DNA of 64,000 nucleotides from Murinocardiopsis flavida (GTDB taxonomy: Bacteria > Actinomycetota > Actinomycetes > Streptosporangiales > Streptosporangiaceae): the NCBI RefSeq assembly GCF_003014485.1, contig NZ_PYGA01000005.1, positions 186,001 through 250,000 of the forward strand, written 5' to 3'. The position numbers and the translations under genes were made by a program. Positions 1-64,000 of this stretch are shown in pieces; within the stretch, counting starts at the first letter, position 1; the number at the start of each line of letters is the position of its first letter. Under the pieces are notes generated by a model, which saw only the letters and a list, made by a program, of their open reading frames with translations, did not search any database and had not been told where the DNA came from.

Positions 1-179
1 GGCCCGCCGCCCTCCTCCCACAGGGCGACCGCCGCGTCGGAGGCGGGACGCAGGGCGCCGCTGTCGTCGCGGAGCAGACGGTAGGCGTCGGCGTCGATCG
101 TGGTGCGGGACGCGAGGCGGGTGCGCAGCCGCTCCGCGAGCCCGCGCAGCTCCGTGACGGTGGTGCCGTCCTCAGCCAT
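1..179 (-). CDS. Hypothetical protein, 3' end beyond window edge
   Basis: Only the first 59 or so codons are in the window. The product begins MAEDGTTVTELRGLAERLRT and is acidic, without a recognisable domain. The ATG at 179 overlaps the TGA of the AAA+ ATPase gene upstream (stop at 172-174), so it is the third gene of a translationally coupled leftward operon that also holds a membrane protein. I do not recognise the family. The tight coupling suggests it works with the ATPase, but that is inference. Confidence 0.6.
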   Translation of the reverse strand, partial: MAEDGTTVTELRGLAERLRTRLASRTTIDADAYRLLRDDSGALRPASDAAVALWEEGGG

Positions 180-2190
180 TCGCCGCCACCGCCAGCTCGT
201 CGCCGTCGACCATCAGCAGCACCCGGGCGGTGCGGCGGCCGGTCTCCTCGGTGTCGTCCAGCAGGCGCAGCAGCGGCGGGACGAGGTCGTCGACGCACCG
301 CCGCACGCCGCGCGCCGCCTGCTCCGGCCGGGACCGCCACGCCAGCGACCCGATGTGGGCGGGGACGTCGGCGCGCCAGGTGACCGTGACGTCGAGCCCC
401 GCGAGGGTCCGCTCGGCGAAGCGGCGCAGTTCGACCTCTGCGATCTCGCGGAGCTCGTCGGGGCCGAGCGCCGCGAACAGCACGACGTCGTCCAGGCGGT
501 TGATGAGCTCGGGCCGGAAGGAGGCGCGCAGGGTGCGCCGCAGTTGCGCCCCCGGGCCGTCGGCGCCGTCGGGGCGGTCGGCCCTGGCAGCGGCCTCAGG
601 GCCGAACATGGTGGTGAGCAGTTCGTCGACCTGCGCGGCAGGGTCGTCCGGCCCCGGCTCGTTCTGGGACCGGCCCAGTTCGGCGAACTCCGCCGCGCCG
701 AGGTTGGAGGTCAGCACGATCATGGTGTCGTACGCCTCGCGGAGCGGGCCGGCGGGATCGTTCACCGCGCCTTCGTCCAGGAGCCGCAGCAGGGCGTCGA
801 GCACCCGGGAGTCGGCCTTCTCGACCTCGTCGAAGAGGAACACCCGCCGCGGGTTGTCGCGCAGCCCGTTGGTGAGGCGGCCCGCGCCGAACCCCACGTA
901 CCCGGGCGGGGCGCCGACGAAGTAGTTGATGGACTCGCGGGTGTTGAACTGGCCCATCTCGAAGACCAGGGTGTCGGCCTCGCTGCCGTACACCATCTTG
1001 GCGAGCAGCCGGGCGGTGAGGGTCTTCCCAGCGCCACTCGGGCCGCAGAACAGGAACGCGGCGCGGGGCCGGTCGCCGAAGCGGAAGCCGCGCGCGAGGC
1101 CGCGCTTGACGCCTTCGATGTGCGGCGCGAGGCGCTCGACGACGCTGCGTTGCCCGACGAGGTTGCGCCGGAACCAGGCGAGCTCCTCGGCGACGCCGCC
1201 CGAGCGCACACCGGTGTCGGCGGGCGGCTGCTCGGCGTAGTAGGAGTCGGCGTAGCGGAGCAGCTTCGCCGGGTCGATGCCGGTGTCGCGGAAGAACGCC
1301 GCGGCGAGCCCGTTCGGGGAGTCGACCAGTGCCGCCAGGAGGTCGCGTTCGGCGATGGTCTCGGAGCGGCGGTGCGCGGCGCCCTTGGCGGCCTTGTCGA
1401 ACACGTGGCGCAGCGACTCCTCCATCGCGTCCTCGGCGAGTACGGGCTCGACCTGTTCGCCGGCGCCGCTGCGTCCGCCGACGAGCAGCTGGGTCTGGAC
1501 GCGCAGCGCGGCGAGGTCGTAGCCGGAGAAGTGGCAGCTCTGCTCCACCAGTCCGCCCGGTGCGACGACCATGGCGTGCAGCAGGATGGGCGCGCCGAGC
1601 CGCGTGTGGCGCAGCCCGGCGGCGTCGGCCGCCATGATCCGCAGGACGGTCCGCGCCCCTGGGGAGAACGCGGCGGTGGCGAGTGCGCCGTCGGTGCCGA
1701 ACACCGCAGCAGGGCGCTGCGGGACCGCCGCCACCGCGTCGCGCCACGCCGCGAGGTCGACCCTGCCGTAGCGGGCGAGCAGTTCGCGGTCGCGGACGTG
1801 CAGGCCGTCGAGGACGGCGCTGAGCACGCGGCGCTCGTCGAGCACCGCGGCGCCGTCGGCGCACTCGCCGCGGAGCCGGGCGAACACGGCACGGGTGGCA
1901 CGGTTCGCCGTGGCGTCGTCGAGCCCCGCCGCCGCCTGAGTGCCGAACCGCGGGCTCTGGCCGCCGCGCGCCGCGAGTGCCGCGGCGAACACGTCGACGG
2001 GGATGCGGGCGCTCGCGAACAGCGAGGCCGCGAGCCCGCCCTTGATCCGGCCGAGCACGACGAGCAGGTGGACGGGTTCGACGCGCACGGCGCCGGTCTC
2101 GGCGGCGACCAGCGCCGCGGCGCCGAACCCGTCGGTGGCCGCGAGCAGGTCGGGGTCGACGGCGCGCGCCGGGATGCCCATGATGTCCAT
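172..2190 (-). CDS. ClpA/ClpB-like AAA+ ATPase with Clp_N-type repeats
   Basis: A 672-residue Hsp100-like protein. Residues 1-330 contain what look like three Clp_N-type helical repeats (starting near residues 10, 160 and 235). One AAA+ module of ClpB D2 type follows. Walker A GPSGAGKT lies near residue 385, the aromatic pore loop GAPPGYVG near 425, Walker B FLFDEVEKAD near 450, sensor-1 VLTSNLG near 490, and FRPELINRLDD, which carries the arginine-finger region, near 550. A classical ClpB has two AAA+ rings and a coiled-coil middle domain; both the first ring and the middle domain are missing here. No ClpP-docking IGF/L loop was noticed. The start at 2190 is one base after the stop of the upstream membrane-protein gene, which is why I prefer it to the in-frame ATG further upstream. 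The likely role is ATP-driven remodelling of a protein supplied by its operon; the substrate is unknown. Confidence 0.8.
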   Translation of the reverse strand: MDIMGIPARAVDPDLLAATDGFGAAALVAAETGAVRVEPVHLLVVLGRIKGGLAASLFASARIPVDVFAAALAARGGQSPRFGTQAAAGLDDATANRATRAVFARLRGECADGAAVLDERRVLSAVLDGLHVRDRELLARYGRVDLAAWRDAVAAVPQRPAAVFGTDGALATAAFSPGARTVLRIMAADAAGLRHTRLGAPILLHAMVVAPGGLVEQSCHFSGYDLAALRVQTQLLVGGRSGAGEQVEPVLAEDAMEESLRHVFDKAAKGAAHRRSETIAERDLLAALVDSPNGLAAAFFRDTGIDPAKLLRYADSYYAEQPPADTGVRSGGVAEELAWFRRNLVGQRSVVERLAPHIEGVKRGLARGFRFGDRPRAAFLFCGPSGAGKTLTARLLAKMVYGSEADTLVFEMGQFNTRESINYFVGAPPGYVGFGAGRLTNGLRDNPRRVFLFDEVEKADSRVLDALLRLLDEGAVNDPAGPLREAYDTMIVLTSNLGAAEFAELGRSQNEPGPDDPAAQVDELLTTMFGPEAAARADRPDGADGPGAQLRRTLRASFRPELINRLDDVVLFAALGPDELREIAEVELRRFAERTLAGLDVTVTWRADVPAHIGSLAWRSRPEQAARGVRRCVDDLVPPLLRLLDDTEETGRRTARVLLMVDGDELAVAANG

Positions 2191-2191
2191 G

Positions 2192-4309
2192 TCAGGCCCC
2201 CCGCAGCAGTGATTCGGCGGCCGCCAGCCGACGCCCGACGTCGTCCTCGGCGCCGTACATGCGCAGCGCCGCACCGCCGCGGCGGGGGTCGCCGGGGCCG
2301 TCGCCGAGGAACGCGGCGACCTCGGCGAGGATCCGGTGCGCCGCGGCGACCCTGACCTGGTGGACGACTGCGGCGCGGCCGTCGGCGCCCGCCGCGGGCA
2401 GCGCCTCGAACATCCGCGCGAGCCGGTCGTCGTCGGCGGCCGACCGGGCGCTGCGCGCGCCCCACGACAGGACCGTGGCCGGGTCGAACGGCACGTGCCG
2501 CGCCCAGGCGGCGGCGTGCCGGCGGTGGACGGCGTCCATCGCGGCGGGGAACGCGTGGAGGTCGCCGCCCAGCACCGCCGCCGTCAGGTCCGCCGCCTCC
2601 GCCGCCTCGGGCAGCGCGGCGCGCAGCGCAGCGGGGTCGTGGCGCAGGTGCCGCAGCGCGGATCCGGGGTCGCCGAGGTGCAGGGAGAGGAGGGCCACGA
2701 GGAAGCGGACGGTCGGCGACCCGGGGTCGCGGCCGTGCTCGCGGGCGATGCGGCCGACGAGCGACGGGTCGCCGGGCGCCAGGCGTCCGCTGCCGAGTTC
2801 GGCCGCTGCGAGCAGCAGTCGGTAGTCGGGCGCGTCGACCAGCGCGACCGCCGCCCGCAGGTGCCGTTCGGCGCCCTCGGGGTCGCCGTCGCGCAGCAGC
2901 GCGTGGCCCGCCCCCGCCTCCAGGTGCGCCAGCCGGGCCTGGGCGCCGGGAAAGCCGTAGGCGATGGCGGCGCGGTAGCGCGGTCGCGCCAGTGCGGGCG
3001 CGCCGCGCTCCGCGGCGGAGTCGGCGAGGACGCACAGCCACGCGCCGGGCGTGTGCGGGGCGCCCTGCGGCGCGAGCCGCGCCAGGAGGTCCCATTCCGG
3101 CGCTGCGGGGTCGGGGGCGGCGGACTCGGTGAGGGCGGCGTCGAGGCCGGCGAGGACCCGGTGCACCGCTCGGGTGCGGAACACCGGGGCCACGTGTTCG
3201 GGGGCCACCGTGAGCAGGGCGCTGTCGATGTGGCGGAAGGGGTGCACGGCGCCGTCGAGCCGGGTCGCGATCGAGACGACGGCGTCCCAGGTCTCGTCGA
3301 ACGAACCGTCGGCGGGGTTGCGGGTCCACTGCCCCAGCGCCGCGCCGAACACCTTGGGGGTGAGCAGGACGGGGTTGTCGTCGAGCATGCGGATCACGAG
3401 TTCGGGGTGCTCCAGCGCGCACTTCTCCACCTCGGCGCCGATGAGCCCCTTCGCCCGCTCCACCTGCTGGGGGGTCGCCCTGCCGAGGAATGCCAGCAGC
3501 GCCAGCACGACGCCTTCGGCCCCACCGGAGGACTGCGCGCGGCGGGCCCGCTGCACGGACGCGCGCAGCGCCGCGACCGGGTCGGTGTGCTCGCGCACGG
3601 TCGCACCCGCCAATGCCAGCGCGGGCGACTCGCCGTCGCCGCGCGGCACCCACGGCACGGCGGCGAGGACCAGGATCCGGCCGCACATGTGCCCCAGGAG
3701 GAACACGAGCACGGCGGTCGGCACGGCGAGCATGAAGGGGATGCCGATGGCGGCCGGGCCGAGCCAGCTGTACACGGGGCCGGGGAACATCTCGGGGTAC
3801 CCGCGGACGAGGGCGTAGAGCAGGGCGGCGTAGGCCACCGTGCCCACCCACCACAGCACGGGCAGGGTCAGCAGCGCCCAATGGGGTGTCAGCAGCCACA
3901 GAATGGGCCGGCCGGGCAGGAAGAACACCGCGATCACGCAGGCGAGCACGAACACGAACACGGTGGTGCCGAGGTAGGAGTCGCTCTGCGCGCCGGCGGC
4001 GCGCCGCTCGGTCTCCAGCTCATCGGCGAGCGCGTCGGTCTCGGCGCCGGGCGGCAGCGCGTGCAGCCCGGCGATGCGCCGGCGGTACACGCCCAGCCGC
4101 CGCGATACCCGGACGGCGGAGATCGCGCCCCGCGCCCGCAGCAGTCCCAGTGCCGCCCCGGCGCCGAGGAGGGTCTCGGCGATGCCCGGGTCGTAGCCGT
4201 GCACCAGGGGGTCGGCCACCAGCAGGGCGAGTGCGATGAAGCCCGCGGTGCCGGTGAGCACGGCGGCGATCGCCGCAAGGGTCTCCCTTGTGCGCGACGA
4301 ATCGCCCAT
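2192..4309 (-). CDS. Membrane protein with tandem-helical C-terminal region
   Basis: A 705-residue protein that I cannot assign to a named family. The first 230 residues hold several hydrophobic segments: two near 15-65, then a cluster near 125-215 after a charged cytoplasmic stretch. The remaining 470 residues are Ala/Leu/Arg-rich with spacing that resembles TPR-like helical pairs, for example around LAHLEAGAGHALLRDGDPEG near residue 460. The start at 4309 follows a strong GGAGGG ribosome-binding site. The stop is one base before the start of the ClpB-like ATPase gene, so the two are translationally coupled. A membrane-anchored scaffold that recruits or feeds the ATPase is a reasonable inference, not something the sequence proves. 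Confidence 0.65.
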   Translation of the reverse strand: MGDSSRTRETLAAIAAVLTGTAGFIALALLVADPLVHGYDPGIAETLLGAGAALGLLRARGAISAVRVSRRLGVYRRRIAGLHALPPGAETDALADELETERRAAGAQSDSYLGTTVFVFVLACVIAVFFLPGRPILWLLTPHWALLTLPVLWWVGTVAYAALLYALVRGYPEMFPGPVYSWLGPAAIGIPFMLAVPTAVLVFLLGHMCGRILVLAAVPWVPRGDGESPALALAGATVREHTDPVAALRASVQRARRAQSSGGAEGVVLALLAFLGRATPQQVERAKGLIGAEVEKCALEHPELVIRMLDDNPVLLTPKVFGAALGQWTRNPADGSFDETWDAVVSIATRLDGAVHPFRHIDSALLTVAPEHVAPVFRTRAVHRVLAGLDAALTESAAPDPAAPEWDLLARLAPQGAPHTPGAWLCVLADSAAERGAPALARPRYRAAIAYGFPGAQARLAHLEAGAGHALLRDGDPEGAERHLRAAVALVDAPDYRLLLAAAELGSGRLAPGDPSLVGRIAREHGRDPGSPTVRFLVALLSLHLGDPGSALRHLRHDPAALRAALPEAAEAADLTAAVLGGDLHAFPAAMDAVHRRHAAAWARHVPFDPATVLSWGARSARSAADDDRLARMFEALPAAGADGRAAVVHQVRVAAAHRILAEVAAFLGDGPGDPRRGGAALRMYGAEDDVGRRLAAAESLLRGA

Positions 4310-4385
4310 GGACCCTCCTCTCCGACCAGGGCGGCCGGCGGGCGCCGCGGCCGGGTGGGAACGCCCCGCACATTGGACGCCGTCC

Positions 4386-4415
4386 GGCCCCGTCCATCAT
4401 TCAATGGACGGGGCC
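4386..4415. terminator. Perfect 12-bp hairpin, likely terminator
   Basis: GGCCCCGTCCAT at 4386-4397 is perfectly complementary to 4404-4415, leaving a 6-base loop. It lies downstream of the leftward anmK/AGE operon (last stop at 4551) and just upstream of the next leftward operon (start 4309). Transcription termination of the first operon is the simplest reading. There is no T-run, as is usual in actinobacteria. Confidence 0.6.
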
Positions 4416-4550
4416 GCCGCATCCACTGCGTGGCCGCCTATGGCCGACTTCTGTACCTGTCCGGAAAAGGTGGTACCGGCAGAGCGCCCGGCGCGGAGAG
4501 GTCACGGGGCCGGGGGGCGGGGAGGGCCGGGGGGCAGGGAGGGTCGGGGG

Positions 4551-5768
4551 TCAGGACCTGAGGGCTCCCGCCGGGCTGGCCGCCAGGGGCAGCACCGGCA
4601 GCAGTACCGCCTGGTAGGCGTGGTACACGTCGGGCTTGCCCGACCACACCGTCGCCGACGGCCCGTTCTCCGCGTCGAGCTCGTGCCGCCAACTGCCGTG
4701 GACCGGGTCGATGACGTGCTGCGCGATGTAGTCCCACCAGGTGCGGTACCACTGCTCGTACCGGTCGTCGCCGGTGCGGCGGTAGAGCACGGCCGCGCTG
4801 AGGACCGCCTCGGCGGCGACCCAGTGCATGCGCTCCCGCACGACGGGCCGGTCCGACCAGTCGAGGGTGTAGACGAAGCCGTCGGACCCGTCGGCGCGCC
4901 AGCCCAGCCGCACCGCGGCCTCGAACAGGCTCTCGGCGTCGGCGAGCAGCCACGCCGGGGCGTCGGCGCCGAGGGCGGCCTCCAGGTGCACGAGCAGCCG
5001 CGCCCACTCCAGCGCGTGGCCGGGGGTGGTGCCGTAGGGGCGGAACTGGTGCCGCTTCTGGTCGGCGTTGTACTCGGGCAGCGGCTCCCACTCGGGGGTG
5101 AAGTGCTCCGGCAGCCGCCAGCCGTGCTCGGCCGCCATGCCGTGGGCGAGCCGTTCGGCGATGCGCAGCGCCCTGCGGTGCCAGATCGCCGCACCGGTGA
5201 CGTCGCCCGCGACGAGCATCGCCTCGATCATGTGCATGTTGCTGTTGGCGCCGCGGTACGCCTCTGTCTCCTGCCACGCCCGGTCCCAGCCCTCGACCGA
5301 CAGCCCGGCCGCGTCGTCCCAGAACCGCTTCTCGACGACGTCCAGCGCCTCGGCGAGCAGTTCGGCCGCACCGGGGCGCCCCGCTGCGGTGGCGCTCGCC
5401 GCGCCGATGACGACGAACGCGTGCTCGTAGGCGCCCTTGGCGGTGTCGACGGGCACGCCCTGGGCCGCTCCGGGGAACCAGCCGCCGTGCTCCGGGTCGC
5501 GGAGCAGGCCGGTGAGCGCGGCGATGCCGTGGTCGGCCAGCGGCCCCGCCCCCGGCTCGCCGCGCAGGTGCGCGAGCGCGAAGACGTGCGTCATACGCCC
5601 GGTGATCCAGGTCATGACCTGCTGCGAGGGGTCGCGGCGGCCGTACTCGTCCAGCCAGCCGAAACCGCCCGCCGGATCGGCGGCGGCCCGGGCGAACGCG
5701 CTCAGCCGTGCCTCCTCCCTCGCCAGCCACGCCTGATGTTGAGGAAGGTCCAACCACGACCCTGGCAT
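4551..5768 (-). CDS. AGE-family sugar isomerase/epimerase (YihS-like)
   Basis: A 405-residue member of the N-acylglucosamine 2-epimerase superfamily, an (alpha/alpha)6 barrel acting on mannose/fructose, sulfoquinovose or N-acylglucosamine. Family-typical stretches are visible: HVFALAHL near residue 60, KGAYEHAFV near 105, NSNMHMIEA near 175, HQFRPYGTTPGHALEW near 245 (active-site His) and HWVAAEAVLSA near 315. The pattern is closest to the YihS / mannose isomerase branch, but the exact substrate cannot be read from the sequence. The ATG at 5768 has AGGAG 8 bases upstream. The stop of anmK lies 95 bases upstream in the same direction, so co-transcription is likely and would pair an amino-sugar kinase with a sugar isomerase. 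Confidence 0.8.
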   Translation of the reverse strand: MPGSWLDLPQHQAWLAREEARLSAFARAAADPAGGFGWLDEYGRRDPSQQVMTWITGRMTHVFALAHLRGEPGAGPLADHGIAALTGLLRDPEHGGWFPGAAQGVPVDTAKGAYEHAFVVIGAASATAAGRPGAAELLAEALDVVEKRFWDDAAGLSVEGWDRAWQETEAYRGANSNMHMIEAMLVAGDVTGAAIWHRRALRIAERLAHGMAAEHGWRLPEHFTPEWEPLPEYNADQKRHQFRPYGTTPGHALEWARLLVHLEAALGADAPAWLLADAESLFEAAVRLGWRADGSDGFVYTLDWSDRPVVRERMHWVAAEAVLSAAVLYRRTGDDRYEQWYRTWWDYIAQHVIDPVHGSWRHELDAENGPSATVWSGKPDVYHAYQAVLLPVLPLAASPAGALRS

Positions 5769-5863
5769 ATGCACGTCTCCTCTCCGCGGATCAACGGCCC
5801 CCATTGTGGCCGAAGCCGTCCGGCGCCGGGGGCGCGGGGACGGCGGGCCCGGCCCCGCCGTGG

Positions 5864-7084
5864 TCACGGCCCAGGTGGGGGCGGATCTCCCCTGCGGAGG
5901 TCGAGGGTCAGCGACGCCGCGTCGGTCCCGCCGTACCCGCCGGCCGGGCCGTGCGCGCCGGCGGGCCCGGCCGGCGTGATCCGCCCGAGGAGCGCCGGGT
6001 GCGCCGCTCCGGTGCACGACGGGACCGACGCCGCGATCCCGTGCCACGTCAGGAAGCCGAGCAGGGCGAACATCCACGCCTCCTTGGCGTCCGGGTCGAT
6101 CCCCAGATCGGCGGAGGCGCGCAGCGGCGCCGGTGCCAGCGCCGCGCGCAGCGCGGCGGCGAGCGCGGGGTTGCGCAGCCCGCCGCCCGACGCGATGACC
6201 TCGGTGACCCCGTTCGCCCGGCAGGCGTCGGCGATCGTGGTCGCGGTGAGCGCGGTGAGGGTGGCGCACAGGTCGTCGCCCGACACGTCGGACCCCGCCA
6301 CGGCGGCGTCGAGGTAGGCCGCGTGGAACAGCTCCCTGCCCGTGGACTTCGGTGCCGGGCGCGCGTAGTACGGGTCGGCGCGCAGGCGCTCCAGCAGCCC
6401 CGGGTGCACCCGCCCGCGCGCGGCCCGCGCACCGTCGCGGTCCAGGTGCTCGCGGCCCCCGGTGAGGCGGCCGACCGCGGTGTCGAGCAGCGCGTTCCCG
6501 GGGCCGGTGTCGAAGGCTATGGGCGCGCGGCCCGGTGCGACCACCGTGAGGTTCGCGATCCCGCCGATGTTCAGCGCCGCTGCGGGCGCCGACCGCCCGG
6601 ACAGCAGCAGCGCGTCGAACGCGCCGACCAGCGGCGCGCCCTGGCCGCCCGCTGCGATGTCGCCGGCCCGCAGGTCCGAGACGACCGGCGCCCCGGTGGC
6701 GGCGGCGATCCAGGCGGGCTGGCCCAATTGCAGGGTGCCGCGCACCGCGCCGTCCTCGACCCAGTGGTACAGGGTCTGGCCGTGCGAGACGACGAGGCCG
6801 GCCGCTCCCCCGGGGCACAGCTCGCCGATGGCGGACCGGGCGGCGTCGGCGAACGCCTGGCCGAGCAGCGTGTCGAGGCGGCACACCGCCCCGATGTCGA
6901 CCCGCGCCGGGGGGAGCGCGGCGAGGACCTCCTCGCGCAGCCCGGGCGGGTAGGGCAGTTCGCGGTAGCCGATGGGGGTCATGGCGACGCGGACGTCCGG
7001 CGGCTCGCCGGACAGCTCCAGGTCCAGCACCCCGGCGTCGATCCCGTCCGCAGACGTTCCCGACGACAACCCGACGACGATCAT
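5864..7084 (-). CDS. anmK: Anhydro-N-acetylmuramic acid kinase
   Basis: AnmK phosphorylates and hydrolyses 1,6-anhydro-MurNAc to MurNAc-6-phosphate, recycling cell-wall sugars. The 406-residue length matches the family (about 370-400). It has the N-terminal phosphate-binding motif SSGTSADGID at residues 7-16, VSHGQTLYHW near 100, NIGGIANLTV near 183, FDTGPGNALLD near 205 and IASGGGLRNPAL near 300, all family hallmarks. It is divergent from prfC (start 7297) and followed by the AGE-family gene. A MurNAc-6-P etherase gene is not adjacent, so the next step must be encoded elsewhere. Confidence 0.93.
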   Translation of the reverse strand: MIVVGLSSGTSADGIDAGVLDLELSGEPPDVRVAMTPIGYRELPYPPGLREEVLAALPPARVDIGAVCRLDTLLGQAFADAARSAIGELCPGGAAGLVVSHGQTLYHWVEDGAVRGTLQLGQPAWIAAATGAPVVSDLRAGDIAAGGQGAPLVGAFDALLLSGRSAPAAALNIGGIANLTVVAPGRAPIAFDTGPGNALLDTAVGRLTGGREHLDRDGARAARGRVHPGLLERLRADPYYARPAPKSTGRELFHAAYLDAAVAGSDVSGDDLCATLTALTATTIADACRANGVTEVIASGGGLRNPALAAALRAALAPAPLRASADLGIDPDAKEAWMFALLGFLTWHGIAASVPSCTGAAHPALLGRITPAGPAGAHGPAGGYGGTDAASLTLDLRRGDPPPPGP

Positions 7085-7296
7085 CGCACCCCACCCCTCC
7101 CCGGCGGCGCCCGCTGTTGCGCCACTCGTCAGCCAGCAGGATCACACGACGTCACGCGGCAGGCGGCACCGCAGGTAGATTTCAGGTGTCCCCGAGGCCC
7201 GTCCCGGCTCCGCGCCGCCTGCGCGCGGCCGGCCCGGCGGCCCGCACCGCCCTGCCGCCATCCGGCCGGGCAGACCAGCGAGGAGTCCTGATCCCG

Positions 7297-8925
7297 GTGA
7301 GCGTGACAGCGGACGGCGCGTCCCATGGAAGCCCCGATACCGCGGCAGAGGCCCGGCGCCGCCGGACGTTCGCGGTCATCTCGCACCCCGACGCCGGCAA
7401 GTCGACGCTCACCGAGGCGCTCGCGCTGCACGCCGCGGCGATCACCTCGGCCGGCGCGGTCCACGGCAAGGGCGAGCGGCGGGGGGTCACCTCCGACTGG
7501 ATGGACATGGAGCGCGCCCGCGGCATCTCCATCACCTCGGCCGCGCTGCGCATCGACTACGACGACTGCGTGCTGAACCTGCTCGACACCCCCGGCCACG
7601 CCGACTTCTCCGAGGACACCTACCGGGTGCTCGCCGCGGTCGACTGCGCGATCATGCTGCTCGACTCCGCGAAGGGCCTCGAACCGCAGACCCTGAAGTT
7701 GTTCGACGTGTGCCGCGCCCGCTCCGTCCCGGTCATCACCTTCGTCAACAAGTGGGACCGGCCCGGCCGCGAGCCCCTCGAACTGCTCGACGAGATCGAG
7801 CAGCGCATCGGGCTGCGGCCCACCCCGCTGAACTGGCCGGTCGGCATCGCCGGCGACTTCCGCGGCCTCATCGACCGCTCCGCGGGCGACACCTACACCA
7901 AGATGCACCGCACCCCCGGCGGCGCCACCCGCGCCGAGGAGCAGCCGCTGAGCCACGCGGACGCGGCCGAAACCGAGGGCGCGGTGTGGGCGCAGTCGCT
8001 GGAGGAGCTCGAACTCCTCGGCGAGATCGGCGCCGACTACGACGAGGAGTCCTTCCTGGCGGGCAAGTCCTCCCCGGTGCTGTTCGGCGCGGCACTGCCC
8101 AACTTCGGCGTGGCCCAGCTCCTGCGGACCCTCGTCCGCCTCGCGCCGCCGCCCTCGGCCGAGGCCGACGAGAAGGGCCGACCGCGCCCCGTCGACGCCC
8201 CGTTCTCCGGCCTGGTGTTCAAGATGCAGGCCAACATGGACAAGGCGCACCGCGACCGCATGGCGTTCGTCCGGGTGTGCTCGGGCCGGTTCGAGCGGGG
8301 GATGGTGCTGACCCACGCGAGCACCGGGCGGCCGTTCGCGACCAAGTACTCCCAGGCCGTGTTCGGCTCGGAGCGCCAGACCATCGACACCGCCTACCCC
8401 GGCGATGTGATCGCGCTGGTGAACGCCCATTCACTGCGGGTCGGCGACACCCTGTTCGACGGCCCCGAGGTGCACTTCCCACCCATCCCCAGCTTCGCCC
8501 CCGAGCACTTCGCCGTTGCGCGGGCGCTCGACGCTGGGCGCTACAAGCAGTTCCGGCGCGGGATCGAGCAGATGGACGCCGAGGGCGTGGTGCAGGTGCT
8601 GACCTCCGACGTCCGCGGCGAGCAGGCGCCCGTGCTGGCCGCGGTCGGGCCGCTCCAGTTCGACGTGGTCAAGCACCGGATGGAGCAGGAGTTCCGGGCG
8701 CCCATCGAACTCGCGCACATCGACTACAACGTGGCGCGCCGCACCGACGCCGCCTCGGCGCCCGTCCTGCACGGGCTGTCGGGCGCCGAGGTGCTCAAGC
8801 GGCGCTCCGACGGCGAACTGCTGATGCTCGTGCACAACAAGTGGCGGCTCAAGGTCATCGAGCGCGACCACCCCGAGGCGGTCATGGAACCCCTCCTCGC
8901 CGGAGGCGTCGAGGCCGACGCCTGA
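7297..8925 (+). CDS. prfC: Peptide chain release factor 3 (RF-3 GTPase)
   Basis: RF3 is the GTPase that removes RF1/RF2 from the ribosome after peptide release. At 542 residues it is the usual size. G1 is SHPDAGKST (residues 29-37), G3 DTPGHADF is near 98, and G4 NKWD is near 150. The segment FSGLVFKMQANMDKAHRDR near 307 is typical of RF3 and separates it from EF-G. The GTG at 7297 is chosen because AGGAG at 7281-7285 lies 11 bases upstream; a second GTG at 7303 is also possible. Earlier in-frame ATGs would add a non-conserved Arg-rich leader. The gene is divergent from anmK. Confidence 0.93.
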   Translation: MSVTADGASHGSPDTAAEARRRRTFAVISHPDAGKSTLTEALALHAAAITSAGAVHGKGERRGVTSDWMDMERARGISITSAALRIDYDDCVLNLLDTPGHADFSEDTYRVLAAVDCAIMLLDSAKGLEPQTLKLFDVCRARSVPVITFVNKWDRPGREPLELLDEIEQRIGLRPTPLNWPVGIAGDFRGLIDRSAGDTYTKMHRTPGGATRAEEQPLSHADAAETEGAVWAQSLEELELLGEIGADYDEESFLAGKSSPVLFGAALPNFGVAQLLRTLVRLAPPPSAEADEKGRPRPVDAPFSGLVFKMQANMDKAHRDRMAFVRVCSGRFERGMVLTHASTGRPFATKYSQAVFGSERQTIDTAYPGDVIALVNAHSLRVGDTLFDGPEVHFPPIPSFAPEHFAVARALDAGRYKQFRRGIEQMDAEGVVQVLTSDVRGEQAPVLAAVGPLQFDVVKHRMEQEFRAPIELAHIDYNVARRTDAASAPVLHGLSGAEVLKRRSDGELLMLVHNKWRLKVIERDHPEAVMEPLLAGGVEADA

Positions 8926-9091
8926 CCGGGCCGTGCCCAGTTCGCCGCGCTCCGCGCACGGCGGCGGCCTGCTTACGCCGCGCCGCTCACGGCGGCGGCG
9001 GTGTACTGCCGGGCCGGCCGCCGGCTGTGCGCCACCATGCCCTCAGGCGGTCGACGAGGCGGCCGCCGTGCGCCGGGCGGGGGGTGCCCTT

Positions 9092-10012
9092 TCAGCGGAC
9101 CACCGCCACCGGCCCCGACGCGCCGTGCATCACCGACTGGCTGACCGAGCCCAGCAGCAGGCCGCGGAACCCGCCGCGGCCGCGGGAACCGATGACGATC
9201 AGGTCGGCGGGGCTCGCGACGTCCAGCAGCGCGACCACCGGGTGGCCCCGCTCGATGCGGACCTCGACCGCCACGTCGGGATGGGCGTCGCGCGGCCCGC
9301 TCAGCGCCTCCTCGACGGTCAGGCGCGCGTTCTCCGCGATCGCCTCGTCGTCGAAGACCTCGGCCGGCACCGGCCCCATCGACGACGCGAACGCGGTCAT
9401 GGGCTGCCACGCGCAGACCGCGACCAGCGTGGCGCCGCGCCGCGCCGCCTCGGTGAACGCGAACCCCAGTGCGCGCCCCGACGGCTCCGACCCGTCGACG
9501 CCGACCACCACGCGGCCCTTGACGCCCTTGGCCGCCTCGTGCTGCTTGGGCAGGACGACGACCGGCACCGGCGAGTGCGCCGCCAGTTCGACGCCCACGG
9601 AGCCGACGAAGGCGGAGGCGAAACTGCTGAGCCCGCGCGACCCCACGACGACCGCCGCGGCGTCGGGCTGCTCCGCGGCGTGCAGCAGTGCCACGGCCGC
9701 GCGCTCGCGCACCAACTGCGGCTCGACGGGCAGTTCGGGGTAGAGCCGGGCGATCCAGTCGCGGGCGTAGTCGAGGAGGGCGCGGGCGTGCTTGACCGGC
9801 CGGCGTTCCCCCGCTTCGGGCGTCCGCAGGAAGTCGGCGAAGGGGCCGTCCTCCTCCTCGGGTGAGACCGCGGTGATGACGCGCAGCCCGAACCCGCGCA
9901 GGTCGGCTTCATGCGCCGAGAACTCCAGCGCGTATCGGCTGGAGTCGGAGCCGTCCACCCCGACGACCACCCAGCGGGTCTCGGGATTCTCGCCTGTCGT
10001 ATGGCCGGTCAT
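9092..10012 (-). CDS. Tandem-domain universal stress protein (UspA family)
   Basis: A 306-residue cytoplasmic protein with two Usp domains (about 12-155 and 165-306). Each begins VVVGVDGS. Each ends in the ATP-binding signature G-x2-G-x9-G-[ST]: VVVGSRGLSSFASAFVGS near 158 and IVIGSRGRGGFRGLLLGS near 277. Tandem Usp proteins of this form are common in actinobacteria and often belong to dormancy or hypoxia regulons. I see no clear operator upstream. A structured 385-bp gap separates its start from the helR stop. Confidence 0.92.
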   Translation of the reverse strand: MTGHTTGENPETRWVVVGVDGSDSSRYALEFSAHEADLRGFGLRVITAVSPEEEDGPFADFLRTPEAGERRPVKHARALLDYARDWIARLYPELPVEPQLVRERAAVALLHAAEQPDAAAVVVGSRGLSSFASAFVGSVGVELAAHSPVPVVVLPKQHEAAKGVKGRVVVGVDGSEPSGRALGFAFTEAARRGATLVAVCAWQPMTAFASSMGPVPAEVFDDEAIAENARLTVEEALSGPRDAHPDVAVEVRIERGHPVVALLDVASPADLIVIGSRGRGGFRGLLLGSVSQSVMHGASGPVAVVR

Positions 10013-10397
10013 CTGCCCTTCCTCACTCTCGACTGCTCCATCGGCGCGGCGCGGCGGCGACCGCCTCGCCCTCGTCCCACTTCTACACCGCCGATACGGC
10101 GGCCGGTCGGACCGCCGCCCACTTTGCCGAGAGGCGGCGGCAGCCGGTAACCGATCCGATCGGCGGCGACGGTGGCCGCCCTACCCGGGAATCCGGACTC
10201 AATCCCGGGCGGCCCGACTCCCATTGGGCAGGTCCCTCGCCGATCCTTACGTCATGGGCTTCTCTCAGCCGCGGATGGAACTTCGGCATTCCCGGGTCGG
10301 TCCGCCCGCTGGGCGGCCCGACCCCGAAAGGCCGAAACTCCACCCAGCGGTGAGAGAACCGCTTCGTCATGGCCGGCGGGGTCGGCCCGATGCGGGC
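10013..10397. other. Gene-free region rich in inverted repeats
   Basis: No reading frame here resembles a protein. Several dyads are present, for example CCCGGGA...TCCCGGG around 10189-10209. The large imperfect palindrome at 10260-10358 is listed separately. The region must also hold the promoter of the universal stress protein gene and the 3' end of the helR transcript. Confidence 0.6.
10260..10358. repeat. 99-bp imperfect palindrome flanked by 8-bp direct repeats
   Basis: The sequence folds on itself around position 10309. Outer arms are TTCTCTCA (10260-10267) and TGAGAGAA (10351-10358). The inner stem is CCGCCC-GCT-GGGCGG (10302-10316). Most positions between them also pair, for example GGGTCGG with CCCGACC and TTCGGC with GCCGAA; I count about 38 of 49 pairs. 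CGTCATGG occurs just outside both ends, at 10250-10257 and 10365-10372. It starts 40 bases after the helR stop, so it could be a terminator or RNA structure. The flanking repeats also allow a MITE-like relic. Confidence 0.6.
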
Positions 10398-12512
10398 TCA
10401 GCGCAGGGGATCGGGGAGCGGCTCGGCGTGCACGACGTGCAGCACGCTCACCGCCCGCGTCAGCACCACGTACAGGCGGTGCAGGCCCCGCGGTTCGGCC
10501 GCGGCGATGCGCGCCGGCTCGGCCACCACCACCGCGTCGAACTCCAGCCCCTTCGCCAGGGACGCCGGGACGCACACCAGGCGGTCGGCCCCCAGCGCAG
10601 CCCCGTCCCCGCCCAGCACGCCGACGGCGAACCCCGCTCCGGCCAGCTCCGCGTGCAGGCCCGCGATGTCGCCGTCGGCCGCGATGAGTCCCACCGACCC
10701 CTCCCCGTCGAGGGCCTCCGCACACGCCTCGGCCACCGACGCCGCGAACGCCTCGGCGCCGACCGCGCTCACCCGCAGCGACCCCGCGGCCCGCCGCACC
10801 GCGACCGGCGCCCCCAGCCCGGGCGCGATCACCGGCAGCAGCCGCGCCGCGAACTCGATCACCTGCGCCGGGACCCGGTACCCCCGCTCCAGCACCGCGA
10901 CCACGCCCTCGGGCTTGCCCAGGTGGCCCAGCACCGCGGTCCAGTCCGAGGCCGCGCCGGGGCTCGTCCCCTGCGCGACGTCGCCCAGCACCGTGCACGA
11001 CCCCGAACCCGCCCTGCGCCCGATGGCCCGGCACTGCATCGGGCTCAGGTCCTGCGCCTCGTCGACCACCACATGGCCCAGGCCGCTCTGCCGCTCGATC
11101 AGGTCGGCCGCCTCGTCGATCAGCGCCAGATCGGCCACCGACCACGGCGCCGACCGCACCCCCCGCGGCCGCCGCCCCCACGCGACGGCGGCCTGCTCGT
11201 CGGCGTCGAGCACGCCCTCGGCGGCCCGCGCCAGCCGGTGCGCGTCGCCCAGCAGGCCCCACACCAGCTTCACCGGGTCGGCCTTGGGCCACATCGCCGC
11301 CACCGCGGCCTTCACCTCGCGCGTGCGGCGCACCTGCGTGTGCGTGCGGTCGTCGCACACCTCGCCTGCGGCCTCCATGCGGGTCAGGACCTCGTGCGCG
11401 ATGCGGTGCGCCAGCATCTCGCGCCCGGCGCCGTAGGACACACCCCGCTGCCGCAGCTCCGCGAGCAGTCCGGCCAGCTCCTCCGGGTACAGCCGCCACC
11501 GCCGGGCACCGCGCTGGACGACCAGGGTCTCGGCCGGTTCGACGGGCAGCGACCACAGGTCCCGCCGGATCACCTCCGCCATCCGCGCGTCGCCCTTAAT
11601 CCGCGCCGTCTCCGGCGGGTCCGTCCCCCGCACCGGCACCCGCCCCAGCAGCTCCTCGACCGTTGCCTGGCCCACCTGCACCTCGCCCAGCGCCGGCAGC
11701 ACGTTGGCGATGTAGGACAGGAACGACCGGTTCGGCCCGATCACCACGACCCCGCTGCGGCTCAGCCGCGCCCGCTCGCTGTACAGCAGGTACGCCACCC
11801 GGTGCAGCCCCACCGCGGTCTTGCCCGTGCCGGGCGCCCCCTGCACGCAGACCGTCCGCTCCAACGGGGCGCGCACCAGGTCGTCCTGCTCCGGCTGGAT
11901 CGTCGCCACGATGTCGCGCATCGGCCCCGACCGCGGCCGCTCGATCTCCGCGGCGAGCAGCCCGCCCGCGACCCCGGCCGGGGCCGGTTCCGCCACCGGC
12001 TCGTCCTCGTACGCCGTCAGCCGCGCACCGCCGTCGAAGCCGTAGCGCCGCCGCGACCGCACACCCATGGGTGACGCCGGGCTCGCGCGGTAGAACGCCA
12101 CCGACACCGGCGCGCGCCAGTCGAGCACCATGGCGCGGCCCTGGTCGTCGTGCACGTGGCGGCGGCCGATGTGCACCCGGTCGGCGTCGCCGCCGGTGTC
12201 GGTGTCCGGGCCGGTCTCGGCGCCGTCCTCGAAGACGGTGCCCGGCTCGAAGTCCAGGCGGCCGAAGAACAGCGGGACGTCGGGCAGCGCGGCCAGCTGC
12301 TCGGCGCGGGTGCGGCGCGCGCGGCGCAGCACCTCGTTGGTGAACTTGTCGGCGACGGCGTCGCCGAGCGCGGTCTCCGTGGCGAGCACTTCGTCGCGCA
12401 TGCGGCGCAGCGCCTCGCGGGACGCCGCGAGGTGGGCGCGCTCGGCGCGGATCTCGGGGTCGGCGGGGGTGTCGGGAGGGGTGTCGGCGGGCGTGACGGA
12501 CCCATGGGACAT
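10398..12512 (-). CDS. helR: HelR/HelD-type RNA polymerase recycling helicase
   Basis: A 704-residue SF1 helicase-like ATPase of the actinobacterial HelD/HelR class. These enter the RNA polymerase channels, free stalled complexes and in streptomycetes can protect against rifamycins. Residues 20-80 are a charged coiled coil. LFFGRLDFEPG near 85, GRRHVHDDQGRAMVLDWRAPV near 120 and FYRASPASPMG near 143 are diagnostic of the class. Walker A is GAPGTGKTAV near 225; HVVVDEAQDLSPMQC near 480 is the Walker B/motif II; VVLTRAVSVLHVVH near the C-terminus is motif VI. I found no rifamycin-associated element upstream, so inducibility by rifamycin is not supported here. Confidence 0.88.
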   Translation of the reverse strand: MSHGSVTPADTPPDTPADPEIRAERAHLAASREALRRMRDEVLATETALGDAVADKFTNEVLRRARRTRAEQLAALPDVPLFFGRLDFEPGTVFEDGAETGPDTDTGGDADRVHIGRRHVHDDQGRAMVLDWRAPVSVAFYRASPASPMGVRSRRRYGFDGGARLTAYEDEPVAEPAPAGVAGGLLAAEIERPRSGPMRDIVATIQPEQDDLVRAPLERTVCVQGAPGTGKTAVGLHRVAYLLYSERARLSRSGVVVIGPNRSFLSYIANVLPALGEVQVGQATVEELLGRVPVRGTDPPETARIKGDARMAEVIRRDLWSLPVEPAETLVVQRGARRWRLYPEELAGLLAELRQRGVSYGAGREMLAHRIAHEVLTRMEAAGEVCDDRTHTQVRRTREVKAAVAAMWPKADPVKLVWGLLGDAHRLARAAEGVLDADEQAAVAWGRRPRGVRSAPWSVADLALIDEAADLIERQSGLGHVVVDEAQDLSPMQCRAIGRRAGSGSCTVLGDVAQGTSPGAASDWTAVLGHLGKPEGVVAVLERGYRVPAQVIEFAARLLPVIAPGLGAPVAVRRAAGSLRVSAVGAEAFAASVAEACAEALDGEGSVGLIAADGDIAGLHAELAGAGFAVGVLGGDGAALGADRLVCVPASLAKGLEFDAVVVAEPARIAAAEPRGLHRLYVVLTRAVSVLHVVHAEPLPDPLR

Positions 12513-12948
12513 GGCGCACCTCAGGGATCGGCGGCGGGAAGGGACAATTCGGGCGGCGGGCGCGGGTCCCGCCCCGGACTGCCCGTCCGGTTCGTGCCGA
12601 TCCTCTGCGCGCAGCGTTCAACGCCGCCGTGACAGCAAACAAAGAACCCTAGCGCCCCGGCGATCCCGGGGCAACAGCAGATCCGGGAGCGATATCGAAC
12701 CGAGCCGCGCCGCAGCGCGGCGGCATTCGCAACCGTCTTGGGACTTCCCTGACCGAAGCGCCCTGAACTGCACGGGAACCCCTCTGGAACGCAACGGTCC
12801 GGCCATGGACGGAAATGCGCTCTGGCGTTCCCGCAGTGGATCGTGCAACAGTTCGATAAACCGGGCCGTAGACAGCATTGCGCGCAATGAAACGCCGGTT
12901 TCGGGGGTATTCGTTTCCTATTTCCGGCTTCGGCACTCGGAGGTCAGT
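12513..12948. other. Divergent promoter region between helR and aquaporin
   Basis: This 436-bp gap holds no convincing gene. It contains a perfect dyad GCCCCGG / CCGGGGC with a 5-base loop at 12654-12672, about 142 bases upstream of helR. Near the aquaporin start there is a GGGGGTATTCG stretch at 12903-12913 that could be a -10 type element. Neither is assigned with confidence. Confidence 0.4.
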
Positions 12949-13692
12949 GTGGACCCAACACCAGCAATGATTCTGGTCGGCGAGATCATGGGAACGGCGA
13001 TTCTCATCCTGTTCGGCAACGGTGTAGGCGCCGCCGTCAGCCTGAACAAGTCCAAGGCGAAGGAAGCCGGCTGGGTCGTCGTCACGTTCGGGTGGGGTTT
13101 CGGCGTCCTCGCCGGTGCCTACGCGTCCAACCCGCTCTCCGGCGGGCACATCAACCCGGCGGTCACCCTCGGCAAGGCCATCGAGGGCAGCACGGCGTGG
13201 GCCGACGTGCCGGTCTACATCCTCGCCCAGATGATCGGCGCGATCCTCGGTGCCGCACTGGTGTGGCTGACCTACCTCGGCCAGTTCCGCGAGTCCCCGG
13301 GCCCCTACCTCGGCGTCTTCGCCACGGCACCCGAGATCCGCAACCCGGTCCAGAACCTCACCACCGAGATCATCGCGACCTTCGCCCTGGTCATGGTGGT
13401 GATCGCCACGGGGTACGGCGACAACACCGGCCTCGGCGAATCCGGTACCGCGGTGCTGATCGTCGCGCTCCTGGTCGTCGGTATCGGCATGTCGCTCGGC
13501 GGGCCCACGGGCTACGCCATCAACCCGGCGCGCGACCTCGGCCCGCGCATCGCGCACGCGCTGCTCCCGCTCAAGGGTCCGAAGGACTCCGACTGGGGCT
13601 ACTCCTGGGTGCCCGTCGTCGGCCCGATGATCGGGGCCGCGCTCGCGGGGCTCGTGGCCCTCGGCGCCTACTCGCTGGTCCCGGCCGCCTGA
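12949..13692 (+). CDS. MIP-family aquaporin / glycerol facilitator
   Basis: A 247-residue channel protein with six transmembrane helices and two half-helices. The first pore motif is GGHINPAVT near residue 67, the second YAINPARD near 188. The Asp after the second NPAR is typical of glycerol-conducting aquaglyceroporins (GlpF type) rather than strict water channels. I chose GTG at 12949 because GGAGG lies 5 bases before it at 12939-12943. No glycerol kinase gene is adjacent, so the link to glycerol use is from family knowledge only. A strong terminator hairpin follows. Confidence 0.9.
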   Translation: MDPTPAMILVGEIMGTAILILFGNGVGAAVSLNKSKAKEAGWVVVTFGWGFGVLAGAYASNPLSGGHINPAVTLGKAIEGSTAWADVPVYILAQMIGAILGAALVWLTYLGQFRESPGPYLGVFATAPEIRNPVQNLTTEIIATFALVMVVIATGYGDNTGLGESGTAVLIVALLVVGIGMSLGGPTGYAINPARDLGPRIAHALLPLKGPKDSDWGYSWVPVVGPMIGAALAGLVALGAYSLVPAA

Positions 13693-13723
13693 CCGGCCGC
13701 AGACCGACCTCGGCACCGGAGTT

Positions 13724-13756
13724 GGGGCCGTACCCCGGACACCGGGGTGCGGCCCC
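13724..13756 (+). terminator. Hairpin terminator after aquaporin
   Basis: A 15-bp stem (GGGGCCGTACCCCGG at 13724-13738 with 13742-13756) has a 3-base loop and a single T-G wobble. It ends 64 bases after the aquaporin stop and separates that gene from the next small membrane-protein pair. Confidence 0.75.
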
Positions 13757-13846
13757 CCGCTCTTTCGGACCCTCGCGCGGCCCCTCCGGCTCGTCGTAGA
13801 TAATCGGCAACGGAGGGTACCGGCGACGACGGGACGGAGGCCGCGC

Positions 13847-14212
13847 ATGGTCCAGGGCCTGACCACCACCATCGAACTGGTGTCCCTGGCGATCGCCGCG
13901 TGGTGCCTGGTCTCGACCTTCCGCGACCGGCCCATGGTCGTGCCGCACCTGGTCGCCATGGCGGTCCTCGAACTGCTGCTGATCGCGCAGGTCGTCGTCT
14001 CGATCACGATGCTCGTCGGCGGCGCCCGGCCGCCCGACACCGCCACCTTCGTCGCCTACCTCGCCACCGCCGCACTGGTGCCGCCGGCCTGCGCCGTGTG
14101 GGGATTCATGGACCGCAGCCGGTGGGGCCCCGCCGTCATCGCGTTCGCGTGCCTGATCCTGCCGGTCCTGATGGTGCGCCTCGAACAGCTCTGGAGCCCC
14201 GGCATTGGCTGA
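13847..14212 (+). CDS. Small four-helix membrane protein, unknown function
   Basis: A 121-residue, strongly hydrophobic protein with about four transmembrane helices (near 5-22, 32-55, 65-88 and 95-113) and short charged loops. No family is recognised. GGAGG lies 6 bases upstream of the ATG. Its stop overlaps the TTG start of the following membrane-protein gene, so the pair is probably co-translated and may form one complex. The arrangement resembles small integral-membrane pairs common in streptomycetes. Confidence 0.75.
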   Translation: MVQGLTTTIELVSLAIAAWCLVSTFRDRPMVVPHLVAMAVLELLLIAQVVVSITMLVGGARPPDTATFVAYLATAALVPPACAVWGFMDRSRWGPAVIAFACLILPVLMVRLEQLWSPGIG

Positions 14213-14645
14213 CAGCCCCGCCGCACCGACCCCGCCGCTCAGCCGCAGCGGGCCCGGGCGGGTGCTCGTCGCGGTCTACGCCGTGTTCGCGCTCGCCGCC
14301 ACCGCGCGCGCCGCGGTGCAGATCGCCACCCGGTTCGACGAGGCCCCGGTCGCCTACCTGCTCTCGGCGCTGGCCGGGATCATCTACATCGTCGCCGCCG
14401 TCGGCATCGCCCGCTCCGGCCGCACCTCGCACACCGTCGCGGCGGTGTCGTGCGCCGTGGAGCTCGCCGGGGTGCTCGCCGTGGGCGCGCTCAGCCTCGC
14501 CTACCCCGCTGTGTTCCCCGACGACACCGTCTGGTCCCGGTTCGGCAGCGGGTACGTGTTCATCCCGCTCGTGCTGCCCGTTCTCGGGCTGCTGTGGCTG
14601 CGGCACGTGCGCCGCGCGGAGCGCGCCCCGCGGGTGCGGCGGTAG
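14205..14645 (+). CDS. Small four-helix membrane protein, unknown function
   Basis: A 146-residue protein with about four transmembrane helices (near 20-38, 50-68, 80-100 and 115-132) and a basic C-terminal tail. It starts at TTG 14205, inside the last codons of the preceding gene (overlap of 8 bases), so its translation depends on that gene. I do not recognise the family. A cytoplasmic Arg-rich tail after the last helix suggests a positive-inside orientation for the C-terminus. Confidence 0.72.
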   Translation: MADSPAAPTPPLSRSGPGRVLVAVYAVFALAATARAAVQIATRFDEAPVAYLLSALAGIIYIVAAVGIARSGRTSHTVAAVSCAVELAGVLAVGALSLAYPAVFPDDTVWSRFGSGYVFIPLVLPVLGLLWLRHVRRAERAPRVRR

Positions 14646-14672
14646 GGCGGCGGGCCCGTATATCCTGCGGCC

Positions 14673-15524
14673 ATGCCGAACCCGCCGAACGTCTCCGACC
14701 TGCCCATCGTCGTCGGCGCCGCATGGCTGGCCGAGCACATCGGCGAGGTCGTGCCCGTCGACACCCGCTGGTACCTCGACGGCCGGTCCGGGCGCGACGC
14801 CTACCTCGCCGGGCACCTGCCCGGGGCGGTCCACGCCGACGTCGACACCGACCTCGCCGCCCCCGCCACCCCCGAGGGCGGCCGCCATCCGCTGCCGGAA
14901 CCCGGCGAGTTCGCGGCGGCGCTGGGCCGCCTCGGCATCGGCGACACCACGCCCGTCGTCGCCTACGACGACGCCGGCGGCTCCGTCGCGGCGCGCCTCG
15001 TGTGGATGCTGCGGGCGCTCGGCTCGCCCGCAGCGATCCTCGACGGCGGCATCCAGGCGTGGCCCGGCCCGACCGAGCAGGGCGCCGCTGCACCGAAACC
15101 CCGGCGGCGCACGCCGAAGGCGTGGCCCGCCGACCGGATCGCCGACCTCGCCCACGTGCGCGCCGCGGGCACCGACCCCGCCGCTCTGCTCGTCGACGCC
15201 CGCGCCCGCGACCGCTACACCGGCGCGGCACCGGCGCCGGTCGACGCCCGCCCCGGCCACATCCCCGGCGCGCGCAGCGCCGAATGGCAGGGCAACCTCG
15301 GCCCAGACGGGCGGTTCGCGGCGCCCGAGGTCCTGCGCGCGCGCTTCGACGCCCTCGGCGCCGGCGGCGCGGCGTCCATCACCGCCTACTGCGGTTCGGG
15401 CGTGACCGCGTGCCACACCCTGCTCGCGCTGGAGCGCGCCGGGTTCACCGGCGCGCGGCTGTACCCCGGGTCCTTCAGCGCCTGGGGCCCCGACCGCTCC
15501 CTGCCGGTCGAGACCGGCGGCTGA
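14673..15524 (+). CDS. sseA: Thiosulfate/3-mercaptopyruvate sulfurtransferase
   Basis: A 283-residue enzyme with two rhodanese domains (about 5-125 and 145-280). The catalytic loop CGSGVTA near residue 237 is the form typical of 3-mercaptopyruvate sulfurtransferases rather than thiosulfate-specific rhodaneses (CRxGxR). The inactive N-terminal domain lacks a cysteine in the equivalent loop. The enzyme transfers sulfane sulfur to cyanide or thiols in the cytoplasm. A TATCCT hexamer at 14661-14666 ends six bases before the ATG and there is no ribosome-binding site, so the mRNA may be leaderless. Confidence 0.88.
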   Translation: MPNPPNVSDLPIVVGAAWLAEHIGEVVPVDTRWYLDGRSGRDAYLAGHLPGAVHADVDTDLAAPATPEGGRHPLPEPGEFAAALGRLGIGDTTPVVAYDDAGGSVAARLVWMLRALGSPAAILDGGIQAWPGPTEQGAAAPKPRRRTPKAWPADRIADLAHVRAAGTDPAALLVDARARDRYTGAAPAPVDARPGHIPGARSAEWQGNLGPDGRFAAPEVLRARFDALGAGGAASITAYCGSGVTACHTLLALERAGFTGARLYPGSFSAWGPDRSLPVETGG

Positions 15525-15949
15525 CCCCCGGCGGCAGACTCCCGACGCCTGGGGTGCCGCCGGATGCGGCGCCCCGCACGCGTGCGGTGGACACCGCGTG
15601 GCCAGTCGGATGTCGGGTTAGTGAGCGGCCACGCGGTGGATCGTGTGCGGGGGGTGCTGGTCCCATCGTCGGCCACCACGGGCCCAACGGTGCGACGACG
15701 CGCCGTGACGTGCGAAGACACGCCGAGACGCGCGACGGCGGGGTGCGTATCCGCGGCGGCGCGGCCGACTCGAAACCGTGCCTAGACGCCGTCTCACCGC
15801 TCTCTAACCTTGCCCGGCGATCCTTGCTGGCATAACGACAAAGGGACCGGCGGGCGCCACGTCCGCCGAAACCGGGCGGGACCTCGCGTCGGCACCACAG
15901 AGGCCACGGCACCGACCGGCCCGCAACGAACATTCGCCCGGAGGAACTC
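15525..15949. other. Gene-free region upstream of the HtrA-like protease
   Basis: This 425-bp gap carries no plausible gene. It contains the perfect 12-bp dyad listed separately and, nearer the protease, TCTCACCGC followed by TCTCTAACC at 15792-15809. Those two partial repeats could be regulatory, but I cannot match them firmly to a known operator. Confidence 0.45.
15592..15638 (+). terminator. Perfect 12-bp inverted repeat after sulfurtransferase gene
   Basis: CACCGCGTGGCC at 15592-15603 is perfectly complementary to 15627-15638, with a 23-base spacer. It lies 68 bases after the sulfurtransferase stop. It may be a terminator; the long spacer makes a protein-binding dyad possible as well. 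Confidence 0.45.
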
Positions 15950-17716
15950 ATGAGCGCAACCGGCCCCGACGACGGCGCCCCGCACGAGGGCTCGGAGCGC
16001 GATCTCCGGCCCCGGCCCGACGGCGCGCCCGCCGACCCCGGTGCGGCCGAGCAGCAGGCCGCCCACCAGGACGAGCAGCACCCCGGTGCGGCTCCGGAGC
16101 CGCACGGCGGCCCCGCCGCCGACACCACCGCGACCTTCGAGACCCCGGCCGGTCCCACGGCCGACCTTCCGGCCGCTCCCCCCGCCGGGGCCCCGCAGCC
16201 GCCCGGGCCCGAAGCGGCGGCGGTCGACCCCCCGGCCGCCGCGGGCGGCCCCGAGCACTCGCCCGTTCCCGAACGGCCTTACCACCAGCACCCGCCCGCC
16301 CCCGAGGGCGCGGCCGCCCACCAGGGCGGGTACCCCGCCGAGCCGTGGGGCGCCGCGTCCGGCCCGCAGTTCGCCGGGGCCGCGCCGGGCGGGCCGCCGC
16401 CGCACGGCGCACCGCCCGGCGGCGGCGACCAGCCCCCGCTCCCGCCGCACGCCGCCTTCGGCTTCGGACCCGGCGGACCCGGCGGACCCGGCGGACCCGG
16501 CGGACCCGGCGGGCCCGAGCCGGCGCCGCAGCCGAGGCGGTGGAGCAACCGCCGCGTCCTCGGCGTCGCCGCCGCCACGGCCCTGGTCACCAGCCTGATC
16601 GTGGGCCCGGCCGCCGCCGTCGCCACCAACCAGCTCCTCGGCGGCGGTTTCGGCCCGGTCGGGCGGTCGCTGTCCGGCGAGCCGTCCAACAACGTCTCGG
16701 CCGGCAACTTCAGCAAGGTCGCCGAAGCGGTCATGCCGAGCGTCGTCTCGGTGCAGTCCGGCGACTCCGGCGGGAGCGGCGTCGTCATCAGCTCCGACGG
16801 CCAGATCCTCACCAACAGCCACGTCGTGGGGTCCGAGAAGGACGCCGACCTCGCCGTGGAGTTCAGCGACGGCAGCCAGGCGAAGGCCGAGGTCCTCGGC
16901 ACCGACCCAGTGTCCGACCTCGCCGTCATCAAGGCCGAGGACCGCTCCGACCTCACCCCCGCTGCGCTCGGCAACTCCGACAAGGTCGAGGTCGGCGCGA
17001 ACGTCGCCGCCATCGGCTCGCCCCTGGGCCTCTCCGGCACCCTGACCACCGGGGTCATCAGCGCACTCGACCGGCCCGTCAACACCGGTCCGACCGGGCC
17101 GGAGGAGGGCCCCGGGCAGCAGCAGGATCCGGGCCTGCCGTTCGCCCCCGGCCCCGGCCCCGAGAAGGAGCAGCAGCCCGAGAAGGAGCCGAAGCCCACC
17201 ACCTCGACCGTCATCAACGCCTTGCAGACCGACGCGCCCATCAACCCCGGCAACTCCGGCGGCGCCCTGGTCAACGGCAGCGGCGAGGTCATCGGCATCA
17301 ACACCGCCATCGCCGGGACTAGCGGCAGCCCCACCGGGGGCGCCTCCGGCTCCATCGGCCTGGGCTTCGCCATCCCGATCAACCACGCCAAGCCCATCGC
17401 CGAGCAGCTCATCAAGAACGGGTCGGCCGAGTACGCGGCGATCGACGCCACCATCAGCCCCAACTCCGGCGGCAAGGCCGGTGCGGCGGTCGTCGACGTC
17501 GAGTCCGACGGCGCCGCCGATAAGGCCGGCCTGCGCAAGGGCGACGTCATCACCGAGATCGGCGACGAAGGCGTCGGCGACCCCGACGTCCTCATCGCGA
17601 ACATCCGCTCGCACCAGCCGGGCGACAAGGTGGCGCTCACCGTGCAGCGCGACGGCAAGGAGCAGAAGGTCGAGGTCGTCCTCTCCGCCCAGTCCTCGGA
17701 GAAGATGGGCGGCTGA
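15950..17716 (+). CDS. Membrane-anchored HtrA/DegP-like serine protease with PDZ domain (PepD-like)
   Basis: A 588-residue trypsin-like protease for extracytoplasmic protein quality control. Residues 1-200 are a Pro/Gly/Ala-rich cytoplasmic tail containing GGP repeats. One transmembrane helix lies near 203-225. The protease domain follows, with His in LTNSHVVG (near 291), Asp in DPVSDLAV (near 323) and Ser in NPGNSGG (near 435). A C-terminal PDZ domain spans about 490-580. An unusual Pro/Glu-rich insert of about 40 residues (near 380-418) separates the ISALDRP strand from the INALQTDA strand. The ATG has GGAGG upstream. In mycobacteria the orthologous pepD is controlled by MprAB; an MprAB-like pair lies 12 kb away in this window. 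Confidence 0.9.
   Translation: MSATGPDDGAPHEGSERDLRPRPDGAPADPGAAEQQAAHQDEQHPGAAPEPHGGPAADTTATFETPAGPTADLPAAPPAGAPQPPGPEAAAVDPPAAAGGPEHSPVPERPYHQHPPAPEGAAAHQGGYPAEPWGAASGPQFAGAAPGGPPPHGAPPGGGDQPPLPPHAAFGFGPGGPGGPGGPGGPGGPEPAPQPRRWSNRRVLGVAAATALVTSLIVGPAAAVATNQLLGGGFGPVGRSLSGEPSNNVSAGNFSKVAEAVMPSVVSVQSGDSGGSGVVISSDGQILTNSHVVGSEKDADLAVEFSDGSQAKAEVLGTDPVSDLAVIKAEDRSDLTPAALGNSDKVEVGANVAAIGSPLGLSGTLTTGVISALDRPVNTGPTGPEEGPGQQQDPGLPFAPGPGPEKEQQPEKEPKPTTSTVINALQTDAPINPGNSGGALVNGSGEVIGINTAIAGTSGSPTGGASGSIGLGFAIPINHAKPIAEQLIKNGSAEYAAIDATISPNSGGKAGAAVVDVESDGAADKAGLRKGDVITEIGDEGVGDPDVLIANIRSHQPGDKVALTVQRDGKEQKVEVVLSAQSSEKMGG
16466..16510 (+). repeat. Five tandem 9-bp repeats within the protease gene
   Basis: GGACCCGGC is repeated five times without change at 16466-16510, encoding GGP/GPG units in the cytoplasmic tail of the HtrA-like protease. 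The 9-bp unit keeps frame, so copy number could vary between strains without breaking the gene. Confidence 0.9.
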
Positions 17717-17718
17717 CC

Positions 17719-18226
17719 CCGCCCGCCGTGCGGCGTCGGGCCCCGCGGACCCGTCCGCGGGGCCCGACACCGTCAGCTTGACGGGTGCGGGGGCGCTGCA
17801 CGGCCCTGGCGCCCTCAGGCGAGGGGGTGGGTTACCGTCGCGGATGCGAAGCACCCGGCGGCGGCCACCCTCTCTGGCCGCCGGATGCTCCGCACTCCCC
17901 TACTGCGCCCGCTTCGCGGAGTGTCGCGCAGCGGGGCCCGCGGCGGCGGCCTTCCACGTCGCGGGGATGAGGGTGATCGTAAGAAGGACCGGGCTCCTCA
18001 CGTCAACGGATTTGTCGCGGACCCCGGTCCGCGTCCGTCCGGGGCGGGGGTACTGCGCGCGGCCGACCCCGGACACGCCCGCGCAGTGCGCTGCGCCGCC
18101 CGGTGCCGCAGAGTAGTGTTCGCGGCACCGCATCCTCGCCGTTCGACCCGGCACGCCCGCCTCCGCGCCGGCACGCGGCCGCCATGCGGTGCGCTCCCGT
18201 CCCTGCGCCGACCGGAGGACCACACC
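17719..18226. other. Gene-free region before the glycosyltransferase
   Basis: About 500 bp with no convincing gene. It begins with the protease terminator (17735-17768). A second hairpin lies at about 17840-17893, where GGCGGCC (17860-17866) pairs with GGCCGCC (17876-17882), flanked by partly complementary GCGGA and TCCGC. The remainder should carry the glycosyltransferase promoter, but I could not identify it. Confidence 0.5.
17735..17768 (+). terminator. Perfect 15-bp hairpin terminator after the HtrA-like gene
   Basis: GTCGGGCCCCGCGGA at 17735-17749 pairs perfectly with 17754-17768 around a 4-base loop. It starts 18 bases after the protease stop codon. This is a strong intrinsic-type hairpin without a T-run. 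Confidence 0.85.
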
Positions 18227-19501
18227 ATGGCCGTGCACATCCCGCCGTCCCGTCCCCGGACCCCGCCGCACGGCGTTCGGGGGCCGGCCCCGCACCCCGT
18301 GCGCCGCCGCGCGGGGCTGCGGGTCCTCATCGGCACCGACACCTACCCGCCCGACGTCAACGGCGCGGCCTACTTCACCGCGCGCCTGGCCCGCGGGCTC
18401 TCCCAACGGGGTGTCGACGTGCACGTCCTGTGCCCGTCGCCCGACGGCCCGCCGCAGGTCGTGCGGTGCGACGGCGTCGTCGAGCACCGGCTGCGCTCCA
18501 TGTCCTCGCTCGTGCACGAGAGCGTGCGGCTGCCCCTCCCGCCCGGTGTCGGCGGGCACCTCGACCGCCTGCTGTCCCGGTTGCGGCCCGACGTCGTCCA
18601 CGTCCAGAACCACTTCATCGCCGGGCGGATGCTGCTGCGCGCGGCCCGCAGCAGGGACGTCCCGGTGCTCGCCACCAACCACTTCATGCCGGAGAACCTG
18701 TTCGACTACCTGAAGGTGCCGGCCCCGCTGCGCCGCGGCATGTCCGCGTTCGCCTGGCACGACTTCTGCCGGGTCCTCGGCGCGGTCGACCACATGACGA
18801 CGCCGACCCGCACGGCGGCGCGGCTGCTCCTCGACAAGGGCTTCGAGCAGCCGGTCGAAGCGGTGTCGTGCGGCATCGACCTCGGCCGCTTCCGGCCCCT
18901 GGGCGACGAGGCGCGCGACGAGCTCCGCGCCCTGCTGGGCATCCCCGACCGGCCCACGATCGCGTTCGTCGGCAGGCTCGACGCCGAGAAGCACATCGAC
19001 GACCTGATCAGCGCGCTCCCCATGGTCCGCCCCGACGACGCCCAGCTCGTCATCGCCGGCGTGGGCGCGCAGCGGCAGCGGCTGGCGCGCCTCGCCGAGA
19101 GCGAGGGCGTCGCCGGGCGCGTGCGGTTCCTCGGCTTCGTCCCCAACGACGACCTGCCGTCCGCGTACCGCGCGGCCGACGTGTTCGCCATCGCGGGCAC
19201 GGCGGAGTTGCAGAGCATCGCGACCCTGGAGGCGATGGCGAGCGGGCTGCCCATCGTCGCCGCGAACGCCATGGCGCTCCCGCACCTGGTCCAGGCGGGG
19301 CACAACGGATACCTCTACCCGCCCGGCGACACCCCCGCGCTGGCGGCGCACCTGAGCCGGATCCTGACCGCGCCGACCGCGCGGCGCGACCGGATGGGCC
19401 GGGCCAGCCGCACCATGGCGGCCGTCCACGACCACGAGAACTCTGTCGCGCGGTTCGAGGGGATCTACCGGGAGCTGGCCCGGGCGCACGCCGGCCGCTG
19501 A
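18227..19501 (+). CDS. GT4-family glycosyltransferase
   Basis: A 424-residue GT-B fold glycosyltransferase. The N-terminal acceptor domain opens with LRVLIGTDTYPPDVNGAA near residue 25. The donor domain has IAFVGRLDAEKHIDDLI near 245 and the E-x7-E catalytic/donor motif in ELQSIATLEAMASGLP near 327. This pattern fits family 4 retaining enzymes such as the phosphatidylinositol mannosyl- or diacylglycerol glycosyltransferases. The acceptor cannot be read from the sequence. The ATG at 18227 follows GGAGG. Residues 1-22 are a Pro/Arg-rich leader and the true start could be slightly later. Confidence 0.87.
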   Translation: MAVHIPPSRPRTPPHGVRGPAPHPVRRRAGLRVLIGTDTYPPDVNGAAYFTARLARGLSQRGVDVHVLCPSPDGPPQVVRCDGVVEHRLRSMSSLVHESVRLPLPPGVGGHLDRLLSRLRPDVVHVQNHFIAGRMLLRAARSRDVPVLATNHFMPENLFDYLKVPAPLRRGMSAFAWHDFCRVLGAVDHMTTPTRTAARLLLDKGFEQPVEAVSCGIDLGRFRPLGDEARDELRALLGIPDRPTIAFVGRLDAEKHIDDLISALPMVRPDDAQLVIAGVGAQRQRLARLAESEGVAGRVRFLGFVPNDDLPSAYRAADVFAIAGTAELQSIATLEAMASGLPIVAANAMALPHLVQAGHNGYLYPPGDTPALAAHLSRILTAPTARRDRMGRASRTMAAVHDHENSVARFEGIYRELARAHAGR

Positions 19502-19544
19502 GCGGGCCCGGTACGCGGCGGGGCGCCCGTGCGGGGCGCGGGGC

Positions 19545-20606
19545 TCAGTAGGAGCGCCCGGGTTCGGCGCGCTGCCGCCGGGCCGCCGCGCGGCCGGCCG
19601 GTGCGCGCGGGCCGGTGCGCGCCTGCCCGGCCTCGGTGCGTACCGCGGTGCGGGGGGCGGAATCAGCGGCGGCGGGGTCGCCGGCGTCCGGTTCGGCGGC
19701 GGGCCGCTCGGCGGCCTCGCCGTCCTCGTCGTCGGCGCTGTCGAGCAGCGGGACGGTCACCGCGGCCTTCGCCGGCCGGGTGGACTTGGCGAGGGTGACC
19801 GTGCCGGCCATGATCACGGCGGTGGCGACCGCCGCGATGACGCCGTTCATCGGGCCCTCGGGCAGCGGCTCGCCGAAGAACGCCACCCCGATGATCCCCG
19901 CAGTGATCGGGTCGCTGATGAGCAGGGTCGCGTAGGCGAGCGCGAAGTGGTGGGTGCGGTAGGCGTTCTGCACGACGAGGGCGCCGCACAGCCCGACGAC
20001 CAGCGCGACGGCGGTCAGCGGGCGGACGATGTTCAGCGGGTCCTCCAGCACCCCCAGGCCTATGACGCGGGCCAGCGCCGAGGTCACCGCGTAGGCGACG
20101 CCGCCGCCCAAGGCGAGGGTCCACGCCTGCACGGCGTCGCCGCTGTAGCGGGCGATGGCGAGGCACGCGAGGAGGACCAGGAGGGCCACACCGGGCAGCA
20201 TCGACAGGGCGGGATGCTCGAAGTCGGGGGTCTCGGTGTGGTACGGCAGCACGCTGAGCAGGCTGACGAGTCCCACCGTGACGGCGAGCGAGCCGACGAC
20301 CTGCGACCGGCTGAGCTTGCGCTTGTGGAAGAACGCCGACAGCACCACGGCGAACAGCAGCCCGCTCATGTTGATGGGCTGGATGACGGTCAACGGGGCG
20401 TGGCCCAGCGCCCACATGTGCGCGCCGACCCCGCTCACGGTGAGCGCCGTGCCGACCAGCCACCGCGGGCTGTGGGCGAGGTGCCGGAGCAGTCGGAACT
20501 GGCTGATCCCCGAGGTGGGAGCGGTGATCACCGTGCGCTCCTGGAGGGCCGCGCCGGCCGCGACGGCCAACGCGCCCGCGACAGCAGCGGCGATGGCCCA
20601 CGACAT
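19545..20606 (-). CDS. DMT-superfamily transporter (EamA/NIPA-like)
   Basis: A 353-residue integral membrane protein with nine or ten predicted helices over residues 1-260, then a disordered acidic/basic tail of about 85 residues rich in Ala, Asp and Arg. The core carries IQPINMSGLLFAVVLSAFF near 80 and LLISDPITAGIIGVAFFGEP near 220, like actinobacterial DMT proteins related to NIPA magnesium transporters. The substrate is not determined. It is convergent with the glycosyltransferase gene, 43 bases apart. The long tail is unusual for the family and may be cytoplasmic. Confidence 0.8.
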   Translation of the reverse strand: MSWAIAAAVAGALAVAAGAALQERTVITAPTSGISQFRLLRHLAHSPRWLVGTALTVSGVGAHMWALGHAPLTVIQPINMSGLLFAVVLSAFFHKRKLSRSQVVGSLAVTVGLVSLLSVLPYHTETPDFEHPALSMLPGVALLVLLACLAIARYSGDAVQAWTLALGGGVAYAVTSALARVIGLGVLEDPLNIVRPLTAVALVVGLCGALVVQNAYRTHHFALAYATLLISDPITAGIIGVAFFGEPLPEGPMNGVIAAVATAVIMAGTVTLAKSTRPAKAAVTVPLLDSADDEDGEAAERPAAEPDAGDPAAADSAPRTAVRTEAGQARTGPRAPAGRAAARRQRAEPGRSY

Positions 20607-21214
20607 TGACCAGCCCCTTGCCTGACTCGTTCCGGACGCGCGCGAACGGCCGCCCTGTGATCTGTCACTGTGCGAGGTTCTCGCCCGGCGTGGGAACGCC
20701 GGGCCGGCGCTGTCCGCTCGGCGCGCCCGCGGCGCACCATTACGGCAGAGCCGAATCGTCGAAACGGGACAAAGGGAGCCTACCTACTCCCGAAGGTCAC
20801 CGCAGCCGGGCCGACCAGCCCTGGAGCGACCCGCCTACCACCGGATACCGCGTGTGCCGACGGCCACCGCCGCAGCGAAAGGCCGCAGAACATGGCATAT
20901 GCCACATTAGGGGCAGTGTACGCCGACCAGCGGGTTACCGGTGAATCCGTGGCCGTCGCAGTCTAGCCCCGAACACAAGTCGCGAGGTCGCCGCGCGACA
21001 GCGCCCCTGCGCAGCCCCTGTGCACAGGCCCGCGGCCGCACGGCGAAGGCTGCCGCTCCGCGCGAAGCGCAAGCGGCACGAAACACCACGGCCCGCCTCG
21101 ACCGCCAGACCCCGGACACAGACCCGCCACCCGAGGTGGACCAGGACTTGCGGAATCACTCCAACCTGGTGTCGCCGTCACCATGAGCGCGGCCGGATGC
21201 CGCGCGGGCGGTGC
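20607..21214. other. 608-bp gene-free region with a 12-bp palindrome
   Basis: No frame here resembles a known protein. TGGCATATGCCA at 20893-20904 is a perfect palindrome. An ATG at 20892 opens a 24-codon frame (MAYATLGAVYADQRVTGESV...) with a TTA leucine codon, rare in such genomes, and only a weak GAAAGG upstream. I do not call it a gene. The region lies upstream of the DMT transporter and downstream of the MarR gene. Confidence 0.45.
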
Positions 21215-21658
21215 TCACATGGTGTCGACCACGTCGCGCATGCTGCGGAGCAGCTCGATCAGTGCCGGCCGCAGCGCGGGGTCGACCCCGTCGAACAGCT
21301 GGTGCTGGCGCGCGCGCAGCCCCGCCCAGCACTCGTCCAGGGCAACGGCGCCCTCGTCGGTGAGGGTGATGACGGTGATCCGCTCGTCCTCGTCGGAGCG
21401 GCGGCGCCGCACCGCGCCCTTGCGTTCGAGCTGCTGGAGCATGCGGGTCGCCGATGGCGACGCGATACCCGCCGCCGCGGCGATCGTGCCGACGGTCGGG
21501 CGCCGCTGGGCGCGGACGGTCTCCAGCAGCAGCGCCTGCGGAAGGGTGAGCTTCGGTGCGTCGGCGACCGTGCTGCGCGCGCGGGCGTGCGCCACCGCGT
21601 TCATGAGATCACCCCAGGCGTGCAGGAATTCGGTGAACTCCGGATCCTCGCGCGACAT
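21215..21658 (-). CDS. MarR-family transcriptional regulator
   Basis: A 147-residue winged-helix repressor. LPQALLLETVRAQRRPTVGT near 40 begins the DNA-binding region, IASPSATRMLQQLERKG near 68 is the recognition helix, and RRRSDEDERITVITLTDEG near 88 is the wing, the classic MarR signature. It is transcribed away from mrpA; the 244-bp space between them holds a perfect 10-bp dyad at 21691-21729 just upstream of this gene. Autoregulation is likely. Control of mrp is possible but the dyad lies about 175 bases before mrpA. The ligand is unknown. Confidence 0.9.
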   Translation of the reverse strand: MSREDPEFTEFLHAWGDLMNAVAHARARSTVADAPKLTLPQALLLETVRAQRRPTVGTIAAAAGIASPSATRMLQQLERKGAVRRRRSDEDERITVITLTDEGAVALDECWAGLRARQHQLFDGVDPALRPALIELLRSMRDVVDTM

Positions 21659-21690
21659 TCCCGCTGCCCCCGTCTCCGCCGCCCAAACCC

Positions 21691-21729
21691 TTTAGGTAGC
21701 CTAGACATCAGATAGCCAAGCTACCTAAA
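21691..21729. promoter_or_regulatory. Dyad operator candidate between marR and mrpA
   Basis: TTTAGGTAGC at 21691-21700 is the exact reverse complement of 21720-21729, with a 19-bp spacer that itself contains TAGCC repeats. It starts 33 bases upstream of the MarR start codon. AT-rich perfect dyads at this position are typical MarR operators. Confidence 0.65.
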
Positions 21730-21902
21730 ACCCCGATAAGCCGCGCTGACCCGGCCCCGCGGTCCGCCCGGAGCACCGCGGCCTCCCCGGGAAACGGCGC
21801 AGGGCGGCCTAGGGTTGCCGGTGCGCCCGTGCGCTCAGCGCGCATACGTGCCGTCCGAACCGGCCGGACCGAAATACACGGCCCGCAAAAGGGGGAGCAG
21901 GT

Positions 21903-24854
21903 TTGACGTCGCTGGTGGTCGCGCATTTCGTGGCCGCGACACTAGCCCCGCTGCTAGTGCGCTGGTGGGGCCGGAACGCCTTCCTCGTCCTCGCCCTCGT
22001 CCCCGGTGCCACCGCCCTGTGGGCGCTGGTGCGCGCCCCGGCGGTCGTCGCTGGGCGGCCGGTCGCCGAGTCGTACCCCTGGGCGCCGGAGTTCGGGCTG
22101 ACCCTCGCGTTCCGCATGGACGTGCTCGGCCTGGTCATGACCTTGATCGCGGCCGGTATCGGCGCACTGATCCTGGTCTACTGCGCGCGCTACTTCACCG
22201 ACGACGAACCGGGGCTCGGCAGGTTCGCCGGGGTCCTCACCGGCTTCGCCGGGGCCATGCTCGGCCTGGTCCTCGCCGACGACATGATCCAGCTCTTCAT
22301 CTACTGGGAGCTGACCACCGTCTTCTCCTACCTGCTCATCGGCCACTACACCGAGCGCAAGAAGAGCAGGCGGGCGGCGACCACCGCGCTGACCGTGACC
22401 ACGCTGGGCGGGCTCGCCATGCTGGTGGGCGTCATCATGCTCGGCGAGACCACGGGCACCTACATCATCTCCGAGCTGCTCGCCGACCCGCCCGGAGCGA
22501 GCGCGCTCGTCGGTACCGCGCTGGTGCTGATCCTGATCGGGGCGCTGTCGAAATCGGCGCTGACCCCGTTCAGCCTGTGGCTGCCGGCCGCCATGCAGGC
22601 GCCCACCCCCGTCAGCGGCTACCTGCACGCCGCGGCCATGGTCAAGGCCGGAGTGTACCTGATCGCACGGTTCACCCCCGCGTTCGGCGACTTCGCGGTA
22701 TGGCAGGCCGTCACCATCGTGTTCGGGCTGGTCACGATGGTGCTCGGCGGCTGGAAGGCGCTGCGGCAGTACGACCTGAAGCTGCTCCTCGCCTACGGCA
22801 CCATCAGCCAGCTCGGCTTCCTCACCGCGCTGCTCGGCGCCGGCACCCGCAACGCGGCGCTCGCGGGGCTCGCCATGCTGTGCGCGCATGCCCTGTTCAA
22901 GGCCGCGCTGTTCCTGCTCGTCGGCATCATCGACCACGGCACGGGAACGCGCGACCTGCGCGAACTGTCGGGCCTGCGCCGGTCGATGCCCGCCGTGTTC
23001 TGGGTGTCGGCCGTTGTCCTGGCGTCCATGGCCGGGCTGCCGCCGACAGCGGGCTTCGTGGCGAAGGAGGCGGCGTTCGGGGCCTTCGGCAACGGCGGGC
23101 TGTGGGAGACCGCCGCGCTGGCGGGCATGGTCGTCGGCTCGGTGCTCACGGTCGGCTACTCGCTGCGCTTCCTGTGGGGCGCGTTCGCGACGAAGCCCGG
23201 CACCGCCGCGACTCCGGTGCACGCCCCCGACCCGCTGTTCCTCGCCCCCGCCGCGATCCTCGCCGCGCTGAGCCTGATCGGCGGGCCGCTGGCGGCGCTC
23301 GTCGACCCGGTGGCAGCGGTCTACGCCGACTCCGTCCCCTGGACCGGCGGCGCCGGCGCCGAGCACCTGCTGCTGTGGCACGGCTTCGAGGTCCCGCTGC
23401 TGCTCTCGGTCCTGTGCGTGCTGGGCGGGTTCGCGCTGTTCGGCGTGCGCGGCCGGGTCGAGTGGCTGGGCGCGCGGTGGGCCCTGATCGACCCCGACCG
23501 CCTCTTCCGCCGCTTCCTCGCCTGGTTCGACACGTTCGCCGTCCAGGTCACCGGCGCCACCCAGCGCGGGTCGCTGCCCATCTACCTGGGCACCACCCTG
23601 GTCGTGCTGGTCGTGGTGTGCGCCGCCGCGATCATCCGCGGGGAGCTGTGGGAGATCCCCGCACCGCCCATCCGGGTGTGGGACACCCCGTTGCAACTGC
23701 TGCCCGCCACCGTCATCGCCGTCGCGGCACTGTGGACGCTGCTGGTCCGCCGCCGCCTCTTCGCGGTGATCCTGGTGGGGCTCACCGGCTACGGGACCGC
23801 CTCGCTGTTCGTGCTCCAGGGCGCCCCCGACATCGCCCTCACCCAGTTCCTCGTCGAGACCATCAGCCTCGTCGTGTTCGTGCTGGTGCTGCGGCGCCTC
23901 CCCAGCCGGTTCTCGACGCCGACCCTGCGCGGCCGCCGCATCTGGAACCTGCTGGTCGGCGCCGCGATGGGCGCGTTCGTCGCGTCCATCGCCTACTTCG
24001 CCCTCGCCGGCCGCCAGGCGGAGTCGGTCTCCAGCGGCTTCCCCGCCGCGGCGGAGGAGGCCGGCGGCAAGAACATCATCTCGGTGATCCTGGTCGACCT
24101 GCGCGCCTGGGACACCATGGGCGAGATCTCGGTGCTCGCCGTCGCGGCGGCCGGCGTCGCGAGCCTGATGTTCGTCCGCCGCCGCACGTCCACCGCGCGG
24201 ACCCGCCTGGTCGACCCGGCGCTCCCCCAGCTCGGCGTGCACACCCCCATCAGCCCGGCGCCGCCGTCGGGCGGCACCGCGTGGCAGCCCGTCGGCCTCG
24301 CGTCGGCGGGCAACCTGCTGCGGGTCCAGCACCGGTGGAACCCCCTGTGGCTGCCCGGCGCCGAGGCCCTCAGCGAGGAGCGGCGCTCGATCATCTTCGA
24401 GGTGATCGCCAGGATGCTGTTCCCCGTCATCATGCTGCTCTCCGTGTACCTGCTGTTCACCGGGCACACATCGGTCGGCGGCGGGTTCGCCGGGGGGATC
24501 GTGGCCGGGCTCGGGCTGATGGTGCGCTACCTCGCCGGCGGCCGGTTCGAGCTCTACGCGTCCGTCCGCGCCCAGCCCGGCGCCCTGATCGGCTTCGGCC
24601 TGGTCATCGCCCTGGGCACCGCCGTCGGCGGCGCGGTGTTCGGCACCGAGATCCTGGAGGGCGCGGTGTGGGAACCGCACGTCCCCCTCCTCGGCCACCT
24701 GCACCTGACCAGCTCGCTGATCTTCGACTTCGGGGTGTACCTCCTGGTGATCGGGTTGGTCCTGGACATCCTGCGCAGCCTCGGGGCGCGCATCGACGAG
24801 CAGCTCGACCGCGAGGCCGAACGCGAGGCCGCGGCAGAGGAGGTCAGCGCGTGA
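21903..24854 (+). CDS. mrpA: Mrp Na+/H+ antiporter subunit A (A+B fusion)
   Basis: A 983-residue polytopic subunit of the Mrp/Mnh cation antiporter, related to NuoL of complex I. The proton-channel domain carries WELTTVFSYLLIGHY near 138 (conserved Glu), KSALTPFSLWLPAAMQAPTPVSGYLH near 218 (conserved Lys) and the MVKAGVYLIARF segment. Residues 840-960 match an MrpB-like domain (GHTSVGGGFAGGIVAGLGLM), so A and B are fused as in other actinobacteria. It starts at TTG 21903, with GGGGGAG about 5 bases upstream. It is the first gene of a tightly overlapping operon A-C-D-E-F-G and its stop overlaps the GTG of mrpC. Confidence 0.93.
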   Translation: MTSLVVAHFVAATLAPLLVRWWGRNAFLVLALVPGATALWALVRAPAVVAGRPVAESYPWAPEFGLTLAFRMDVLGLVMTLIAAGIGALILVYCARYFTDDEPGLGRFAGVLTGFAGAMLGLVLADDMIQLFIYWELTTVFSYLLIGHYTERKKSRRAATTALTVTTLGGLAMLVGVIMLGETTGTYIISELLADPPGASALVGTALVLILIGALSKSALTPFSLWLPAAMQAPTPVSGYLHAAAMVKAGVYLIARFTPAFGDFAVWQAVTIVFGLVTMVLGGWKALRQYDLKLLLAYGTISQLGFLTALLGAGTRNAALAGLAMLCAHALFKAALFLLVGIIDHGTGTRDLRELSGLRRSMPAVFWVSAVVLASMAGLPPTAGFVAKEAAFGAFGNGGLWETAALAGMVVGSVLTVGYSLRFLWGAFATKPGTAATPVHAPDPLFLAPAAILAALSLIGGPLAALVDPVAAVYADSVPWTGGAGAEHLLLWHGFEVPLLLSVLCVLGGFALFGVRGRVEWLGARWALIDPDRLFRRFLAWFDTFAVQVTGATQRGSLPIYLGTTLVVLVVVCAAAIIRGELWEIPAPPIRVWDTPLQLLPATVIAVAALWTLLVRRRLFAVILVGLTGYGTASLFVLQGAPDIALTQFLVETISLVVFVLVLRRLPSRFSTPTLRGRRIWNLLVGAAMGAFVASIAYFALAGRQAESVSSGFPAAAEEAGGKNIISVILVDLRAWDTMGEISVLAVAAAGVASLMFVRRRTSTARTRLVDPALPQLGVHTPISPAPPSGGTAWQPVGLASAGNLLRVQHRWNPLWLPGAEALSEERRSIIFEVIARMLFPVIMLLSVYLLFTGHTSVGGGFAGGIVAGLGLMVRYLAGGRFELYASVRAQPGALIGFGLVIALGTAVGGAVFGTEILEGAVWEPHVPLLGHLHLTSSLIFDFGVYLLVIGLVLDILRSLGARIDEQLDREAEREAAAEEVSA

Positions 24855-25669
24855 ACGACACACCGACCCTCGTCCTGGTGGCCGTCGTCGGGGTCCTCGT
24901 CGCCAGCGGTGTGGTGCTGCTGCTCGAACGCAGCCTGACCCGCATCCTGCTCGGCGTCATCCTCATGGGCAACGGCGTCAACCTGATGCTGCTGTCGACG
25001 GGCGGCGCGGCGGGCGGCCAGCCGCTGCTCGGGTCCACCCCCGAGAACGAGATGTCCGATCCGCTGCCGCAGGCCATGATCCTCACGGCGATCGTCATCA
25101 CCCTGGGGGTGACCGCGTTCCTCCTCGCGATGGCGCACCGCAGCTGGCAGCTCCAGGGCAACGACGAGGTGCAGGACGACGCCGAGGACCGCCGGATCGT
25201 CCTCGGCGGCGGCCGCGTCGAGCTGCGCCACCGGATCCGCGCCCAAAAGCGCGACCTGCGCCGCCAGATCGAGGAGCAGCGGACGCAGATGCAGCGGCAG
25301 ATGGACGCCGAGGACGAGCGCGAGGCGGCGGAGCGCGACGAGATCCGCAGCGAGATCGCGCAGGCGAAGGCCGACCTCCGCGCGTGCATGGCCGACGAGG
25401 ACCGTTACGGGACGGAGCAGGCCGCCAGGTACATGCTCGACCGCAAGCGCAACGTCCGGGAACAGGTCGCCGCCTACCAGGCGCGGGTCGACAAGGCCAG
25501 GGGCAGCCTGAAGGAGCACGTGCGCGCCGACCGCGAGGCGGAACGGGAACTGCACCGGGAGCTGCGGCAGAACATCCGCAGGCAGAAGCGCGAGCTGCGG
25601 CGGGCCATCCGCTCCGAGCGCGAACGGCTCGCCCGCGCCGAGGACAGCGACATGCAAGGAGCCGACTAG
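24851..25669 (+). CDS. mrpC: Mrp antiporter subunit C with long charged helical tail
   Basis: Residues 1-100 are a normal MrpC/NuoK-like subunit with three helices (LLLERSLTRILLGVILMGNG near 28, MILTAIVITLGVTAFLLAMA near 78). Residues 105-272 are not part of the usual family: a very charged, Arg/Glu/Gln-rich stretch with heptad-like spacing that should form a long coiled coil. Typical MrpC proteins are about 110-190 residues; this one is 272. GTG at 24851 overlaps the mrpA stop (GTGA) and the next gene begins directly after its TAG. The tail could tether the complex to a cytoplasmic partner or to another Mrp complex. Confidence 0.9.
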   Translation: MNDTPTLVLVAVVGVLVASGVVLLLERSLTRILLGVILMGNGVNLMLLSTGGAAGGQPLLGSTPENEMSDPLPQAMILTAIVITLGVTAFLLAMAHRSWQLQGNDEVQDDAEDRRIVLGGGRVELRHRIRAQKRDLRRQIEEQRTQMQRQMDAEDEREAAERDEIRSEIAQAKADLRACMADEDRYGTEQAARYMLDRKRNVREQVAAYQARVDKARGSLKEHVRADREAERELHRELRQNIRRQKRELRRAIRSERERLARAEDSDMQGAD

Positions 25670-27343
25670 ATGCACGACTTCCTGCATTACCTGGTCCCGC
25701 TGCCCGTCGTGCTCCCGCTGCTCAGCGCCGGCGCGAAGCTCGCCGCCGGTGTCCGCTTGCAGCGCGTCCAGCGGGTGGTCAGCGTCGCCACCCTCGCCGC
25801 CGTGCTGCTCATCGGGATCACCCTGCTGATCGGGACCGACCTGTACGGCCCGCAGGTCGTGCACGTCGGCGGCTGGGGCGCGCCCATCGGCATCGCGCTG
25901 GTGGCCGACCGCCTCTCGGCGCTCATGGTGACCGTGTCCGCCGCCATCACCCTGGCCGTGCTGGTGTACTCCATCGGCCAGGGCATGGCCGACGAGGACG
26001 AGGTCGCGCCGCTCGCCGTGTACCACCCGACGTTTCTGATCCTGGTCGCCGGGGTGTCCAACGCGTTCCTCGCCGGCGACCTGTTCAACGTCTACGTGGG
26101 CTTCGAGATCCTGCTCACGGCGAGCTACGTGCTGCTGACCCTCGGCGGCACGCAATCGCGCATCCGGGCGGGCGCCACCTACGTGGTGGTGTCGCTGCTG
26201 TCCTCCGTCATCTTCCTGGTCGGGATTGGCGCCGCCTACGCGGCCACCGGCACGGTGAACATGGCGCAGCTCGGCGTGCGGCTCGCGGACATCCCCGAGG
26301 AGCTGCGCCTGGTCCTCCAGGTGATGCTGCTGACGGCGTTCGCCATCAAGGCCGCCGTGTTCCCGCTGTCGGCGTGGCTGCCCGACTCCTACCCGACCGC
26401 CCCCGCGCCGGTCACGGCGGTGTTCGCCGGGCTGCTCACCAAGGTCGGGGTCTATGCGATGATCCGCACCCAGACCCTGCTGTTCCCCGGCGGGCAGGTC
26501 GACGAGCTGCTGATGTGGGTGGCGCTGGCGACCATGGTCGTCGGCATCATCGGCGCCGTCGCGCAGACCGACATCAAGCGCCTCCTGTCGTTCACCCTCG
26601 TCAGCCACATCGGGTACATGGTCTTCGGGATGGCGCTCGGCAGCCAGCTGGGCCTGGCCGGAGCGGTGTTCTACGTCGCCCACCACATCACCGTGCAGAC
26701 CACATTGTTCCTGGTCACCGGGTTGATCGAGCGCCGGGGCGGCAGCACGTCAATGGACGACCTGGGGGGCTTGGCGAAGCTGTCGCCGCTCGTCGCGGTG
26801 CTGTTCTTCATCCCCGCGATGAACCTGGCGGGCATCCCGCCGTTGTCGGGCTTCCTCGGCAAGCTCGGCCTCATGCAGGCCGGCGTGCAGCTCGGCGGGC
26901 CCCTCGCCTACACGCTCGTCGCCGGGTCCGTGCTGACCAGCCTGCTCACGCTGTACGCGATCGCGCGAGTGTGGAACTACGCGTTCTGGCGCGCCCCGGC
27001 CGAGGGCGCCGTCGCCGAGCCGGGGACCGTGCTGGAGACCTCGGAGGAGGAGTCGCCGACCTCGGCGTTCGGCCCCGGCGAGGCCATGGGGCCGTCGTCG
27101 CGGGTGCGCGCGCCCGGCGTCCGCACCGTCAGCGGACGCGCCGCGACCCTCGGCGGGCGCACCATCACCACTTCCGCCACGTTCCCGCGCACCATGCTGG
27201 TGGCGACGGTGGGGCTGGTCGCCATGGGCATCGCCTTCACCGTGTTCGCCGGGCCGCTCATCGGCTTCAGCGACCGCGCGGCAGAGGAGCTGCTGGAGCG
27301 GGCCCCCTATATCGACGCGGTCTTTCCCGGAGGGACCTCATGA
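25670..27343 (+). CDS. mrpD: Mrp antiporter subunit D
   Basis: A 557-residue NuoM/N-like proton-channel subunit with about 14 helices. FEILLTASYVLLTLGG near 145 contains the conserved Glu. KAAVFPLSAWLPDSYPTAPAPVTAVFAG near 228 carries the conserved Lys, and LLTKVGVYAMIRT follows. Residues 440-500 hold a Ser/Thr/Pro/Glu-rich loop before the last helix. The ATG directly abuts the mrpC stop, and its own stop overlaps mrpE (ATGA). It forms the second ion-translocating subunit with MrpA. Confidence 0.93.
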   Translation: MHDFLHYLVPLPVVLPLLSAGAKLAAGVRLQRVQRVVSVATLAAVLLIGITLLIGTDLYGPQVVHVGGWGAPIGIALVADRLSALMVTVSAAITLAVLVYSIGQGMADEDEVAPLAVYHPTFLILVAGVSNAFLAGDLFNVYVGFEILLTASYVLLTLGGTQSRIRAGATYVVVSLLSSVIFLVGIGAAYAATGTVNMAQLGVRLADIPEELRLVLQVMLLTAFAIKAAVFPLSAWLPDSYPTAPAPVTAVFAGLLTKVGVYAMIRTQTLLFPGGQVDELLMWVALATMVVGIIGAVAQTDIKRLLSFTLVSHIGYMVFGMALGSQLGLAGAVFYVAHHITVQTTLFLVTGLIERRGGSTSMDDLGGLAKLSPLVAVLFFIPAMNLAGIPPLSGFLGKLGLMQAGVQLGGPLAYTLVAGSVLTSLLTLYAIARVWNYAFWRAPAEGAVAEPGTVLETSEEESPTSAFGPGEAMGPSSRVRAPGVRTVSGRAATLGGRTITTSATFPRTMLVATVGLVAMGIAFTVFAGPLIGFSDRAAEELLERAPYIDAVFPGGTS

Positions 27344-27948
27344 GCCGCCCCGACGGACCGCAGCGGCCGCCCCTGAGCTTCGCCGTGGGGCGCCGCGTCA
27401 TCCAGCTGCCGCTGGTGGCGTCGCTGCTCGTGGTGTGGGTGCTGCTGTACGGCGAGCTGTCGCCGGCGGTGGTGGCGTCCGGCCTGGCCGTGGCGGTGGC
27501 GATCGTCTGGGTGTTCCCGCTGCCTGCGGTGGACACCGGGCTGCGGCTGCGCCCCTACGGCCTGCTGGTGTTCGCCGCGCACTTCGCGGTGGACCTGGTG
27601 GCCGCGAGCGCGCGCGTCGTCCGCACCGCGTTCGCGTTCGGGCGCACCCCGCGCAGCTCGGTCATCGCGGTGCCCCTGCGCACCGAGTCCGACGTGCTGC
27701 TCACGGGGACCGCCATCACGGTCTCCGTCATCCCCGGCAGCGTGATCGTGGAGGTCCGCTACGCCACCTCGACACTGTTCGTGCACGCGCTCGACGTGCA
27801 GGACCGCGATGCCGCCGACGCCGCCCGCCGCGACGTGCTCCGCGTGGAGGAGCGGGTGACGAAGGCGTTCGGCACCCGCGCCGACATCAGACGGCTCGAG
27901 GAGAAGGCGGCGCTGGAACACGCGCTCGACGACGGGGAGGTCCTGTGA
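27340..27948 (+). CDS. mrpE: Mrp antiporter subunit E
   Basis: A 202-residue MnhE/MrpE subunit. Two to three membrane segments near 25-70 and 75-100 are followed by the conserved cytoplasmic domain with LTGTAITVSVIPGSVIVEV near 127 and FVHALDVQDRD near 150. ATG at 27340 overlaps the mrpD stop. The C-terminal 30 residues are charged. MrpE is needed for full antiport and stability of the complex in other bacteria. Confidence 0.92.
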   Translation: MSRPDGPQRPPLSFAVGRRVIQLPLVASLLVVWVLLYGELSPAVVASGLAVAVAIVWVFPLPAVDTGLRLRPYGLLVFAAHFAVDLVAASARVVRTAFAFGRTPRSSVIAVPLRTESDVLLTGTAITVSVIPGSVIVEVRYATSTLFVHALDVQDRDAADAARRDVLRVEERVTKAFGTRADIRRLEEKAALEHALDDGEVL

Positions 27949-28244
27949 GCATCATGTGGATCGCGATCGCGCTGCTGCTCAGCGCGGCCACGCTGCTGAG
28001 CATGGTCCGGCTGCTGCTCGGCCCGTCGATCCTGGACCGCTCCATCTCGCTGGACGTGCTGCTGGCCTGCGCCATCGCCGGGATCGGCGCGTACGGCGCC
28101 TATCACCGCGAGGCCTCGGTGCTGCCGATCCTGCTGGTGCTCGCTCTCCTCGGGTTCGTCGGCTCGGTGAGCGTGTCGCGGTTCGTCGCGAAGCAGGAGA
28201 AATCGGCCCCGCCGGAACCGCTCGAAGACGTGGAGGACCGGTGA
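27945..28244 (+). CDS. mrpF: Mrp antiporter subunit F
   Basis: A 99-residue, three-helix subunit with the family segment RLLLGPSILDRSISLDVLLA near residue 22, which includes the conserved GP...DR motif. GTG at 27945 overlaps the mrpE stop (GTGA). The C-terminal tail is short and acidic. Confidence 0.92.
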   Translation: MSIMWIAIALLLSAATLLSMVRLLLGPSILDRSISLDVLLACAIAGIGAYGAYHREASVLPILLVLALLGFVGSVSVSRFVAKQEKSAPPEPLEDVEDR

Positions 28245-28612
28245 GCACCATGGAGACCGTCCTGGAGTGGGTCGCGCTGGGCTGCCTGCTCGGCGGGGCG
28301 CTGCTGTCCTTCGCCGCCGGTGTGGGGCTGGTGCGGTTCCCCGACCTGCTCTCGCGGCTGCACACCGCCGCGAAGCCGCAGATCCTCGGGCTGATACTGA
28401 TCCTGATCGGGATCGGCCTGCGGCTGGCGCCGGACCCCCAGGTGGGGATCCTGCTGCTGGTCGCCCTCTTCCAGCTGCTGACGGTGCCGGTGGCGGCGCA
28501 CATCGCCGGCCGGGTGACCTACCGGACGTCCCGGGTCCGCCGCGACCTGCTGGTCATCGACGAGCTCCGCGACCAGCTCGACGAGGACAAGGCGGGGCCC
28601 GAACAGCGCTGA
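28241..28612 (+). CDS. mrpG: Mrp antiporter subunit G
   Basis: A 123-residue, three-helix subunit with the diagnostic VGLVRFPDLLSRLHTAAKPQ near residue 28, the MnhG/PhaG signature. GTG at 28241 overlaps the mrpF stop. It is the last gene of the antiporter operon; a terminator hairpin begins in its stop codon. Confidence 0.93.
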   Translation: MSTMETVLEWVALGCLLGGALLSFAAGVGLVRFPDLLSRLHTAAKPQILGLILILIGIGLRLAPDPQVGILLLVALFQLLTVPVAAHIAGRVTYRTSRVRRDLLVIDELRDQLDEDKAGPEQR

Positions 28613-28643
28613 GGCCCCGCACGGCGGTGCCGTGCGGGGCCTC
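28611..28643 (+). terminator. Perfect 15-bp hairpin terminator of the mrp operon
   Basis: GAGGCCCCGCACGGC at 28611-28625 pairs perfectly with 28629-28643 around a 3-base loop. The left arm starts in the mrpG stop codon. It may also end the convergent DUF6243 transcript (stop 28686). Confidence 0.85.
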
Positions 28644-28685
28644 CGCCCGTTGCCGACCGGCCGCGCCGCGTCCGGTCGCGCGGGG

Positions 28686-28886
28686 TCACGACGCCTCGTT
28701 GCCGCCGCTGCCCTGCCCGGGTCCGTTCCGGGACCGTTCCTGGATCTTCCGCAGCAGTTCGCGCTTTGCCGCCTGGGCGTCGCCGCCGCCGCGCTGCCCC
28801 TTGGCCGGGGCGCCGCGCAGGGCGCTCTTCGAGTGCTTGCTGCGCTGTCCGCCGATTCCGAGCATGTTGTTGCGTCCAGTAGGCAT
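28686..28886 (-). CDS. Small DUF6243-family protein
   Basis: A 66-residue basic, Gly/Arg/Gln-rich peptide that matches the actinobacterial DUF6243 pattern: N-terminal NNMLGIGGQRSKHSKSALRG near 6 and DAQAAKRELLRKIQER near 36. No function is known. GGAGG lies 7 bases upstream of the ATG. It is divergent from the TetR gene; the 135-bp space between them carries two dyads that could control both. Confidence 0.8.
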   Translation of the reverse strand: MPTGRNNMLGIGGQRSKHSKSALRGAPAKGQRGGGDAQAAKRELLRKIQERSRNGPGQGSGGNEAS

Positions 28887-28930
28887 GGGGGCCTCCTTCT
28901 CTTCCGTCTCGTCCGTCCGGTGCGACGAAA

Positions 28931-28991
28931 CGCATCGTCTCGCCAAGAACACGATGCGGCAAGTTCTTTTCCTTGTCAAGACGAAACGTCT
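28931..28991. promoter_or_regulatory. Two dyads in the DUF6243-TetR intergenic region
   Basis: CGCATCGT (28931-28938) and its exact reverse complement at 28951-28958 form one dyad with a 12-bp spacer. AGACG-AAA-CGTCT (28979-28991) forms a second. The related word CGTCTCG recurs at 28936, 28987 and 29011. They lie within 95 bases of the TetR start, so they are candidate TetR operators and promoter elements. Confidence 0.55.
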
Positions 28992-29021
28992 CGGTTCGTT
29001 CTTTTGGTAGCGTCTCGTCCC

Positions 29022-29636
29022 ATGGCATACGAGAAGAGGCCCGACTCCTCCCGGCGGAGCGAACGCTCCCGCACCGCGATCCTCGACGCCGCGATGGCGC
29101 AGGTCGCCGAGCTCGGCTACCAGAAGACCACCATCGAGGGCATCGCCGCGCGCGCCGGCGTCGGCAAGCAGACGATCTACCGCTGGTGGCGGTCGAAGGG
29201 CGAAGTCCTCTTCGACGCGGTCGAGATGTCCATCGAGGAAGGGGCGGGGGCGGTCGAAGGGGAGGAGCCCGCGCTGCCCGACACCGGCGACATCGCCGCC
29301 GACCTGAAGACCGTCCTGCGCGCCACTGTCGACGAGTTCACCGACCCCCGGCTGGGCCCCGTCCTCCGCGCGCTCAACACCGAGATCCAGATCGACGAGG
29401 CCCTCGCCGAACGCAACCGGACGCGCTCCCTCGAACCCGGCTGGGCGGCCTACGAGGCGCGCCTGCGCGCCGCGCAGGAGGCCGGCCAGATCGACGCCGA
29501 CGCCGACGTGCGCACCGTTGTCGAGATGCTCACCGGGCCGCTCACCTACCGCTGGCTGTTCCAGACCGGCCCGCTCACCCACGCCTACGCCGACACCCTC
29601 GCCGACATGACGCTGAAGGCGGTGGGGCGGGACTGA
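29022..29636 (+). CDS. TetR-family transcriptional regulator
   Basis: A 204-residue regulator. The N-terminal helix-turn-helix spans residues 17-65 (AILDAAMAQVAELGYQKTTI, then IAARAGVGKQTIYRWWRSKG). The C-terminal domain is of the TetR_C type with LGPVLRALNTEIQIDEALAE near 110. Several CGTCTCG/CGAAACG-type repeats precede the ATG, consistent with autorepression. The target other than itself and perhaps the DUF6243 gene is unknown. Confidence 0.9.
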   Translation: MAYEKRPDSSRRSERSRTAILDAAMAQVAELGYQKTTIEGIAARAGVGKQTIYRWWRSKGEVLFDAVEMSIEEGAGAVEGEEPALPDTGDIAADLKTVLRATVDEFTDPRLGPVLRALNTEIQIDEALAERNRTRSLEPGWAAYEARLRAAQEAGQIDADADVRTVVEMLTGPLTYRWLFQTGPLTHAYADTLADMTLKAVGRD

Positions 29637-29649
29637 GGGCGCCCCGGGG

Positions 29650-31173
29650 TCAGCCGCCGGGCGGCGGCAGGACGGGCAGGTCGAAGCCGATCGCCAGGCC
29701 CCCGCCGTCCCTGTTGTAGGCGAACACCCTGCCGCCGTGGGAGAGCGCGATCTCCTGCACCATCGACAGCCCCAGCCCCGAACCGGGCATGCTCCTGGCC
29801 GGTGTGGCGCGGTAGAAGCGCTCGAAGACGTGCGCGAGTTCGCCGGGCTCGATGCCGGGGCCGCGGTCGCGCACCTCGACCCGGCCGCCGCGCACCACGA
29901 TCTCGACGGGCTGCGCGCCGCCGGGGTCGAACTTCAACGCGTTCTCGACCGGGTTCGACAGTGCGCGTTCGAGCGCCTGCGGGCGGCCGAACACCGCGCT
30001 GTCATCGGCGTCCACCACGATCTCGCGGCCGCTGCGCCGCCCCGAGCGCGCGGCGACGCGCTCGGCGACGTCGCGCAGCGCCACCTCCTGGGCCGGCTCG
30101 TCCGCCCGGGTCTCCGTCGCCAGCTCGACCAGTTCGCTCACGAGGTCGGTGAGTTCGCGGGTCTCGCCCTGCAAGTCGTCGATGAGCCGGCGGCGCGCCT
30201 CAGGGGAGAGCCGCTCCAGCCGGTCGAGCACACTGACGTTGGTCCGCAGGCTGGTCAGCGGGGTGCGCAGCTCGTGCGACGCGTTCTGCACCAGGCGGCG
30301 CTGGTCCTGCTTGGACGCCGTCAACCGGGCCAGCATCGCGTTGAACGCCCGGCCGAGCCGGCCCACTTCGTCCTTGCCGCCGCCCTGGTCGGGCGCCACC
30401 AGGTCGAGCCGCCCGGTCGAGGTGACGTACTCGGCGGCCTCGGTGAGCCGCACCAGGCGCCCCGTGATGCGCCGCGCGATCAGCCAACCCGTGCACGCCG
30501 CACCGACGAGCACCACGCCGCCGATGGCGAGCATCTGGAGCGCCAGCGTGCCCAGCATGTTCTCCATCGGCGACAGCCGCTGGCCGATCTGGACCGCGCC
30601 TGTGCCGCCGCCCAGCGACACCGTGGCGATGCGGTAGTTCTCCCCGTTGGAGGTGTCCTCGCGGGTGCGCACCGACGCGACGGAGTCCATGGCCGCCACC
30701 TGGCGGTCGACCAGGTCGATCGGCAGGTAGTCGAGCCGCTGCGGCGGCCGGAACTGGAACGACAGCGAGCCGTCGGGCGCGAGCACCTGGTAGGTGAACG
30801 ACTCCGACGCCAGCAGCCGCAGCGACCCGGATCCGTCGTGGTTCGGGGTCTGGTTGCGGACGTCGCGCGCGAGGTTCTCGACGGTGCTGTCGAAGTCCTG
30901 CTGCGCGTCGGTGCGGATCAGCGCCGCGGCCGCGCTGTAGGCGAGCGAGCCGAGCAGGGCGATGATCACCGCCGCGACCAGCGCGAAGATCAGCGCGAAC
31001 CGGGCGCCGAGCGTCCACTCGTCCAACCGCGGCCACCGCGCGCGCCGCCCGGTCCGCGGCGCGTGCCCGTGCGGCGCGGAGCCCTGCCGAGAAGACTCCC
31101 CGCCGGCCGCCGACCCGGGCCCGGGCGCGGCGTCGGGCCCGGCCGCGCCGCCGTTCGGTGCGGGTCCGGACAT
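29650..31173 (-). CDS. Sensor histidine kinase, MprB-like
   Basis: A 507-residue membrane kinase. A disordered Gly/Pro/Ala-rich N-terminus (1-50) precedes transmembrane helix 1 near 58-82. An extracytoplasmic sensor region of about 120 residues and helix 2 near 205-228 follow, then a HAMP domain. HisKA has the phosphoacceptor in SHELRTPLTSLRTNV near residue 300. HATPase_c carries the N-box NPVENALKFD (N in place as NxxxNA), DRGPGIEPGE and GSGLGLSMV. Domain order and the H-box closely resemble mycobacterial MprB. The ATG overlaps the stop of its response-regulator gene. The N-box starts NPVENAL where NLLDNA is usual, a tolerated variation. Confidence 0.9.
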   Translation of the reverse strand: MSGPAPNGGAAGPDAAPGPGSAAGGESSRQGSAPHGHAPRTGRRARWPRLDEWTLGARFALIFALVAAVIIALLGSLAYSAAAALIRTDAQQDFDSTVENLARDVRNQTPNHDGSGSLRLLASESFTYQVLAPDGSLSFQFRPPQRLDYLPIDLVDRQVAAMDSVASVRTREDTSNGENYRIATVSLGGGTGAVQIGQRLSPMENMLGTLALQMLAIGGVVLVGAACTGWLIARRITGRLVRLTEAAEYVTSTGRLDLVAPDQGGGKDEVGRLGRAFNAMLARLTASKQDQRRLVQNASHELRTPLTSLRTNVSVLDRLERLSPEARRRLIDDLQGETRELTDLVSELVELATETRADEPAQEVALRDVAERVAARSGRRSGREIVVDADDSAVFGRPQALERALSNPVENALKFDPGGAQPVEIVVRGGRVEVRDRGPGIEPGELAHVFERFYRATPARSMPGSGLGLSMVQEIALSHGGRVFAYNRDGGGLAIGFDLPVLPPPGG

Positions 31174-31877
31174 CACTGCGGCCGGATCGTGTATCCGACG
31201 CCGCGGATGGTCTGGATCAGCGGCGGCGTCCCGGCGGGTTCGAGCTTGCGCCGGAGGTAGCTGATGTACACGGCGAGGTTCTTGGACTCCGGCCCGAAGT
31301 CGTATCCCCAGATGCGGTCGTAGATCGTGGAGTGGTCGAGCACGATCCCGGCGTTGCGCACGAGCAGCTCCAGCAGGTCGAACTCCGTCTTGGACAGCTC
31401 GACCTCGCGCTCGCCGCGCCACACCCGCCGCGCCTCGGGGTCCAACCGCAGGTCGCCGACGTGCAGCAGCTGCCCGGCCTGGCCTTCGGCGACCGGCGCC
31501 GCCCGCCGCAGCAGGGCCCGCAGCCGCGCCAGCAGTTCGTCGAGCTCGAAGGGCTTGGGCAGGTAGTCGTCGGCCCCGGCGTCGAGCCCGGCGACCCGGT
31601 CGGGGGTCTCGACCCGGGCGGTGAGCATCAGGATGGGGGTGCGATCGCCCTCGGCCCGCAGCACCCGCGACACCCCGAGCCCGTCGACCCCCGGCATCAT
31701 GACGTCGAGCACCAGCAGGTCGACCGGATCCTTGTGCACGACGGCCAGCGCCTGCACACCGTCGCCCACGGTCCGCACCTCGTAGCCCTCCAGCTCAAGG
31801 GCGCGCTCCAACGACTCCCGGATGGCGCGGTCGTCATCGGCGACGAGGATCCGATTCGCAGTGCTCATGCCCCTCAT
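31173..31877 (-). CDS. OmpR-family response regulator, MprA-like
   Basis: A 234-residue regulator. The receiver domain (about 8-120) has the phosphoacceptor Asp in LLVLDVMMPGVDG near 57 and Lys in DDYLPKPFELDELLARLRAL near 108. The winged-helix DNA-binding domain includes LSKTEFDLLELLVRNAG near 160 and LIQTIRGVGYTIRP at the C-terminus. It closely resembles MprA of mycobacteria, an envelope-stress regulator. Two starts are possible, ATG at 31877 or 31868; GAGGGG is too close to the latter, so I keep the longer one with reservation. The kinase gene follows with a 1-base overlap. Confidence 0.9.
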   Translation of the reverse strand: MRGMSTANRILVADDDRAIRESLERALELEGYEVRTVGDGVQALAVVHKDPVDLLVLDVMMPGVDGLGVSRVLRAEGDRTPILMLTARVETPDRVAGLDAGADDYLPKPFELDELLARLRALLRRAAPVAEGQAGQLLHVGDLRLDPEARRVWRGEREVELSKTEFDLLELLVRNAGIVLDHSTIYDRIWGYDFGPESKNLAVYISYLRRKLEPAGTPPLIQTIRGVGYTIRPQ

Positions 31878-32315
31878 CGTCGCCCATGACGGTTAGCCGT
31901 TGGTAAGAGACACGGCCCCCCGCAGTGAGAACCCGCCCCATCGCGCCCGGACCACCGCGTTTGCCTGGTGACCAGGGCGAGCACCCGCGCCGTGGCGTCG
32001 AGCGTCCACCAGTCCGATGTAGCCGTATGCCACCGAAAGCAGCCCAATGCGGACATTGGCGATGGCGTCTTCACCATCGAGGCACTTGGCGCAGACCCGA
32101 AGCACGACCCTTACAGAGTTCTTCACCTTCAGTGATTTCTCAATCACATGAAATGTGAACGTAATGTAATGATTCAATCATCCCATGATTCTACTTCAAA
32201 GTTTCAGTCAGGAAATTTAAGAGATCATGATTTTCAACCCCCATTCCATTGCTATGATTTCGAACATAGAAATTAGCTTTGAAGTTCGATTTCAGAAGCA
32301 AATAATTGGGATTAT
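31878..32315. other. Gene-free left edge of the AT-rich island
   Basis: The first 200 bp are G+C-rich; composition drops abruptly after about 32,100. A leftward frame over about 31,970-32,090 reads RVCAKCLDGEDAIANVRIGL and looks weakly protein-like. It could be a gene remnant, but it has no start or known match. The AT-rich half holds the repeats at 32169-32190 and should carry the SEFIR gene promoter. Confidence 0.5.
32169..32190. promoter_or_regulatory. Overlapping ATGATT/AATCAT dyads upstream of the SEFIR gene
   Basis: The units ATGATT (32169-32174), AATCAT (32176-32181) and ATGATT (32185-32190) form two overlapping palindromes with 1- and 3-base centres. They lie about 126 bases upstream of the SEFIR start. 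A repressor operator is plausible; no regulator gene is adjacent. Confidence 0.45.
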
Positions 32316-33533
32316 ATGACAACAAAAGAATTCATACGAGTTTTTATATCCTATAGCCATGATGACGAAGATCATAGATTCGAAATCGCCAACCTCGCAC
32401 AAGAACTTCGAAAGAGGGGAATTGATGCTTGGATCGATTTATTTGATGAGGCCCCTCCTCCACCATCGTGGCCATTGTGGATGTATGAACAAATTGAAAT
32501 TTCTGACTACGTCATCCTTGTTGCGACTGAGACCTATTTGCGCAGGCATCTTGGCCGGGAAGTTCCCGGCCGAGGAGTGGGTGTCAAATGGGAAGGTTCG
32601 GTTATTACGGCAGACATTTATCATGCAGAAAGCGACCCAGCAAAATTTGTACCGGTAATAGTATCTCCATCTGATTACGCATACATACCTCCACCGTTCC
32701 GACTTACGAGCTACTATGATATAGGAAACTCTGAAAACTGGAATCTGGATTCACTAGTCAGAAGACTTAAGGGGCAGCCGACGATCATCCCGGCGCTAGT
32801 CAAATCTGAAGAATCTACTTCGAACCAAGAGAGAGAGGATACAGTTTTTGACCAGATTACTTCGATGATTGAATCCGGAGAGCGTGTTGAAGCAAAAGGG
32901 CGTCTCGAATGCATAATCGGCTCCGGTTCAATGCCCGATGATGCGCGAGCTGCGTTCATTCTCGGATCGCTTCACCACGAGGATGAGCTATACAGCCTTG
33001 CCATCTCCGCCTATCGCAGGGTACTCGACTACGGTGAAGCTAGTGGCCTAGCAGAATTGGCTTCACAAAATTTGCAGATAGTACTTGAAACCATGAACAG
33101 TCATTATGGCGACGGAGGCCCCGTCGCCGCTGCCCGCGAGTGGTTAGGACTTGTTCAACTCGGTCGAATTAAAGAACTCTGGCCTAGAATAGACAAGAAC
33201 ACTCGAACGGTACTGTCCCAGGCATGGGTTATTGCCAATGAAAGCCACCCCCGTCTCATTGGGCTCAACCAAGAAGAACTCGCTGAACGACTGAGTCAAG
33301 CCAGGCCAAAAGGTAATCTCTCAAAACAATTCCTTGCAACACAACTATCCGAATTCAAGGACGCCTATCGTCAGTATGACCCAGAAACATGGGGGGCCGC
33401 AGAGAAACCGCGCCGCTTCAAAATCGATTATGAATTGGTAATAATAAATAATGGAAACCCAGGGAGAGATAGTTTCCTGGGAACCCGGAATGCAACTGCG
33501 CGCATTCCCTCTTCTAATGAGGCGACAGATTGA
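32316..33533 (+). CDS. SEFIR-domain protein, candidate anti-phage effector
   Basis: As read, a 405-residue protein. Residues 7-155 are a SEFIR domain (TIR relative): RVFISYSHDDEDHR near 8, LRKRGIDAWIDLFD near 31, WPLWMYEQIEISDYVILVAT near 52, VKWEGSVITADIY near 89 and KFVPVIVSP near 109. Residues 185-300 look like TPR-type helical pairs (AAFILGSLHHEDELYSLAIS near 208). Bacterial SEFIR proteins can act alone in anti-phage abortive infection by depleting NAD+; that role is from family knowledge, not shown here. Codon use is unlike the rest of the window: AT-ending codons and TTA are common. Two 60-base lines I counted were about 40% and 48% G+C. No good ribosome-binding site is visible before the ATG. 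The last 28 codons look like a shifted frame; see the next entry. Confidence 0.85.
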   Translation: MTTKEFIRVFISYSHDDEDHRFEIANLAQELRKRGIDAWIDLFDEAPPPPSWPLWMYEQIEISDYVILVATETYLRRHLGREVPGRGVGVKWEGSVITADIYHAESDPAKFVPVIVSPSDYAYIPPPFRLTSYYDIGNSENWNLDSLVRRLKGQPTIIPALVKSEESTSNQEREDTVFDQITSMIESGERVEAKGRLECIIGSGSMPDDARAAFILGSLHHEDELYSLAISAYRRVLDYGEASGLAELASQNLQIVLETMNSHYGDGGPVAAAREWLGLVQLGRIKELWPRIDKNTRTVLSQAWVIANESHPRLIGLNQEELAERLSQARPKGNLSKQFLATQLSEFKDAYRQYDPETWGAAEKPRRFKIDYELVIINNGNPGRDSFLGTRNATARIPSSNEATD

Positions 33534-33630
33534 TCAATGGTATGTTGCCAGTTTCGGTTCCAACATACCAATTCCAGGATGGCCACCAACGAGCGAGGAG
33601 CTTATTGTTCAAAACGTAGACTTTAAGTGA
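33451..33630 (+). pseudogene. Probable C-terminal continuation of the SEFIR gene in the +1 frame
   Basis: After residue 375 or so the annotated frame becomes low in hydrophobics (GRDSFLGTRNATARIPSSNE). The +1 frame over the same bases reads GEIVSWEPGMQLRAFPLLMR and continues to a stop at 33628-33630 with a balanced, protein-like composition. Dropping one base from the GGG at 33462-33464 (or the CCC at 33458-33460) joins the frames smoothly and gives a protein of about 437 residues. Alternatives are a real inactivating frameshift, a sequencing error, programmed +1 shifting, or a separate 59-residue gene from ATG 33451, which lacks a ribosome-binding site. Confidence 0.6.
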
Positions 33631-33850
33631 CTAATGATCTCTTGCGGAACGTGTGCGGAATGCTATCGCACCAAACCGCCTTCGAGCGCTACTCCCGAGC
33701 ACGTCAGCGGGCATGTAACCACTCCAAAATATTCAGCTGGAAAAAGGACACAACTCGAACTAAGAGAACCGCGGTCAGCGGGGTGTCCGTCCTTGTCGGG
33801 GGATCTGCGCCGTCGTCCCACCGGTCGTTCGGGCCGGCACCGAGCCGCGG

Positions 33851-35131
33851 TCAGGTGCGCGGGGCGGGGTGCCATAGGGGGAAGTGGGCCAGGCCGCGCA
33901 GTGACATCATGCGGCGGCGGGTGGGCAGGCCGCGGCGGACGAGGTCGGGCATCCGCTCGGCGACCGCGCGGAAGAAGACCTCCCCCTCCAACCGGGCCAG
34001 GGGCGCGCCGATGCAGTAGTGGGGGCCGCTGCCGAACGCGATGTGGGGAGCGGGGTCCTCCCTGGTGATGTCGAACCGCTCCGGGTCGGGGTAGACGGCG
34101 GGGTCGCGCCCCGCGGCCCCCATGAGGACGAACACCTGGTCGCCGCGGGCGATCCGCTGACCGGCGAGCCAGACGTGCTCGTTGGCGATGCGGATGGTGG
34201 CCTGCGCGGGCGAGTCGTAGCGCAGCACCTCCTCGACCACCTTGGGGGCCAGGTCGGGCCGTTCGCAGAGCAGCCGCCACTGCCCCGGGTTGGCCAGCAG
34301 CGCGAGCATGCCGTTGCCGATGAGGTTGACGGTCGTCTCGAACCCGGCGATGAGCAGCACCCATGTCAGGGAGAGCAGCTCGGCCGGTGTCAGCCGTCCC
34401 TCGTCGAGCGCGCCGGCGAGGCGGGTGATCACGTCGTCGCCGTCCGAACCGGCCCGCTCCGGGACGAGCTCCGCGAACAGCGCGTACAGGTCGCGGGTGG
34501 CACGGGCGAGCTCCTGGGCGTGCCTCGGGGAGCGGACGCCGTCGATGGAGCGCGCGACGACCCTGCCGTACTCGGCGAAGCGCTCGAAGTCCCCGTCGGG
34601 CACGCCGATGAGGTCGGAGATCACCGTGATGGGCAGGGGCGACGCGATGTCGGCCATCAGGTCGAAGCCGCCCTTGCGCTGCGCGGCGTCGAGCAGCCGG
34701 TGCGTCACCTGCTCGATGCGCGGGCGGTAGTGCCGCATCATCTTGGGGCTGAAGGCCGGGGCGGCGATGCGGCGGAGGCGGCCGTGGTCGGGCGGGTCGA
34801 TGTGCATGATCGAGAAGTCGTGTTCGGCGCCCGCGCGGTACTCCAGCGGGCCGGGTTCGCCGATCCGGTACGGCTCGGCCCGCACGCCGAAGCGCGGGTC
34901 GCGGAGGACCTCGCCGCCGATCCGGTGCCCGGTGATCAGCCACACTCCGGCCGAGCTGCGGGTCACCGGCCCGGCGGCCCGCAGCCGCCGGTGGACCGGG
35001 TACGGGTCGAGCATGCCCTCGCGCAGGTAGAGCCTGCTGAACGGGTCGTCCAGCACGCGCCCGCGGATCCACGTCTCCCCGAAGGCCCTGGTGATCTGCG
35101 CGGTGGACCGCAGCGTCTCCTGCACGTTCAT
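33851..35131 (-). CDS. Cytochrome P450
   Basis: A 426-residue soluble bacterial P450, a heme monooxygenase. The I-helix oxygen-binding motif AGFETT lies near 248, the K-helix ExxR is in EEVLRYDS near 288, and the heme-cysteine loop FGSGPHYCIGAPLAR is near 355. The architecture is like class I enzymes of the CYP107-type group. It would need a ferredoxin and reductase, and neither is adjacent. The substrate is unknown. The ATG at 35131 has GGAAGGG 9 bases upstream. G+C returns to normal here, so the AT-rich island ends between 33.63 and 33.85 kb. Confidence 0.92.
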   Translation of the reverse strand: MNVQETLRSTAQITRAFGETWIRGRVLDDPFSRLYLREGMLDPYPVHRRLRAAGPVTRSSAGVWLITGHRIGGEVLRDPRFGVRAEPYRIGEPGPLEYRAGAEHDFSIMHIDPPDHGRLRRIAAPAFSPKMMRHYRPRIEQVTHRLLDAAQRKGGFDLMADIASPLPITVISDLIGVPDGDFERFAEYGRVVARSIDGVRSPRHAQELARATRDLYALFAELVPERAGSDGDDVITRLAGALDEGRLTPAELLSLTWVLLIAGFETTVNLIGNGMLALLANPGQWRLLCERPDLAPKVVEEVLRYDSPAQATIRIANEHVWLAGQRIARGDQVFVLMGAAGRDPAVYPDPERFDITREDPAPHIAFGSGPHYCIGAPLARLEGEVFFRAVAERMPDLVRRGLPTRRRMMSLRGLAHFPLWHPAPRT

Positions 35132-35486
35132 GGTGTGCGTCCCTTCCGCCCCGGGCGCACCCGCGGTGCCGGCCCGGCGCAAAAACCTAAGCGATCGCTC
35201 CAGATTCTAACCCCGTGTCTCGGGGCGCCGCACGTGCGCCCGGCCGGACCCACCGCGGGACCGGCCCGGCCGGGTCATCGGGCCCCAGGACGCCGGGGCG
35301 GCGGGGCGCGCGGGGACCGGTGCGCCGGGCTCGGCCGCGGGCCCCGGCGGACGCCGCGCCCGATCCGGGCCGGCCCACCGGAGCGGCAAGCTGCATCCGG
35401 GGCGCGGACAGGGTAGACGTGAGAGGTCGAGGCCGCCGCCCCGCGAAGGGCGGACCGGCCGAACCCGCTGCGACTTTGGAGTGCTC
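35132..35486. other. Divergent promoter region, P450 / DoxX-like gene
   Basis: A 355-bp gap without a gene. AGCGATCGCT at 35190-35199 is a perfect palindrome about 60 bases upstream of the P450 start. On the minus strand TTAGAA and TAGGTT flank it with 15-base spacing, like a weak -35/-10 pair. An operator overlapping the P450 promoter is plausible. Confidence 0.45.
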
Positions 35487-35948
35487 ATGGGCACGAACGC
35501 CAGGCCCCACCATCTGCCGCTGCGCCTGCTCCCGGGCGCGTTCATCCTCAACTCCGGGCTGGGCAAGCGCAATCCCGACCCCGACACCGCCGCCCACGTG
35601 CACGCCGAGGCGGCCAGGGCCTACCCGTTCCTCAAGGACATGGACCCGCAGACCTTCGTCCGGCTGCTCAGCACCGGTGAGATCGCGGTGGGCGCCGCGC
35701 TGCTGGCCCCGTTCGTGCCCGGCGCCGTCGCCGGGGCCGCGCTGACCGGGTTCTCCGCGAGCCTCCTCGGCCTGTACTTCACCGACCCCGAGGCCCGCGA
35801 GAGCGACGGCATCCGCCCGTCCGGCAAGGGCATCGCGCTGGCGAAGGACTCCTGGCTGCTCGCCATCGGCCTCGCCCTGATCGCCGAGGACCTCTGCGGG
35901 CGGCGAGGTGCGCGCCGGCCGCGGCGAGGGCTCAGGCGTCGGGGCTGA
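35487..35948 (+). CDS. DoxX-like small membrane protein
   Basis: A 153-residue protein with about four membrane segments (near 12-25, 66-85, 90-105 and 122-140) and a basic C-terminus. LLPGAFILNSGLGKRN near 12 and ALLAPFVPGAVAGAALTGFS near 74 resemble actinobacterial DoxX-like proteins. The function is not known. The ATG follows GGAG by 6 bases. Its 3' end overlaps the 3' end of the convergent CitE-like gene by 17 bases. Confidence 0.65.
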   Translation: MGTNARPHHLPLRLLPGAFILNSGLGKRNPDPDTAAHVHAEAARAYPFLKDMDPQTFVRLLSTGEIAVGAALLAPFVPGAVAGAALTGFSASLLGLYFTDPEARESDGIRPSGKGIALAKDSWLLAIGLALIAEDLCGRRGARRPRRGLRRRG

Positions 35949-36885
35949 ACGCCCGGGTCCTGCGCAGCCCCGCCGCGCGCCCCTTCGCGGCGACGACCAG
36001 CGCCATCTTGCGCGACGCCTCGTCGAGCATCTCCGCGCCGAGCATGACCGCGCCGCGGCGCTGCACCGTCGTCGCGTGCGCGTAGGCGTCCAGGATCAGC
36101 TCGGCGTGGTCGTAGTCGTCCTGGTCGGGCGCGTAGACCTCGTTCGCCGCGTCGACCTGGGCGGGATGCAGCACCCATTTGCCGTCGAACCCGAGGGCCG
36201 CGGTGCGCCGCGCGGACCGCGTGAACGCCGCCGTGTCGCGGACCTGGAGGTAGGGGCCGTCGATGGCCTGGAGGCCGTTGGCGCGCGCCGCCATGAGGAT
36301 GCGCATCAGGACGTAGTGGTAGGCGTCGCCGACGTCGTACCCCGGCGGCTGCTCGCCGACCACGAGGGTCTTCATGTTGATGCTGGCCATGAAGTCGGCG
36401 GGGCCGTAGACCAGCGACTCGACGCGCGGGGACGCCGCGGCGATCGCGTCGACGGCGACCAGCCCGCGGGCGTCCTCGATCTGCGCCTCGATGCCGATGC
36501 GGCCGACCTCCAGGCCGACCGCGCGCTCGATCTGGGTGAGCAGGGTGTCGAGCCACCGCACCTGGGCCGCCTCGGTGACCTTCGGGAGCACCAGGCTGTC
36601 CAGGTGCGCCCCCGCGCCCTCGACGACCTCGATGACGTCCCGGTAGGTCCACGCCGTGCTCAGGTCGTTGACGCGCACCGAGCGGATCCGATCGCCCCAC
36701 CCGCCCTCGGCCAGCGCCCGGACCACCAGCCCGCGCGCCTCGTCCTTCGCCGCCGGGGCGACCGCGTCCTCCAGGTCGAGGAAGAACGCGTCGACAGCGA
36801 GGTCGCGCGCCTTGGCGATGAACCGCGGGTTCGACCCCGGCACCGCAAGGACCGACCGCCTCGGCCGCGCAGCCACCGCATCCAT
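35932..36885 (-). CDS. HpcH/HpaI aldolase / CitE-like CoA ester lyase
   Basis: A 317-residue TIM-barrel enzyme of the citrate lyase beta / malyl-CoA lyase group. RRSVLAVPGSNPRFIAKA near residue 8, DAFFLDLEDAVAP near 32 (acidic metal ligand region), VLPKVTEA near 99, IEAQIEDARGLV near 130 (metal-binding Glu) and GFDGKWVLHPAQVD near 237 are family hallmarks. It probably cleaves or condenses a beta-hydroxyacyl-CoA such as malyl-, citramalyl- or methylmalyl-CoA; the exact substrate is not determined. The start at 36885 follows GGGGGAG. It is divergent from the molybdoenzyme gene. Confidence 0.88.
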   Translation of the reverse strand: MDAVAARPRRSVLAVPGSNPRFIAKARDLAVDAFFLDLEDAVAPAAKDEARGLVVRALAEGGWGDRIRSVRVNDLSTAWTYRDVIEVVEGAGAHLDSLVLPKVTEAAQVRWLDTLLTQIERAVGLEVGRIGIEAQIEDARGLVAVDAIAAASPRVESLVYGPADFMASINMKTLVVGEQPPGYDVGDAYHYVLMRILMAARANGLQAIDGPYLQVRDTAAFTRSARRTAALGFDGKWVLHPAQVDAANEVYAPDQDDYDHAELILDAYAHATTVQRRGAVMLGAEMLDEASRKMALVVAAKGRAAGLRRTRAFSPDA

Positions 36886-36997
36886 CCCGTTCTCCCCCCG
36901 ATCGACGTCCGCGCCGCCCATCCTGCCGCGTCCCGGGGCCGGTGCGCACCCGCGTAGCCTGGTGGGGCAGGTGTCGCGATTCGGGGGAGGGCGCACC

Positions 36998-39376
36998 ATG
37001 GCGCACGCTGACGACCATGTCCACGGGGACGGCCCGGCCGCGGCGGGCGGCGGATCCGCCGAGCAGGGGGCCGCGACCGCGCACCGCACCAGTTCGCACT
37101 GGGGCACCTACGAGGTACTGGTGCGCGACGGCACCGTCACCGGGGCGCGCCCGGGGCCCGACGACCCCGATCCGGCGCCGCTCATCGCCAACGTCCCCGC
37201 GGCCCAGCACCACGCCACCCGCATCGGCACGCCCGCGGTGCGGCGCCGCTGGCTGGAGAACGGGCCCGGACCCGACCTGCTGCGCGGCGACCCCGATGAC
37301 GACTACGTCGCCCTCGACTGGGACACCGCCCTCGACCTGCTCGCCCGCGAGCTCCGCCGGGTCCGCGAGACCCACGGCGACGGAGCGGTGTTCGGCGGGT
37401 CCTACGGGTGGGCCGGCGCCGGCCGGTTCCACCACGCGCAGAGCCAGCTGCACCGCTTCCTGAACACGACCGGCGGCTACACCCGCTCGGTCGGCACCTA
37501 CAGCCACGGCGCGGTCGAGTCGCTGCTCCCGCACCTCATCGGGCCCGACGGAACGCGCGACCTGCTGCGCCGCCCGGCGACCTGGGACACCGTCGCGGCG
37601 CACACCGACCTGCTGGTCACCTTCGGCGGGCTGCGCGGCTCCAACACCTGGGTGGCGTCGGGGGGCCGCGCGGCGCAGACCGCCGTCCCGGCGATGCGGG
37701 CCGCCGCGGCGAACGGCACCGCGTTCGTCTCCGTCAGCCCGCTGCGCGACGACACCCCCGAGGACGTCGGCGCCGAGTGGCTGCCGGCGGCACCGGGCAC
37801 CGACACCGCACTCATGTTCGCGCTCATGCACGTCCTGTTCGACGAAGGGCTGGCCGACCGCGAATTCCTCGGCCGGTACACCGTCGGAGCCGACCACCTG
37901 CGCGACTCCATCATGGGCGGCGCCGACGGCGTCGCGAAGTCCCCCGAATGGGCGGAAGGGATCACGGGGGTCCCGGCGGCGGCGATCCGCGGCCTCGCCC
38001 GGCGCATGGCGGCGGGCCGCACACTGGTCAACGTCGGCTGGTCGGTGCAGCGCGCCCGCTACGGCGAGCAGCCGCTGTGGGCCGGGCTAGCGCTGGCGTC
38101 CTGCCTGGGCCAGGTCGGGCTCCCCGGCGGCGGGTTCGCGTCCGGGTACGGCTCCAGCGGCAACTACGGCGGGGGCGCCACGCCCGGCGGGATCCCCCGC
38201 TTCGCGCAGGGGGCCGACCCCGTGCGGTCGTTCATCCCCGTCGCCCTGGTGAGCGACATGCTGCTGCACCCGGGCGAGGCGTTCGACTTCGACGGCAGCC
38301 GGCTCGTGTTCCCCGACATCCGGCTCGTGTGGTGGGCCGGCGGCAACCCGTTCCACCACCACCAGGACCTCTCCCGGCTGCGCACGGCGTTCGGGCGGCC
38401 CGAGACCGTCGTCGTCGGCGAGACCCACTGGACGGCGACGGCGCGCCACGCCGACATCGTCCTCCCGTCGACCACCACCCTGGAGCGCGACGACATCGCC
38501 GCCAGCCAGGGCGACCTCACCCTCCGCGCCATGGCGCGCGCCGTCGCCCCGCACGGGCAGGCGCGCGACGAGTACGACACCTACGCGGCGCTGGCCCGGC
38601 GGCTCGGCGTCGAGCAGGAGTTCACCGAGGGGCGCGACTCCGCCGGGTGGCTGCGGCACGTCTACGACGAATGGCGCGACGGACGCGGCGGCGACGACCT
38701 GCCCTCGTTCGACGGATTCTGGGCGGCCGGCAGCGTGCCCATCCCCGGGCGCGCCGCCGACACCGCCCTCCTCGGTGCGTTCCGCGCCGACCCCGCGGCG
38801 GCCCCGCTGGGGACCCCCAGCGGCCTCATCGAGCTGCGCTCGGAGACCATCGCCGGATTCGACTACCCCGACTGCCCCGGCGGCCCCACCTGGCTGGCCG
38901 GCGAGGAGCGGCTCGGCTCCGAGCGCTCCCGGGAATGGCCGCTGCTGCTCATCGCCAACCAGCCCAGCGGGAAACTGCACAGCCAGCAGGACATGGGCGA
39001 CTACAGCGCCGCGCAGAAGATCGGCGGCCGCGCCCCGCTGCGGCTGCACCCCGATGACGCCGCGGCGCGCGGCCTCGCCGACGGCGCCGTCGTCCGCGTG
39101 TACAACGACCGCGGCAGCTGCCTGGCCGGGGTACGCGTCAGCGATGCCCTGCGGCCCGGTGTGGCGCAACTCTCGACCGGCGCGTGGTTCGACCCGTCGG
39201 CGCCCGATGTCACCTGCGCGCACGGCAACCCCAACGTCCTCACCGCCGACATCGGCACCTCGGCGCTCAGCCAGGGGTGCACCGGCCAGCACGTGCTCGT
39301 GGAGGTCGCGGCCTACTCCGGCGAGCCGCCGCGGATGCGCGCGTTCGAGCCCCCGCGCATCGGGGAGCGGAGCTGA
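36998..39376 (+). CDS. Molybdopterin oxidoreductase, BisC/TorA-DMSO reductase type
   Basis: A 792-residue enzyme of the DMSO reductase family, with bis-MGD cofactor and no N-terminal Fe-S cluster motif. SHWGTYEVLVRDG near 33, GSYGWAGAGRFHHAQSQLHR near 133 and TYSHGAVESL near 168 match the BisC/TorA branch; the Ser in TYSHGA is the expected Mo ligand. WWAGGNPFHHHQDL near 446 and GGRAPLRLHPDDAAARGLADG near 676 are typical cofactor-binding segments. Likely reactions are reduction of S- or N-oxides such as biotin or methionine sulfoxide. No Tat signal (S/T-RRxFLK) is seen, so it should be cytoplasmic like BisC. GGGGGAGG precedes the ATG. Confidence 0.88.
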   Translation: MAHADDHVHGDGPAAAGGGSAEQGAATAHRTSSHWGTYEVLVRDGTVTGARPGPDDPDPAPLIANVPAAQHHATRIGTPAVRRRWLENGPGPDLLRGDPDDDYVALDWDTALDLLARELRRVRETHGDGAVFGGSYGWAGAGRFHHAQSQLHRFLNTTGGYTRSVGTYSHGAVESLLPHLIGPDGTRDLLRRPATWDTVAAHTDLLVTFGGLRGSNTWVASGGRAAQTAVPAMRAAAANGTAFVSVSPLRDDTPEDVGAEWLPAAPGTDTALMFALMHVLFDEGLADREFLGRYTVGADHLRDSIMGGADGVAKSPEWAEGITGVPAAAIRGLARRMAAGRTLVNVGWSVQRARYGEQPLWAGLALASCLGQVGLPGGGFASGYGSSGNYGGGATPGGIPRFAQGADPVRSFIPVALVSDMLLHPGEAFDFDGSRLVFPDIRLVWWAGGNPFHHHQDLSRLRTAFGRPETVVVGETHWTATARHADIVLPSTTTLERDDIAASQGDLTLRAMARAVAPHGQARDEYDTYAALARRLGVEQEFTEGRDSAGWLRHVYDEWRDGRGGDDLPSFDGFWAAGSVPIPGRAADTALLGAFRADPAAAPLGTPSGLIELRSETIAGFDYPDCPGGPTWLAGEERLGSERSREWPLLLIANQPSGKLHSQQDMGDYSAAQKIGGRAPLRLHPDDAAARGLADGAVVRVYNDRGSCLAGVRVSDALRPGVAQLSTGAWFDPSAPDVTCAHGNPNVLTADIGTSALSQGCTGQHVLVEVAAYSGEPPRMRAFEPPRIGERS

Positions 39377-39385
39377 GCCGCCGCG

Positions 39386-39811
39386 CTACCCCTCGGGCAG
39401 CGCGGCGGTGAGGTCGACCTCGACCAGCTGGCCGCGGTAGCCCAGGCAGGTCACCCCGATCAGGGTGCTCGCTGTGACGAAGGCCGCTTTGATCGGGGAG
39501 TCCTCGGCGAGCCGGTGCCACACCTCGGCGAGCACGTCGGGGTCGTCGCTCGCGACGTAGACGACGGTGCGGATGACGTCCTCGGGGCGCGCGCCCGCCG
39601 AGGTGAGGGCGACGAGCGCGTTCTCGGCGGTGCGGTCGGCCTGGCCCAGGGGGTCGCCGAGGGCGACGATCTTCTCGTCCGCGTCGAGCGGGCACTGGCC
39701 CGCCAGGTGCGCGGTGCGGCCGGCCGAAACGAGGGTCACGTGGTGGTAGCCGCCGGTGGCGTGCAGGTCGGCGGGGCTGGAACTGGTGATCCGGGGATTC
39801 GCTGTGGTCAT
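39386..39811 (-). CDS. RidA-family (YjgF/UK114) protein
   Basis: A 141-residue trimeric-fold protein of the RidA family, which typically hydrolyses reactive enamines/imines. HHVTLVSAGRTAHLAGQCPL near 23, QADRTAENALVALTSAGARP near 57, DVIRTVVYVA near 79 and YRGQLVEVDLTAAL at the C-terminus fit. The usual Arg of the catalytic RxxCP-type motif is not clear (VTCLGYRGQLVE), so it may belong to a subfamily with a different activity. The upstream ribosome-binding site is weak. It is convergent with the molybdoenzyme gene. Confidence 0.85.
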   Translation of the reverse strand: MTTANPRITSSSPADLHATGGYHHVTLVSAGRTAHLAGQCPLDADEKIVALGDPLGQADRTAENALVALTSAGARPEDVIRTVVYVASDDPDVLAEVWHRLAEDSPIKAAFVTASTLIGVTCLGYRGQLVEVDLTAALPEG

Positions 39812-39866
39812 TGGGCCGAGGATGGCGTGAGAGGGCCGCCGCGCGCAACGCGATTTCTGCGCGGCG

Positions 39867-39896
39867 CTGCTTTTTGCGGCACTGCTTTTTGCGGCA
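39867..39896. repeat. 15-bp direct tandem repeat
   Basis: CTGCTTTTTGCGGCA occurs twice head to tail at 39867-39881 and 39882-39896, between the RidA start and the siderophore permease operon. Its T-run makes it stand out from the surrounding sequence. The function is not known. Confidence 0.85.
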
Positions 39897-40012
39897 CTCA
39901 CGCGGCGCTTCTCTCTTGCGGCGCTTGCGCGGCGCGCGGCCGCCCGACCGCAGGCGGCGGCGCTGCCGCGGGCCCCGGTGCGGCCGACGCCCAGTTCCGC
40001 CGCCTGATCCAC

Positions 40013-40031
40013 TTAGGTTAGGCTTTGCTCG
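40013..40031 (+). promoter_or_regulatory. Iron-box-like site (IdeR/DmdR type)
   Basis: TTAGGTTAGGCTTTGCTCG begins with an exact match to the first 12 bases of the actinobacterial iron box (consensus TTAGGTTAGGCTAACCTAA); the second half is degenerate. It lies about 80 bases upstream of the FecCD permease genes, as expected for iron-repressed siderophore uptake. Confidence 0.75.
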
Positions 40032-40111
40032 GTTCGAAATTTCCGGTTACGGAGGAATGCGGTGCCTCTCCACTCTCCGCGCGCCCATCGGTTGCGCCCG
40101 GACGGCGCGCG

Positions 40112-41209
40112 ATGACACTGGAGCGCCTGGCCTCCGTCGACGACGACCCCCGCACCGACGACAGCACGGCCGCCGCGGCCGCGATGCGCCGCCGCACCTC
40201 CGCGCACGCACGCGTGCACCTGATGCGCGCCGGCGGGCTGCTCGCCGCGATCGGCGCCCTCGCCCTGTGCGTCATGCTGAGCGTCTCCGTCGGCGCCAAG
40301 CCCATCCCGCTCGCCACCGTTGCCGACGCGCTGTGGAACTTCGACGGCGGGTACGACCAGAGCGTCATCTTCGAACTCCGGCTGCCGCGCACGATCCTCG
40401 GCGTGTTCGTCGGCATGGCGCTCGGCCTCGCCGGCGCCCTGATGCAGGCGCTGACCCGCAACCCGCTCGCCGACCCCGGCGTACTCGGCATCAACGCCGG
40501 CGCGGCCGCGGCCGTCGTGGTCGCGATCTTCGTCTTCGGGCTGACCAGCGTCTCCGCCTACGTGTGGTTCGCGTTCCTCGGGGCGGCCGTCGCCGCCGTC
40601 GCCGTCTACACCCTCGGCGCGCGCGGCCGCAGCGGGGCCACCCCCATCCGGCTCGCGCTCGCGGGCACCGCCGTCGGCGCGGTGCTCATGGGGTTCATCC
40701 ACGGCGTCATCGTCACCAACAACTTCGTGTTCGACCAGATCCGCTTCTGGCAGGTGGGCTCGCTGGTCGGCCGCGACATCGGGATCTTTTTGAAGATCCT
40801 GCCGTTCCTGCTCGTCGGCATCGTCGTCGCGCTGTTCCTCGGCCCGGCGCTGAACGCCATCGCCCTCGGCGAGGACCTCGCGGCTGCGCTCGGCGCGCAC
40901 ATCAACCGCACCCGCCTCGTCACGGCGCTCGCCATCGTGCTGCTGTGCGGCGGCGCCACCGCAGCGGCCGGGCCAATCGGGTTCGTCGGCCTGACCGTCC
41001 CGCACGTCGCACGCGCCATCGTCGGCCCCGACCAGCGGTGGCTGCTCCCCTACTCGGCCGTGCTCGCCGCGATCCTGCTGACCGGCGCCGACACACTCGG
41101 CCGGGTCGTCCTGCCCAACGGCGAACTGGAGGTCGGCATCATCACCGCACTGGTCGGCGCCCCCGTCTTCATCGCACTGGTCCGCCGCACGAAGATGGCC
41201 TCGCTGTGA
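40112..41209 (+). CDS. Siderophore ABC transporter permease (FecCD family)
   Basis: A 365-residue permease with about nine or ten membrane helices. LPRTILGVFVGMALGLAGALMQ near 90, RNPLADPGVLGINAGAA near 115 and GPIGFVGLTVPHVAR near 290 (the coupling-helix region) are FecCD/FepD hallmarks. ATG at 40112 is the first usable start in frame; the best ribosome-binding site (GGAGG at 40051-40055) instead precedes an ATG at 40057 in another frame, so the start is uncertain. The iron-box-like site upstream suggests repression by iron. The next permease overlaps it (GTGA). Confidence 0.9.
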   Translation: MTLERLASVDDDPRTDDSTAAAAAMRRRTSAHARVHLMRAGGLLAAIGALALCVMLSVSVGAKPIPLATVADALWNFDGGYDQSVIFELRLPRTILGVFVGMALGLAGALMQALTRNPLADPGVLGINAGAAAAVVVAIFVFGLTSVSAYVWFAFLGAAVAAVAVYTLGARGRSGATPIRLALAGTAVGAVLMGFIHGVIVTNNFVFDQIRFWQVGSLVGRDIGIFLKILPFLLVGIVVALFLGPALNAIALGEDLAAALGAHINRTRLVTALAIVLLCGGATAAAGPIGFVGLTVPHVARAIVGPDQRWLLPYSAVLAAILLTGADTLGRVVLPNGELEVGIITALVGAPVFIALVRRTKMASL

Positions 41210-42288
41210 CCGCCACACTGCCGAACCGCTCCGACCCCGCGGGCGCGGCCCCGCCGGCGCGCGTCATGCGCCTCGCCGGGGGCCGGGTGTCGTTCCGGCT
41301 GCGGCGCCGCATGGCCGTCGTCTACGGCGTACTCGCCGCGGGGGTCGTCACCGTCTTCTGCGTCTCCCTGATGGTCGGCGACTACGCCATCGCCCTGCCC
41401 GACGCCCTGCTGGCGCTGGTCGGCAGCGGCGAACGGCTCGACGTGTTCTTCGTCCAGGGCGTGCGGCTGCCGCGGGCGTGGACCGCCGCGCTGGTCGGCG
41501 CCGCCCTCGGTGTCGCGGGCGCGGTGTTCCAGAGCCTGTCGCGCAACCCGCTGGGCAGCCCCGACATCATCGGGTTCACCCAGGGCGCGTCCGCGGGTGC
41601 CGTGCTGAACATCCTGGTCCTCGGCGGCGGGATGGTCGCGACCTCGGTCAGCGCCGTGCTGGGCGGCGTGGTCACCGCCGGCCTGGTGTACCTGCTGGCG
41701 ATGAAGAACGGCGTGCAGGGCTACCGGCTCATCCTGGTCGGCATCGGCATCAGCGCGATGCTGCTGTCGCTGCGCGACTACCTCATCACCCGCGCCGAGC
41801 TCAACGACGCCATCCAGGCGCAGGTGTGGATGATCGGCAGCCTCAACGGCCGCGACTGGCCGCAGGTCATCGCCGTGGCGGCCGGTGCGGGCGTGCTGAT
41901 CCCGGTGATCTTCGCGCTCGGCCCGCGGCTGCGGCTCATGGAGATGGGCGACGACATCGCGCAGTCGCTCGGGGTGCGTATCCAGTCCACGCAGGCCATC
42001 GCGCTGCTCACAGCGAGCGCGCTCACCGGTGTCGCCATCGCCGTCGCCGGGCCCATCGCGTTCGTCGCGCTGATGGCGCCGCAGACCGCGCGCCGCCTGG
42101 CGCACGCCGACGGCACCACCCTGGTGGGGTCGGCCCTGATGGGGGCGTTCCTGCTGCTGCTCGCCGACCTCGCCGCGCAGCGGGCGCTCGCGCCGACCCA
42201 GCTCCCGGTGGGTGTGGTGACCGCAGTACTCGGCGGCAGCTACCTGGTGTGGCTGCTGCACCGCGAATGGCGTACCGGCCGCGCCTGA
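41206..42288 (+). CDS. Siderophore ABC transporter permease (FecCD family)
   Basis: A 360-residue permease, the second of the pair. LPRAWTAALVGAALGVAGAVFQ near 88, SRNPLGSPDIIGFTQGASAG near 111 and GPIAFVALMAPQTARRLA near 285 are the FepG-type motifs. GTG at 41206 overlaps the previous stop. With the first permease it should form the heterodimeric channel for a ferric siderophore across the cytoplasmic membrane. Confidence 0.92.
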   Translation: MTATLPNRSDPAGAAPPARVMRLAGGRVSFRLRRRMAVVYGVLAAGVVTVFCVSLMVGDYAIALPDALLALVGSGERLDVFFVQGVRLPRAWTAALVGAALGVAGAVFQSLSRNPLGSPDIIGFTQGASAGAVLNILVLGGGMVATSVSAVLGGVVTAGLVYLLAMKNGVQGYRLILVGIGISAMLLSLRDYLITRAELNDAIQAQVWMIGSLNGRDWPQVIAVAAGAGVLIPVIFALGPRLRLMEMGDDIAQSLGVRIQSTQAIALLTASALTGVAIAVAGPIAFVALMAPQTARRLAHADGTTLVGSALMGAFLLLLADLAAQRALAPTQLPVGVVTAVLGGSYLVWLLHREWRTGRA

Positions 42289-42341
42289 GGCCACGCGAAC
42301 CGCCGGCCGGCCCGCGCCGGCCACCAACCTACGGAGAGACC

Positions 42342-43187
42342 ATGCCGGAACCGTCCCGCTTGTGGGGAGACCGCCTCACACTCGCCTACGACCAGCGCGT
42401 CATCTCGCGCGATCTCGGCATCACCATCCCCGACGAGTCCTTCACCGTCGTGGTCGGCCCCAACGCCTGCGGCAAGTCGACCCTGCTGCGGGCGCTCTCG
42501 CGGATGCTCAAGCCCACCAGCGGCGCCGTGCACCTCGACGGCCAGGTCATCGGCTCCTACCCGTCGAAGGAGGTGGCGCGGCGCCTGGGGCTGCTGCCGC
42601 AGTCGTCCATCGCGCCCGACGGCATCACAGTGGCCGACCTGGTGGCGCGCGGGCGCTACCCGCACCAGAAGTTCCTGAAGCAGTGGTCGCGCAGCGACGA
42701 GCACATCATCGCCGACGCGATGGCGGCGACCGGGGTGACCGACCTCGCCGAGCGCATGGTCGACGAGCTGTCGGGCGGGCAGCGCCAGCGGGTCTGGCTC
42801 GCCATGGTGCTGGCCCAGCAGACCCCGCTGCTGCTGCTCGACGAGCCCACGACCTTCCTCGACATCGCGCACCAGATGGACGTCCTCGACCTGTGCGCGG
42901 AACTGCACCACGACCGCGGCTACACCCTGGTCGCGGTCCTGCACGACCTCAACCACGCGTGCCGCTACGCCACCCACCTCATCGCGATGAAGGACGGCCA
43001 GGTGGTCGCCGAGGGCGACCCCGCGGAGATCATCACGGCCGACCTGGTCGAGCAGGTCTTCGGGATGCCGTGCACGGTGATCCCCGACCCGGTGACCGGC
43101 ACCCCGCTGGTGGTCCCCGCCGACCGGCAGGGCCGAATCGCCCGCCGCTCCGACCAAACCCCCGCCGAGGACCGCCGCACCGCCTGA
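42342..43187 (+). CDS. Siderophore ABC transporter ATP-binding protein (FepC family)
   Basis: A 281-residue ATPase. Walker A VGPNACGKST is near residue 38, the Q-loop in LLPQSS near 84, the signature LSGGQRQRVWLAMVLAQQ near 142, Walker B LLLLDEPTTFLD near 164 and the H-loop VLHDLNHA near 204. These are the FepC-type forms. The ATG has GGAGAG upstream. It drives uptake through the two preceding permeases. No substrate-binding lipoprotein gene is adjacent; either it lies elsewhere or the system shares one. Confidence 0.94.
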   Translation: MPEPSRLWGDRLTLAYDQRVISRDLGITIPDESFTVVVGPNACGKSTLLRALSRMLKPTSGAVHLDGQVIGSYPSKEVARRLGLLPQSSIAPDGITVADLVARGRYPHQKFLKQWSRSDEHIIADAMAATGVTDLAERMVDELSGGQRQRVWLAMVLAQQTPLLLLDEPTTFLDIAHQMDVLDLCAELHHDRGYTLVAVLHDLNHACRYATHLIAMKDGQVVAEGDPAEIITADLVEQVFGMPCTVIPDPVTGTPLVVPADRQGRIARRSDQTPAEDRRTA

Positions 43188-43247
43188 CGGCATCCGTCCC
43201 GGGTCGGCGCGGGACTCACACGGTATGCGCAGCGGTGGCGGCCGGGT

Positions 43248-43547
43248 TCACGGCGGACCCGGGTCGAAGATCTTGTGCGTGCCTACTCGGCGCCAGATCA
43301 CATGGGGCCTGCCGGGGTGGAGTTCCGGCCCGTACTGCCATGTGGCGCGCCCGTCGGGCGCCCACGTCATCTCATAGACCCCGGGAACGCCCTGAACGCC
43401 CTTGACGCGCAGGCCCGGACGGAACGCACCGTCTTGGACGTCGGGGGCGAACTCCTCGGTGACCACCTTGCGGAACCGTGCGAACTGCTCTGGGCTGAGC
43501 CGCTTGAGGTCGGCCTTGAACCGCGGGGTGGTGGCGAATGTGGCCAC
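43248..43547 (-). CDS. RelE/ParE-like toxin
   Basis: A 99-residue basic protein of the RelE/ParE fold, which in this superfamily cleaves mRNA at the ribosome or inhibits gyrase. The pattern TPRFKADLKRLSPEQFARF near 7, VPGVYEMTWAPDGRATWQYG near 54 and HVIWRRVGTHKIFDP at the C-terminus matches actinobacterial RelE-like toxins. It starts with GTG at 43547, eight bases after the antitoxin stop. Antitoxin-first order, small sizes and tight spacing support a type II toxin-antitoxin pair. Confidence 0.82.
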   Translation of the reverse strand: MATFATTPRFKADLKRLSPEQFARFRKVVTEEFAPDVQDGAFRPGLRVKGVQGVPGVYEMTWAPDGRATWQYGPELHPGRPHVIWRRVGTHKIFDPGPP

Positions 43548-43555
43548 GGCTTCTC

Positions 43556-43849
43556 TCAGCGCTCCTCTTCGGCCTCGTCGAACATCGCCTCGGCGTCATC
43601 GAAGACGGTGGTCCGCCCGGCGGCGATCTGAGCTTCGGCCTCGCGCTCCCCGGCCTGCCAGTCGGCATCCCAGAACCACCGCTGGTCGGCGGGGATCGGG
43701 GCAAGCCCGCGCAGGCTGACCTCGCCGTGTTCGCCAATGGCGAATTCGACCTCGTCGCCCTCACCGATGTGCAAGGCAGCACTGACGTCCTTGGGCAGAG
43801 TGATCTGGTTCTTGTGCCGGATCACGGCACGACGGCGCTTGGTGTCCAT
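43556..43849 (-). CDS. AbrB-type antitoxin
   Basis: A 97-residue protein. Residues 6-52 form a SpoVT-AbrB swapped-hairpin DNA-binding domain (AVIRHKNQITLPKDVSAALH, then IGEGDEVEF). The acidic C-terminal half, ending AEAMFDEAEEER, should wrap the basic toxin. It precedes the RelE-like toxin gene and very likely represses the pair. The 60 bases upstream are rich in ACTCTC-type repeats that could hold its operator. Confidence 0.85.
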   Translation of the reverse strand: MDTKRRRAVIRHKNQITLPKDVSAALHIGEGDEVEFAIGEHGEVSLRGLAPIPADQRWFWDADWQAGEREAEAQIAAGRTTVFDDAEAMFDEAEEER

Positions 43850-44017
43850 TGCGGTGTCCCCCTTCTCACTCTCCCAGTCTGCGTCGGAAAGTAGGAAAGT
43901 TCAACTCTCTTACTCTCATGACTCTCTACCCCCGACGTGGCGAAGGGACAAAGGCCCGCAGTCCGGAATGCCGACCACGCGTGCGGCTTGTGCGGAGGAC
44001 GCGAGCGCGCTAATTTG

Positions 44018-44032
44018 ATTGACATAGTCAAT
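44018..44032. promoter_or_regulatory. Perfect dyad upstream of the MarR-GNAT gene
   Basis: ATTGAC-ATA-GTCAAT is a perfect 15-bp inverted repeat that ends 18 bases before the ATG at 44051. It is the expected size and position for a MarR-type operator that blocks the gene's own promoter. Confidence 0.65.
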
Positions 44033-44050
44033 GAATTACTTGAGGTAGTC

Positions 44051-44983
44051 ATGAACCAGCATGCCAGTGCCGCCATGGTCGCCGAGCTTCGATCGTTCAA
44101 CCGCTTCTACACCCGCCAGGTCGGCCTGGTCAGCCCCGGTCACCTGGGCTCGCCCTGGTCGCTGACCGAGGGCCGCATCCTCTACGAACTCCTCAGCGCC
44201 GGGCGCCGCGAGACGGTCGAGCTGCGCGACGCACTCGACATCGACCCCGCCCAGCTCAGCAGGGTGCTCGGCCGGCTCGAACAGGGCGGGCTGCTGACCC
44301 GGGCACCCTCCCCCGACGACGGCCGCCGCCAGACCGTCGCCCTCACCACGGCCGGCGGCCGCGCGGCCGCCCTGCTCGACGACCGGTCCAACGCCGCCAT
44401 GCGGGAGCAGCTCGACCGGCTGCGCCCCGCCGACCGGAACCGGCTGCTCAGTGGCATGGCCGAGATCCGCCGCATCCTCGGCGACGGCGCCGGCCCGCCC
44501 CCGGCGACCGTGCTGCTGCGCCCGGTGCGGCCGGGCGACCTCGGCTGGGTGGTCGAGCGCCACGCCGTCCTCTACGCCGCGGAGTACGGCTGGGACCACA
44601 CCTACGAGGGGCTGATCGCCGAGGTCGTCGCTGATTACGCGCGCACGGCCGACCCGAACCGGGTCGCCGGGTGGATCGCCGAACTCGATGGCGAACGCGT
44701 CGGCAGCGTCTTCTGCGTCCGCAAGGACGACACCACCGCGAAACTGCGCCTGCTGCTCGTGGAGCCGGCCGCGCGCGGGCACCGCATCGGCAGCCGCCTG
44801 GTCGACACCTGCATGGACTTCGCCCGCACCGCCGGGTACAAGCGCATGACGCTGTGGACCAACGACGTCCTCTCCAGCGCTCGGCACATCTACCAGCGGG
44901 CCGGCTTCGAGCTGGTGCACTCCGAGGAGCACCGCAGTTTCGGCGCCGACCTGGTCGGCCAGACCTGGGAGCGCGACCTGTGA
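44051..44983 (+). CDS. MarR-GNAT fusion: regulator with N-acetyltransferase domain
   Basis: A 310-residue bifunctional protein. Residues 1-150 are a MarR winged-helix domain (SLTEGRILYELLSAG near 37, DIDPAQLSRVLGRLEQGGLL near 63, SPDDGRRQTVALTTAG near 86). Residues 157-310 are a GNAT acetyltransferase with the acetyl-CoA loop in LRLLLVEPAARGHRIGSRLV near 235 and YQRAGFELVHSEE near 280. ATG at 44051 has GAGGTAG just upstream; an earlier frame extends further but lacks support. Such fusions are known in several bacteria; their targets are mostly uncharacterised. The dyad at 44018-44032 suggests autoregulation. Confidence 0.9.
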   Translation: MNQHASAAMVAELRSFNRFYTRQVGLVSPGHLGSPWSLTEGRILYELLSAGRRETVELRDALDIDPAQLSRVLGRLEQGGLLTRAPSPDDGRRQTVALTTAGGRAAALLDDRSNAAMREQLDRLRPADRNRLLSGMAEIRRILGDGAGPPPATVLLRPVRPGDLGWVVERHAVLYAAEYGWDHTYEGLIAEVVADYARTADPNRVAGWIAELDGERVGSVFCVRKDDTTAKLRLLLVEPAARGHRIGSRLVDTCMDFARTAGYKRMTLWTNDVLSSARHIYQRAGFELVHSEEHRSFGADLVGQTWERDL

Positions 44984-45130
44984 ACCGCCGGACCCGGCCG
45001 GGGCCGCAGCGGGCCGCGATTATGCCGCCCGCGGAACCGGTGCGGCGGGCGCACCGATCCGTGGCGGCAGGGCGCGGGGCGGCATAGGCTTGCCGGGACG
45101 ACCCGACCGGCGGACGGCAGCGGAGGCACC

Positions 45131-45469
45131 ATGACCGATCGCATCCTGCACGCCGTCCCCGATCCCCGCGACGACGACCCGCTCATGCGCGACCTCGTCG
45201 GCACCGCGCTGCGCCGCGCCCGCCTGGAGCAGGGCCGCACCCTGCGCGAGGTCGCCGAGGCCGCCCAGGTGTCGCTGCCGTACCTGTCGGAGATCGAACG
45301 CGGCCGCAAGGAGCCGTCGTCCGAGGTGCTCGCCGCGGTCTACCGCGCGCTGGGCCTCCAGCTCATCGACCTGGTCGGCGACCTCCACACCCAGCTCGCG
45401 GCGCCCGCGCGGCACTCCGCGCCGACCGCGCCCCGCACCGGCCCGCAGGCCATGCTCATGGCGGTCTGA
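45131..45469 (+). CDS. Xre-family HTH activator of clp genes (PopR/ClgR-like)
   Basis: A 112-residue protein with one Xre-type helix-turn-helix (LRRARLEQGRTLREVAEAAQ near 26, SLPYLSEIERGRKEPSSEVL near 48), followed by a short helix and a disordered tail. The sequence is very like ClgR and the related PopR, which activate clpP operons in actinobacteria. It is convergent with the clpP pair, 17 bases apart. The location beside the ClpP genes and the tandem palindrome at 46846-46875 fit the Streptomyces PopR-clpP3clpP4 arrangement. ClgR and PopR are degraded by Clp through C-terminal alanines; this one ends MAV instead. Confidence 0.85.
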   Translation: MTDRILHAVPDPRDDDPLMRDLVGTALRRARLEQGRTLREVAEAAQVSLPYLSEIERGRKEPSSEVLAAVYRALGLQLIDLVGDLHTQLAAPARHSAPTAPRTGPQAMLMAV

Positions 45470-45486
45470 CCGGCACGGAGCCCGCG

Positions 45487-46098
45487 TCACGCGGCGTCGG
45501 CCGCCACCTGCCGGGTCGCGATCAACTGGTCCACCAGGCCGTACTCCCGCGCCTGCCGCGCCGTGAAGATCTTGTCGCGGTCGGTGTCGTCCCGCAGCCG
45601 CTCCACTGTCTGCCCGGTGTGATGCGCGAGGATCTCCTCCAGCTCCGCCCTGGTCCGCAGCACCTCGGCCGCCTGGATCTCCAGGTCGGCGGCCTCGCCC
45701 TGGCCCTGGGTCGACGGCTGGTGCAGCAGCACCCTGGCGTGCTGGAGCGCCACCCGCTTGCCTTCGGCGCCGGACGCGAGCAGCACGGCGGCCCCGGAGG
45801 ACGCCTGGCCCATGCAGAAGGTCGCGACGTCGGCGCGCACGTACTGCATGGTGTCGTAGATCGCGGTGACGGCGGTCGTGGAGCCGCCCGGCGAGTTGAT
45901 GTACAGCTGGATGTCGCGCTCGTTGCTCTCGTAGTCCAGGTACAGCATCTGCGCCATGACCACGTTGGCGACGTCGTCGTCGATGGCGGTGCCGAGGAAG
46001 ATGATCCGGTCCGACAGCAGCCGGCTGAACACGTCGAACGAGCGCTCCCCTCCGGGGCTGCGGTCGACGACCATCGGCACCGTGTAGCGCCCGCTCAT
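45487..46098 (-). CDS. clpP: ATP-dependent Clp protease proteolytic subunit
   Basis: A 203-residue serine protease subunit. [20 protein letters not shown] near 20, [19 protein letters not shown] near 66, catalytic Ser in [11 protein letters not shown] near 97, His in ARVLLHQPS near 122 and Asp in the C-terminal region ([18 protein letters not shown] near 172). The N-terminal form [19 protein letters not shown] resembles ClpP4/ClpP2-type subunits that act only with a partner. ATG at 46098 overlaps the stop of the preceding clpP. Together they should form a mixed tetradecamer. Confidence 0.94.
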
Positions 46099-46754
46099 GC
46101 CGCGCCTCCCTTGCCCGCGGCGACGCCCGCACTGAACCCGAACCCGCGGGCCCCCTCGCCCAGCTCCGCCGCGCTCTCGACCACGCGGTCCACGAACCCG
46201 TACTCCTTGGCCTGCTCGGCGGTGAACCAGCGGTCGCGGCGCTGGTCCTCGGCGATCACCTCCCTGCTCTGGCCGGTGTGCTCGGCGATGAGCCGCTGCA
46301 TGGTCTCCTTGGTGTAGGCCAGGTTCTCGGCCTGGATGGAGATGTCGGCCGCCGTGCCGTTCAGGCCGCCCGACGGCTGGTGCATCATGATCCGCGCGTG
46401 CGGCAGCGTGTAGCGCTTGCCCGCGGTCCCCGCGCACAGCAGGAACTGCCCCATGCTGGCGGCGAAGCCCATCGCGAGCGTCGAGACGTCGTTGGGGATG
46501 AACCGCATGGTGTCGTAGATGGCCATGCCCGCGCTGACGGAGCCGCCGGGGCTGTTGATGCACAGCGTGATGTCGCGCTTCGGGTCCTCCTCGGCGAGCA
46601 GCAGCAGCTGCCCGCAGATGCGGTTGGCGATCGCGTCGTCCACCTGCTCGCCGAGGACGACGATCCGGCCGTGCAGCAGCCGTCCTGCGATCTGGTCGTC
46701 GAAGGGGGCGGCGGGGGTCTCCGCCACCGCCAGTCGTGGCTGGGTCGAGAACAC
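46095..46754 (-). CDS. clpP: ATP-dependent Clp protease proteolytic subunit
   Basis: A 219-residue Clp[21 protein letters not shown] near 31, [19 protein letters not shown] near 65, catalytic Ser in [12 protein letters not shown] near 96 and His in ARIMMHQPS near 122. The C-terminus has a Gly/Ala-rich extension of about 20 residues. It starts with GTG at 46754 after a strong GGAGGAGG. It is the first gene of the pair; a tandem palindromic operator lies 92-121 bases upstream. In streptomycetes an accessory clpP pair is turned on when the main ClpP is absent. Confidence 0.94.
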
Positions 46755-46845
46755 GCTTCCTCCTCCTTGTCCCGGCCGCCGGGGGCGGGCGCCCCCGTGC
46801 CGGTCATCCCAGCGTGCGGCCGCGGGGAGAGCGGAAGCGAGCGTT

Positions 46846-46875
46846 TCTGCCCTGCGGAGATCTGCTGCCGGCAGA
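46846..46875 (-). promoter_or_regulatory. Tandem 15-bp palindromes, PopR-type operator
   Basis: Two 15-bp units lie end to end: TCTGCCCTGCGGAGA (46846-46860) and TCTGCTGCCGGCAGA (46861-46875). Each resembles TCTGCC-N3-GGCAGA, the PopR site I recall from Streptomyces clpP3; one half of each is exact and the other has one or two changes. They are correctly placed upstream of the clpP pair. Confidence 0.65.
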
Positions 46876-46895
46876 GCCGCCGCCGGGCGGCGCGG

Positions 46896-47537
46896 TCACG
46901 CCGCGGCGCCGATGACGGCGCGGGACACCGCAGGGTCGGCGACCAGGTCGAGGACAGCGTCGGCGAGGTCGGACCGGGAGATGCGGATCCCGCCGCGCAC
47001 GTTCGCCTCGCGCGCCGTCCGGTAGCGGCCGGTGCGGCGGCCGTCGGTGAGCATCGGGGCGCGCAGCACCACCCAGTCGAGGGCGTCGAGCTCGCCGCCG
47101 CGCAGCAGCGCCTCCATGCGGATCGCGTCGGCGCGGGTGTTGCGCAGGACGCGGCGCAGGATGGGCTTCGCGACGATCCGGGTCAGGGGCCCGTCGCCGG
47201 CGTCGGCGACGGTGCCCTGGCTGAGGACGAGCAGCCGCGACACGCCCGTCGCCGCCATGGCGTGCCCGATGCCGCGGGTGGCGTCCCTGATGACGTCGCT
47301 GCGCTCGTTGAGCGGGCCGCGCCCGCCGATCGCCGAGACCACCGCGTCGCAGCCCGCGAGCGCGGTGGCGGCGGACTCCGGGTCCATGGGGTCGGTGACA
47401 ACGGTGTGCAGTCCGGGCTCGGCGGCGAACGCGCCCGGTGTGCGCACCGCGGCGGTGATGTCGTGGCCGCGGGCGATGCCCTGCTCGACGATCCTGCGGC
47501 CGGTCCCGCCGGTGGCCCCGAACACGGCGATCTTCAT
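46896..47537 (-). CDS. NAD(P)-binding SDR-like protein (NmrA/atypical SDR)
   Basis: A 213-residue Rossmann-fold protein. MKIAVFGATGGTGRRIVEQG at the N-terminus contains the GATGGTG dinucleotide-binding motif. GCDAVVSAIGGRGPL near 67 and LLVLSQGTVAD near 102 follow. The typical YxxxK is absent, as is usual for atypical SDR / NAD(P)H-binding regulators and flavin-reductase-like proteins. GGAGG lies 6 bases before ATG 47537. It is divergent from a TetR gene with a perfect dyad between them, so it is the likely regulated target. Confidence 0.85.
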   Translation of the reverse strand: MKIAVFGATGGTGRRIVEQGIARGHDITAAVRTPGAFAAEPGLHTVVTDPMDPESAATALAGCDAVVSAIGGRGPLNERSDVIRDATRGIGHAMAATGVSRLLVLSQGTVADAGDGPLTRIVAKPILRRVLRNTRADAIRMEALLRGGELDALDWVVLRAPMLTDGRRTGRYRTAREANVRGGIRISRSDLADAVLDLVADPAVSRAVIGAAA

Positions 47538-47563
47538 GGCAGCCTCCATCGTGGATGTGGGTA

Positions 47564-47579
47564 GTGAGTACTTACTCAC
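47564..47579. promoter_or_regulatory. TetR operator between SDR and TetR genes
   Basis: GTGAGTA-CT-TACTCAC is a perfect 16-bp dyad midway between the two divergent start codons (47537 and 47628). Its size, symmetry and place are those of a TetR operator controlling both genes. Confidence 0.75.
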
Positions 47580-47627
47580 CACTAGGATCATAGTAAGCAG
47601 CCACCAACGAGCATTCAAGGGGGCCCG

Positions 47628-48257
47628 TTGACCACACGCGACCGGATCCTCGACGCCGCCGCGCAGGTCATGCGCGAGCGCGGCCTCGCGCGGGCCACCA
47701 CCAAGGAGATCGCCCGCGCGGCCGGCTACTCCGAGGCCACCCTCTACAAGCACTTCCAGGACAAGCAGGACCTGTTCCTGCACATGCTCCAGGAGCGCCT
47801 GCCCCCGCTGGGCGACGTCATCACCATGGCGTCGCAGCGGGCCGGGAGCGGCACCGTCCGCGGCACCCTCGAAGGGATCGCCGCCGCTGCGATCGCCTTC
47901 TACGCCGAGGCGTTCCCCTCCGCCGCGTCGATCATCTCCGAGCCCCGGCTGTCGGCCGCGTTCCGCGCGGGGCTGAAGCAGCGCGGCGCGGGTCCGCACG
48001 TCCCGAACACGATGGTCGCCGCGTACCTCCGCGCGGAGGTCGGGCTCGGCCGCCTGCCCGCGCGCACCGACCCCGAGGCGGCGGCGTCCCTGCTGCTCGG
48101 CGCCTGCTTCCAGCACGCGTTCCTCGGCCACTTCGACACCCGCCCCGCGCTGGCCCGTTCCGATGCGGAGCCCGCGGCCCGCCTGGTGGCGACCCTGCTC
48201 GCCGGGATCGGCGCCGACCCGGACGCCGAGGACAGCGGGGACGGCGGGACCGGCTGA
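47628..48257 (+). CDS. TetR-family transcriptional regulator
   Basis: A 209-residue regulator with a standard N-terminal helix-turn-helix (ILDAAAQVMRERGLARATTK, then EIARAAGYSEATLYKHFQDK at residues 28-47) and a helical ligand domain. It starts with TTG at 47628. The dyad at 47564-47579 suggests that it controls itself and the divergent NAD(P)-binding protein gene. The MocR-type gene begins 12 bases after its stop and is probably co-transcribed. The ligand is unknown. Confidence 0.9.
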   Translation: MTTRDRILDAAAQVMRERGLARATTKEIARAAGYSEATLYKHFQDKQDLFLHMLQERLPPLGDVITMASQRAGSGTVRGTLEGIAAAAIAFYAEAFPSAASIISEPRLSAAFRAGLKQRGAGPHVPNTMVAAYLRAEVGLGRLPARTDPEAAASLLLGACFQHAFLGHFDTRPALARSDAEPAARLVATLLAGIGADPDAEDSGDGGTG

Positions 48258-48269
48258 GACAATGGGGCC

Positions 48270-49586
48270 ATGGGCATCACCGGCACCCGCTCCCAGGAGA
48301 TCGCCGACAGCGTCGAGACCGCCATCACGGGCGGCGAACTCGCCACCGGGACCCCCCTGCCCCCCATCCGCGACCTCGCCGTCGACCTGGGGGTGAACCC
48401 CAACACGGTGGCGGCCGCCTACCGCACGCTGCGCGAGCGCGGCCTCATCGAGACCGCCGGCCGGCGCGGCACCCGGGTCCGCGCCCAGGCGGCGAGCGCC
48501 CACCGCGACGTCCGGCCGAGCGCCGTCCCCGCCGGGGCGCGCGACCTCGCCACCGGCAACCCCGACGTCCGGCTGCTGCCCGACCTGGGGGCCGCGCTCG
48601 CAGCCGTCGCCGGGGCCCGTTCCGGCGCGCACCGGCTGTACGGCGACCCCCCGATCTCCCCGGCGCTCGCCGCCGCCGCGCACGAGATCTTCGCCGCCGA
48701 CGGCGACGGCGGCGGCGACGTGGCCGTCACCTCGGGCGCCCTCGACGGGATCGACCGGGCGCTGCGCTGCTCGCTGCGCCCCGGCGACGCCGTCGCGGTC
48801 GAGGACCCCGGCTGGCCCAGCCTCTACGACCTCCTCGCGTCACTCGGCCTGAAGCGGCTGCCGGTCCGGGTCGACGACGACGGCCCCCTCCCCGAGGACG
48901 CCGCCGCGGCGCTGCGCGCCGGTGCCCGCGCCCTGCTGCTCACCAGCAGGGCGCAGAACCCGTCGGGCGGCGCGCTGGGCGAGGCGCGCGCGGCAGAGCT
49001 GCGCGCCCTGCTGGCGCCGCACCCCCGGACCCTCACCATCGAGGACGACCACGGCTTCGGCCTCACCGACCTGCCGTTCTGCCGTGTCGGCGGCGCCACC
49101 CGCCAGTGGGTGGTGGTGCGCTCCGCCGCCAAGAGCTTCGGGCCCGACCTGCGCCTGGCCGTCGTCGCCGGCGACGGGGCGACCATCGACCGGATGCGCA
49201 CCGGGCAGCGCATGGGGCCCGGCTGGGTCAGCCACGTCCTCCAGGAGGCGTTCGCCGAGCTGTGGCGGCGCGGCGCCGTCGACGTCGCCGCCGTCGCGCG
49301 CTCCTACGCGCTGCGCCGCGACGCGCTCACCGCCCGCCTGGCGGAGCACGGCGTCGCCGCGGCCGGCCGCTCCGGTGTGAACGTGTGGGTCCCGGTGGCG
49401 GACGAGGCGGCGGCAACCGCCGACCTGCTGGCGCGCGGGTGGGCGGTGACCCCCGGCGCGCCGTTCCGGCTGGGCTCCCCGCCGGGGCTCCGGGTCACCG
49501 TCTCCGCTCTCGACACGCCCGAGATCCCCGGGCTGGCGGCCGACATCGCCGCGGCGGTGCAGGCGCCGAGCGCTCCCCCCGTCTGA
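48270..49586 (+). CDS. MocR-type GntR regulator with aminotransferase fold
   Basis: A 438-residue fusion. Residues 1-70 are a GntR winged helix (LPPIRDLAVDLGVNPNTVAA near 30, YRTLRERGLIETAGRRGTRV near 51). Residues 90-430 are a fold-type I PLP domain: SGALDGIDRALRCSLRPGDA near 153, EDPGWPSLYDLL near 174, and PLP-lysine in VVRSAAKSFGPDLRLAV near 284. MocR proteins sense PLP or amino compounds to regulate genes for vitamin B6, GABA or D-alanine; the specific role is not clear. The ATG is 12 bases after the TetR stop. Confidence 0.9.
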   Translation: MGITGTRSQEIADSVETAITGGELATGTPLPPIRDLAVDLGVNPNTVAAAYRTLRERGLIETAGRRGTRVRAQAASAHRDVRPSAVPAGARDLATGNPDVRLLPDLGAALAAVAGARSGAHRLYGDPPISPALAAAAHEIFAADGDGGGDVAVTSGALDGIDRALRCSLRPGDAVAVEDPGWPSLYDLLASLGLKRLPVRVDDDGPLPEDAAAALRAGARALLLTSRAQNPSGGALGEARAAELRALLAPHPRTLTIEDDHGFGLTDLPFCRVGGATRQWVVVRSAAKSFGPDLRLAVVAGDGATIDRMRTGQRMGPGWVSHVLQEAFAELWRRGAVDVAAVARSYALRRDALTARLAEHGVAAAGRSGVNVWVPVADEAAATADLLARGWAVTPGAPFRLGSPPGLRVTVSALDTPEIPGLAADIAAAVQAPSAPPV

Positions 49587-49694
49587 CACCCCGGTCACCA
49601 TCCTCGCCTGGAGTGATTACTCTAGGTAACATCGGGTATGGAGCATTCGACCGATATCTGCGCCGGATCGAGGGGTCACGGCATGGAGGTGCTC

Positions 49695-50321
49695 ATGCAA
49701 GGGCGCGACGTCAACACCGTCAAACTCTGGGCGGGCGGGATCGCGACCGCCGTCGTCGCCGGTCTGGTCATCCTGGTCGGAACGCTCCTGGTGCGCGGGG
49801 CGCTGGGCATCCCCGTCCTCGCGCCAGAGGAGGCCGGCTACTTCGGCGACGCCAGTACCGGCGTCTACGCCGCCATGGCGGCGCTGGCGGCCCTGCTCGC
49901 CACCGGGCTGCTGCGGCTGCTGCTGGTCGCCGCGCCGGCCCCGCTGAACTTCTTCGGCTGGATCGTGATGCTGGGCACCGCCGTCGCCGCGGTCACCCCG
50001 TTCACCCTGTCGGCCGCCTTCCCGAGCCAGGTCGCGACCGCGGCCATCAACACCGTGGCCGGGGTCGCGATCGTCACGCTGCTCACGGGGGTCGGCGCGA
50101 GCTCGGTGCGGCGCCCGCCGCACGCCGCCCGGCGCCCGGTCCGCGAGGACGGCACCGAGCCGGGCAGCGGCTACACGCACGGCGGCGAGGACGACCGCGA
50201 GACCTACCGCGCGGGGCACCGCGACGCGTTCGACGAGGGGACCGACGACACCCTCTACGGCGGGCGGCACCGCGACATCGACGACGGCACCGAGGCCACC
50301 TGGCACGACCGGCGGCAGTGA
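49695..50321 (+). CDS. DUF6069-family membrane protein
   Basis: A 208-residue protein. Residues 10-140 have four membrane helices with LWAGGIATAVVAGLVILVGT near 10, YAAMAALAALLATGLLRLLL near 58 and NFFGWIVMLGTAVAAVTPF near 84, the DUF6069 pattern. Residues 145-208 are a hydrophilic, Asp/Arg/Gly-rich tail not usual for the family. ATG at 49695 has GGAGG 5 bases upstream, so I prefer it to earlier ATGs at 49638 and 49683. GAGT-GATT-ACTC at 49611-49622 is a dyad in its promoter region. The function is unknown. Confidence 0.75.
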   Translation: MQGRDVNTVKLWAGGIATAVVAGLVILVGTLLVRGALGIPVLAPEEAGYFGDASTGVYAAMAALAALLATGLLRLLLVAAPAPLNFFGWIVMLGTAVAAVTPFTLSAAFPSQVATAAINTVAGVAIVTLLTGVGASSVRRPPHAARRPVREDGTEPGSGYTHGGEDDRETYRAGHRDAFDEGTDDTLYGGRHRDIDDGTEATWHDRRQ

Positions 50322-50349
50322 CCCCGGCGCCGCCGCGGCCCGCTGGCGC

Positions 50350-50373
50350 TCACGCGTCGTATCACGCGTCGTA
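50350..50373. repeat. 12-bp tandem duplication at the paaE stop codon
   Basis: TCACGCGTCGTA occurs twice in tandem (50350-50361, 50362-50373). On the coding strand this repeats the last three codons and stop of paaE, so a second in-frame stop lies 12 bases after the first. The protein is unchanged. Confidence 0.85.
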
Positions 50374-51489
50374 GTCGAGGACCACCTCGGCGCCTTCGGG
50401 CCGCGACTGGCAGGTCAGGACGTACCCGGCGGCGACCTCCGCGGGGTCGAGCGCGTAGTTGCGCGCCATCTGCACCCCGCCCTCGTCGACCTTCGCCCGG
50501 CACGTGCCGCACACGCCGCCGCGGCAGGCGAACGGGGCGTCGGAGCGCACCCGCAGGGCCGCGCCCAGGACGGTCTCGGTGTCGCCGTCGACGTCGACCG
50601 TGCTGGTGCGGCCGTCGAGGGTGAACCGCACGCTGGTGGTCGCGCCCGGCGCGGCGCCCTCGGCGCGGCGCCGGGGCGGCGGCGGGTCGTCGCCGACGTG
50701 GAACAGCTCGAAGTGCACCGCGCCATCGGGGACGCCGCGGCCGCGCAGCTCCGCGCGCACCAGTTCCACCAGGTCGAACGGCCCGCACAGGTACCAGTGG
50801 TCGACGCCGCCCGGGCGGATCAGCGAGGTCAGCAGGAGGTCGATCCGCTCGGCGTCGATGCGCCCGCTGGTCACCGGCGCGCCGGTCGCCTCCCTGCTGA
50901 GGACGTTGAGCAGCTGGAACCGGTCGGGGTGGCGGTCCTTGAGGTCGTTCAGCTCCTCCAGGAACATGACGTCGCCCGCCGTGCGGTTGGCGAAGACGAG
51001 GGTGAACCGGCTCAGCGGCTCGGCGGCGAGTGTGGTCGCGACGAGCGACAGCACCGGCGTGATGCCGCTGCCCGCCGCGATCGCCACATGGGTGCGCGCG
51101 GCGCCGGGGTCGAGGGGGACGTTGAACCCGCCCAGCGGGGGCAGCACGTCCAGCACCGCGCCGGGGCGCAGGGTGTCGTTGGCGTAGCGGGAGAACACCC
51201 CGCCGTCGAGCCGCTTCACCGCGATGCGCAGCGGGCCGTCGGGCGCCTGGGCGCAGATGGAGTAGTTGCGGCGCACCTGCTCCCCGCCGAGTTCGCACCG
51301 GACGGTGAGGTGCTGCCCCTGCACGAAGCGGAAGCGCTCGGCCAGCTCGGGCGGCACGGCGAAGGTGACGGTGACGGCGTCGGCCGTGAGCCGGTCGACG
51401 GCGGCGACCCGCAGCGCGTGGAACCGGTGCGCGCTGCGCTGCCGCGGGAGCACCGCGGGCCCGCCGGGCGCGGCGCCGCCGGCCGTCAC
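50362..51489 (-). CDS. paaE: Phenylacetyl-CoA epoxidase reductase subunit PaaE
   Basis: A 375-residue electron carrier for the PaaABCE monooxygenase. An FAD domain has RRNYSICAQAPDG near 71; an NAD domain has IAAGSGITPVLSLVATTL near 128 and WYLCGPFDLVE near 231. A C-terminal plant-type [2Fe-2S] domain has Cys residues in CRGGVCGTCRAKV near 325 and VLTCQSRP near 361. It starts with GTG at 51489 overlapping the paaD stop. It is the last gene of the leftward paaABCDE operon. Confidence 0.93.
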   Translation of the reverse strand: MTAGGAAPGGPAVLPRQRSAHRFHALRVAAVDRLTADAVTVTFAVPPELAERFRFVQGQHLTVRCELGGEQVRRNYSICAQAPDGPLRIAVKRLDGGVFSRYANDTLRPGAVLDVLPPLGGFNVPLDPGAARTHVAIAAGSGITPVLSLVATTLAAEPLSRFTLVFANRTAGDVMFLEELNDLKDRHPDRFQLLNVLSREATGAPVTSGRIDAERIDLLLTSLIRPGGVDHWYLCGPFDLVELVRAELRGRGVPDGAVHFELFHVGDDPPPPRRRAEGAAPGATTSVRFTLDGRTSTVDVDGDTETVLGAALRVRSDAPFACRGGVCGTCRAKVDEGGVQMARNYALDPAEVAAGYVLTCQSRPEGAEVVLDYDA

Positions 51490-51986
51490 AGCGCCTTCAT
51501 GTGGTCGAAGGGCTCCCGGCAGGCGCCGCACACGTAGAGCGCCTTGCACGCGGTCGAGCCGAAGCGGCTGAGCAGGCGCGTGTCGGGCGACCCGCACTGC
51601 GGGCAGCGGACCGAGAGGGCCACGGGCACGGGCCCCGTGCGGGCGGTCGCGGGCCCGGGTGGGGCGATGCCGTTCTCGGCGAGCTTGCGGCGGCCGTCGG
51701 CCGAGATCCAGTCGGTGGTCCAGGGCGGCGAGAGGACGGTGCGCACCTCGGCGTCCGGAATGCCGCCGGCGGCGAGGGCGCCGCGGATGTCGGCGCGGAT
51801 GGCGTCCATGGCGGGGCAGCCCGAGTAGGTCGGGGTGACGACCACCTCGACCGCGCCGCCGGAGGTGCGGCCGACGCCGCGCACGATGCCGAGGTCGCCC
51901 AGCGTGAGCATCGGCAGCTCCGGGTCGGCGACCCCCTTGGCGAGCCGTTCGGCGCGGCCGTCGGCCGCCGTGTCGCGCGCGCTCAC
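51486..51986 (-). CDS. paaD: Phenylacetate degradation protein PaaD (MIP18/Fe-S assembly type)
   Basis: A 166-residue protein. The N-terminal MIP18/SufT-like domain carries VADPELPMLTLGDLGIVRGV near 20 and PTYSGCPAMDAIRADI near 54. The C-terminus has a four-cysteine zinc-ribbon-like motif, CPQCGS...CGACREP, near 130-160. PaaD is needed for Fe-S maturation of the epoxidase rather than catalysis. GTG at 51986 overlaps the paaC stop. The second possible GTG is one codon earlier. Confidence 0.92.
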   Translation of the reverse strand: MSARDTAADGRAERLAKGVADPELPMLTLGDLGIVRGVGRTSGGAVEVVVTPTYSGCPAMDAIRADIRGALAAGGIPDAEVRTVLSPPWTTDWISADGRRKLAENGIAPPGPATARTGPVPVALSVRCPQCGSPDTRLLSRFGSTACKALYVCGACREPFDHMKAL

Positions 51987-52771
51987 CACGCCGCCCCCGG
52001 GTGCGAGCGGTGCACGTGCTGCATCTCCGCGAGCAGGAAGCCGAAGGACTGCGTGTGCAGCCCGTGGCGGCCGCCGCGGCCGCCCGGCCCCGCCTGCGGG
52101 GGGAGATCGGGCCGGTGCAGGCCGGCCTCCGCGAGGACGGCGTCGACGGCGGAGTCCCACGCGGGGCGCAGCCCGGCGGGGTCGACCCCCGCGCCCGACG
52201 CCGCGGCGGCGCTGATGACGGGGTCGGCGGTGAACATCTCGTCGACGTGCGGCCAGGCCGCGTCGAGGGCCGCGGCCATGCGCGCCGCGCTCTCCTCGGT
52301 GCCGTCGCCCAGGCGCACCGTCCACTGCGCCGCGTGGTCGCGGTGGTAGTCGAGCTCCTTCACTGCCTTGCCGGCGACCCCGGCCAGGACGTCGTCGGTC
52401 GAGGCGGCGAGCGCGGCGTAGAGCTCCCGCGCGTAGCAGGAGAACAGCAGGTGCCGGGCGATGGTGTGCGCGAAGTCGGTGTTGGGCAGCTCCACGAGCA
52501 GGCAGTTGCGGAACTCGGGTTCGTCGCGCAGGTAGGCGAGCGTGTCCTCGTCGCGGCCCTCGCCTTCGAGTTCACCCGCCCGGGTGAGCAGCGGGCGCGC
52601 CTGGCCGAGCAGGTCGAGGGCGATGTTCGCCAGGGCGACGTCCTCTTCGAGCTGCGGCGCCCGGGTCACGACCTCGGCCATGCGGTGCCCGGCGATGAGG
52701 GCGTCGTCGCCGAGGCGCAGCAGGTAGCCGGCCGTCGCGGCGTCGGTGCCCGGCCCGGTTCCGGTGGTCAC
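51983..52771 (-). CDS. paaC: Phenylacetyl-CoA epoxidase structural subunit PaaC
   Basis: A 262-residue ferritin-like subunit without a full diiron site, which supports PaaA. LLRLGDDALIAGHRMAEVV near 18, LANIALDLLGQARPLL near 47, FLLVELPNTDFAHTIARHLL-type sequence near 85 and ELDYHRDHAAQW near 134 are typical. GTG at 52771 overlaps the paaB stop. PaaA and PaaC form the core heterotetramer that epoxidises the ring of phenylacetyl-CoA. Confidence 0.93.
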   Translation of the reverse strand: MTTGTGPGTDAATAGYLLRLGDDALIAGHRMAEVVTRAPQLEEDVALANIALDLLGQARPLLTRAGELEGEGRDEDTLAYLRDEPEFRNCLLVELPNTDFAHTIARHLLFSCYARELYAALAASTDDVLAGVAGKAVKELDYHRDHAAQWTVRLGDGTEESAARMAAALDAAWPHVDEMFTADPVISAAAASGAGVDPAGLRPAWDSAVDAVLAEAGLHRPDLPPQAGPGGRGGRHGLHTQSFGFLLAEMQHVHRSHPGAAW

Positions 52772-53052
52772 AGGTGGTCGACCCCCTCGGGCACCTCGTA
52801 GAACGTGGGGTGCCGGTAGACCTTGTCGTCGGCGGGGTCGAAGAAGGACGCCTTGTCCTCGGGCGCCGACGCGGTGATCGCCGCCGCGGGGACCACCCAG
52901 ACGCTCACCCCCTCCTGCCGCCGGGTGTAGAGGTCGCGGGCGTTGTGCAGCGCGTGCCCGGCGTCGGCGGCGTGCAGGCTGCCGACGTGGGTGTGCGACA
53001 GGCCGCGGCGGGCGCGCACGAACACCTCCCAGAGGGGCCACTCGCCGCTCAC
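52768..53052 (-). CDS. paaB: Phenylacetyl-CoA epoxidase subunit PaaB
   Basis: A 94-residue subunit with [20 protein letters not shown] at the N-terminus and [20 protein letters not shown] near 33, the PaaB signature. It is a small bridging subunit of the epoxidase. GTG at 53052 overlaps the paaA stop (GTGA). Confidence 0.94.
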
Positions 53053-54017
53053 CGCGCGGCCTCCCGTGCGGCGGCGCGGTCGGCCTGCTTCGCGGCGTGC
53101 GCGCGGGCGGCCTCGCGGACCCAGGCGCCGTCGGCGTGCGCGGCGCGGCGGTGCTCGATGCGCTGCCGGTTGCACGGCCCGTCGCCCTTGAGGACCGCGG
53201 TGAACTCGGCCCAGTCGACGGCGCCGAAGTCGTAGTGCCCCCGCTCGGCGTTCCACGCGAGGTCGGGGTCGGGCAGGGTGAGGCCGAGCGCGCGGACCTG
53301 CTCGGCGATGATGTCGACGAACCGCTGCCGCAGGTCGTCGTTGGAGTACCGCTTGATCCGCCAGGCCATGGACTTGCCGCTGTGCGCGGACTCGGAGTCG
53401 GGCGGGCCGAACATCATCAGCGACGGCCAGTACCAGCGGTCGACGGCGTCCTGGGCCATGGCCCGCTGCCGCGGGGTGCCCCGGGCCAGCACGTGCAGGA
53501 TCTCGAAGCCCTGCCGCTGGTGGAAGCTCTCCTCCTTGCAGATGCGCACCATGGCCCGCGCGTAGGGGCCGTAGGAGCAGCGGCACAGCGGCACCTGGTT
53601 GGTGATGGCCGCCCCGTCGACCAGCCACCCGATGGCGCCGACATCGGCCCAGGTGGGTGTGGGGTAGTTGAAGATCGACGAGTAGCGCTGGCGGCCCTCG
53701 TGCAGCAGGTCGAGCAGCTCGGCCCGGTCGACGCCCAGGGTCTCGGCCGCGCTGTAGAGGTAGAGCCCGTGCCCCGCTTCGTCCTGCACCTTCGCGATGA
53801 GCACGGCCTTGCGTTTCAGGCTCGGCGCGCGGGTGATCCAGTTGCCCTCGGGCTGCATGCCGATGATCTCGGAGTGCGCGTGCTGCGCGATCTGGCGGAT
53901 GAGGGTCGCGCGGTAGTCGTCGGGCATCCAGTCGCGCGGTTCGATGCGCTCCTCGCCGGAGATCATCGCGTCGAACCGCTGCCGCGGACCCGCGGGGGCG
54001 GTGCCGGTGAGCGTCAT
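53049..54017 (-). CDS. paaA: Phenylacetyl-CoA epoxidase catalytic subunit PaaA
   Basis: A 322-residue diiron oxygenase subunit. The metal ligands are in [20 protein letters not shown] near 40, [20 protein letters not shown] near 72 (ExxH) and [17 protein letters not shown] near 153 (E...ExxH type). PaaA inserts oxygen into the phenylacetyl-CoA ring. The ATG at 54017 is followed by B, C, D and E with 3- or 4-base overlaps. A perfect TetR-type palindrome lies 49-62 bases upstream, the likely PaaR operator. Confidence 0.95.
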
Positions 54018-54065
54018 GGGATGTGTCCTTCCGGCGGCGCCCCGGAGCGGGGCGCCCAATTACCT

Positions 54066-54079
54066 ACCGAACGTTCGGT
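54066..54079. promoter_or_regulatory. PaaR operator candidate upstream of paaA
   Basis: ACCGAACGTTCGGT is a perfect 14-bp palindrome 49 bases upstream of the paaA start. A near-identical copy occurs in the paaN-paaI divergent region, which supports one common TetR regulator, probably the PaaR encoded at 58001. Confidence 0.8.
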
Positions 54080-54190
54080 TAGAAAATACTGCGCCGCGGG
54101 ACCGCGGTCAATGCCCCGGACGTCGATGCCCCCGAACGGAGGCGGGCCGTGCCCGCCCGCGCCGGTACGCGCGGACGGGCACGGGGCGGA

Positions 54191-55873
54191 TCAGACCGGG
54201 CGGCGCGACTGCACGAACGAGAATCGGCCGGCGACGAACGCCGGATCGGTCAGCGACGCCGTCGCCGCCGGGTTCGCACCGCTGCCGTGGTAGTCGCTGA
54301 ACGCGGCCGACTGGTTCACGAAGACCTGGCCGGTGAGGTTCGCCGACATGTTCACCCCTGCCGCCAGCGCGCTCCGCTCCGCGTCGTCGAGCACGCCGGT
54401 GTCGGTGGAGTACACCGCTGCGGTCAGCGCGCCGCGCTCGCCCACCGTCTCGCGCAGCAGGCGCAGCGACTCGGCGGTGTCCTCGGTGCCGATGACGAAG
54501 GAGATGGGGCCGAAGTGCTCCCGCCCGTAGACGTCGCGGCGCGCGACGTCGACCCGGACGATGAGCGGCGTGCGCACCACCGCGTCGGCGAAGTCGGGGT
54601 GCGCCACCGGCGCCGACCCGCGCACCACGGCGCCGAGCGACTCGGCCTCCTCGATGCGCCCGAGTACCGCGTCGCCGCTGATGGCGCCGAGAATGCCGGT
54701 GGCCCGGCCGACGTCGCCGAGCAGCCGCGACACCGCCTCCCCGAGGTCGGCGGCGACCTCCTCGGCGGACTTGCGGCCCTCGTCGGTGTCGATGCCGCCG
54801 CGCGGCACGAAGATGTTCTGCGGCGTGGTGCACATCTGCCCGCTGTACAGCGACAGGGAGAACGCGAGGTTGCCGAGCATCGCGGCGTAGGCGTCGGTCG
54901 AGTCGAGGACGACGGCGTTCACCCCCGCCTTCTCGGTGTTCACGAATGCCTGGCGGGCGTGGGCCTCCAGCCAGTCGCCGAACTCGGTGGACCCGGTGAA
55001 GTCGACGACGCGCACCTCGGGCCGGACGGCGAGGGCGGCGGCGACGCGCTCCTCGGGGCGCTCGGCGGCGAGCAGGACGGTGTCGGGGTCGAACCCGCAC
55101 TCGGCGAGCACCTCGCGCGCCACGGCGACGGTGATCGCGAGCGGCAGGACCGCGCGCGGGTGCGGCTTGACGATCACCGGGTTGCCGGTGACCAGGCTGG
55201 CGAACAGCGCGGGGTAGCTGTTCCAGGTCGGGAACGTCGCGCAGCCGATGAGCAGCGCCACGCCGCGCGGCACCACGTGGAAGCGCTTGTCCATGACCTG
55301 GGGGTCGCCCTTGCGCTGCGGCTTCTCCCAGCGGACCGACCCCGCGTAGCGGGCCGTGAGGTCGTAGCCGTAGGCCACCGCCTCCAGCCCGCGGTCCTGC
55401 GCCTGCGGGCCGCCGGCCTGGAACGCCATGACGAACGCCTGGCCGCTCGTGTGCTGCACGGCGTGCGCGATCTCGAAGCTCCGCTTGTTCAGCCGGTCCA
55501 GGATCTCCAGGCAGACGCCGGCGCGGGCGTCGGGGCCGGCGTCGCGCCACCCGGGCAGCGCGGCCGCCGACGCGGCGATGAGCGTGTCGGGGTCGGCGTG
55601 CGGGTAGCCGACGCCGAGCGCGATGCCGTACGGGGAGCGCTCGGTCACGACCCTGTCGTCGCCGCCGGGCTGGTCGAGCGGGAAGTCCTTTCCGAGGTAG
55701 CCCTCGAACGCCGCCTGCCCGCGCTCGGCCGCGTCGGGCCCGTAGACCTTGGGGCTCGGCGACTCCGGGTAGGGCGACCAGAAGTGCCGGCCGCGGACCG
55801 CGGCCACCGCCTCGTCCAGTGTCGTCCGGTGCCGTTCGAGCAGTTCCGCCGGTTCCGTGCTGACGTGGCCCAC
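54191..55873 (-). CDS. paaN: Phenylacetate degradation aldehyde dehydrogenase PaaN
   Basis: A 560-residue NAD(P)-dependent aldehyde dehydrogenase of the PaaN family. FHVVPRGVALLIGCATFPTW near 203 and GNPVIVKPHPRAVLPLA near 236 bind the cofactor; FTGSTEFGDWLEAH near 290 follows. Catalytic Cys is in SGQMCTTPQNIFVP near 341 and Glu in the EKAG segment near 311. It acts on the ring-opened semialdehyde intermediate; in some actinobacteria it replaces the PaaZ dehydrogenase. GTG at 55873 has GGGAG 9 bases upstream. It runs in the same direction as paaABCDE. Confidence 0.9.
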   Translation of the reverse strand: MGHVSTEPAELLERHRTTLDEAVAAVRGRHFWSPYPESPSPKVYGPDAAERGQAAFEGYLGKDFPLDQPGGDDRVVTERSPYGIALGVGYPHADPDTLIAASAAALPGWRDAGPDARAGVCLEILDRLNKRSFEIAHAVQHTSGQAFVMAFQAGGPQAQDRGLEAVAYGYDLTARYAGSVRWEKPQRKGDPQVMDKRFHVVPRGVALLIGCATFPTWNSYPALFASLVTGNPVIVKPHPRAVLPLAITVAVAREVLAECGFDPDTVLLAAERPEERVAAALAVRPEVRVVDFTGSTEFGDWLEAHARQAFVNTEKAGVNAVVLDSTDAYAAMLGNLAFSLSLYSGQMCTTPQNIFVPRGGIDTDEGRKSAEEVAADLGEAVSRLLGDVGRATGILGAISGDAVLGRIEEAESLGAVVRGSAPVAHPDFADAVVRTPLIVRVDVARRDVYGREHFGPISFVIGTEDTAESLRLLRETVGERGALTAAVYSTDTGVLDDAERSALAAGVNMSANLTGQVFVNQSAAFSDYHGSGANPAATASLTDPAFVAGRFSFVQSRRPV

Positions 55874-56020
55874 GAGTCCGTACTCCCAACCATCGCATCG
55901 GGCCGGCCCGTTCCACCGGCCGCGGCCACCGGGTACTCCGGCGGACGCGGCCGGGCGGGCCATCGGGCCGACCCTTGACAGAGCACCCGCCCGTGGTGCT
56001 TTGCTGATGGGGTATTCCTA

Positions 56021-56034
56021 ACCGACCGTTCGGT
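56021..56034. promoter_or_regulatory. PaaR operator candidate between paaN and paaI
   Basis: ACCGACCGTTCGGT differs by one base from the perfect palindrome upstream of paaA (ACCGAACGTTCGGT). It lies between the divergent starts of paaN (55873) and paaI (56119), so one bound repressor could control both directions. Confidence 0.8.
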
Positions 56035-56118
56035 AGGGCGCAAGGGCCGCAGCGGCCCGGTGCCGCGACCGGGCGGCGAGCAGTGGGGTGGCCGCGCGCC
56101 CCGCGGAGACGAGCGCCC

Positions 56119-56577
56119 GTGTACCAGCCGCCGCACAACGGTGCCGACCCGCAGCGCACGGCCGAGGAGTCGGTCGCGGCGATGATGGCGGCCGACGTGT
56201 CGGCCGGCCCGCTGGGGATCGACGTCGACCGGGTGGCCCCGGGGCGCGCCCGCGCCACCATGCGCGTCACCCCGGCCATGGTCAACGGCCACGGCCTGTG
56301 CCACGGCGGCTATGTCTTCCTGATCGCCGACACCGCGTTCGCAGCCGCGTGCAACACCTACGGGGTGGCGACCGTCGCCGCCGGCGCCGACATCACCTTC
56401 GTCGCGGCGGCCCGCGCCGGCGACCTGCTCACAGCGCACGCCACCGAGCGCACCCGCTACGGCCGCAGCGGGCTCTACGACGCCACCGTCACCCGCGCCG
56501 CCGCGTCCGCCGGCCCGGACGAGGTCATCGCCGAGTTCCGGGGCCGCAGCCGCGCGCTGCCCGCCGCCCGGCGCTGA
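56119..56577 (+). CDS. paaI: Hydroxyphenylacetyl-CoA thioesterase PaaI
   Basis: A 152-residue hot-dog thioesterase. VNGHGLCHGGYVFLIADTAF near 55 contains the G-x-x-H-G-G catalytic loop and Asp; ACNTYGVATVAAGADITFVA near 77 follows. PaaI releases CoA from dead-end phenylacetyl-CoA derivatives. I chose GTG at 56119, with GGAGA about 10 bases upstream, over GTG at 56083, which would add a non-conserved Pro/Arg leader. Confidence 0.92.
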   Translation: MYQPPHNGADPQRTAEESVAAMMAADVSAGPLGIDVDRVAPGRARATMRVTPAMVNGHGLCHGGYVFLIADTAFAAACNTYGVATVAAGADITFVAAARAGDLLTAHATERTRYGRSGLYDATVTRAAASAGPDEVIAEFRGRSRALPAARR

Positions 56578-56645
56578 GGACCCGACCCCCGCCGACCCGA
56601 CACTGCGGCCCCGGCACCGAGGCCCCGACCCTGAGGACACCGACC

Positions 56646-58001
56646 ATGACCGAACCGGCCCCCGGAATCGCACCGCCTCCCGTCGCGGTCCCCCGCCAGT
56701 CCCGCGGTGCGCACGGGCCACCCCTGCTCGACGCCATGGAGCAGGTCGGCCCCGCGGAACTCGCGGAGCACCAGTTGCGCCTGCTGCGGTGGAGCGTCCG
56801 GCACGCGTACACCCACCAGCGCTTCTACCGCGCCAAGTGCGACGCCGCCGGGATCGGCCCCGACGACCTCGGCACGCTCGCCGACCTCACCGCGTTCCCG
56901 TTCACCACCAAGCAGGACCTGCGCGACGCCTACCCGTTCGACGCCATGGCGGTCCCGATGGACCGGGTCCTGCGCGTCCACGCCTCCAGCGGCACCACGG
57001 GGCGCGCCACCGCCGTCGGTTACACGCGCGGCGACCTCGACGTCTGGGCCGACCTCATGGCGCGCAGCGTCCGCGCCTCCGGCGGGCGGCCCGGCGAGAA
57101 GGTGCACGTGGCCTACGGCTACGGGCTCTTCACCGGCGGCCTCGGCGCGCACTACGGCGCCGAGCGGCTGGGCTGCACCGTGATCCCCGCCTCCGGCGGG
57201 CAGACGCCGCGCCAGGTGCAGCTCATCACGGACTTCCGCCCGGAGACCATCATGGTCACCCCCTCCTACCTGCTCACCATCGCCGACGAGTTCCGCAGGC
57301 AGGGGCTCGACCCGCGCGCCACCTCGCTGCGCACCGCGATCCTCGGCGCCGAGCCGTGGACCGAGGACATGCGCGCCGAGATCGAGGCGGCCTTCGACCT
57401 GGACGCCGTCGACATCTACGGGCTCTCGGAGGTCATGGGGCCCGGTGTGGCGAACGAGTGCGTGGAGGCGAAGGACGGGCCGCACATCTGGGAGGACCAC
57501 TTCCTGCCCGAGGTGGTCGACCCGGCGAGCGGCGCGGTCCTGCCCGACGGCACCGACGGCGAACTGGTCTTCACCTCGCTCACCAAGGAGGCCATGCCCG
57601 TCATCCGGTACCGGACGGGCGACCTGTCGCGGCTGTCCCCCGGCACGGCGCGGCCGGCGTTCCGGCGCATGGCGAAGGTCGCCGGCCGCAGCGACGACAT
57701 GATCATCCTGCGCGGGGTGAACCTGCTCCCCACCCAGGTGGAGGAGCTGGTCCTGCGCACACCCGGCCTCGCGCCGCACTTCCTGCTCGTCCTGCGCCGC
57801 CCCGCGCGCCTCGACGAGCTGACCGTGCGGGTGGAGCACCGGCCCGGCGCGGCGGGGCCCGACATCGCCGCCGCCGGCCCGCTGCTGTCGGCCGCGCTGC
57901 GCGACTACGCGGGCGTGCGCGCCGGGATCGAGGTGGTGGCGCCCGGCGCGCTGGAGCGGTCGGTCGGCAAGGCCGCCCGCATCCTCGACGAGCGCCACTG
58001 A
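56646..58001 (+). CDS. paaK: Phenylacetate-CoA ligase PaaK
   Basis: A 451-residue adenylate-forming enzyme that activates phenylacetate with CoA, the first step of the pathway. VHASSGTTGRATAVGYTRGD near 117 is the P-loop motif. AILGAEPWTEDMRAEIE near 230, DIYGLSEVMGPGVANEC near 256, YRTGDLSRL near 320 and RSDDMIILRGVNLLPTQVEE near 343 are the ANL-family motifs in PaaK form. It follows paaI by 68 bases, and its stop overlaps the ATG of the TetR gene. Confidence 0.95.
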   Translation: MTEPAPGIAPPPVAVPRQSRGAHGPPLLDAMEQVGPAELAEHQLRLLRWSVRHAYTHQRFYRAKCDAAGIGPDDLGTLADLTAFPFTTKQDLRDAYPFDAMAVPMDRVLRVHASSGTTGRATAVGYTRGDLDVWADLMARSVRASGGRPGEKVHVAYGYGLFTGGLGAHYGAERLGCTVIPASGGQTPRQVQLITDFRPETIMVTPSYLLTIADEFRRQGLDPRATSLRTAILGAEPWTEDMRAEIEAAFDLDAVDIYGLSEVMGPGVANECVEAKDGPHIWEDHFLPEVVDPASGAVLPDGTDGELVFTSLTKEAMPVIRYRTGDLSRLSPGTARPAFRRMAKVAGRSDDMIILRGVNLLPTQVEELVLRTPGLAPHFLLVLRRPARLDELTVRVEHRPGAAGPDIAAAGPLLSAALRDYAGVRAGIEVVAPGALERSVGKAARILDERH

Positions 58002-58744
58002 TGGCGCCCGGTGCCGTACCCGCTGCCGTGCCCGCAGCGTCTCCCCCGGTAGATTCGGTCACTGTGGCCATCACTCCGCCGACCGGTCCGCCCCGATCCC
58101 GTGCCGGGCGGCCCGGCCACGACGCCGACTCCGTCCTCCGCACGGCGGTCCGGGTGTTCAACGAGCGCGGCTACGAGGGCACCAGCATGGAGGACCTCGC
58201 CCGGGCGCTCGGCATCACCAAGTCGGCCATCTACCACCACGTCAGCGGCAAGCAGGAGCTCCTGCGGCAGGCGCTCGACCGCGCGCTCGACGCGCTGTTC
58301 GCCGTCACCGCCGAGCCCGGAGCCGCCGCCGGCCCGGCGATCGACCGCCTCGAACACGTCGTGCGCGGCAGTGTGACGGTGCTGGTCGCCGAACTGCCGC
58401 ACGTCACCCTGCTGCTGCGGGTGCGCGGCAACACCGCCGTCGAGCGGCGCGCGCTGGCGCGCCGGCGCGAGTTCGACCAGATAGTGGCGGGGCTGGTCCG
58501 CGAGGGCGCCGCCGCCGGCGAGATCAGGGCCGACATCGACCCCGAGATCGCCGGGCGGCTGCTGTTCGGCATGGTCAACTCGCTGATCGAGTGGTACCGT
58601 CCGGGCCGCGGCCTCGACGGGGCCGAACTCGCCTCGGTGGTCGCAGCCGTGGCGTTCGACGGCCTCCGCACGGAGCCGCGACCGACATCACAGCGGCCGC
58701 AACCGGCCGCGGCGGCCCCACCGCCGGACCCGCCGCCCCGATGA
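58001..58744 (+). CDS. paaR: TetR-family regulator of phenylacetate genes (PaaR-like)
   Basis: A 247-residue regulator with a helix-turn-helix near 45-92 (VLRTAVRVFNERGYEGTSME, then ARALGITKSAIYHHVSGKQE) and a TetR_C domain. The ATG overlaps the paaK stop (TGATG); a GTG at 58064 would give a shorter product without the Pro/Ala leader. Position at the end of the paaIK operon and the two palindromes upstream of paaA and paaN/paaI support a PaaR role. Phenylacetyl-CoA is the known inducer of such regulators. The last 25 residues are Pro-rich. Confidence 0.85.
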   Translation: MAPGAVPAAVPAASPPVDSVTVAITPPTGPPRSRAGRPGHDADSVLRTAVRVFNERGYEGTSMEDLARALGITKSAIYHHVSGKQELLRQALDRALDALFAVTAEPGAAAGPAIDRLEHVVRGSVTVLVAELPHVTLLLRVRGNTAVERRALARRREFDQIVAGLVREGAAAGEIRADIDPEIAGRLLFGMVNSLIEWYRPGRGLDGAELASVVAAVAFDGLRTEPRPTSQRPQPAAAAPPPDPPPR

Positions 58745-59303
58745 ACGTGGCGACCGACACACCGCCGCACACGGGCGGGCCCCGCTGGATGCGGGTGACC
58801 TGCGCATTCGCCCGGACCCCCGACACCGGCGGCGCGCCACCCAGCGAACTCACAACTCGGGCATCGAACCCGAACGGCCCGAAGGTCTCACGAACGTCAC
58901 GAAAGGGCCACAGTCCATGTGGTAGTGTCCGGGACAGGCGCTGTATTAAGCGACTTAGGAAATGAGCGGACCCTACGCTCACGGCTCACGAGCGTCTCAC
59001 ATAACGGACCACGAGGGCCACCACCAGGCCGAGCGGCCGGAGCCCGTCACCGCCTGAGGTTTTCCCACACACGGGTCGGCGCCGCACCCTCGGTAAAAGC
59101 GGCGAATTCACCTATGCCCGACCTGCCATGAGCAGGGTCGGCCATGAGGGGTCAAACACATAATGAGTCAGCAGTACTGCCACAGCGGCGCAACCCAGTC
59201 GGTCCCGCAGCACGGCCCACAAGGCCGGCTCCGGATCGCCGGTGTGCGCTCCGCCGTGCCGCACAGCCGGACGACCGGATCGGCGTACCACCCCGGAGAC
59301 AGG
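58745..59303. other. Gene-free region upstream of the STAS gene
   Basis: A 559-bp gap. CCACA-GTCCA-TGTGG at 58908-58922 is a small dyad, and TGTATTAAG at 58939-58947 could be part of a promoter. ATG at 59163 opens an in-frame extension of the STAS gene, but its residues are low-complexity and not conserved. I found no other gene. Confidence 0.5.
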
Positions 59304-59669
59304 ATGCCTGCGCTGAAGGTGACCACCTGTCCGCATGACGACGGCACGGTGCTCCTCCTCGAAGGCGAGATCGACATCGCGACCGAGGACCAGTTCCACG
59401 CCGCCGCGGTCGGTGCCGTCGAAGCCGAACCGCACGGCCGGGTCGTCCTCGACTGCCAGGACCTCAACTTCATCGACTCCAGCGGCCTGCGGGTGCTCAT
59501 CCAGACCCACAAGTCCGCCAAGGAGCACTACGGCCACGTCCTGATCGCCGCCCCCAACGCCCGTGTCGCGCAGATCCTGCGCGTCACCGCGATCGACAGC
59601 CGCATCCCCGTCTTCCCGTCCGTGGCCGACGCCCTCGCCGCACCGCTGGAGACCGCCACTCCCGGCTGA
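59304..59669 (+). CDS. STAS-domain anti-sigma factor antagonist
   Basis: A 121-residue SpoIIAA/RsbV-like protein. GTVLLLEGEIDIATEDQFHA near 14 and GRVVLDCQDLNFIDSSGLRV near 42 contain the phosphorylatable Ser in DSSGL. Such proteins bind anti-sigma kinases to release a stress sigma factor. ATG 59304 has GGAG 5 bases upstream and is preferred to 59163, whose extra 47 residues look non-coding. No partner anti-sigma gene is adjacent. Confidence 0.9.
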   Translation: MPALKVTTCPHDDGTVLLLEGEIDIATEDQFHAAAVGAVEAEPHGRVVLDCQDLNFIDSSGLRVLIQTHKSAKEHYGHVLIAAPNARVAQILRVTAIDSRIPVFPSVADALAAPLETATPG

Positions 59670-59695
59670 GCGCGCAGCCCCGATCCGGCGCCACA

Positions 59696-59723
59696 GGGGC
59701 GCCCCGCCATGGCGGGGCGCCCC
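59696..59723 (+). terminator. Perfect 13-bp-arm terminator palindrome
   Basis: GGGGCGCCCCGCC at 59696-59708 is the exact reverse complement of 59711-59723 with AT between. It starts 26 bases after the STAS stop codon. Confidence 0.8.
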
Positions 59724-59840
59724 TTCGCCACGTCCCGGGTGCACAATCGCCCCCATGAACCGCACCGCCCCCGCAGCGACCGGCGACCCCGCAGCAGAGA
59801 CCGCGCCGGAGGCGCGGTGAGCGCGGCGCGGGCCCGGGGC

Positions 59841-60554
59841 TCAGGGGAACAGGAGTAGCCAGACCCCGAACGCGAGGACGGCGACGTTGACGGCGCCGAA
59901 GAAGAACACCCACGCCGTCCCCGGCACGCCCGTGAGGCGGTCGAGCTGGTCGGCGTCGGAGTGCGGCGACGGCTGGCGCACCCGCTGCCCCTGGAGCTCG
60001 AACACCGGGCGCACCCCCGCCACCAGCATGAACCAGGTGAACAGATAGGCGAACGCCGCCTGGACCTCGGCGGGGGTGAACCACGACACCAGGAACACCA
60101 GTGCCCCGGTGCCGACCAGCGACACCACGCCGTAGACGTTGCGGATGAGCAGCAGCATCGCGGCGAGCACCAGGATGCTCATCCACAGCAGCATCGTGAT
60201 GCGGTCGTTCATCAGCAGCAGGATGCCGACGAGGCCCACCAGCGACGGGGTGATGTACCCGGCGGCGACGGTCAGGATCATCCCGATGCCGTCGGGGCGG
60301 CCCCGCGAGACCGTGACCCCGGAGGTGTCGGAGTGCAGCCGGATACCGGTGAGCTGGCGCCCGCTGACCAGCGCCACTACGGCGTGCCCGCCCTCGTGCG
60401 CGATGGTCACCACGTTGCGGGCCACCCGCCACGGCCCGCTCGTGAGGACCAGCCCCAGCGCGACCACTCCGGCGGCGGCCACCAGCCAGTACGGCGGGGC
60501 CGGCTGAGTGCGGAAGACGTCCTGCCAGACCTCCGCCAACGACGTTGCTTCCAT
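59841..60554 (-). CDS. M50-family membrane metallopeptidase
   Basis: A 237-residue protein with about six membrane helices. The zinc-binding HExxH is in TIAHEGGHAVVALVSG near residue 50, followed by a loop RPDGIGMILTVAAGYITPSL near 86. This is the short actinobacterial M50 (FtsH-unrelated, B-subfamily-like) type found in many streptomycetes. The substrate is unknown. It stands alone in the leftward direction, downstream of the DUF4097 gene by 139 bases. Confidence 0.85.
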   Translation of the reverse strand: MEATSLAEVWQDVFRTQPAPPYWLVAAAGVVALGLVLTSGPWRVARNVVTIAHEGGHAVVALVSGRQLTGIRLHSDTSGVTVSRGRPDGIGMILTVAAGYITPSLVGLVGILLLMNDRITMLLWMSILVLAAMLLLIRNVYGVVSLVGTGALVFLVSWFTPAEVQAAFAYLFTWFMLVAGVRPVFELQGQRVRQPSPHSDADQLDRLTGVPGTAWVFFFGAVNVAVLAFGVWLLLFP

Positions 60555-60693
60555 GCCCCCACGCTCTCCGCTCGGACCGCCCGTGCCACCGGGCCGCGTT
60601 CTCGCTCTGCGCTATGGACTGTAGGTCATGGCCGGCGTCCGCGCCGACACGCCGGACGCCCCATGGCCGCAGCGCAGCGGGCGCCCCGCGGCG

Positions 60694-61617
60694 CTACCGG
60701 TCGGCAAGGCCGATCCGCACCGGCCCGGCCGTGGTGTCCACGTCGATGAGGGAGTCCGCTTTGGGGCTGGTCGGGACGGCGATGTCGCGCTCACCCAGCG
60801 ACGACTCCCCGGTGACCCGGTAGGTGCCGTCGGGGACCTCGAGGGTCACCGGCCCCGCGGTGGACTTCGCCGCGAGTTCCTTGAACGGGGTCCCGGTGGA
60901 GACGCGGATCTTGCCCGTCACCGTCTCGACCGACGCGGTGGTGAACCCGCCGCCGAGCGACACCGAGCCGTTCACGGAGCCGACCGTCGCGTCGTCCGCG
61001 GTGAACCCGGTCGCGTCGACGCCGCCGTTGACGGACTCGGCGACCAGCGTGCCGCCCTTGCCCGCCACGGCGACCTTGCCGTTGACGGACACCGCGCGTA
61101 CGTCGCCCTCGATCCCGGTCAGGCGGAGCGGCCCGTTCGTGTTGTCCGCGACGACGTCGGCCTCGACCCCCCGGACCGAGATCGCGCCGTCCTGGGCGTC
61201 GAGGTCCAGTTCCGTACCGCGGGGGACCTTGACGGTGTAGTCCACGGCGCAGCCGCCCACGATCCGGAAGCCGCTGCACCCGGCGTCGACCGTGAGCACA
61301 CCGCCCTTCCTGCGGAGCGAGTCGTCGGCGCTCTCGCCGAGCGGGCTGCGTGTGGAGCGCTCGACGGTCACCTCGTCGCCGCCGACGCCGACGACCTCGA
61401 TCGAGCCCTTCGTCCCGTTCTCCACGACCACGGTCGCCACCCCGCTGAAGGAGTCGCGCTCCGTCCCGCCGTGCGTGCTGATCATGCTGATCCCCGAGAC
61501 CAGTCCCGCGCAGACCGCGAGGATCCCGAGGAGCACGCCGGCGGCCAGCCAGCCGACGCGGCGGCCGCGCGGCACCTTGCTCGAAGCGGCGTACAGGCCC
61601 CTGCCGGTGAATGTCAT
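60694..61617 (-). CDS. DUF4097-family beta-strand-repeat membrane protein
   Basis: A 307-residue protein. A cytoplasmic basic stretch (1-22) precedes one transmembrane helix near 24-46. The rest is a beta-solenoid-like domain with repeating units such as SVNGKVAVAG, ESVNGGVDAT and GSVNGSVSLG near 165-205, the DUF4097 putative adhesin pattern. It follows the NarL-type response regulator gene by 34 bases in the same direction. A sensing or envelope role linked to that two-component system is likely by context. Its molecular function is unknown. Confidence 0.85.
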   Translation of the reverse strand: MTFTGRGLYAASSKVPRGRRVGWLAAGVLLGILAVCAGLVSGISMISTHGGTERDSFSGVATVVVENGTKGSIEVVGVGGDEVTVERSTRSPLGESADDSLRRKGGVLTVDAGCSGFRIVGGCAVDYTVKVPRGTELDLDAQDGAISVRGVEADVVADNTNGPLRLTGIEGDVRAVSVNGKVAVAGKGGTLVAESVNGGVDATGFTADDATVGSVNGSVSLGGGFTTASVETVTGKIRVSTGTPFKELAAKSTAGPVTLEVPDGTYRVTGESSLGERDIAVPTSPKADSLIDVDTTAGPVRIGLADR

Positions 61618-61651
61618 CGTCTGTCCTTTCGGGCCGTGCGTGGTGTGGGGG

Positions 61652-62320
61652 TCAGGAGGCGCCGGCGGCACTGGTGCTGCTGCGGAGGAACCGCAGCACG
61701 GCGAGTACCCGGCGGTGATCGTGGTCGTCGTGGCCGAGGTCGAGCTTGGTGAAGATGGCGCGGATGTGCTTCTCGACCGCGCGTTCGGTGATGAACAGCC
61801 GCGCGGCGATGCCCGCGTTGTTCAGCCCTTCGGCCATGGCCGCGAGGACGTCGTTCTCCCGCGGGCTCAACCGGTCCAACGCCCCGGCGCGGTTCCTGCT
61901 CAGCAACTGCGACACCACCTCTGGGTCGATGGCCGCGCCGCCGTCGGCGATGCGGCGCAGGGTGACCACGAACTCGTCGATGTCGGCGACCCGGTCCTTG
62001 AGCAGGTAGCCGACCTTGGTGGACCCGCCGCCGAGCAGTTCGGCGGCGTACCGGCCGACCACGTGCTGCGAGAGCAGCAGGACGGCGACACCGGGGTACT
62101 CGGCCCGGATGCGGATGGCGGCGTGCATGCCCTCCTCGGAGTGGGAGGGCGGCATGCGGATGTCGATGAGGCACAGGTCCACGTCGGGGTGGGCGGCGAC
62201 GGCGGCGAGCAGCTCGTCGGCGTCGCCGGCCTCGGCGACGATCCGGATCCCCTCGTCCTCCAGCAGCTTCACCATGCCGCTGCGGAGCAGCACCGAGTCC
62301 TCGGCGATGATGACTCTCAT
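61652..62320 (-). CDS. NarL/LuxR-family response regulator
   Basis: A 222-residue regulator. The receiver has Asp in LCLIDIRMPP near 54 and a Lys in GYLLKDRV near 104. The LuxR-type helix-turn-helix covers about 148-205 (LSPRENDVLAAMAEGLNNAG, then ERAVEKHIRAIFTKLDLG). The ATG is 4 bases from the stop of its kinase gene upstream. It probably controls this operon and others in envelope stress. Confidence 0.92.
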   Translation of the reverse strand: MRVIIAEDSVLLRSGMVKLLEDEGIRIVAEAGDADELLAAVAAHPDVDLCLIDIRMPPSHSEEGMHAAIRIRAEYPGVAVLLLSQHVVGRYAAELLGGGSTKVGYLLKDRVADIDEFVVTLRRIADGGAAIDPEVVSQLLSRNRAGALDRLSPRENDVLAAMAEGLNNAGIAARLFITERAVEKHIRAIFTKLDLGHDDHDHRRVLAVLRFLRSSTSAAGAS

Positions 62321-62324
62321 CGGT

Positions 62325-63704
62325 CTATGCCTCCCAGGGGATGTCCGCGGTGAGGACGGTGCCCTCACCCGCGGGGCTGTGCACGACGAGCCTGCCGTCG
62401 ACGGCGTTGATGCGGTCCCAGAGCCCGTAGAGCCCCGTTCCGGCGTCGGGGTCGGCCCCGCCGGCGCCGTCGTCGGCGACCGTGAGCCGGAGGAGGTCGC
62501 CGCCCGCGTCGTCGGCACCCACCCGCTCGGCCGCGACGGTGACGGCGCCCGCTCCGGCGTGCTTGGTGATGTTGGTGAGCGCCTCGCAGGCCGCGTAGTA
62601 GGCGACGCCCTCGGCGCGCGGGGACGGGCGCTCCGCGAGGTCCACGCGGACCTTGACGGGCAGCGGGCAGCGCCCGGCGGCGACCGGCAGGGCCGACTCC
62701 AGCCCGTGGTCGGTGAGGACCTTGGGGTGCAGTCCCCTGGCGACGTCGCGCAGCTCCGCCATGACCGCCTTCGCCTCGATCTGCGCCTGGCCGAGGAGTT
62801 CGCGCGCCTTGTCCGGGTCGCGGTCGAACTTCGCGCGGGCGCGGGCGAGCGTCATGGTGACCGCGAGCAGGCGCTGCTGGGCGCCGTCGTGCAGGTCGCG
62901 TTCGATCCTGCGGCGCTCGGCCTCGGCGACGTCGACCATTCGGAGCCTGCTGTCGCGCAGCTCCACCAGGCGCCGCCGCACCTGCGCCTCGGGCACGTCG
63001 AGCAGCAGGCGCTTGGTCAGCGACGTCTCGGCGCCGATCAGGGCCGGCGCGATCAGCAGGCTGAGCAGCGCCGCGACCGGCCCGACGGCGAGGCTGAACG
63101 GGACGGCCTCGTGCCATGCGGGCGCCGCGCTGGTCAGCTCGCCCTGGGCGGCCGCGATGCCGAGCCCGATGAGGATCCCCGCGGAGGTGCCCACCCCGTA
63201 GATGACCAGGCCGAGCGCGAGGGAACCGGCGAACAGGCCGTACAGGCCGATGACGGTGCTGCGGTAGACGGCGGCCCACGCCTCGCGGCCGAGGAGGTAG
63301 TCGAGGACGCGCAGCACCATCGGCCGCGGGTGCGGCGGCTCCGGGATCGGCAGCGGGGTCTCGACGATGCCGAACAGGCCCGCCAGCCGGGCCCGGCCGA
63401 CCCAGCAGGCCGCGCGGGCGAGCAGGGTCGCGGCGACGGCCGGGGCCAGGATCATGCTGAGGAAGGCGCCGCCGACGCCGGCACCGTTGGGGTAGCCGAG
63501 GAGGCTCATGCGGACGGTGTCCGTGAACTCGACCAGCCCGCCCAGCAGCCAGGCCGCGGGGACCAGGTGCAGGAGGGCCAGCACCAGCGAGGTGAGCAGG
63601 TAGGTCAGCGCGACGGCGCGGTCGCCCCACGTGCGCGCCGTGGTGAGCCCGGCCGCGGCGCGTGCCGCGGCCGCGCGCACCCGCCCCGTTCCAGCCCCCG
63701 CCAT
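62325..63704 (-). CDS. Two-component sensor histidine kinase (HisKA_3 type)
   Basis: A 459-residue membrane kinase. About six membrane helices lie within residues 30-225. The dimerisation/phosphoacceptor domain has DVAEAERRRIERDLHDGAQQ near 253 with the His in RDLHDG. The HATPase region follows (EALTNITKHAG near 375, VADDGAGGADPDAGTGLYGL near 408). It partners the NarL-type regulator encoded 4 bases downstream. A large dyad lies about 90 bases upstream and may be its operator. Confidence 0.92.
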   Translation of the reverse strand: MAGAGTGRVRAAAARAAAGLTTARTWGDRAVALTYLLTSLVLALLHLVPAAWLLGGLVEFTDTVRMSLLGYPNGAGVGGAFLSMILAPAVAATLLARAACWVGRARLAGLFGIVETPLPIPEPPHPRPMVLRVLDYLLGREAWAAVYRSTVIGLYGLFAGSLALGLVIYGVGTSAGILIGLGIAAAQGELTSAAPAWHEAVPFSLAVGPVAALLSLLIAPALIGAETSLTKRLLLDVPEAQVRRRLVELRDSRLRMVDVAEAERRRIERDLHDGAQQRLLAVTMTLARARAKFDRDPDKARELLGQAQIEAKAVMAELRDVARGLHPKVLTDHGLESALPVAAGRCPLPVKVRVDLAERPSPRAEGVAYYAACEALTNITKHAGAGAVTVAAERVGADDAGGDLLRLTVADDGAGGADPDAGTGLYGLWDRINAVDGRLVVHSPAGEGTVLTADIPWEA

Positions 63705-63791
63705 TGGTGCCCCGCCCCTTTGTCCGACCGCCTGTCCGACCGTTTCTCAAAGGTACGGAGTCGGGGTTCCGCGTCGCCATGGCGCGAACAC

Positions 63792-63826
63792 GACGCCACG
63801 GGTAGTGCGAGCACTACCCGGGCGTC
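63792..63826. promoter_or_regulatory. 35-bp dyad upstream of the sensor kinase
   Basis: CGGGTAGTGC (63799-63808) and GCACTACCCG (63811-63820) form a perfect 10-bp dyad, extended on both sides by GACGCC and GGCGTC with a single unpaired A. It lies 88-122 bases upstream of the kinase start. It could be the binding site of the NarL-type regulator or an RNA hairpin. Confidence 0.6.
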
Positions 63827-63934
63827 ACCGGTGTCGCGACAAGGTGGGACACGGAGGGTCAGGAGTCCGCTACTCTTTCCCCCTCGACCGCGACCTCCTG
63901 ACAGGACACCACCGGCATGCCCCGACGTATTTTC

Positions 63935-63970
63935 TGTCATACAAGTATTATCTGTAATACGTGTATGACA
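63935..63970. promoter_or_regulatory. 36-bp nested palindrome before the last gene
   Basis: The outer arms TGTCATACA (63935-63943) and TGTATGACA (63962-63970) enclose inner arms GTATTA and TAATAC around a 4-base centre, with one mismatched pair. It is AT-rich and ends 15 bases before the next start codon. PadR- or GntR-type operators look like this. Confidence 0.7.
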
Positions 63971-63985
63971 ACTATGGAGGCACCG

Positions 63986-64000
63986 ATGCTGACCGTCAGG
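63986..64000 (+). CDS. Start of a gene running off the window
   Basis: ATG at 63986 follows GGAGG (63976-63980) by 5 bases and reads MLTVR before the window ends. Another in-frame ATG is at 63974. The 36-bp palindrome just upstream suggests a regulated gene, perhaps encoding its own repressor, but nothing in five codons identifies it. Confidence 0.5.

Follow-up and report, generated by a model that had tools for sequence, protein, structure and literature searches.

The locus studied here raises the question of what a ClpB-like ATPase with only one ring, encoded next to a large membrane protein, might do in a bacterium. The window analysed (64,000 nucleotides of Murinocardiopsis flavida, positions 186001-250000 of contig C5 in a 7.4-Mb genome) carries at its left end two minus-strand genes, coding for a 705-aa membrane protein (MEM) and the 672-aa ATPase (ATP), both present as an earlier note on this DNA had described them. 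That note had seen a scaffold and an ATPase in one operon and proposed a membrane-linked protein-remodelling machine.

Organization of the operon and of its single-ring ATPase

In this study, we also read 14 kb to the left of the window and found that the operon runs past the left edge with genes for a J-like protein, a GrpE-like protein and an Hsp70. It comprises seven genes on the minus strand, in the order MEM, ATP, HR, J-like, GrpE-like, Hsp70 and zinc-ribbon/TPR (Table 1). The operon of ATPase and membrane scaffold is therefore real, but it forms only the first part of an Hsp70 system that includes a J-like and a GrpE-like protein of its own, whose genes had been missed because they lie left of the window. 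The third gene, previously listed as unknown, is HR and encodes a TPR protein; in a Pfam search of eight HR members, most gave TPR-family matches. HR starts at window position 179 and shares 8 bases with the ATPase gene. The genes are tightly packed, with intergenic gaps (positive) or overlaps (negative) of 1, -8, 44, -11, -4 and 3 bases in the window copy.

Table 1. Features of the operon. Plain numbers are window positions; those prefixed L007 refer to the locus that extends left of the window (window position = L007 position minus 14000).
Feature	Position	Strand	Basis or remark
Gap of 241 bases 5' of MEM, probable promoter region	4310..4550	.
MEM, 705-aa membrane protein with N-terminal hydrophobic segments	2192..4309	-	translation, hydropathy, sub-threshold TPR
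MEM hydrophobic (transmembrane) region, residues 9-221	3647..4285	-	Kyte-Doolittle windows
ATP, 672-aa single-ring ClpB-like AAA+ ATPase, predicted tandem Clp_N domains	172..2190	-
ATP predicted first Clp_N domain, repeats 1+2 (repeat 2 degenerate)	1711..2178	-	hhalign P 96.0% to canonical Clp_N; model helices
ATP predicted second Clp_N domain, repeats 3+4	1216..1698	-	hhalign P 96.9% to canonical Clp_N; model helices
ATP D2-type AAA+ module, ClpB NBD2-like	211..1173	-	profile match, residues 340-648; structure comparison
ATP Walker A, residues 383-390	1021..1044	-	alignment of 8 copies
ATP Walker B VFLFDE, residues 450-455	826..843	-	alignment of 8 copies
HR start, 431-aa TPR protein	1..179	-	extends to L007:12884, 1116 bases left of window
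HR, whole gene, 431 aa	L007:14179-12884	-
J-like, 137 aa	L007:12839-12426	-	left of window
GrpE-like, 233 aa	L007:12436-11735	-	left of window
Hsp70, 855 aa	L007:11738-9171	-	left of window; Pfam HSP70 E 6e-71
Zinc-ribbon/TPR-like protein, 97 aa	L007:9167-8874	-	left of window

The ATPase has a single AAA module (AAA_2 match at residues 374-568, E 5e-33), so it does not form a D1+D2 pair. In structure comparisons this part resembles NBD2 of ClpB (4fcv_A; Z 25.0, rmsd 3.1, 304 aligned) and single-ring Skd3 (7tts; VIA Z 23.3, rmsd 3.5, 301 aligned). The D2-type ring carries a GYVG pore loop, and the residues of Walker A (G383, P384, S385, G386, G388, K389 and T390) and Walker B are invariant in all eight aligned copies. 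Ahead of the ring, the AlphaFold2 model (mean pLDDT 79) places four 4-helix units. When these repeats were compared, profile against profile, with canonical Clp_N domains taken from related genomes, repeats 1, 3 and 4 matched with probabilities (P) of 96.5, 90 and 93%; repeat 2 is degenerate (P 0.6% to canonical Clp_N, 67% to repeat 4). In the same type of comparison the two N-terminal halves match each other (P 92.5%, against 0.1-0.7% for unrelated controls), and a profile search related residues 173-243 to a structure of the Clp_N type at E 3.6e-11. Judged by these profiles and the predicted model, the N-terminus is a pair of tandem Clp_N domains. The relationship to Clp_N postulated before is upheld, with four repeats where three had been counted.

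No coiled-coil middle domain was found as an insertion in the ATPase model or in the eight-copy alignment, and no ankyrin repeats were matched N-terminal to the ring in the window ATPase, where the Clp_N repeats stand instead. Docking to ClpP involves a loop with the motif [LIVM]G[FL]. Between sensor 1 and the arginine-finger region, none of the ten ATPase copies carries this loop, the check that the earlier note had suggested; the motif is present in five of the six two-AAA Clp control genes readable by the pattern. A ClpP-linked protease or unfoldase of the ClpA/ClpC/ClpX kind was rejected because of this absence. The ClpV ATPase of T6SS was considered as well and was rejected, since the NCBIfam scores for ClpV1, ClpB and ClpA all lie far under their cut-offs. 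With its one AAA module, and lacking both a middle domain and a ClpP loop, the protein does have the non-standard Clp arrangement suspected earlier.

The Hsp70 and its J-like and GrpE-like partners

The Hsp70 of the operon is readily recognized by its nucleotide-binding domain (NBD), which matches DnaK with P 100% and in which the catalytic motifs (A72-K73, DLGGGTFD and GGS) are invariant in eight of eight aligned copies. The beta part of the substrate-binding domain (SBD-beta) gave a weak match (P 3%), yet none of 150 shuffles scored higher, and no lid was matched in the profile comparison. About 100 residues, a region that standard DnaK lacks, separate the NBD from a linker-like motif, DVLAHD, seen in six of the eight aligned copies. 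In half of the eight members this insert weakly resembles a carboxypeptidase regulatory-like fold (best E 0.016).

For the GrpE-like protein, comparison with canonical GrpE gave P 91% and E 9e-7 by hhalign over 120 columns that span the helical and beta parts, whereas the other five operon protein sets tested against canonical GrpE reached E 0.13 or worse. Its score of 48.5 compares with at most 18.4 in 60 column shuffles. The best PDB profile match is GrpE itself (4ani, E 0.0018), and the Pfam GrpE family matched none of the seven members. The canonical GrpE frames used here were chosen by charged-residue count and the canonical J domains by presence of the HPD motif.

The 137-aa protein resembles these J domains less closely. 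By hhalign, 58 columns covering most of the J domain were aligned with P 13%, and the score of 22.7 compares with at most 19.4 in 150 shuffles. The structural model (pLDDT 73.6) has helices at residues 19-22, 32-48, 62-73 and 75-85, a helix order like that of J domains. In a Foldseek search with this model J domains made up 14 of the top 19 rows, at poor E values of 0.6 to 5.5 (overall, the Foldseek E was 0.4 or worse), and VIA Z scores did not exceed 7.6, which is under the tool's own noise mark of 8. Pfam returned nothing useful for the eight members, and a PDB sequence search with the profile retrieved no J domain. Because each single method gives a weak match, we call the protein J-like, and apparently degenerate, and do not name it a J-domain protein.

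Helix II of the J-like protein has kept the strongly basic character of known J domains. None of the ten copies contains the HPD motif; nine of them read [PA][ED]R at this point, and all ten have the arginine, R52. In DnaK, the NBD arginine R167 (Arg167) is described as the residue acted on by the aspartate of HPD and as the allosteric site of J-domain action (PMC7289447). At the equivalent position of the operon Hsp70 (E161), eight of ten sequences have Glu and one has Asp; in L049, whose Hsp70 diverges most, counting to the same position gives Arg, but two residues are inserted there. Arg was found in each of 18 DnaK-like sequences read from the relatives. An acidic residue at this position is not unique to the operon, as a divergent Hsp70 that adjoins a GrpE match in another locus (L216) has Asp, and more distant Hsp70-fold proteins carry other residues there. 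A compensating Arg-acid pair between the J-like protein and the Hsp70 is what we infer from ten sequences, three of them from one genus. It is tempting to speculate, and we hold it to be possible rather than probable, that the Hsp70 switch has been rewired on both sides, with Arg167 changed to an acid and HPD changed to [PA][ED]R with the invariant Arg52. Such a change, possibly a charge swap, would insulate a complete second Hsp70–GrpE–Hsp100 team, which would feed the one-ring motor via tandem Clp_N and not via a middle domain.

Conservation, neighbouring genes and regulation

A scan with one genome per species kept 80 loci, seven of which cover essentially the whole ATPase: those of an Actinomycetes MAG (L043), Embleya scabrispora and E. 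hyalina (L044, L045), Streptomyces viridochromogenes NRRL 3413 (L046), Pseudofrankia asymbiotica (L047) and two MAGs labelled Thioalkalivibrio (L048) and Planctomycetia (L049). Together with the window and two loci added by genome searches (L186 in G881 and L187 in G455), ten loci were compared, three of them from one genus; they are spread over Actinomycetota and the two MAGs labelled otherwise. The order ATP, HR, J-like, (GrpE-like), Hsp70, zinc/TPR is kept in all ten loci with a full-length ATPase relative. By tblastn the GrpE-like gene was found in nine of the ten; in L049 an ORF occupies its position and matches the GrpE set of the operon tentatively, with P 20%. The pairwise-identity matrices, computed without L045 and L187, are correlated between ATPase and Hsp70 (r 0.99), ATPase and J-like protein (0.97), J-like protein and Hsp70 (0.97), ATPase and HR (0.95), ATPase and GrpE-like protein (0.92), and ATPase and zinc protein (0.80). 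Both the core order and this co-divergence hold down to about 30% ATPase identity.

The conserved co-occurrence expected in the earlier note is thus borne out for the core genes in ten of ten loci, so that the lack of a conserved neighbourhood, which it had listed as speaking against its idea, is not what was found; for MEM the co-occurrence was detected in only seven. Hydrophobic segments are present in four of these seven MEM copies, and the three without them are those of the Embleya type. MEM therefore looks more like an accessory than a defining part of the operon. Behind the hydrophobic segments it continues into a long helical part with a TPR_2 match under the cut-off (E 0.029). Of the membrane-linked remodelling machine proposed at the outset, remodelling remains plausible, but the membrane link is not universal.

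The operon is rare. With an ATPase profile cut-off of E 1e-75, the window's own genome was the single one to show it among 396 from the phylum, and three of 341 did so in the host's own family; in a family sampled round G057, three of 394 genomes had it, all of one genus. Carriage on plasmids was rejected, as a search of 72,556 plasmid records gave neither a match to the J-like protein nor an Hsp70 place with 80% query coverage. Relatives of the ATPase whose match lies mainly in the AAA part were left out of the operon set; the surroundings of such relatives in 9 of 40 genomes and the 80 scan loci were searched with the operon proteins and DnaK. A DnaK gene adjoins the ATPase in L041 as well as in L064, L066-L070 and L101, which are Aeriscardovia loci; these DnaKs are of canonical type, 65-80% identical to the host's own.

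The genes flanking the operon vary between loci. A Ser/Thr kinase gene lies between ATP and HR in L046, L048 and L049, and in L047 a kinase-WD40 gene is found upstream of MEM. A simple catalytic-loop pattern was matched by the kinases of L048 and L049 and not by those of L046 and L047. In L049, the downstream genes on the same strand include a bpMoxR of the MoxR-vWA-beta-propeller ternary type (E 5e-55).

Genes for canonical DnaK, GrpE, DnaJ and a two-ring ClpB-type protein are clustered at C3:234-241 kb of the same genome; therefore, the operon represents a second, additional set. A scan with the known HspR (HAIR) consensus found no motif across the 19.5-kb locus L007, while an HspR-type motif with one mismatch from the consensus lies beside the canonical dnaK and served as positive control. 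Heat-shock control through HspR was rejected on this basis, and the regulation of the operon probably differs from that of the canonical set. That some relatives carry kinase genes suggests signalling, and not heat, as the switch of the machine.

A proposed second Hsp70–Hsp100 machine and its relation to known systems

We consider, at a probability of roughly 0.6, that the product of the operon is a dedicated second Hsp70–Hsp100 remodelling machine, active alongside the canonical DnaK/DnaJ/GrpE/ClpB system and probably insulated from it. Its parts list, gene order, co-divergence and motif losses are read from sequences and models; every functional step in the following scheme is inferred. The Hsp70 would bind one specific client or complex and, with the GrpE-like protein, work on it in an ATP cycle, and the J-like protein would act by recruiting or tuning, possibly without classical stimulation. 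The client may then be passed to the AAA+ ring and threaded through the GYVG pore. In ClpB, the middle domain is the normal receiving site for Hsp70. As this domain is missing, the hand-over might take place via either the TPR proteins or the pair of Clp_N domains, and the TPR proteins may connect the parts of the machine. Since the ClpP loop is absent, the client would be released unfolded or disassembled, for refolding or disassembly and not for degradation. In lineages where MEM is present, it could tether the machine to the membrane.

Could the operon instead be a decayed or redundant duplicate of housekeeping Hsp70/ClpB genes that has no special function? The loss of both HPD and Arg167 and the strong divergence of the J-like and GrpE-like proteins would agree with decay; however, the catalytic residues of the ATPase and of the Hsp70 NBD are invariant in all eight aligned copies, and order and co-divergence are maintained across ten loci to about 30% ATPase identity, which makes this explanation very improbable. 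A role in a conflict or immune-type system, as its regulatory chaperone module, deserves more weight, although we regard it as rather unlikely: the Hsp70/AAA+ machine would set the threshold at which an effector complex, often one at the membrane, is assembled or released under kinase control. The rare, patchy spread across phyla, the varying flanks and the kinases in or beside the operon in four of ten loci are consistent with such a role, and the bpMoxR among the next same-strand genes of L049 hints at it but does not show it. A published precedent is described by Kaur et al. (2020), who report GTPase-centred GAP1-N2 operons with Hsp70, GrpE and DnaJ/TPR components, as well as MoxR-vWA ternary systems (PMC7159879). 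The actinobacterial operons in that description, with their divergent Hsp70, GrpE and DnaJ or TPR parts, are similar to ours; however, they are built on a GTPase and FNIII-repeat proteins, and we saw neither a ClpB-like ATPase in the Hsp70/GrpE theme described there nor an operon that joins ClpB-like, Hsp70, J-like and GrpE genes. The link to MoxR is moreover restricted to one of the ten loci. A known defence system was rejected, as PADLOC matched the AAA core only. No effector, GAP1-N2, GTPase or vWA domain was found in the window's operon, and the scanned flanks likewise contained no GAP1-N2, GTPase or MoxR-vWA core genes.

By analogy with the mitochondrial PAM motor (Pam16/Tim16, Tim44, mtHsp70 and Mge1), one could also imagine a membrane-anchored Hsp70 motor that moves or assembles proteins at the membrane. 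Both combine an Hsp70, a GrpE homologue, a degenerate J-like protein and a scaffold at the membrane, here as a single operon in which the J-like protein lacks HPD and MEM can carry hydrophobic segments. Pam16 is described as J-like but degenerate and as unable to stimulate Hsp70 (PMC5773037). However, PAM includes Pam18, which is an active J-protein, as well as a translocon, and our operon contains neither an HPD-bearing J partner nor a translocon gene; three of seven MEM copies are without hydrophobic segments, and the AAA+ ring has no counterpart in PAM. Homology is claimed for single domains only, and a motor of this kind appears improbable, if somewhat less so than a decayed duplicate.

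No earlier description of the operon was found in the literature searched, which mostly did not extend to subscription papers. If the reading as a second Hsp70–Hsp100 machine is correct, bacteria can hold a full additional machine that is split from the housekeeping one at the contact between Hsp70 and J-protein. The operon would then offer a test, provided by nature, of two points: whether a cell can replace the Arg167–HPD switch, and in what way an AAA+ ring that has no middle domain can be fed by an Hsp70. Among the known systems, ClpB/Hsp104 shares with the operon ATPase the Clp_N-type N-domains, a D2-type AAA+ ring with GYVG, the lack of a ClpP loop and the genetic coupling to an Hsp70 team. 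It differs in having two rings where the operon ATPase has one, in its middle domain and in a Clp_N domain that is not doubled. Compared with ClpB/Hsp104 and DnaK/DnaJ/GrpE as a whole, the operon has a degenerate J partner, extra TPR scaffolds and no HspR motif. In its shape, one ring of the ClpB-NBD2 type combined with an N-terminal module of another kind, this bacterial one-ring ClpB-like motor resembles Skd3, the human mitochondrial CLPB, from which the shape is known. Skd3 is described as carrying ankyrin repeats (PMC9934407) where the operon ATPase has tandem Clp_N domains, and it is found without an operon of Hsp70 partners.

Insert and Arg167 position in the Hsp70 proteins

The Hsp70 of the chaperone operon carries about 100 extra residues between the nucleotide-binding domain (NBD) and the linker, and this insert weakly matches a carboxypeptidase regulatory-like domain (4/8 members, best E 0.016). 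In S. viridochromogenes, two additional divergent Hsp70-family genes are arranged in head-to-head orientation to the operon; neither retains Arg167, the DnaK NBD arginine acted on by the J-domain HPD, and one of them, with 534 aa, shows little match outside the NBD. A further Hsp70 gene in the window's genome has the canonical Arg at this position. Asp occupies it in the divergent Hsp70 of L216, an actinobacterial locus with a GrpE match near the gene, which is possibly another private Hsp70 system distinct from the window's operon.

Coordinates of the Hsp70 features (L007, window's locus extended leftward; window position = L007 position minus 14000)
Feature	Location	Strand	Remark
Additional Hsp70 gene	G000:C33:51318-52736		window's genome; open frame 791 aa
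Divergent actinobacterial Hsp70	L216 (G001:C307:2857-4161)		
NBD-linker insert, operon Hsp70 residues 386-480	gene L007:9174-11738	minus	
Divergent Hsp70-family gene 1	L046:5183-7666	minus	S. viridochromogenes
Divergent Hsp70-family gene 2	L046:8412-10013	minus	S. viridochromogenes

Operon copies in metagenome-assembled genomes

Despite the Thioalkalivibrio label of its genome, the ATPase of L048 shares 44% identity with the window's actinobacterial copy, a mismatch that may reflect either a mis-binned contig or horizontal transfer. A two-ring Clp ATPase gene is located upstream (442-2934).

Tightly 3' of the Planctomycetia operon copy, a bpMoxR gene is found on the same strand, and more large, unnamed genes continue the same-strand succession (L049:20273-21868 and L227:1880-10672); one of these downstream genes ends in a ribosomal L9 C-terminal domain. 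At the Planctomycetia locus, a MoxR ternary-type gene is joined to the chaperone operon.
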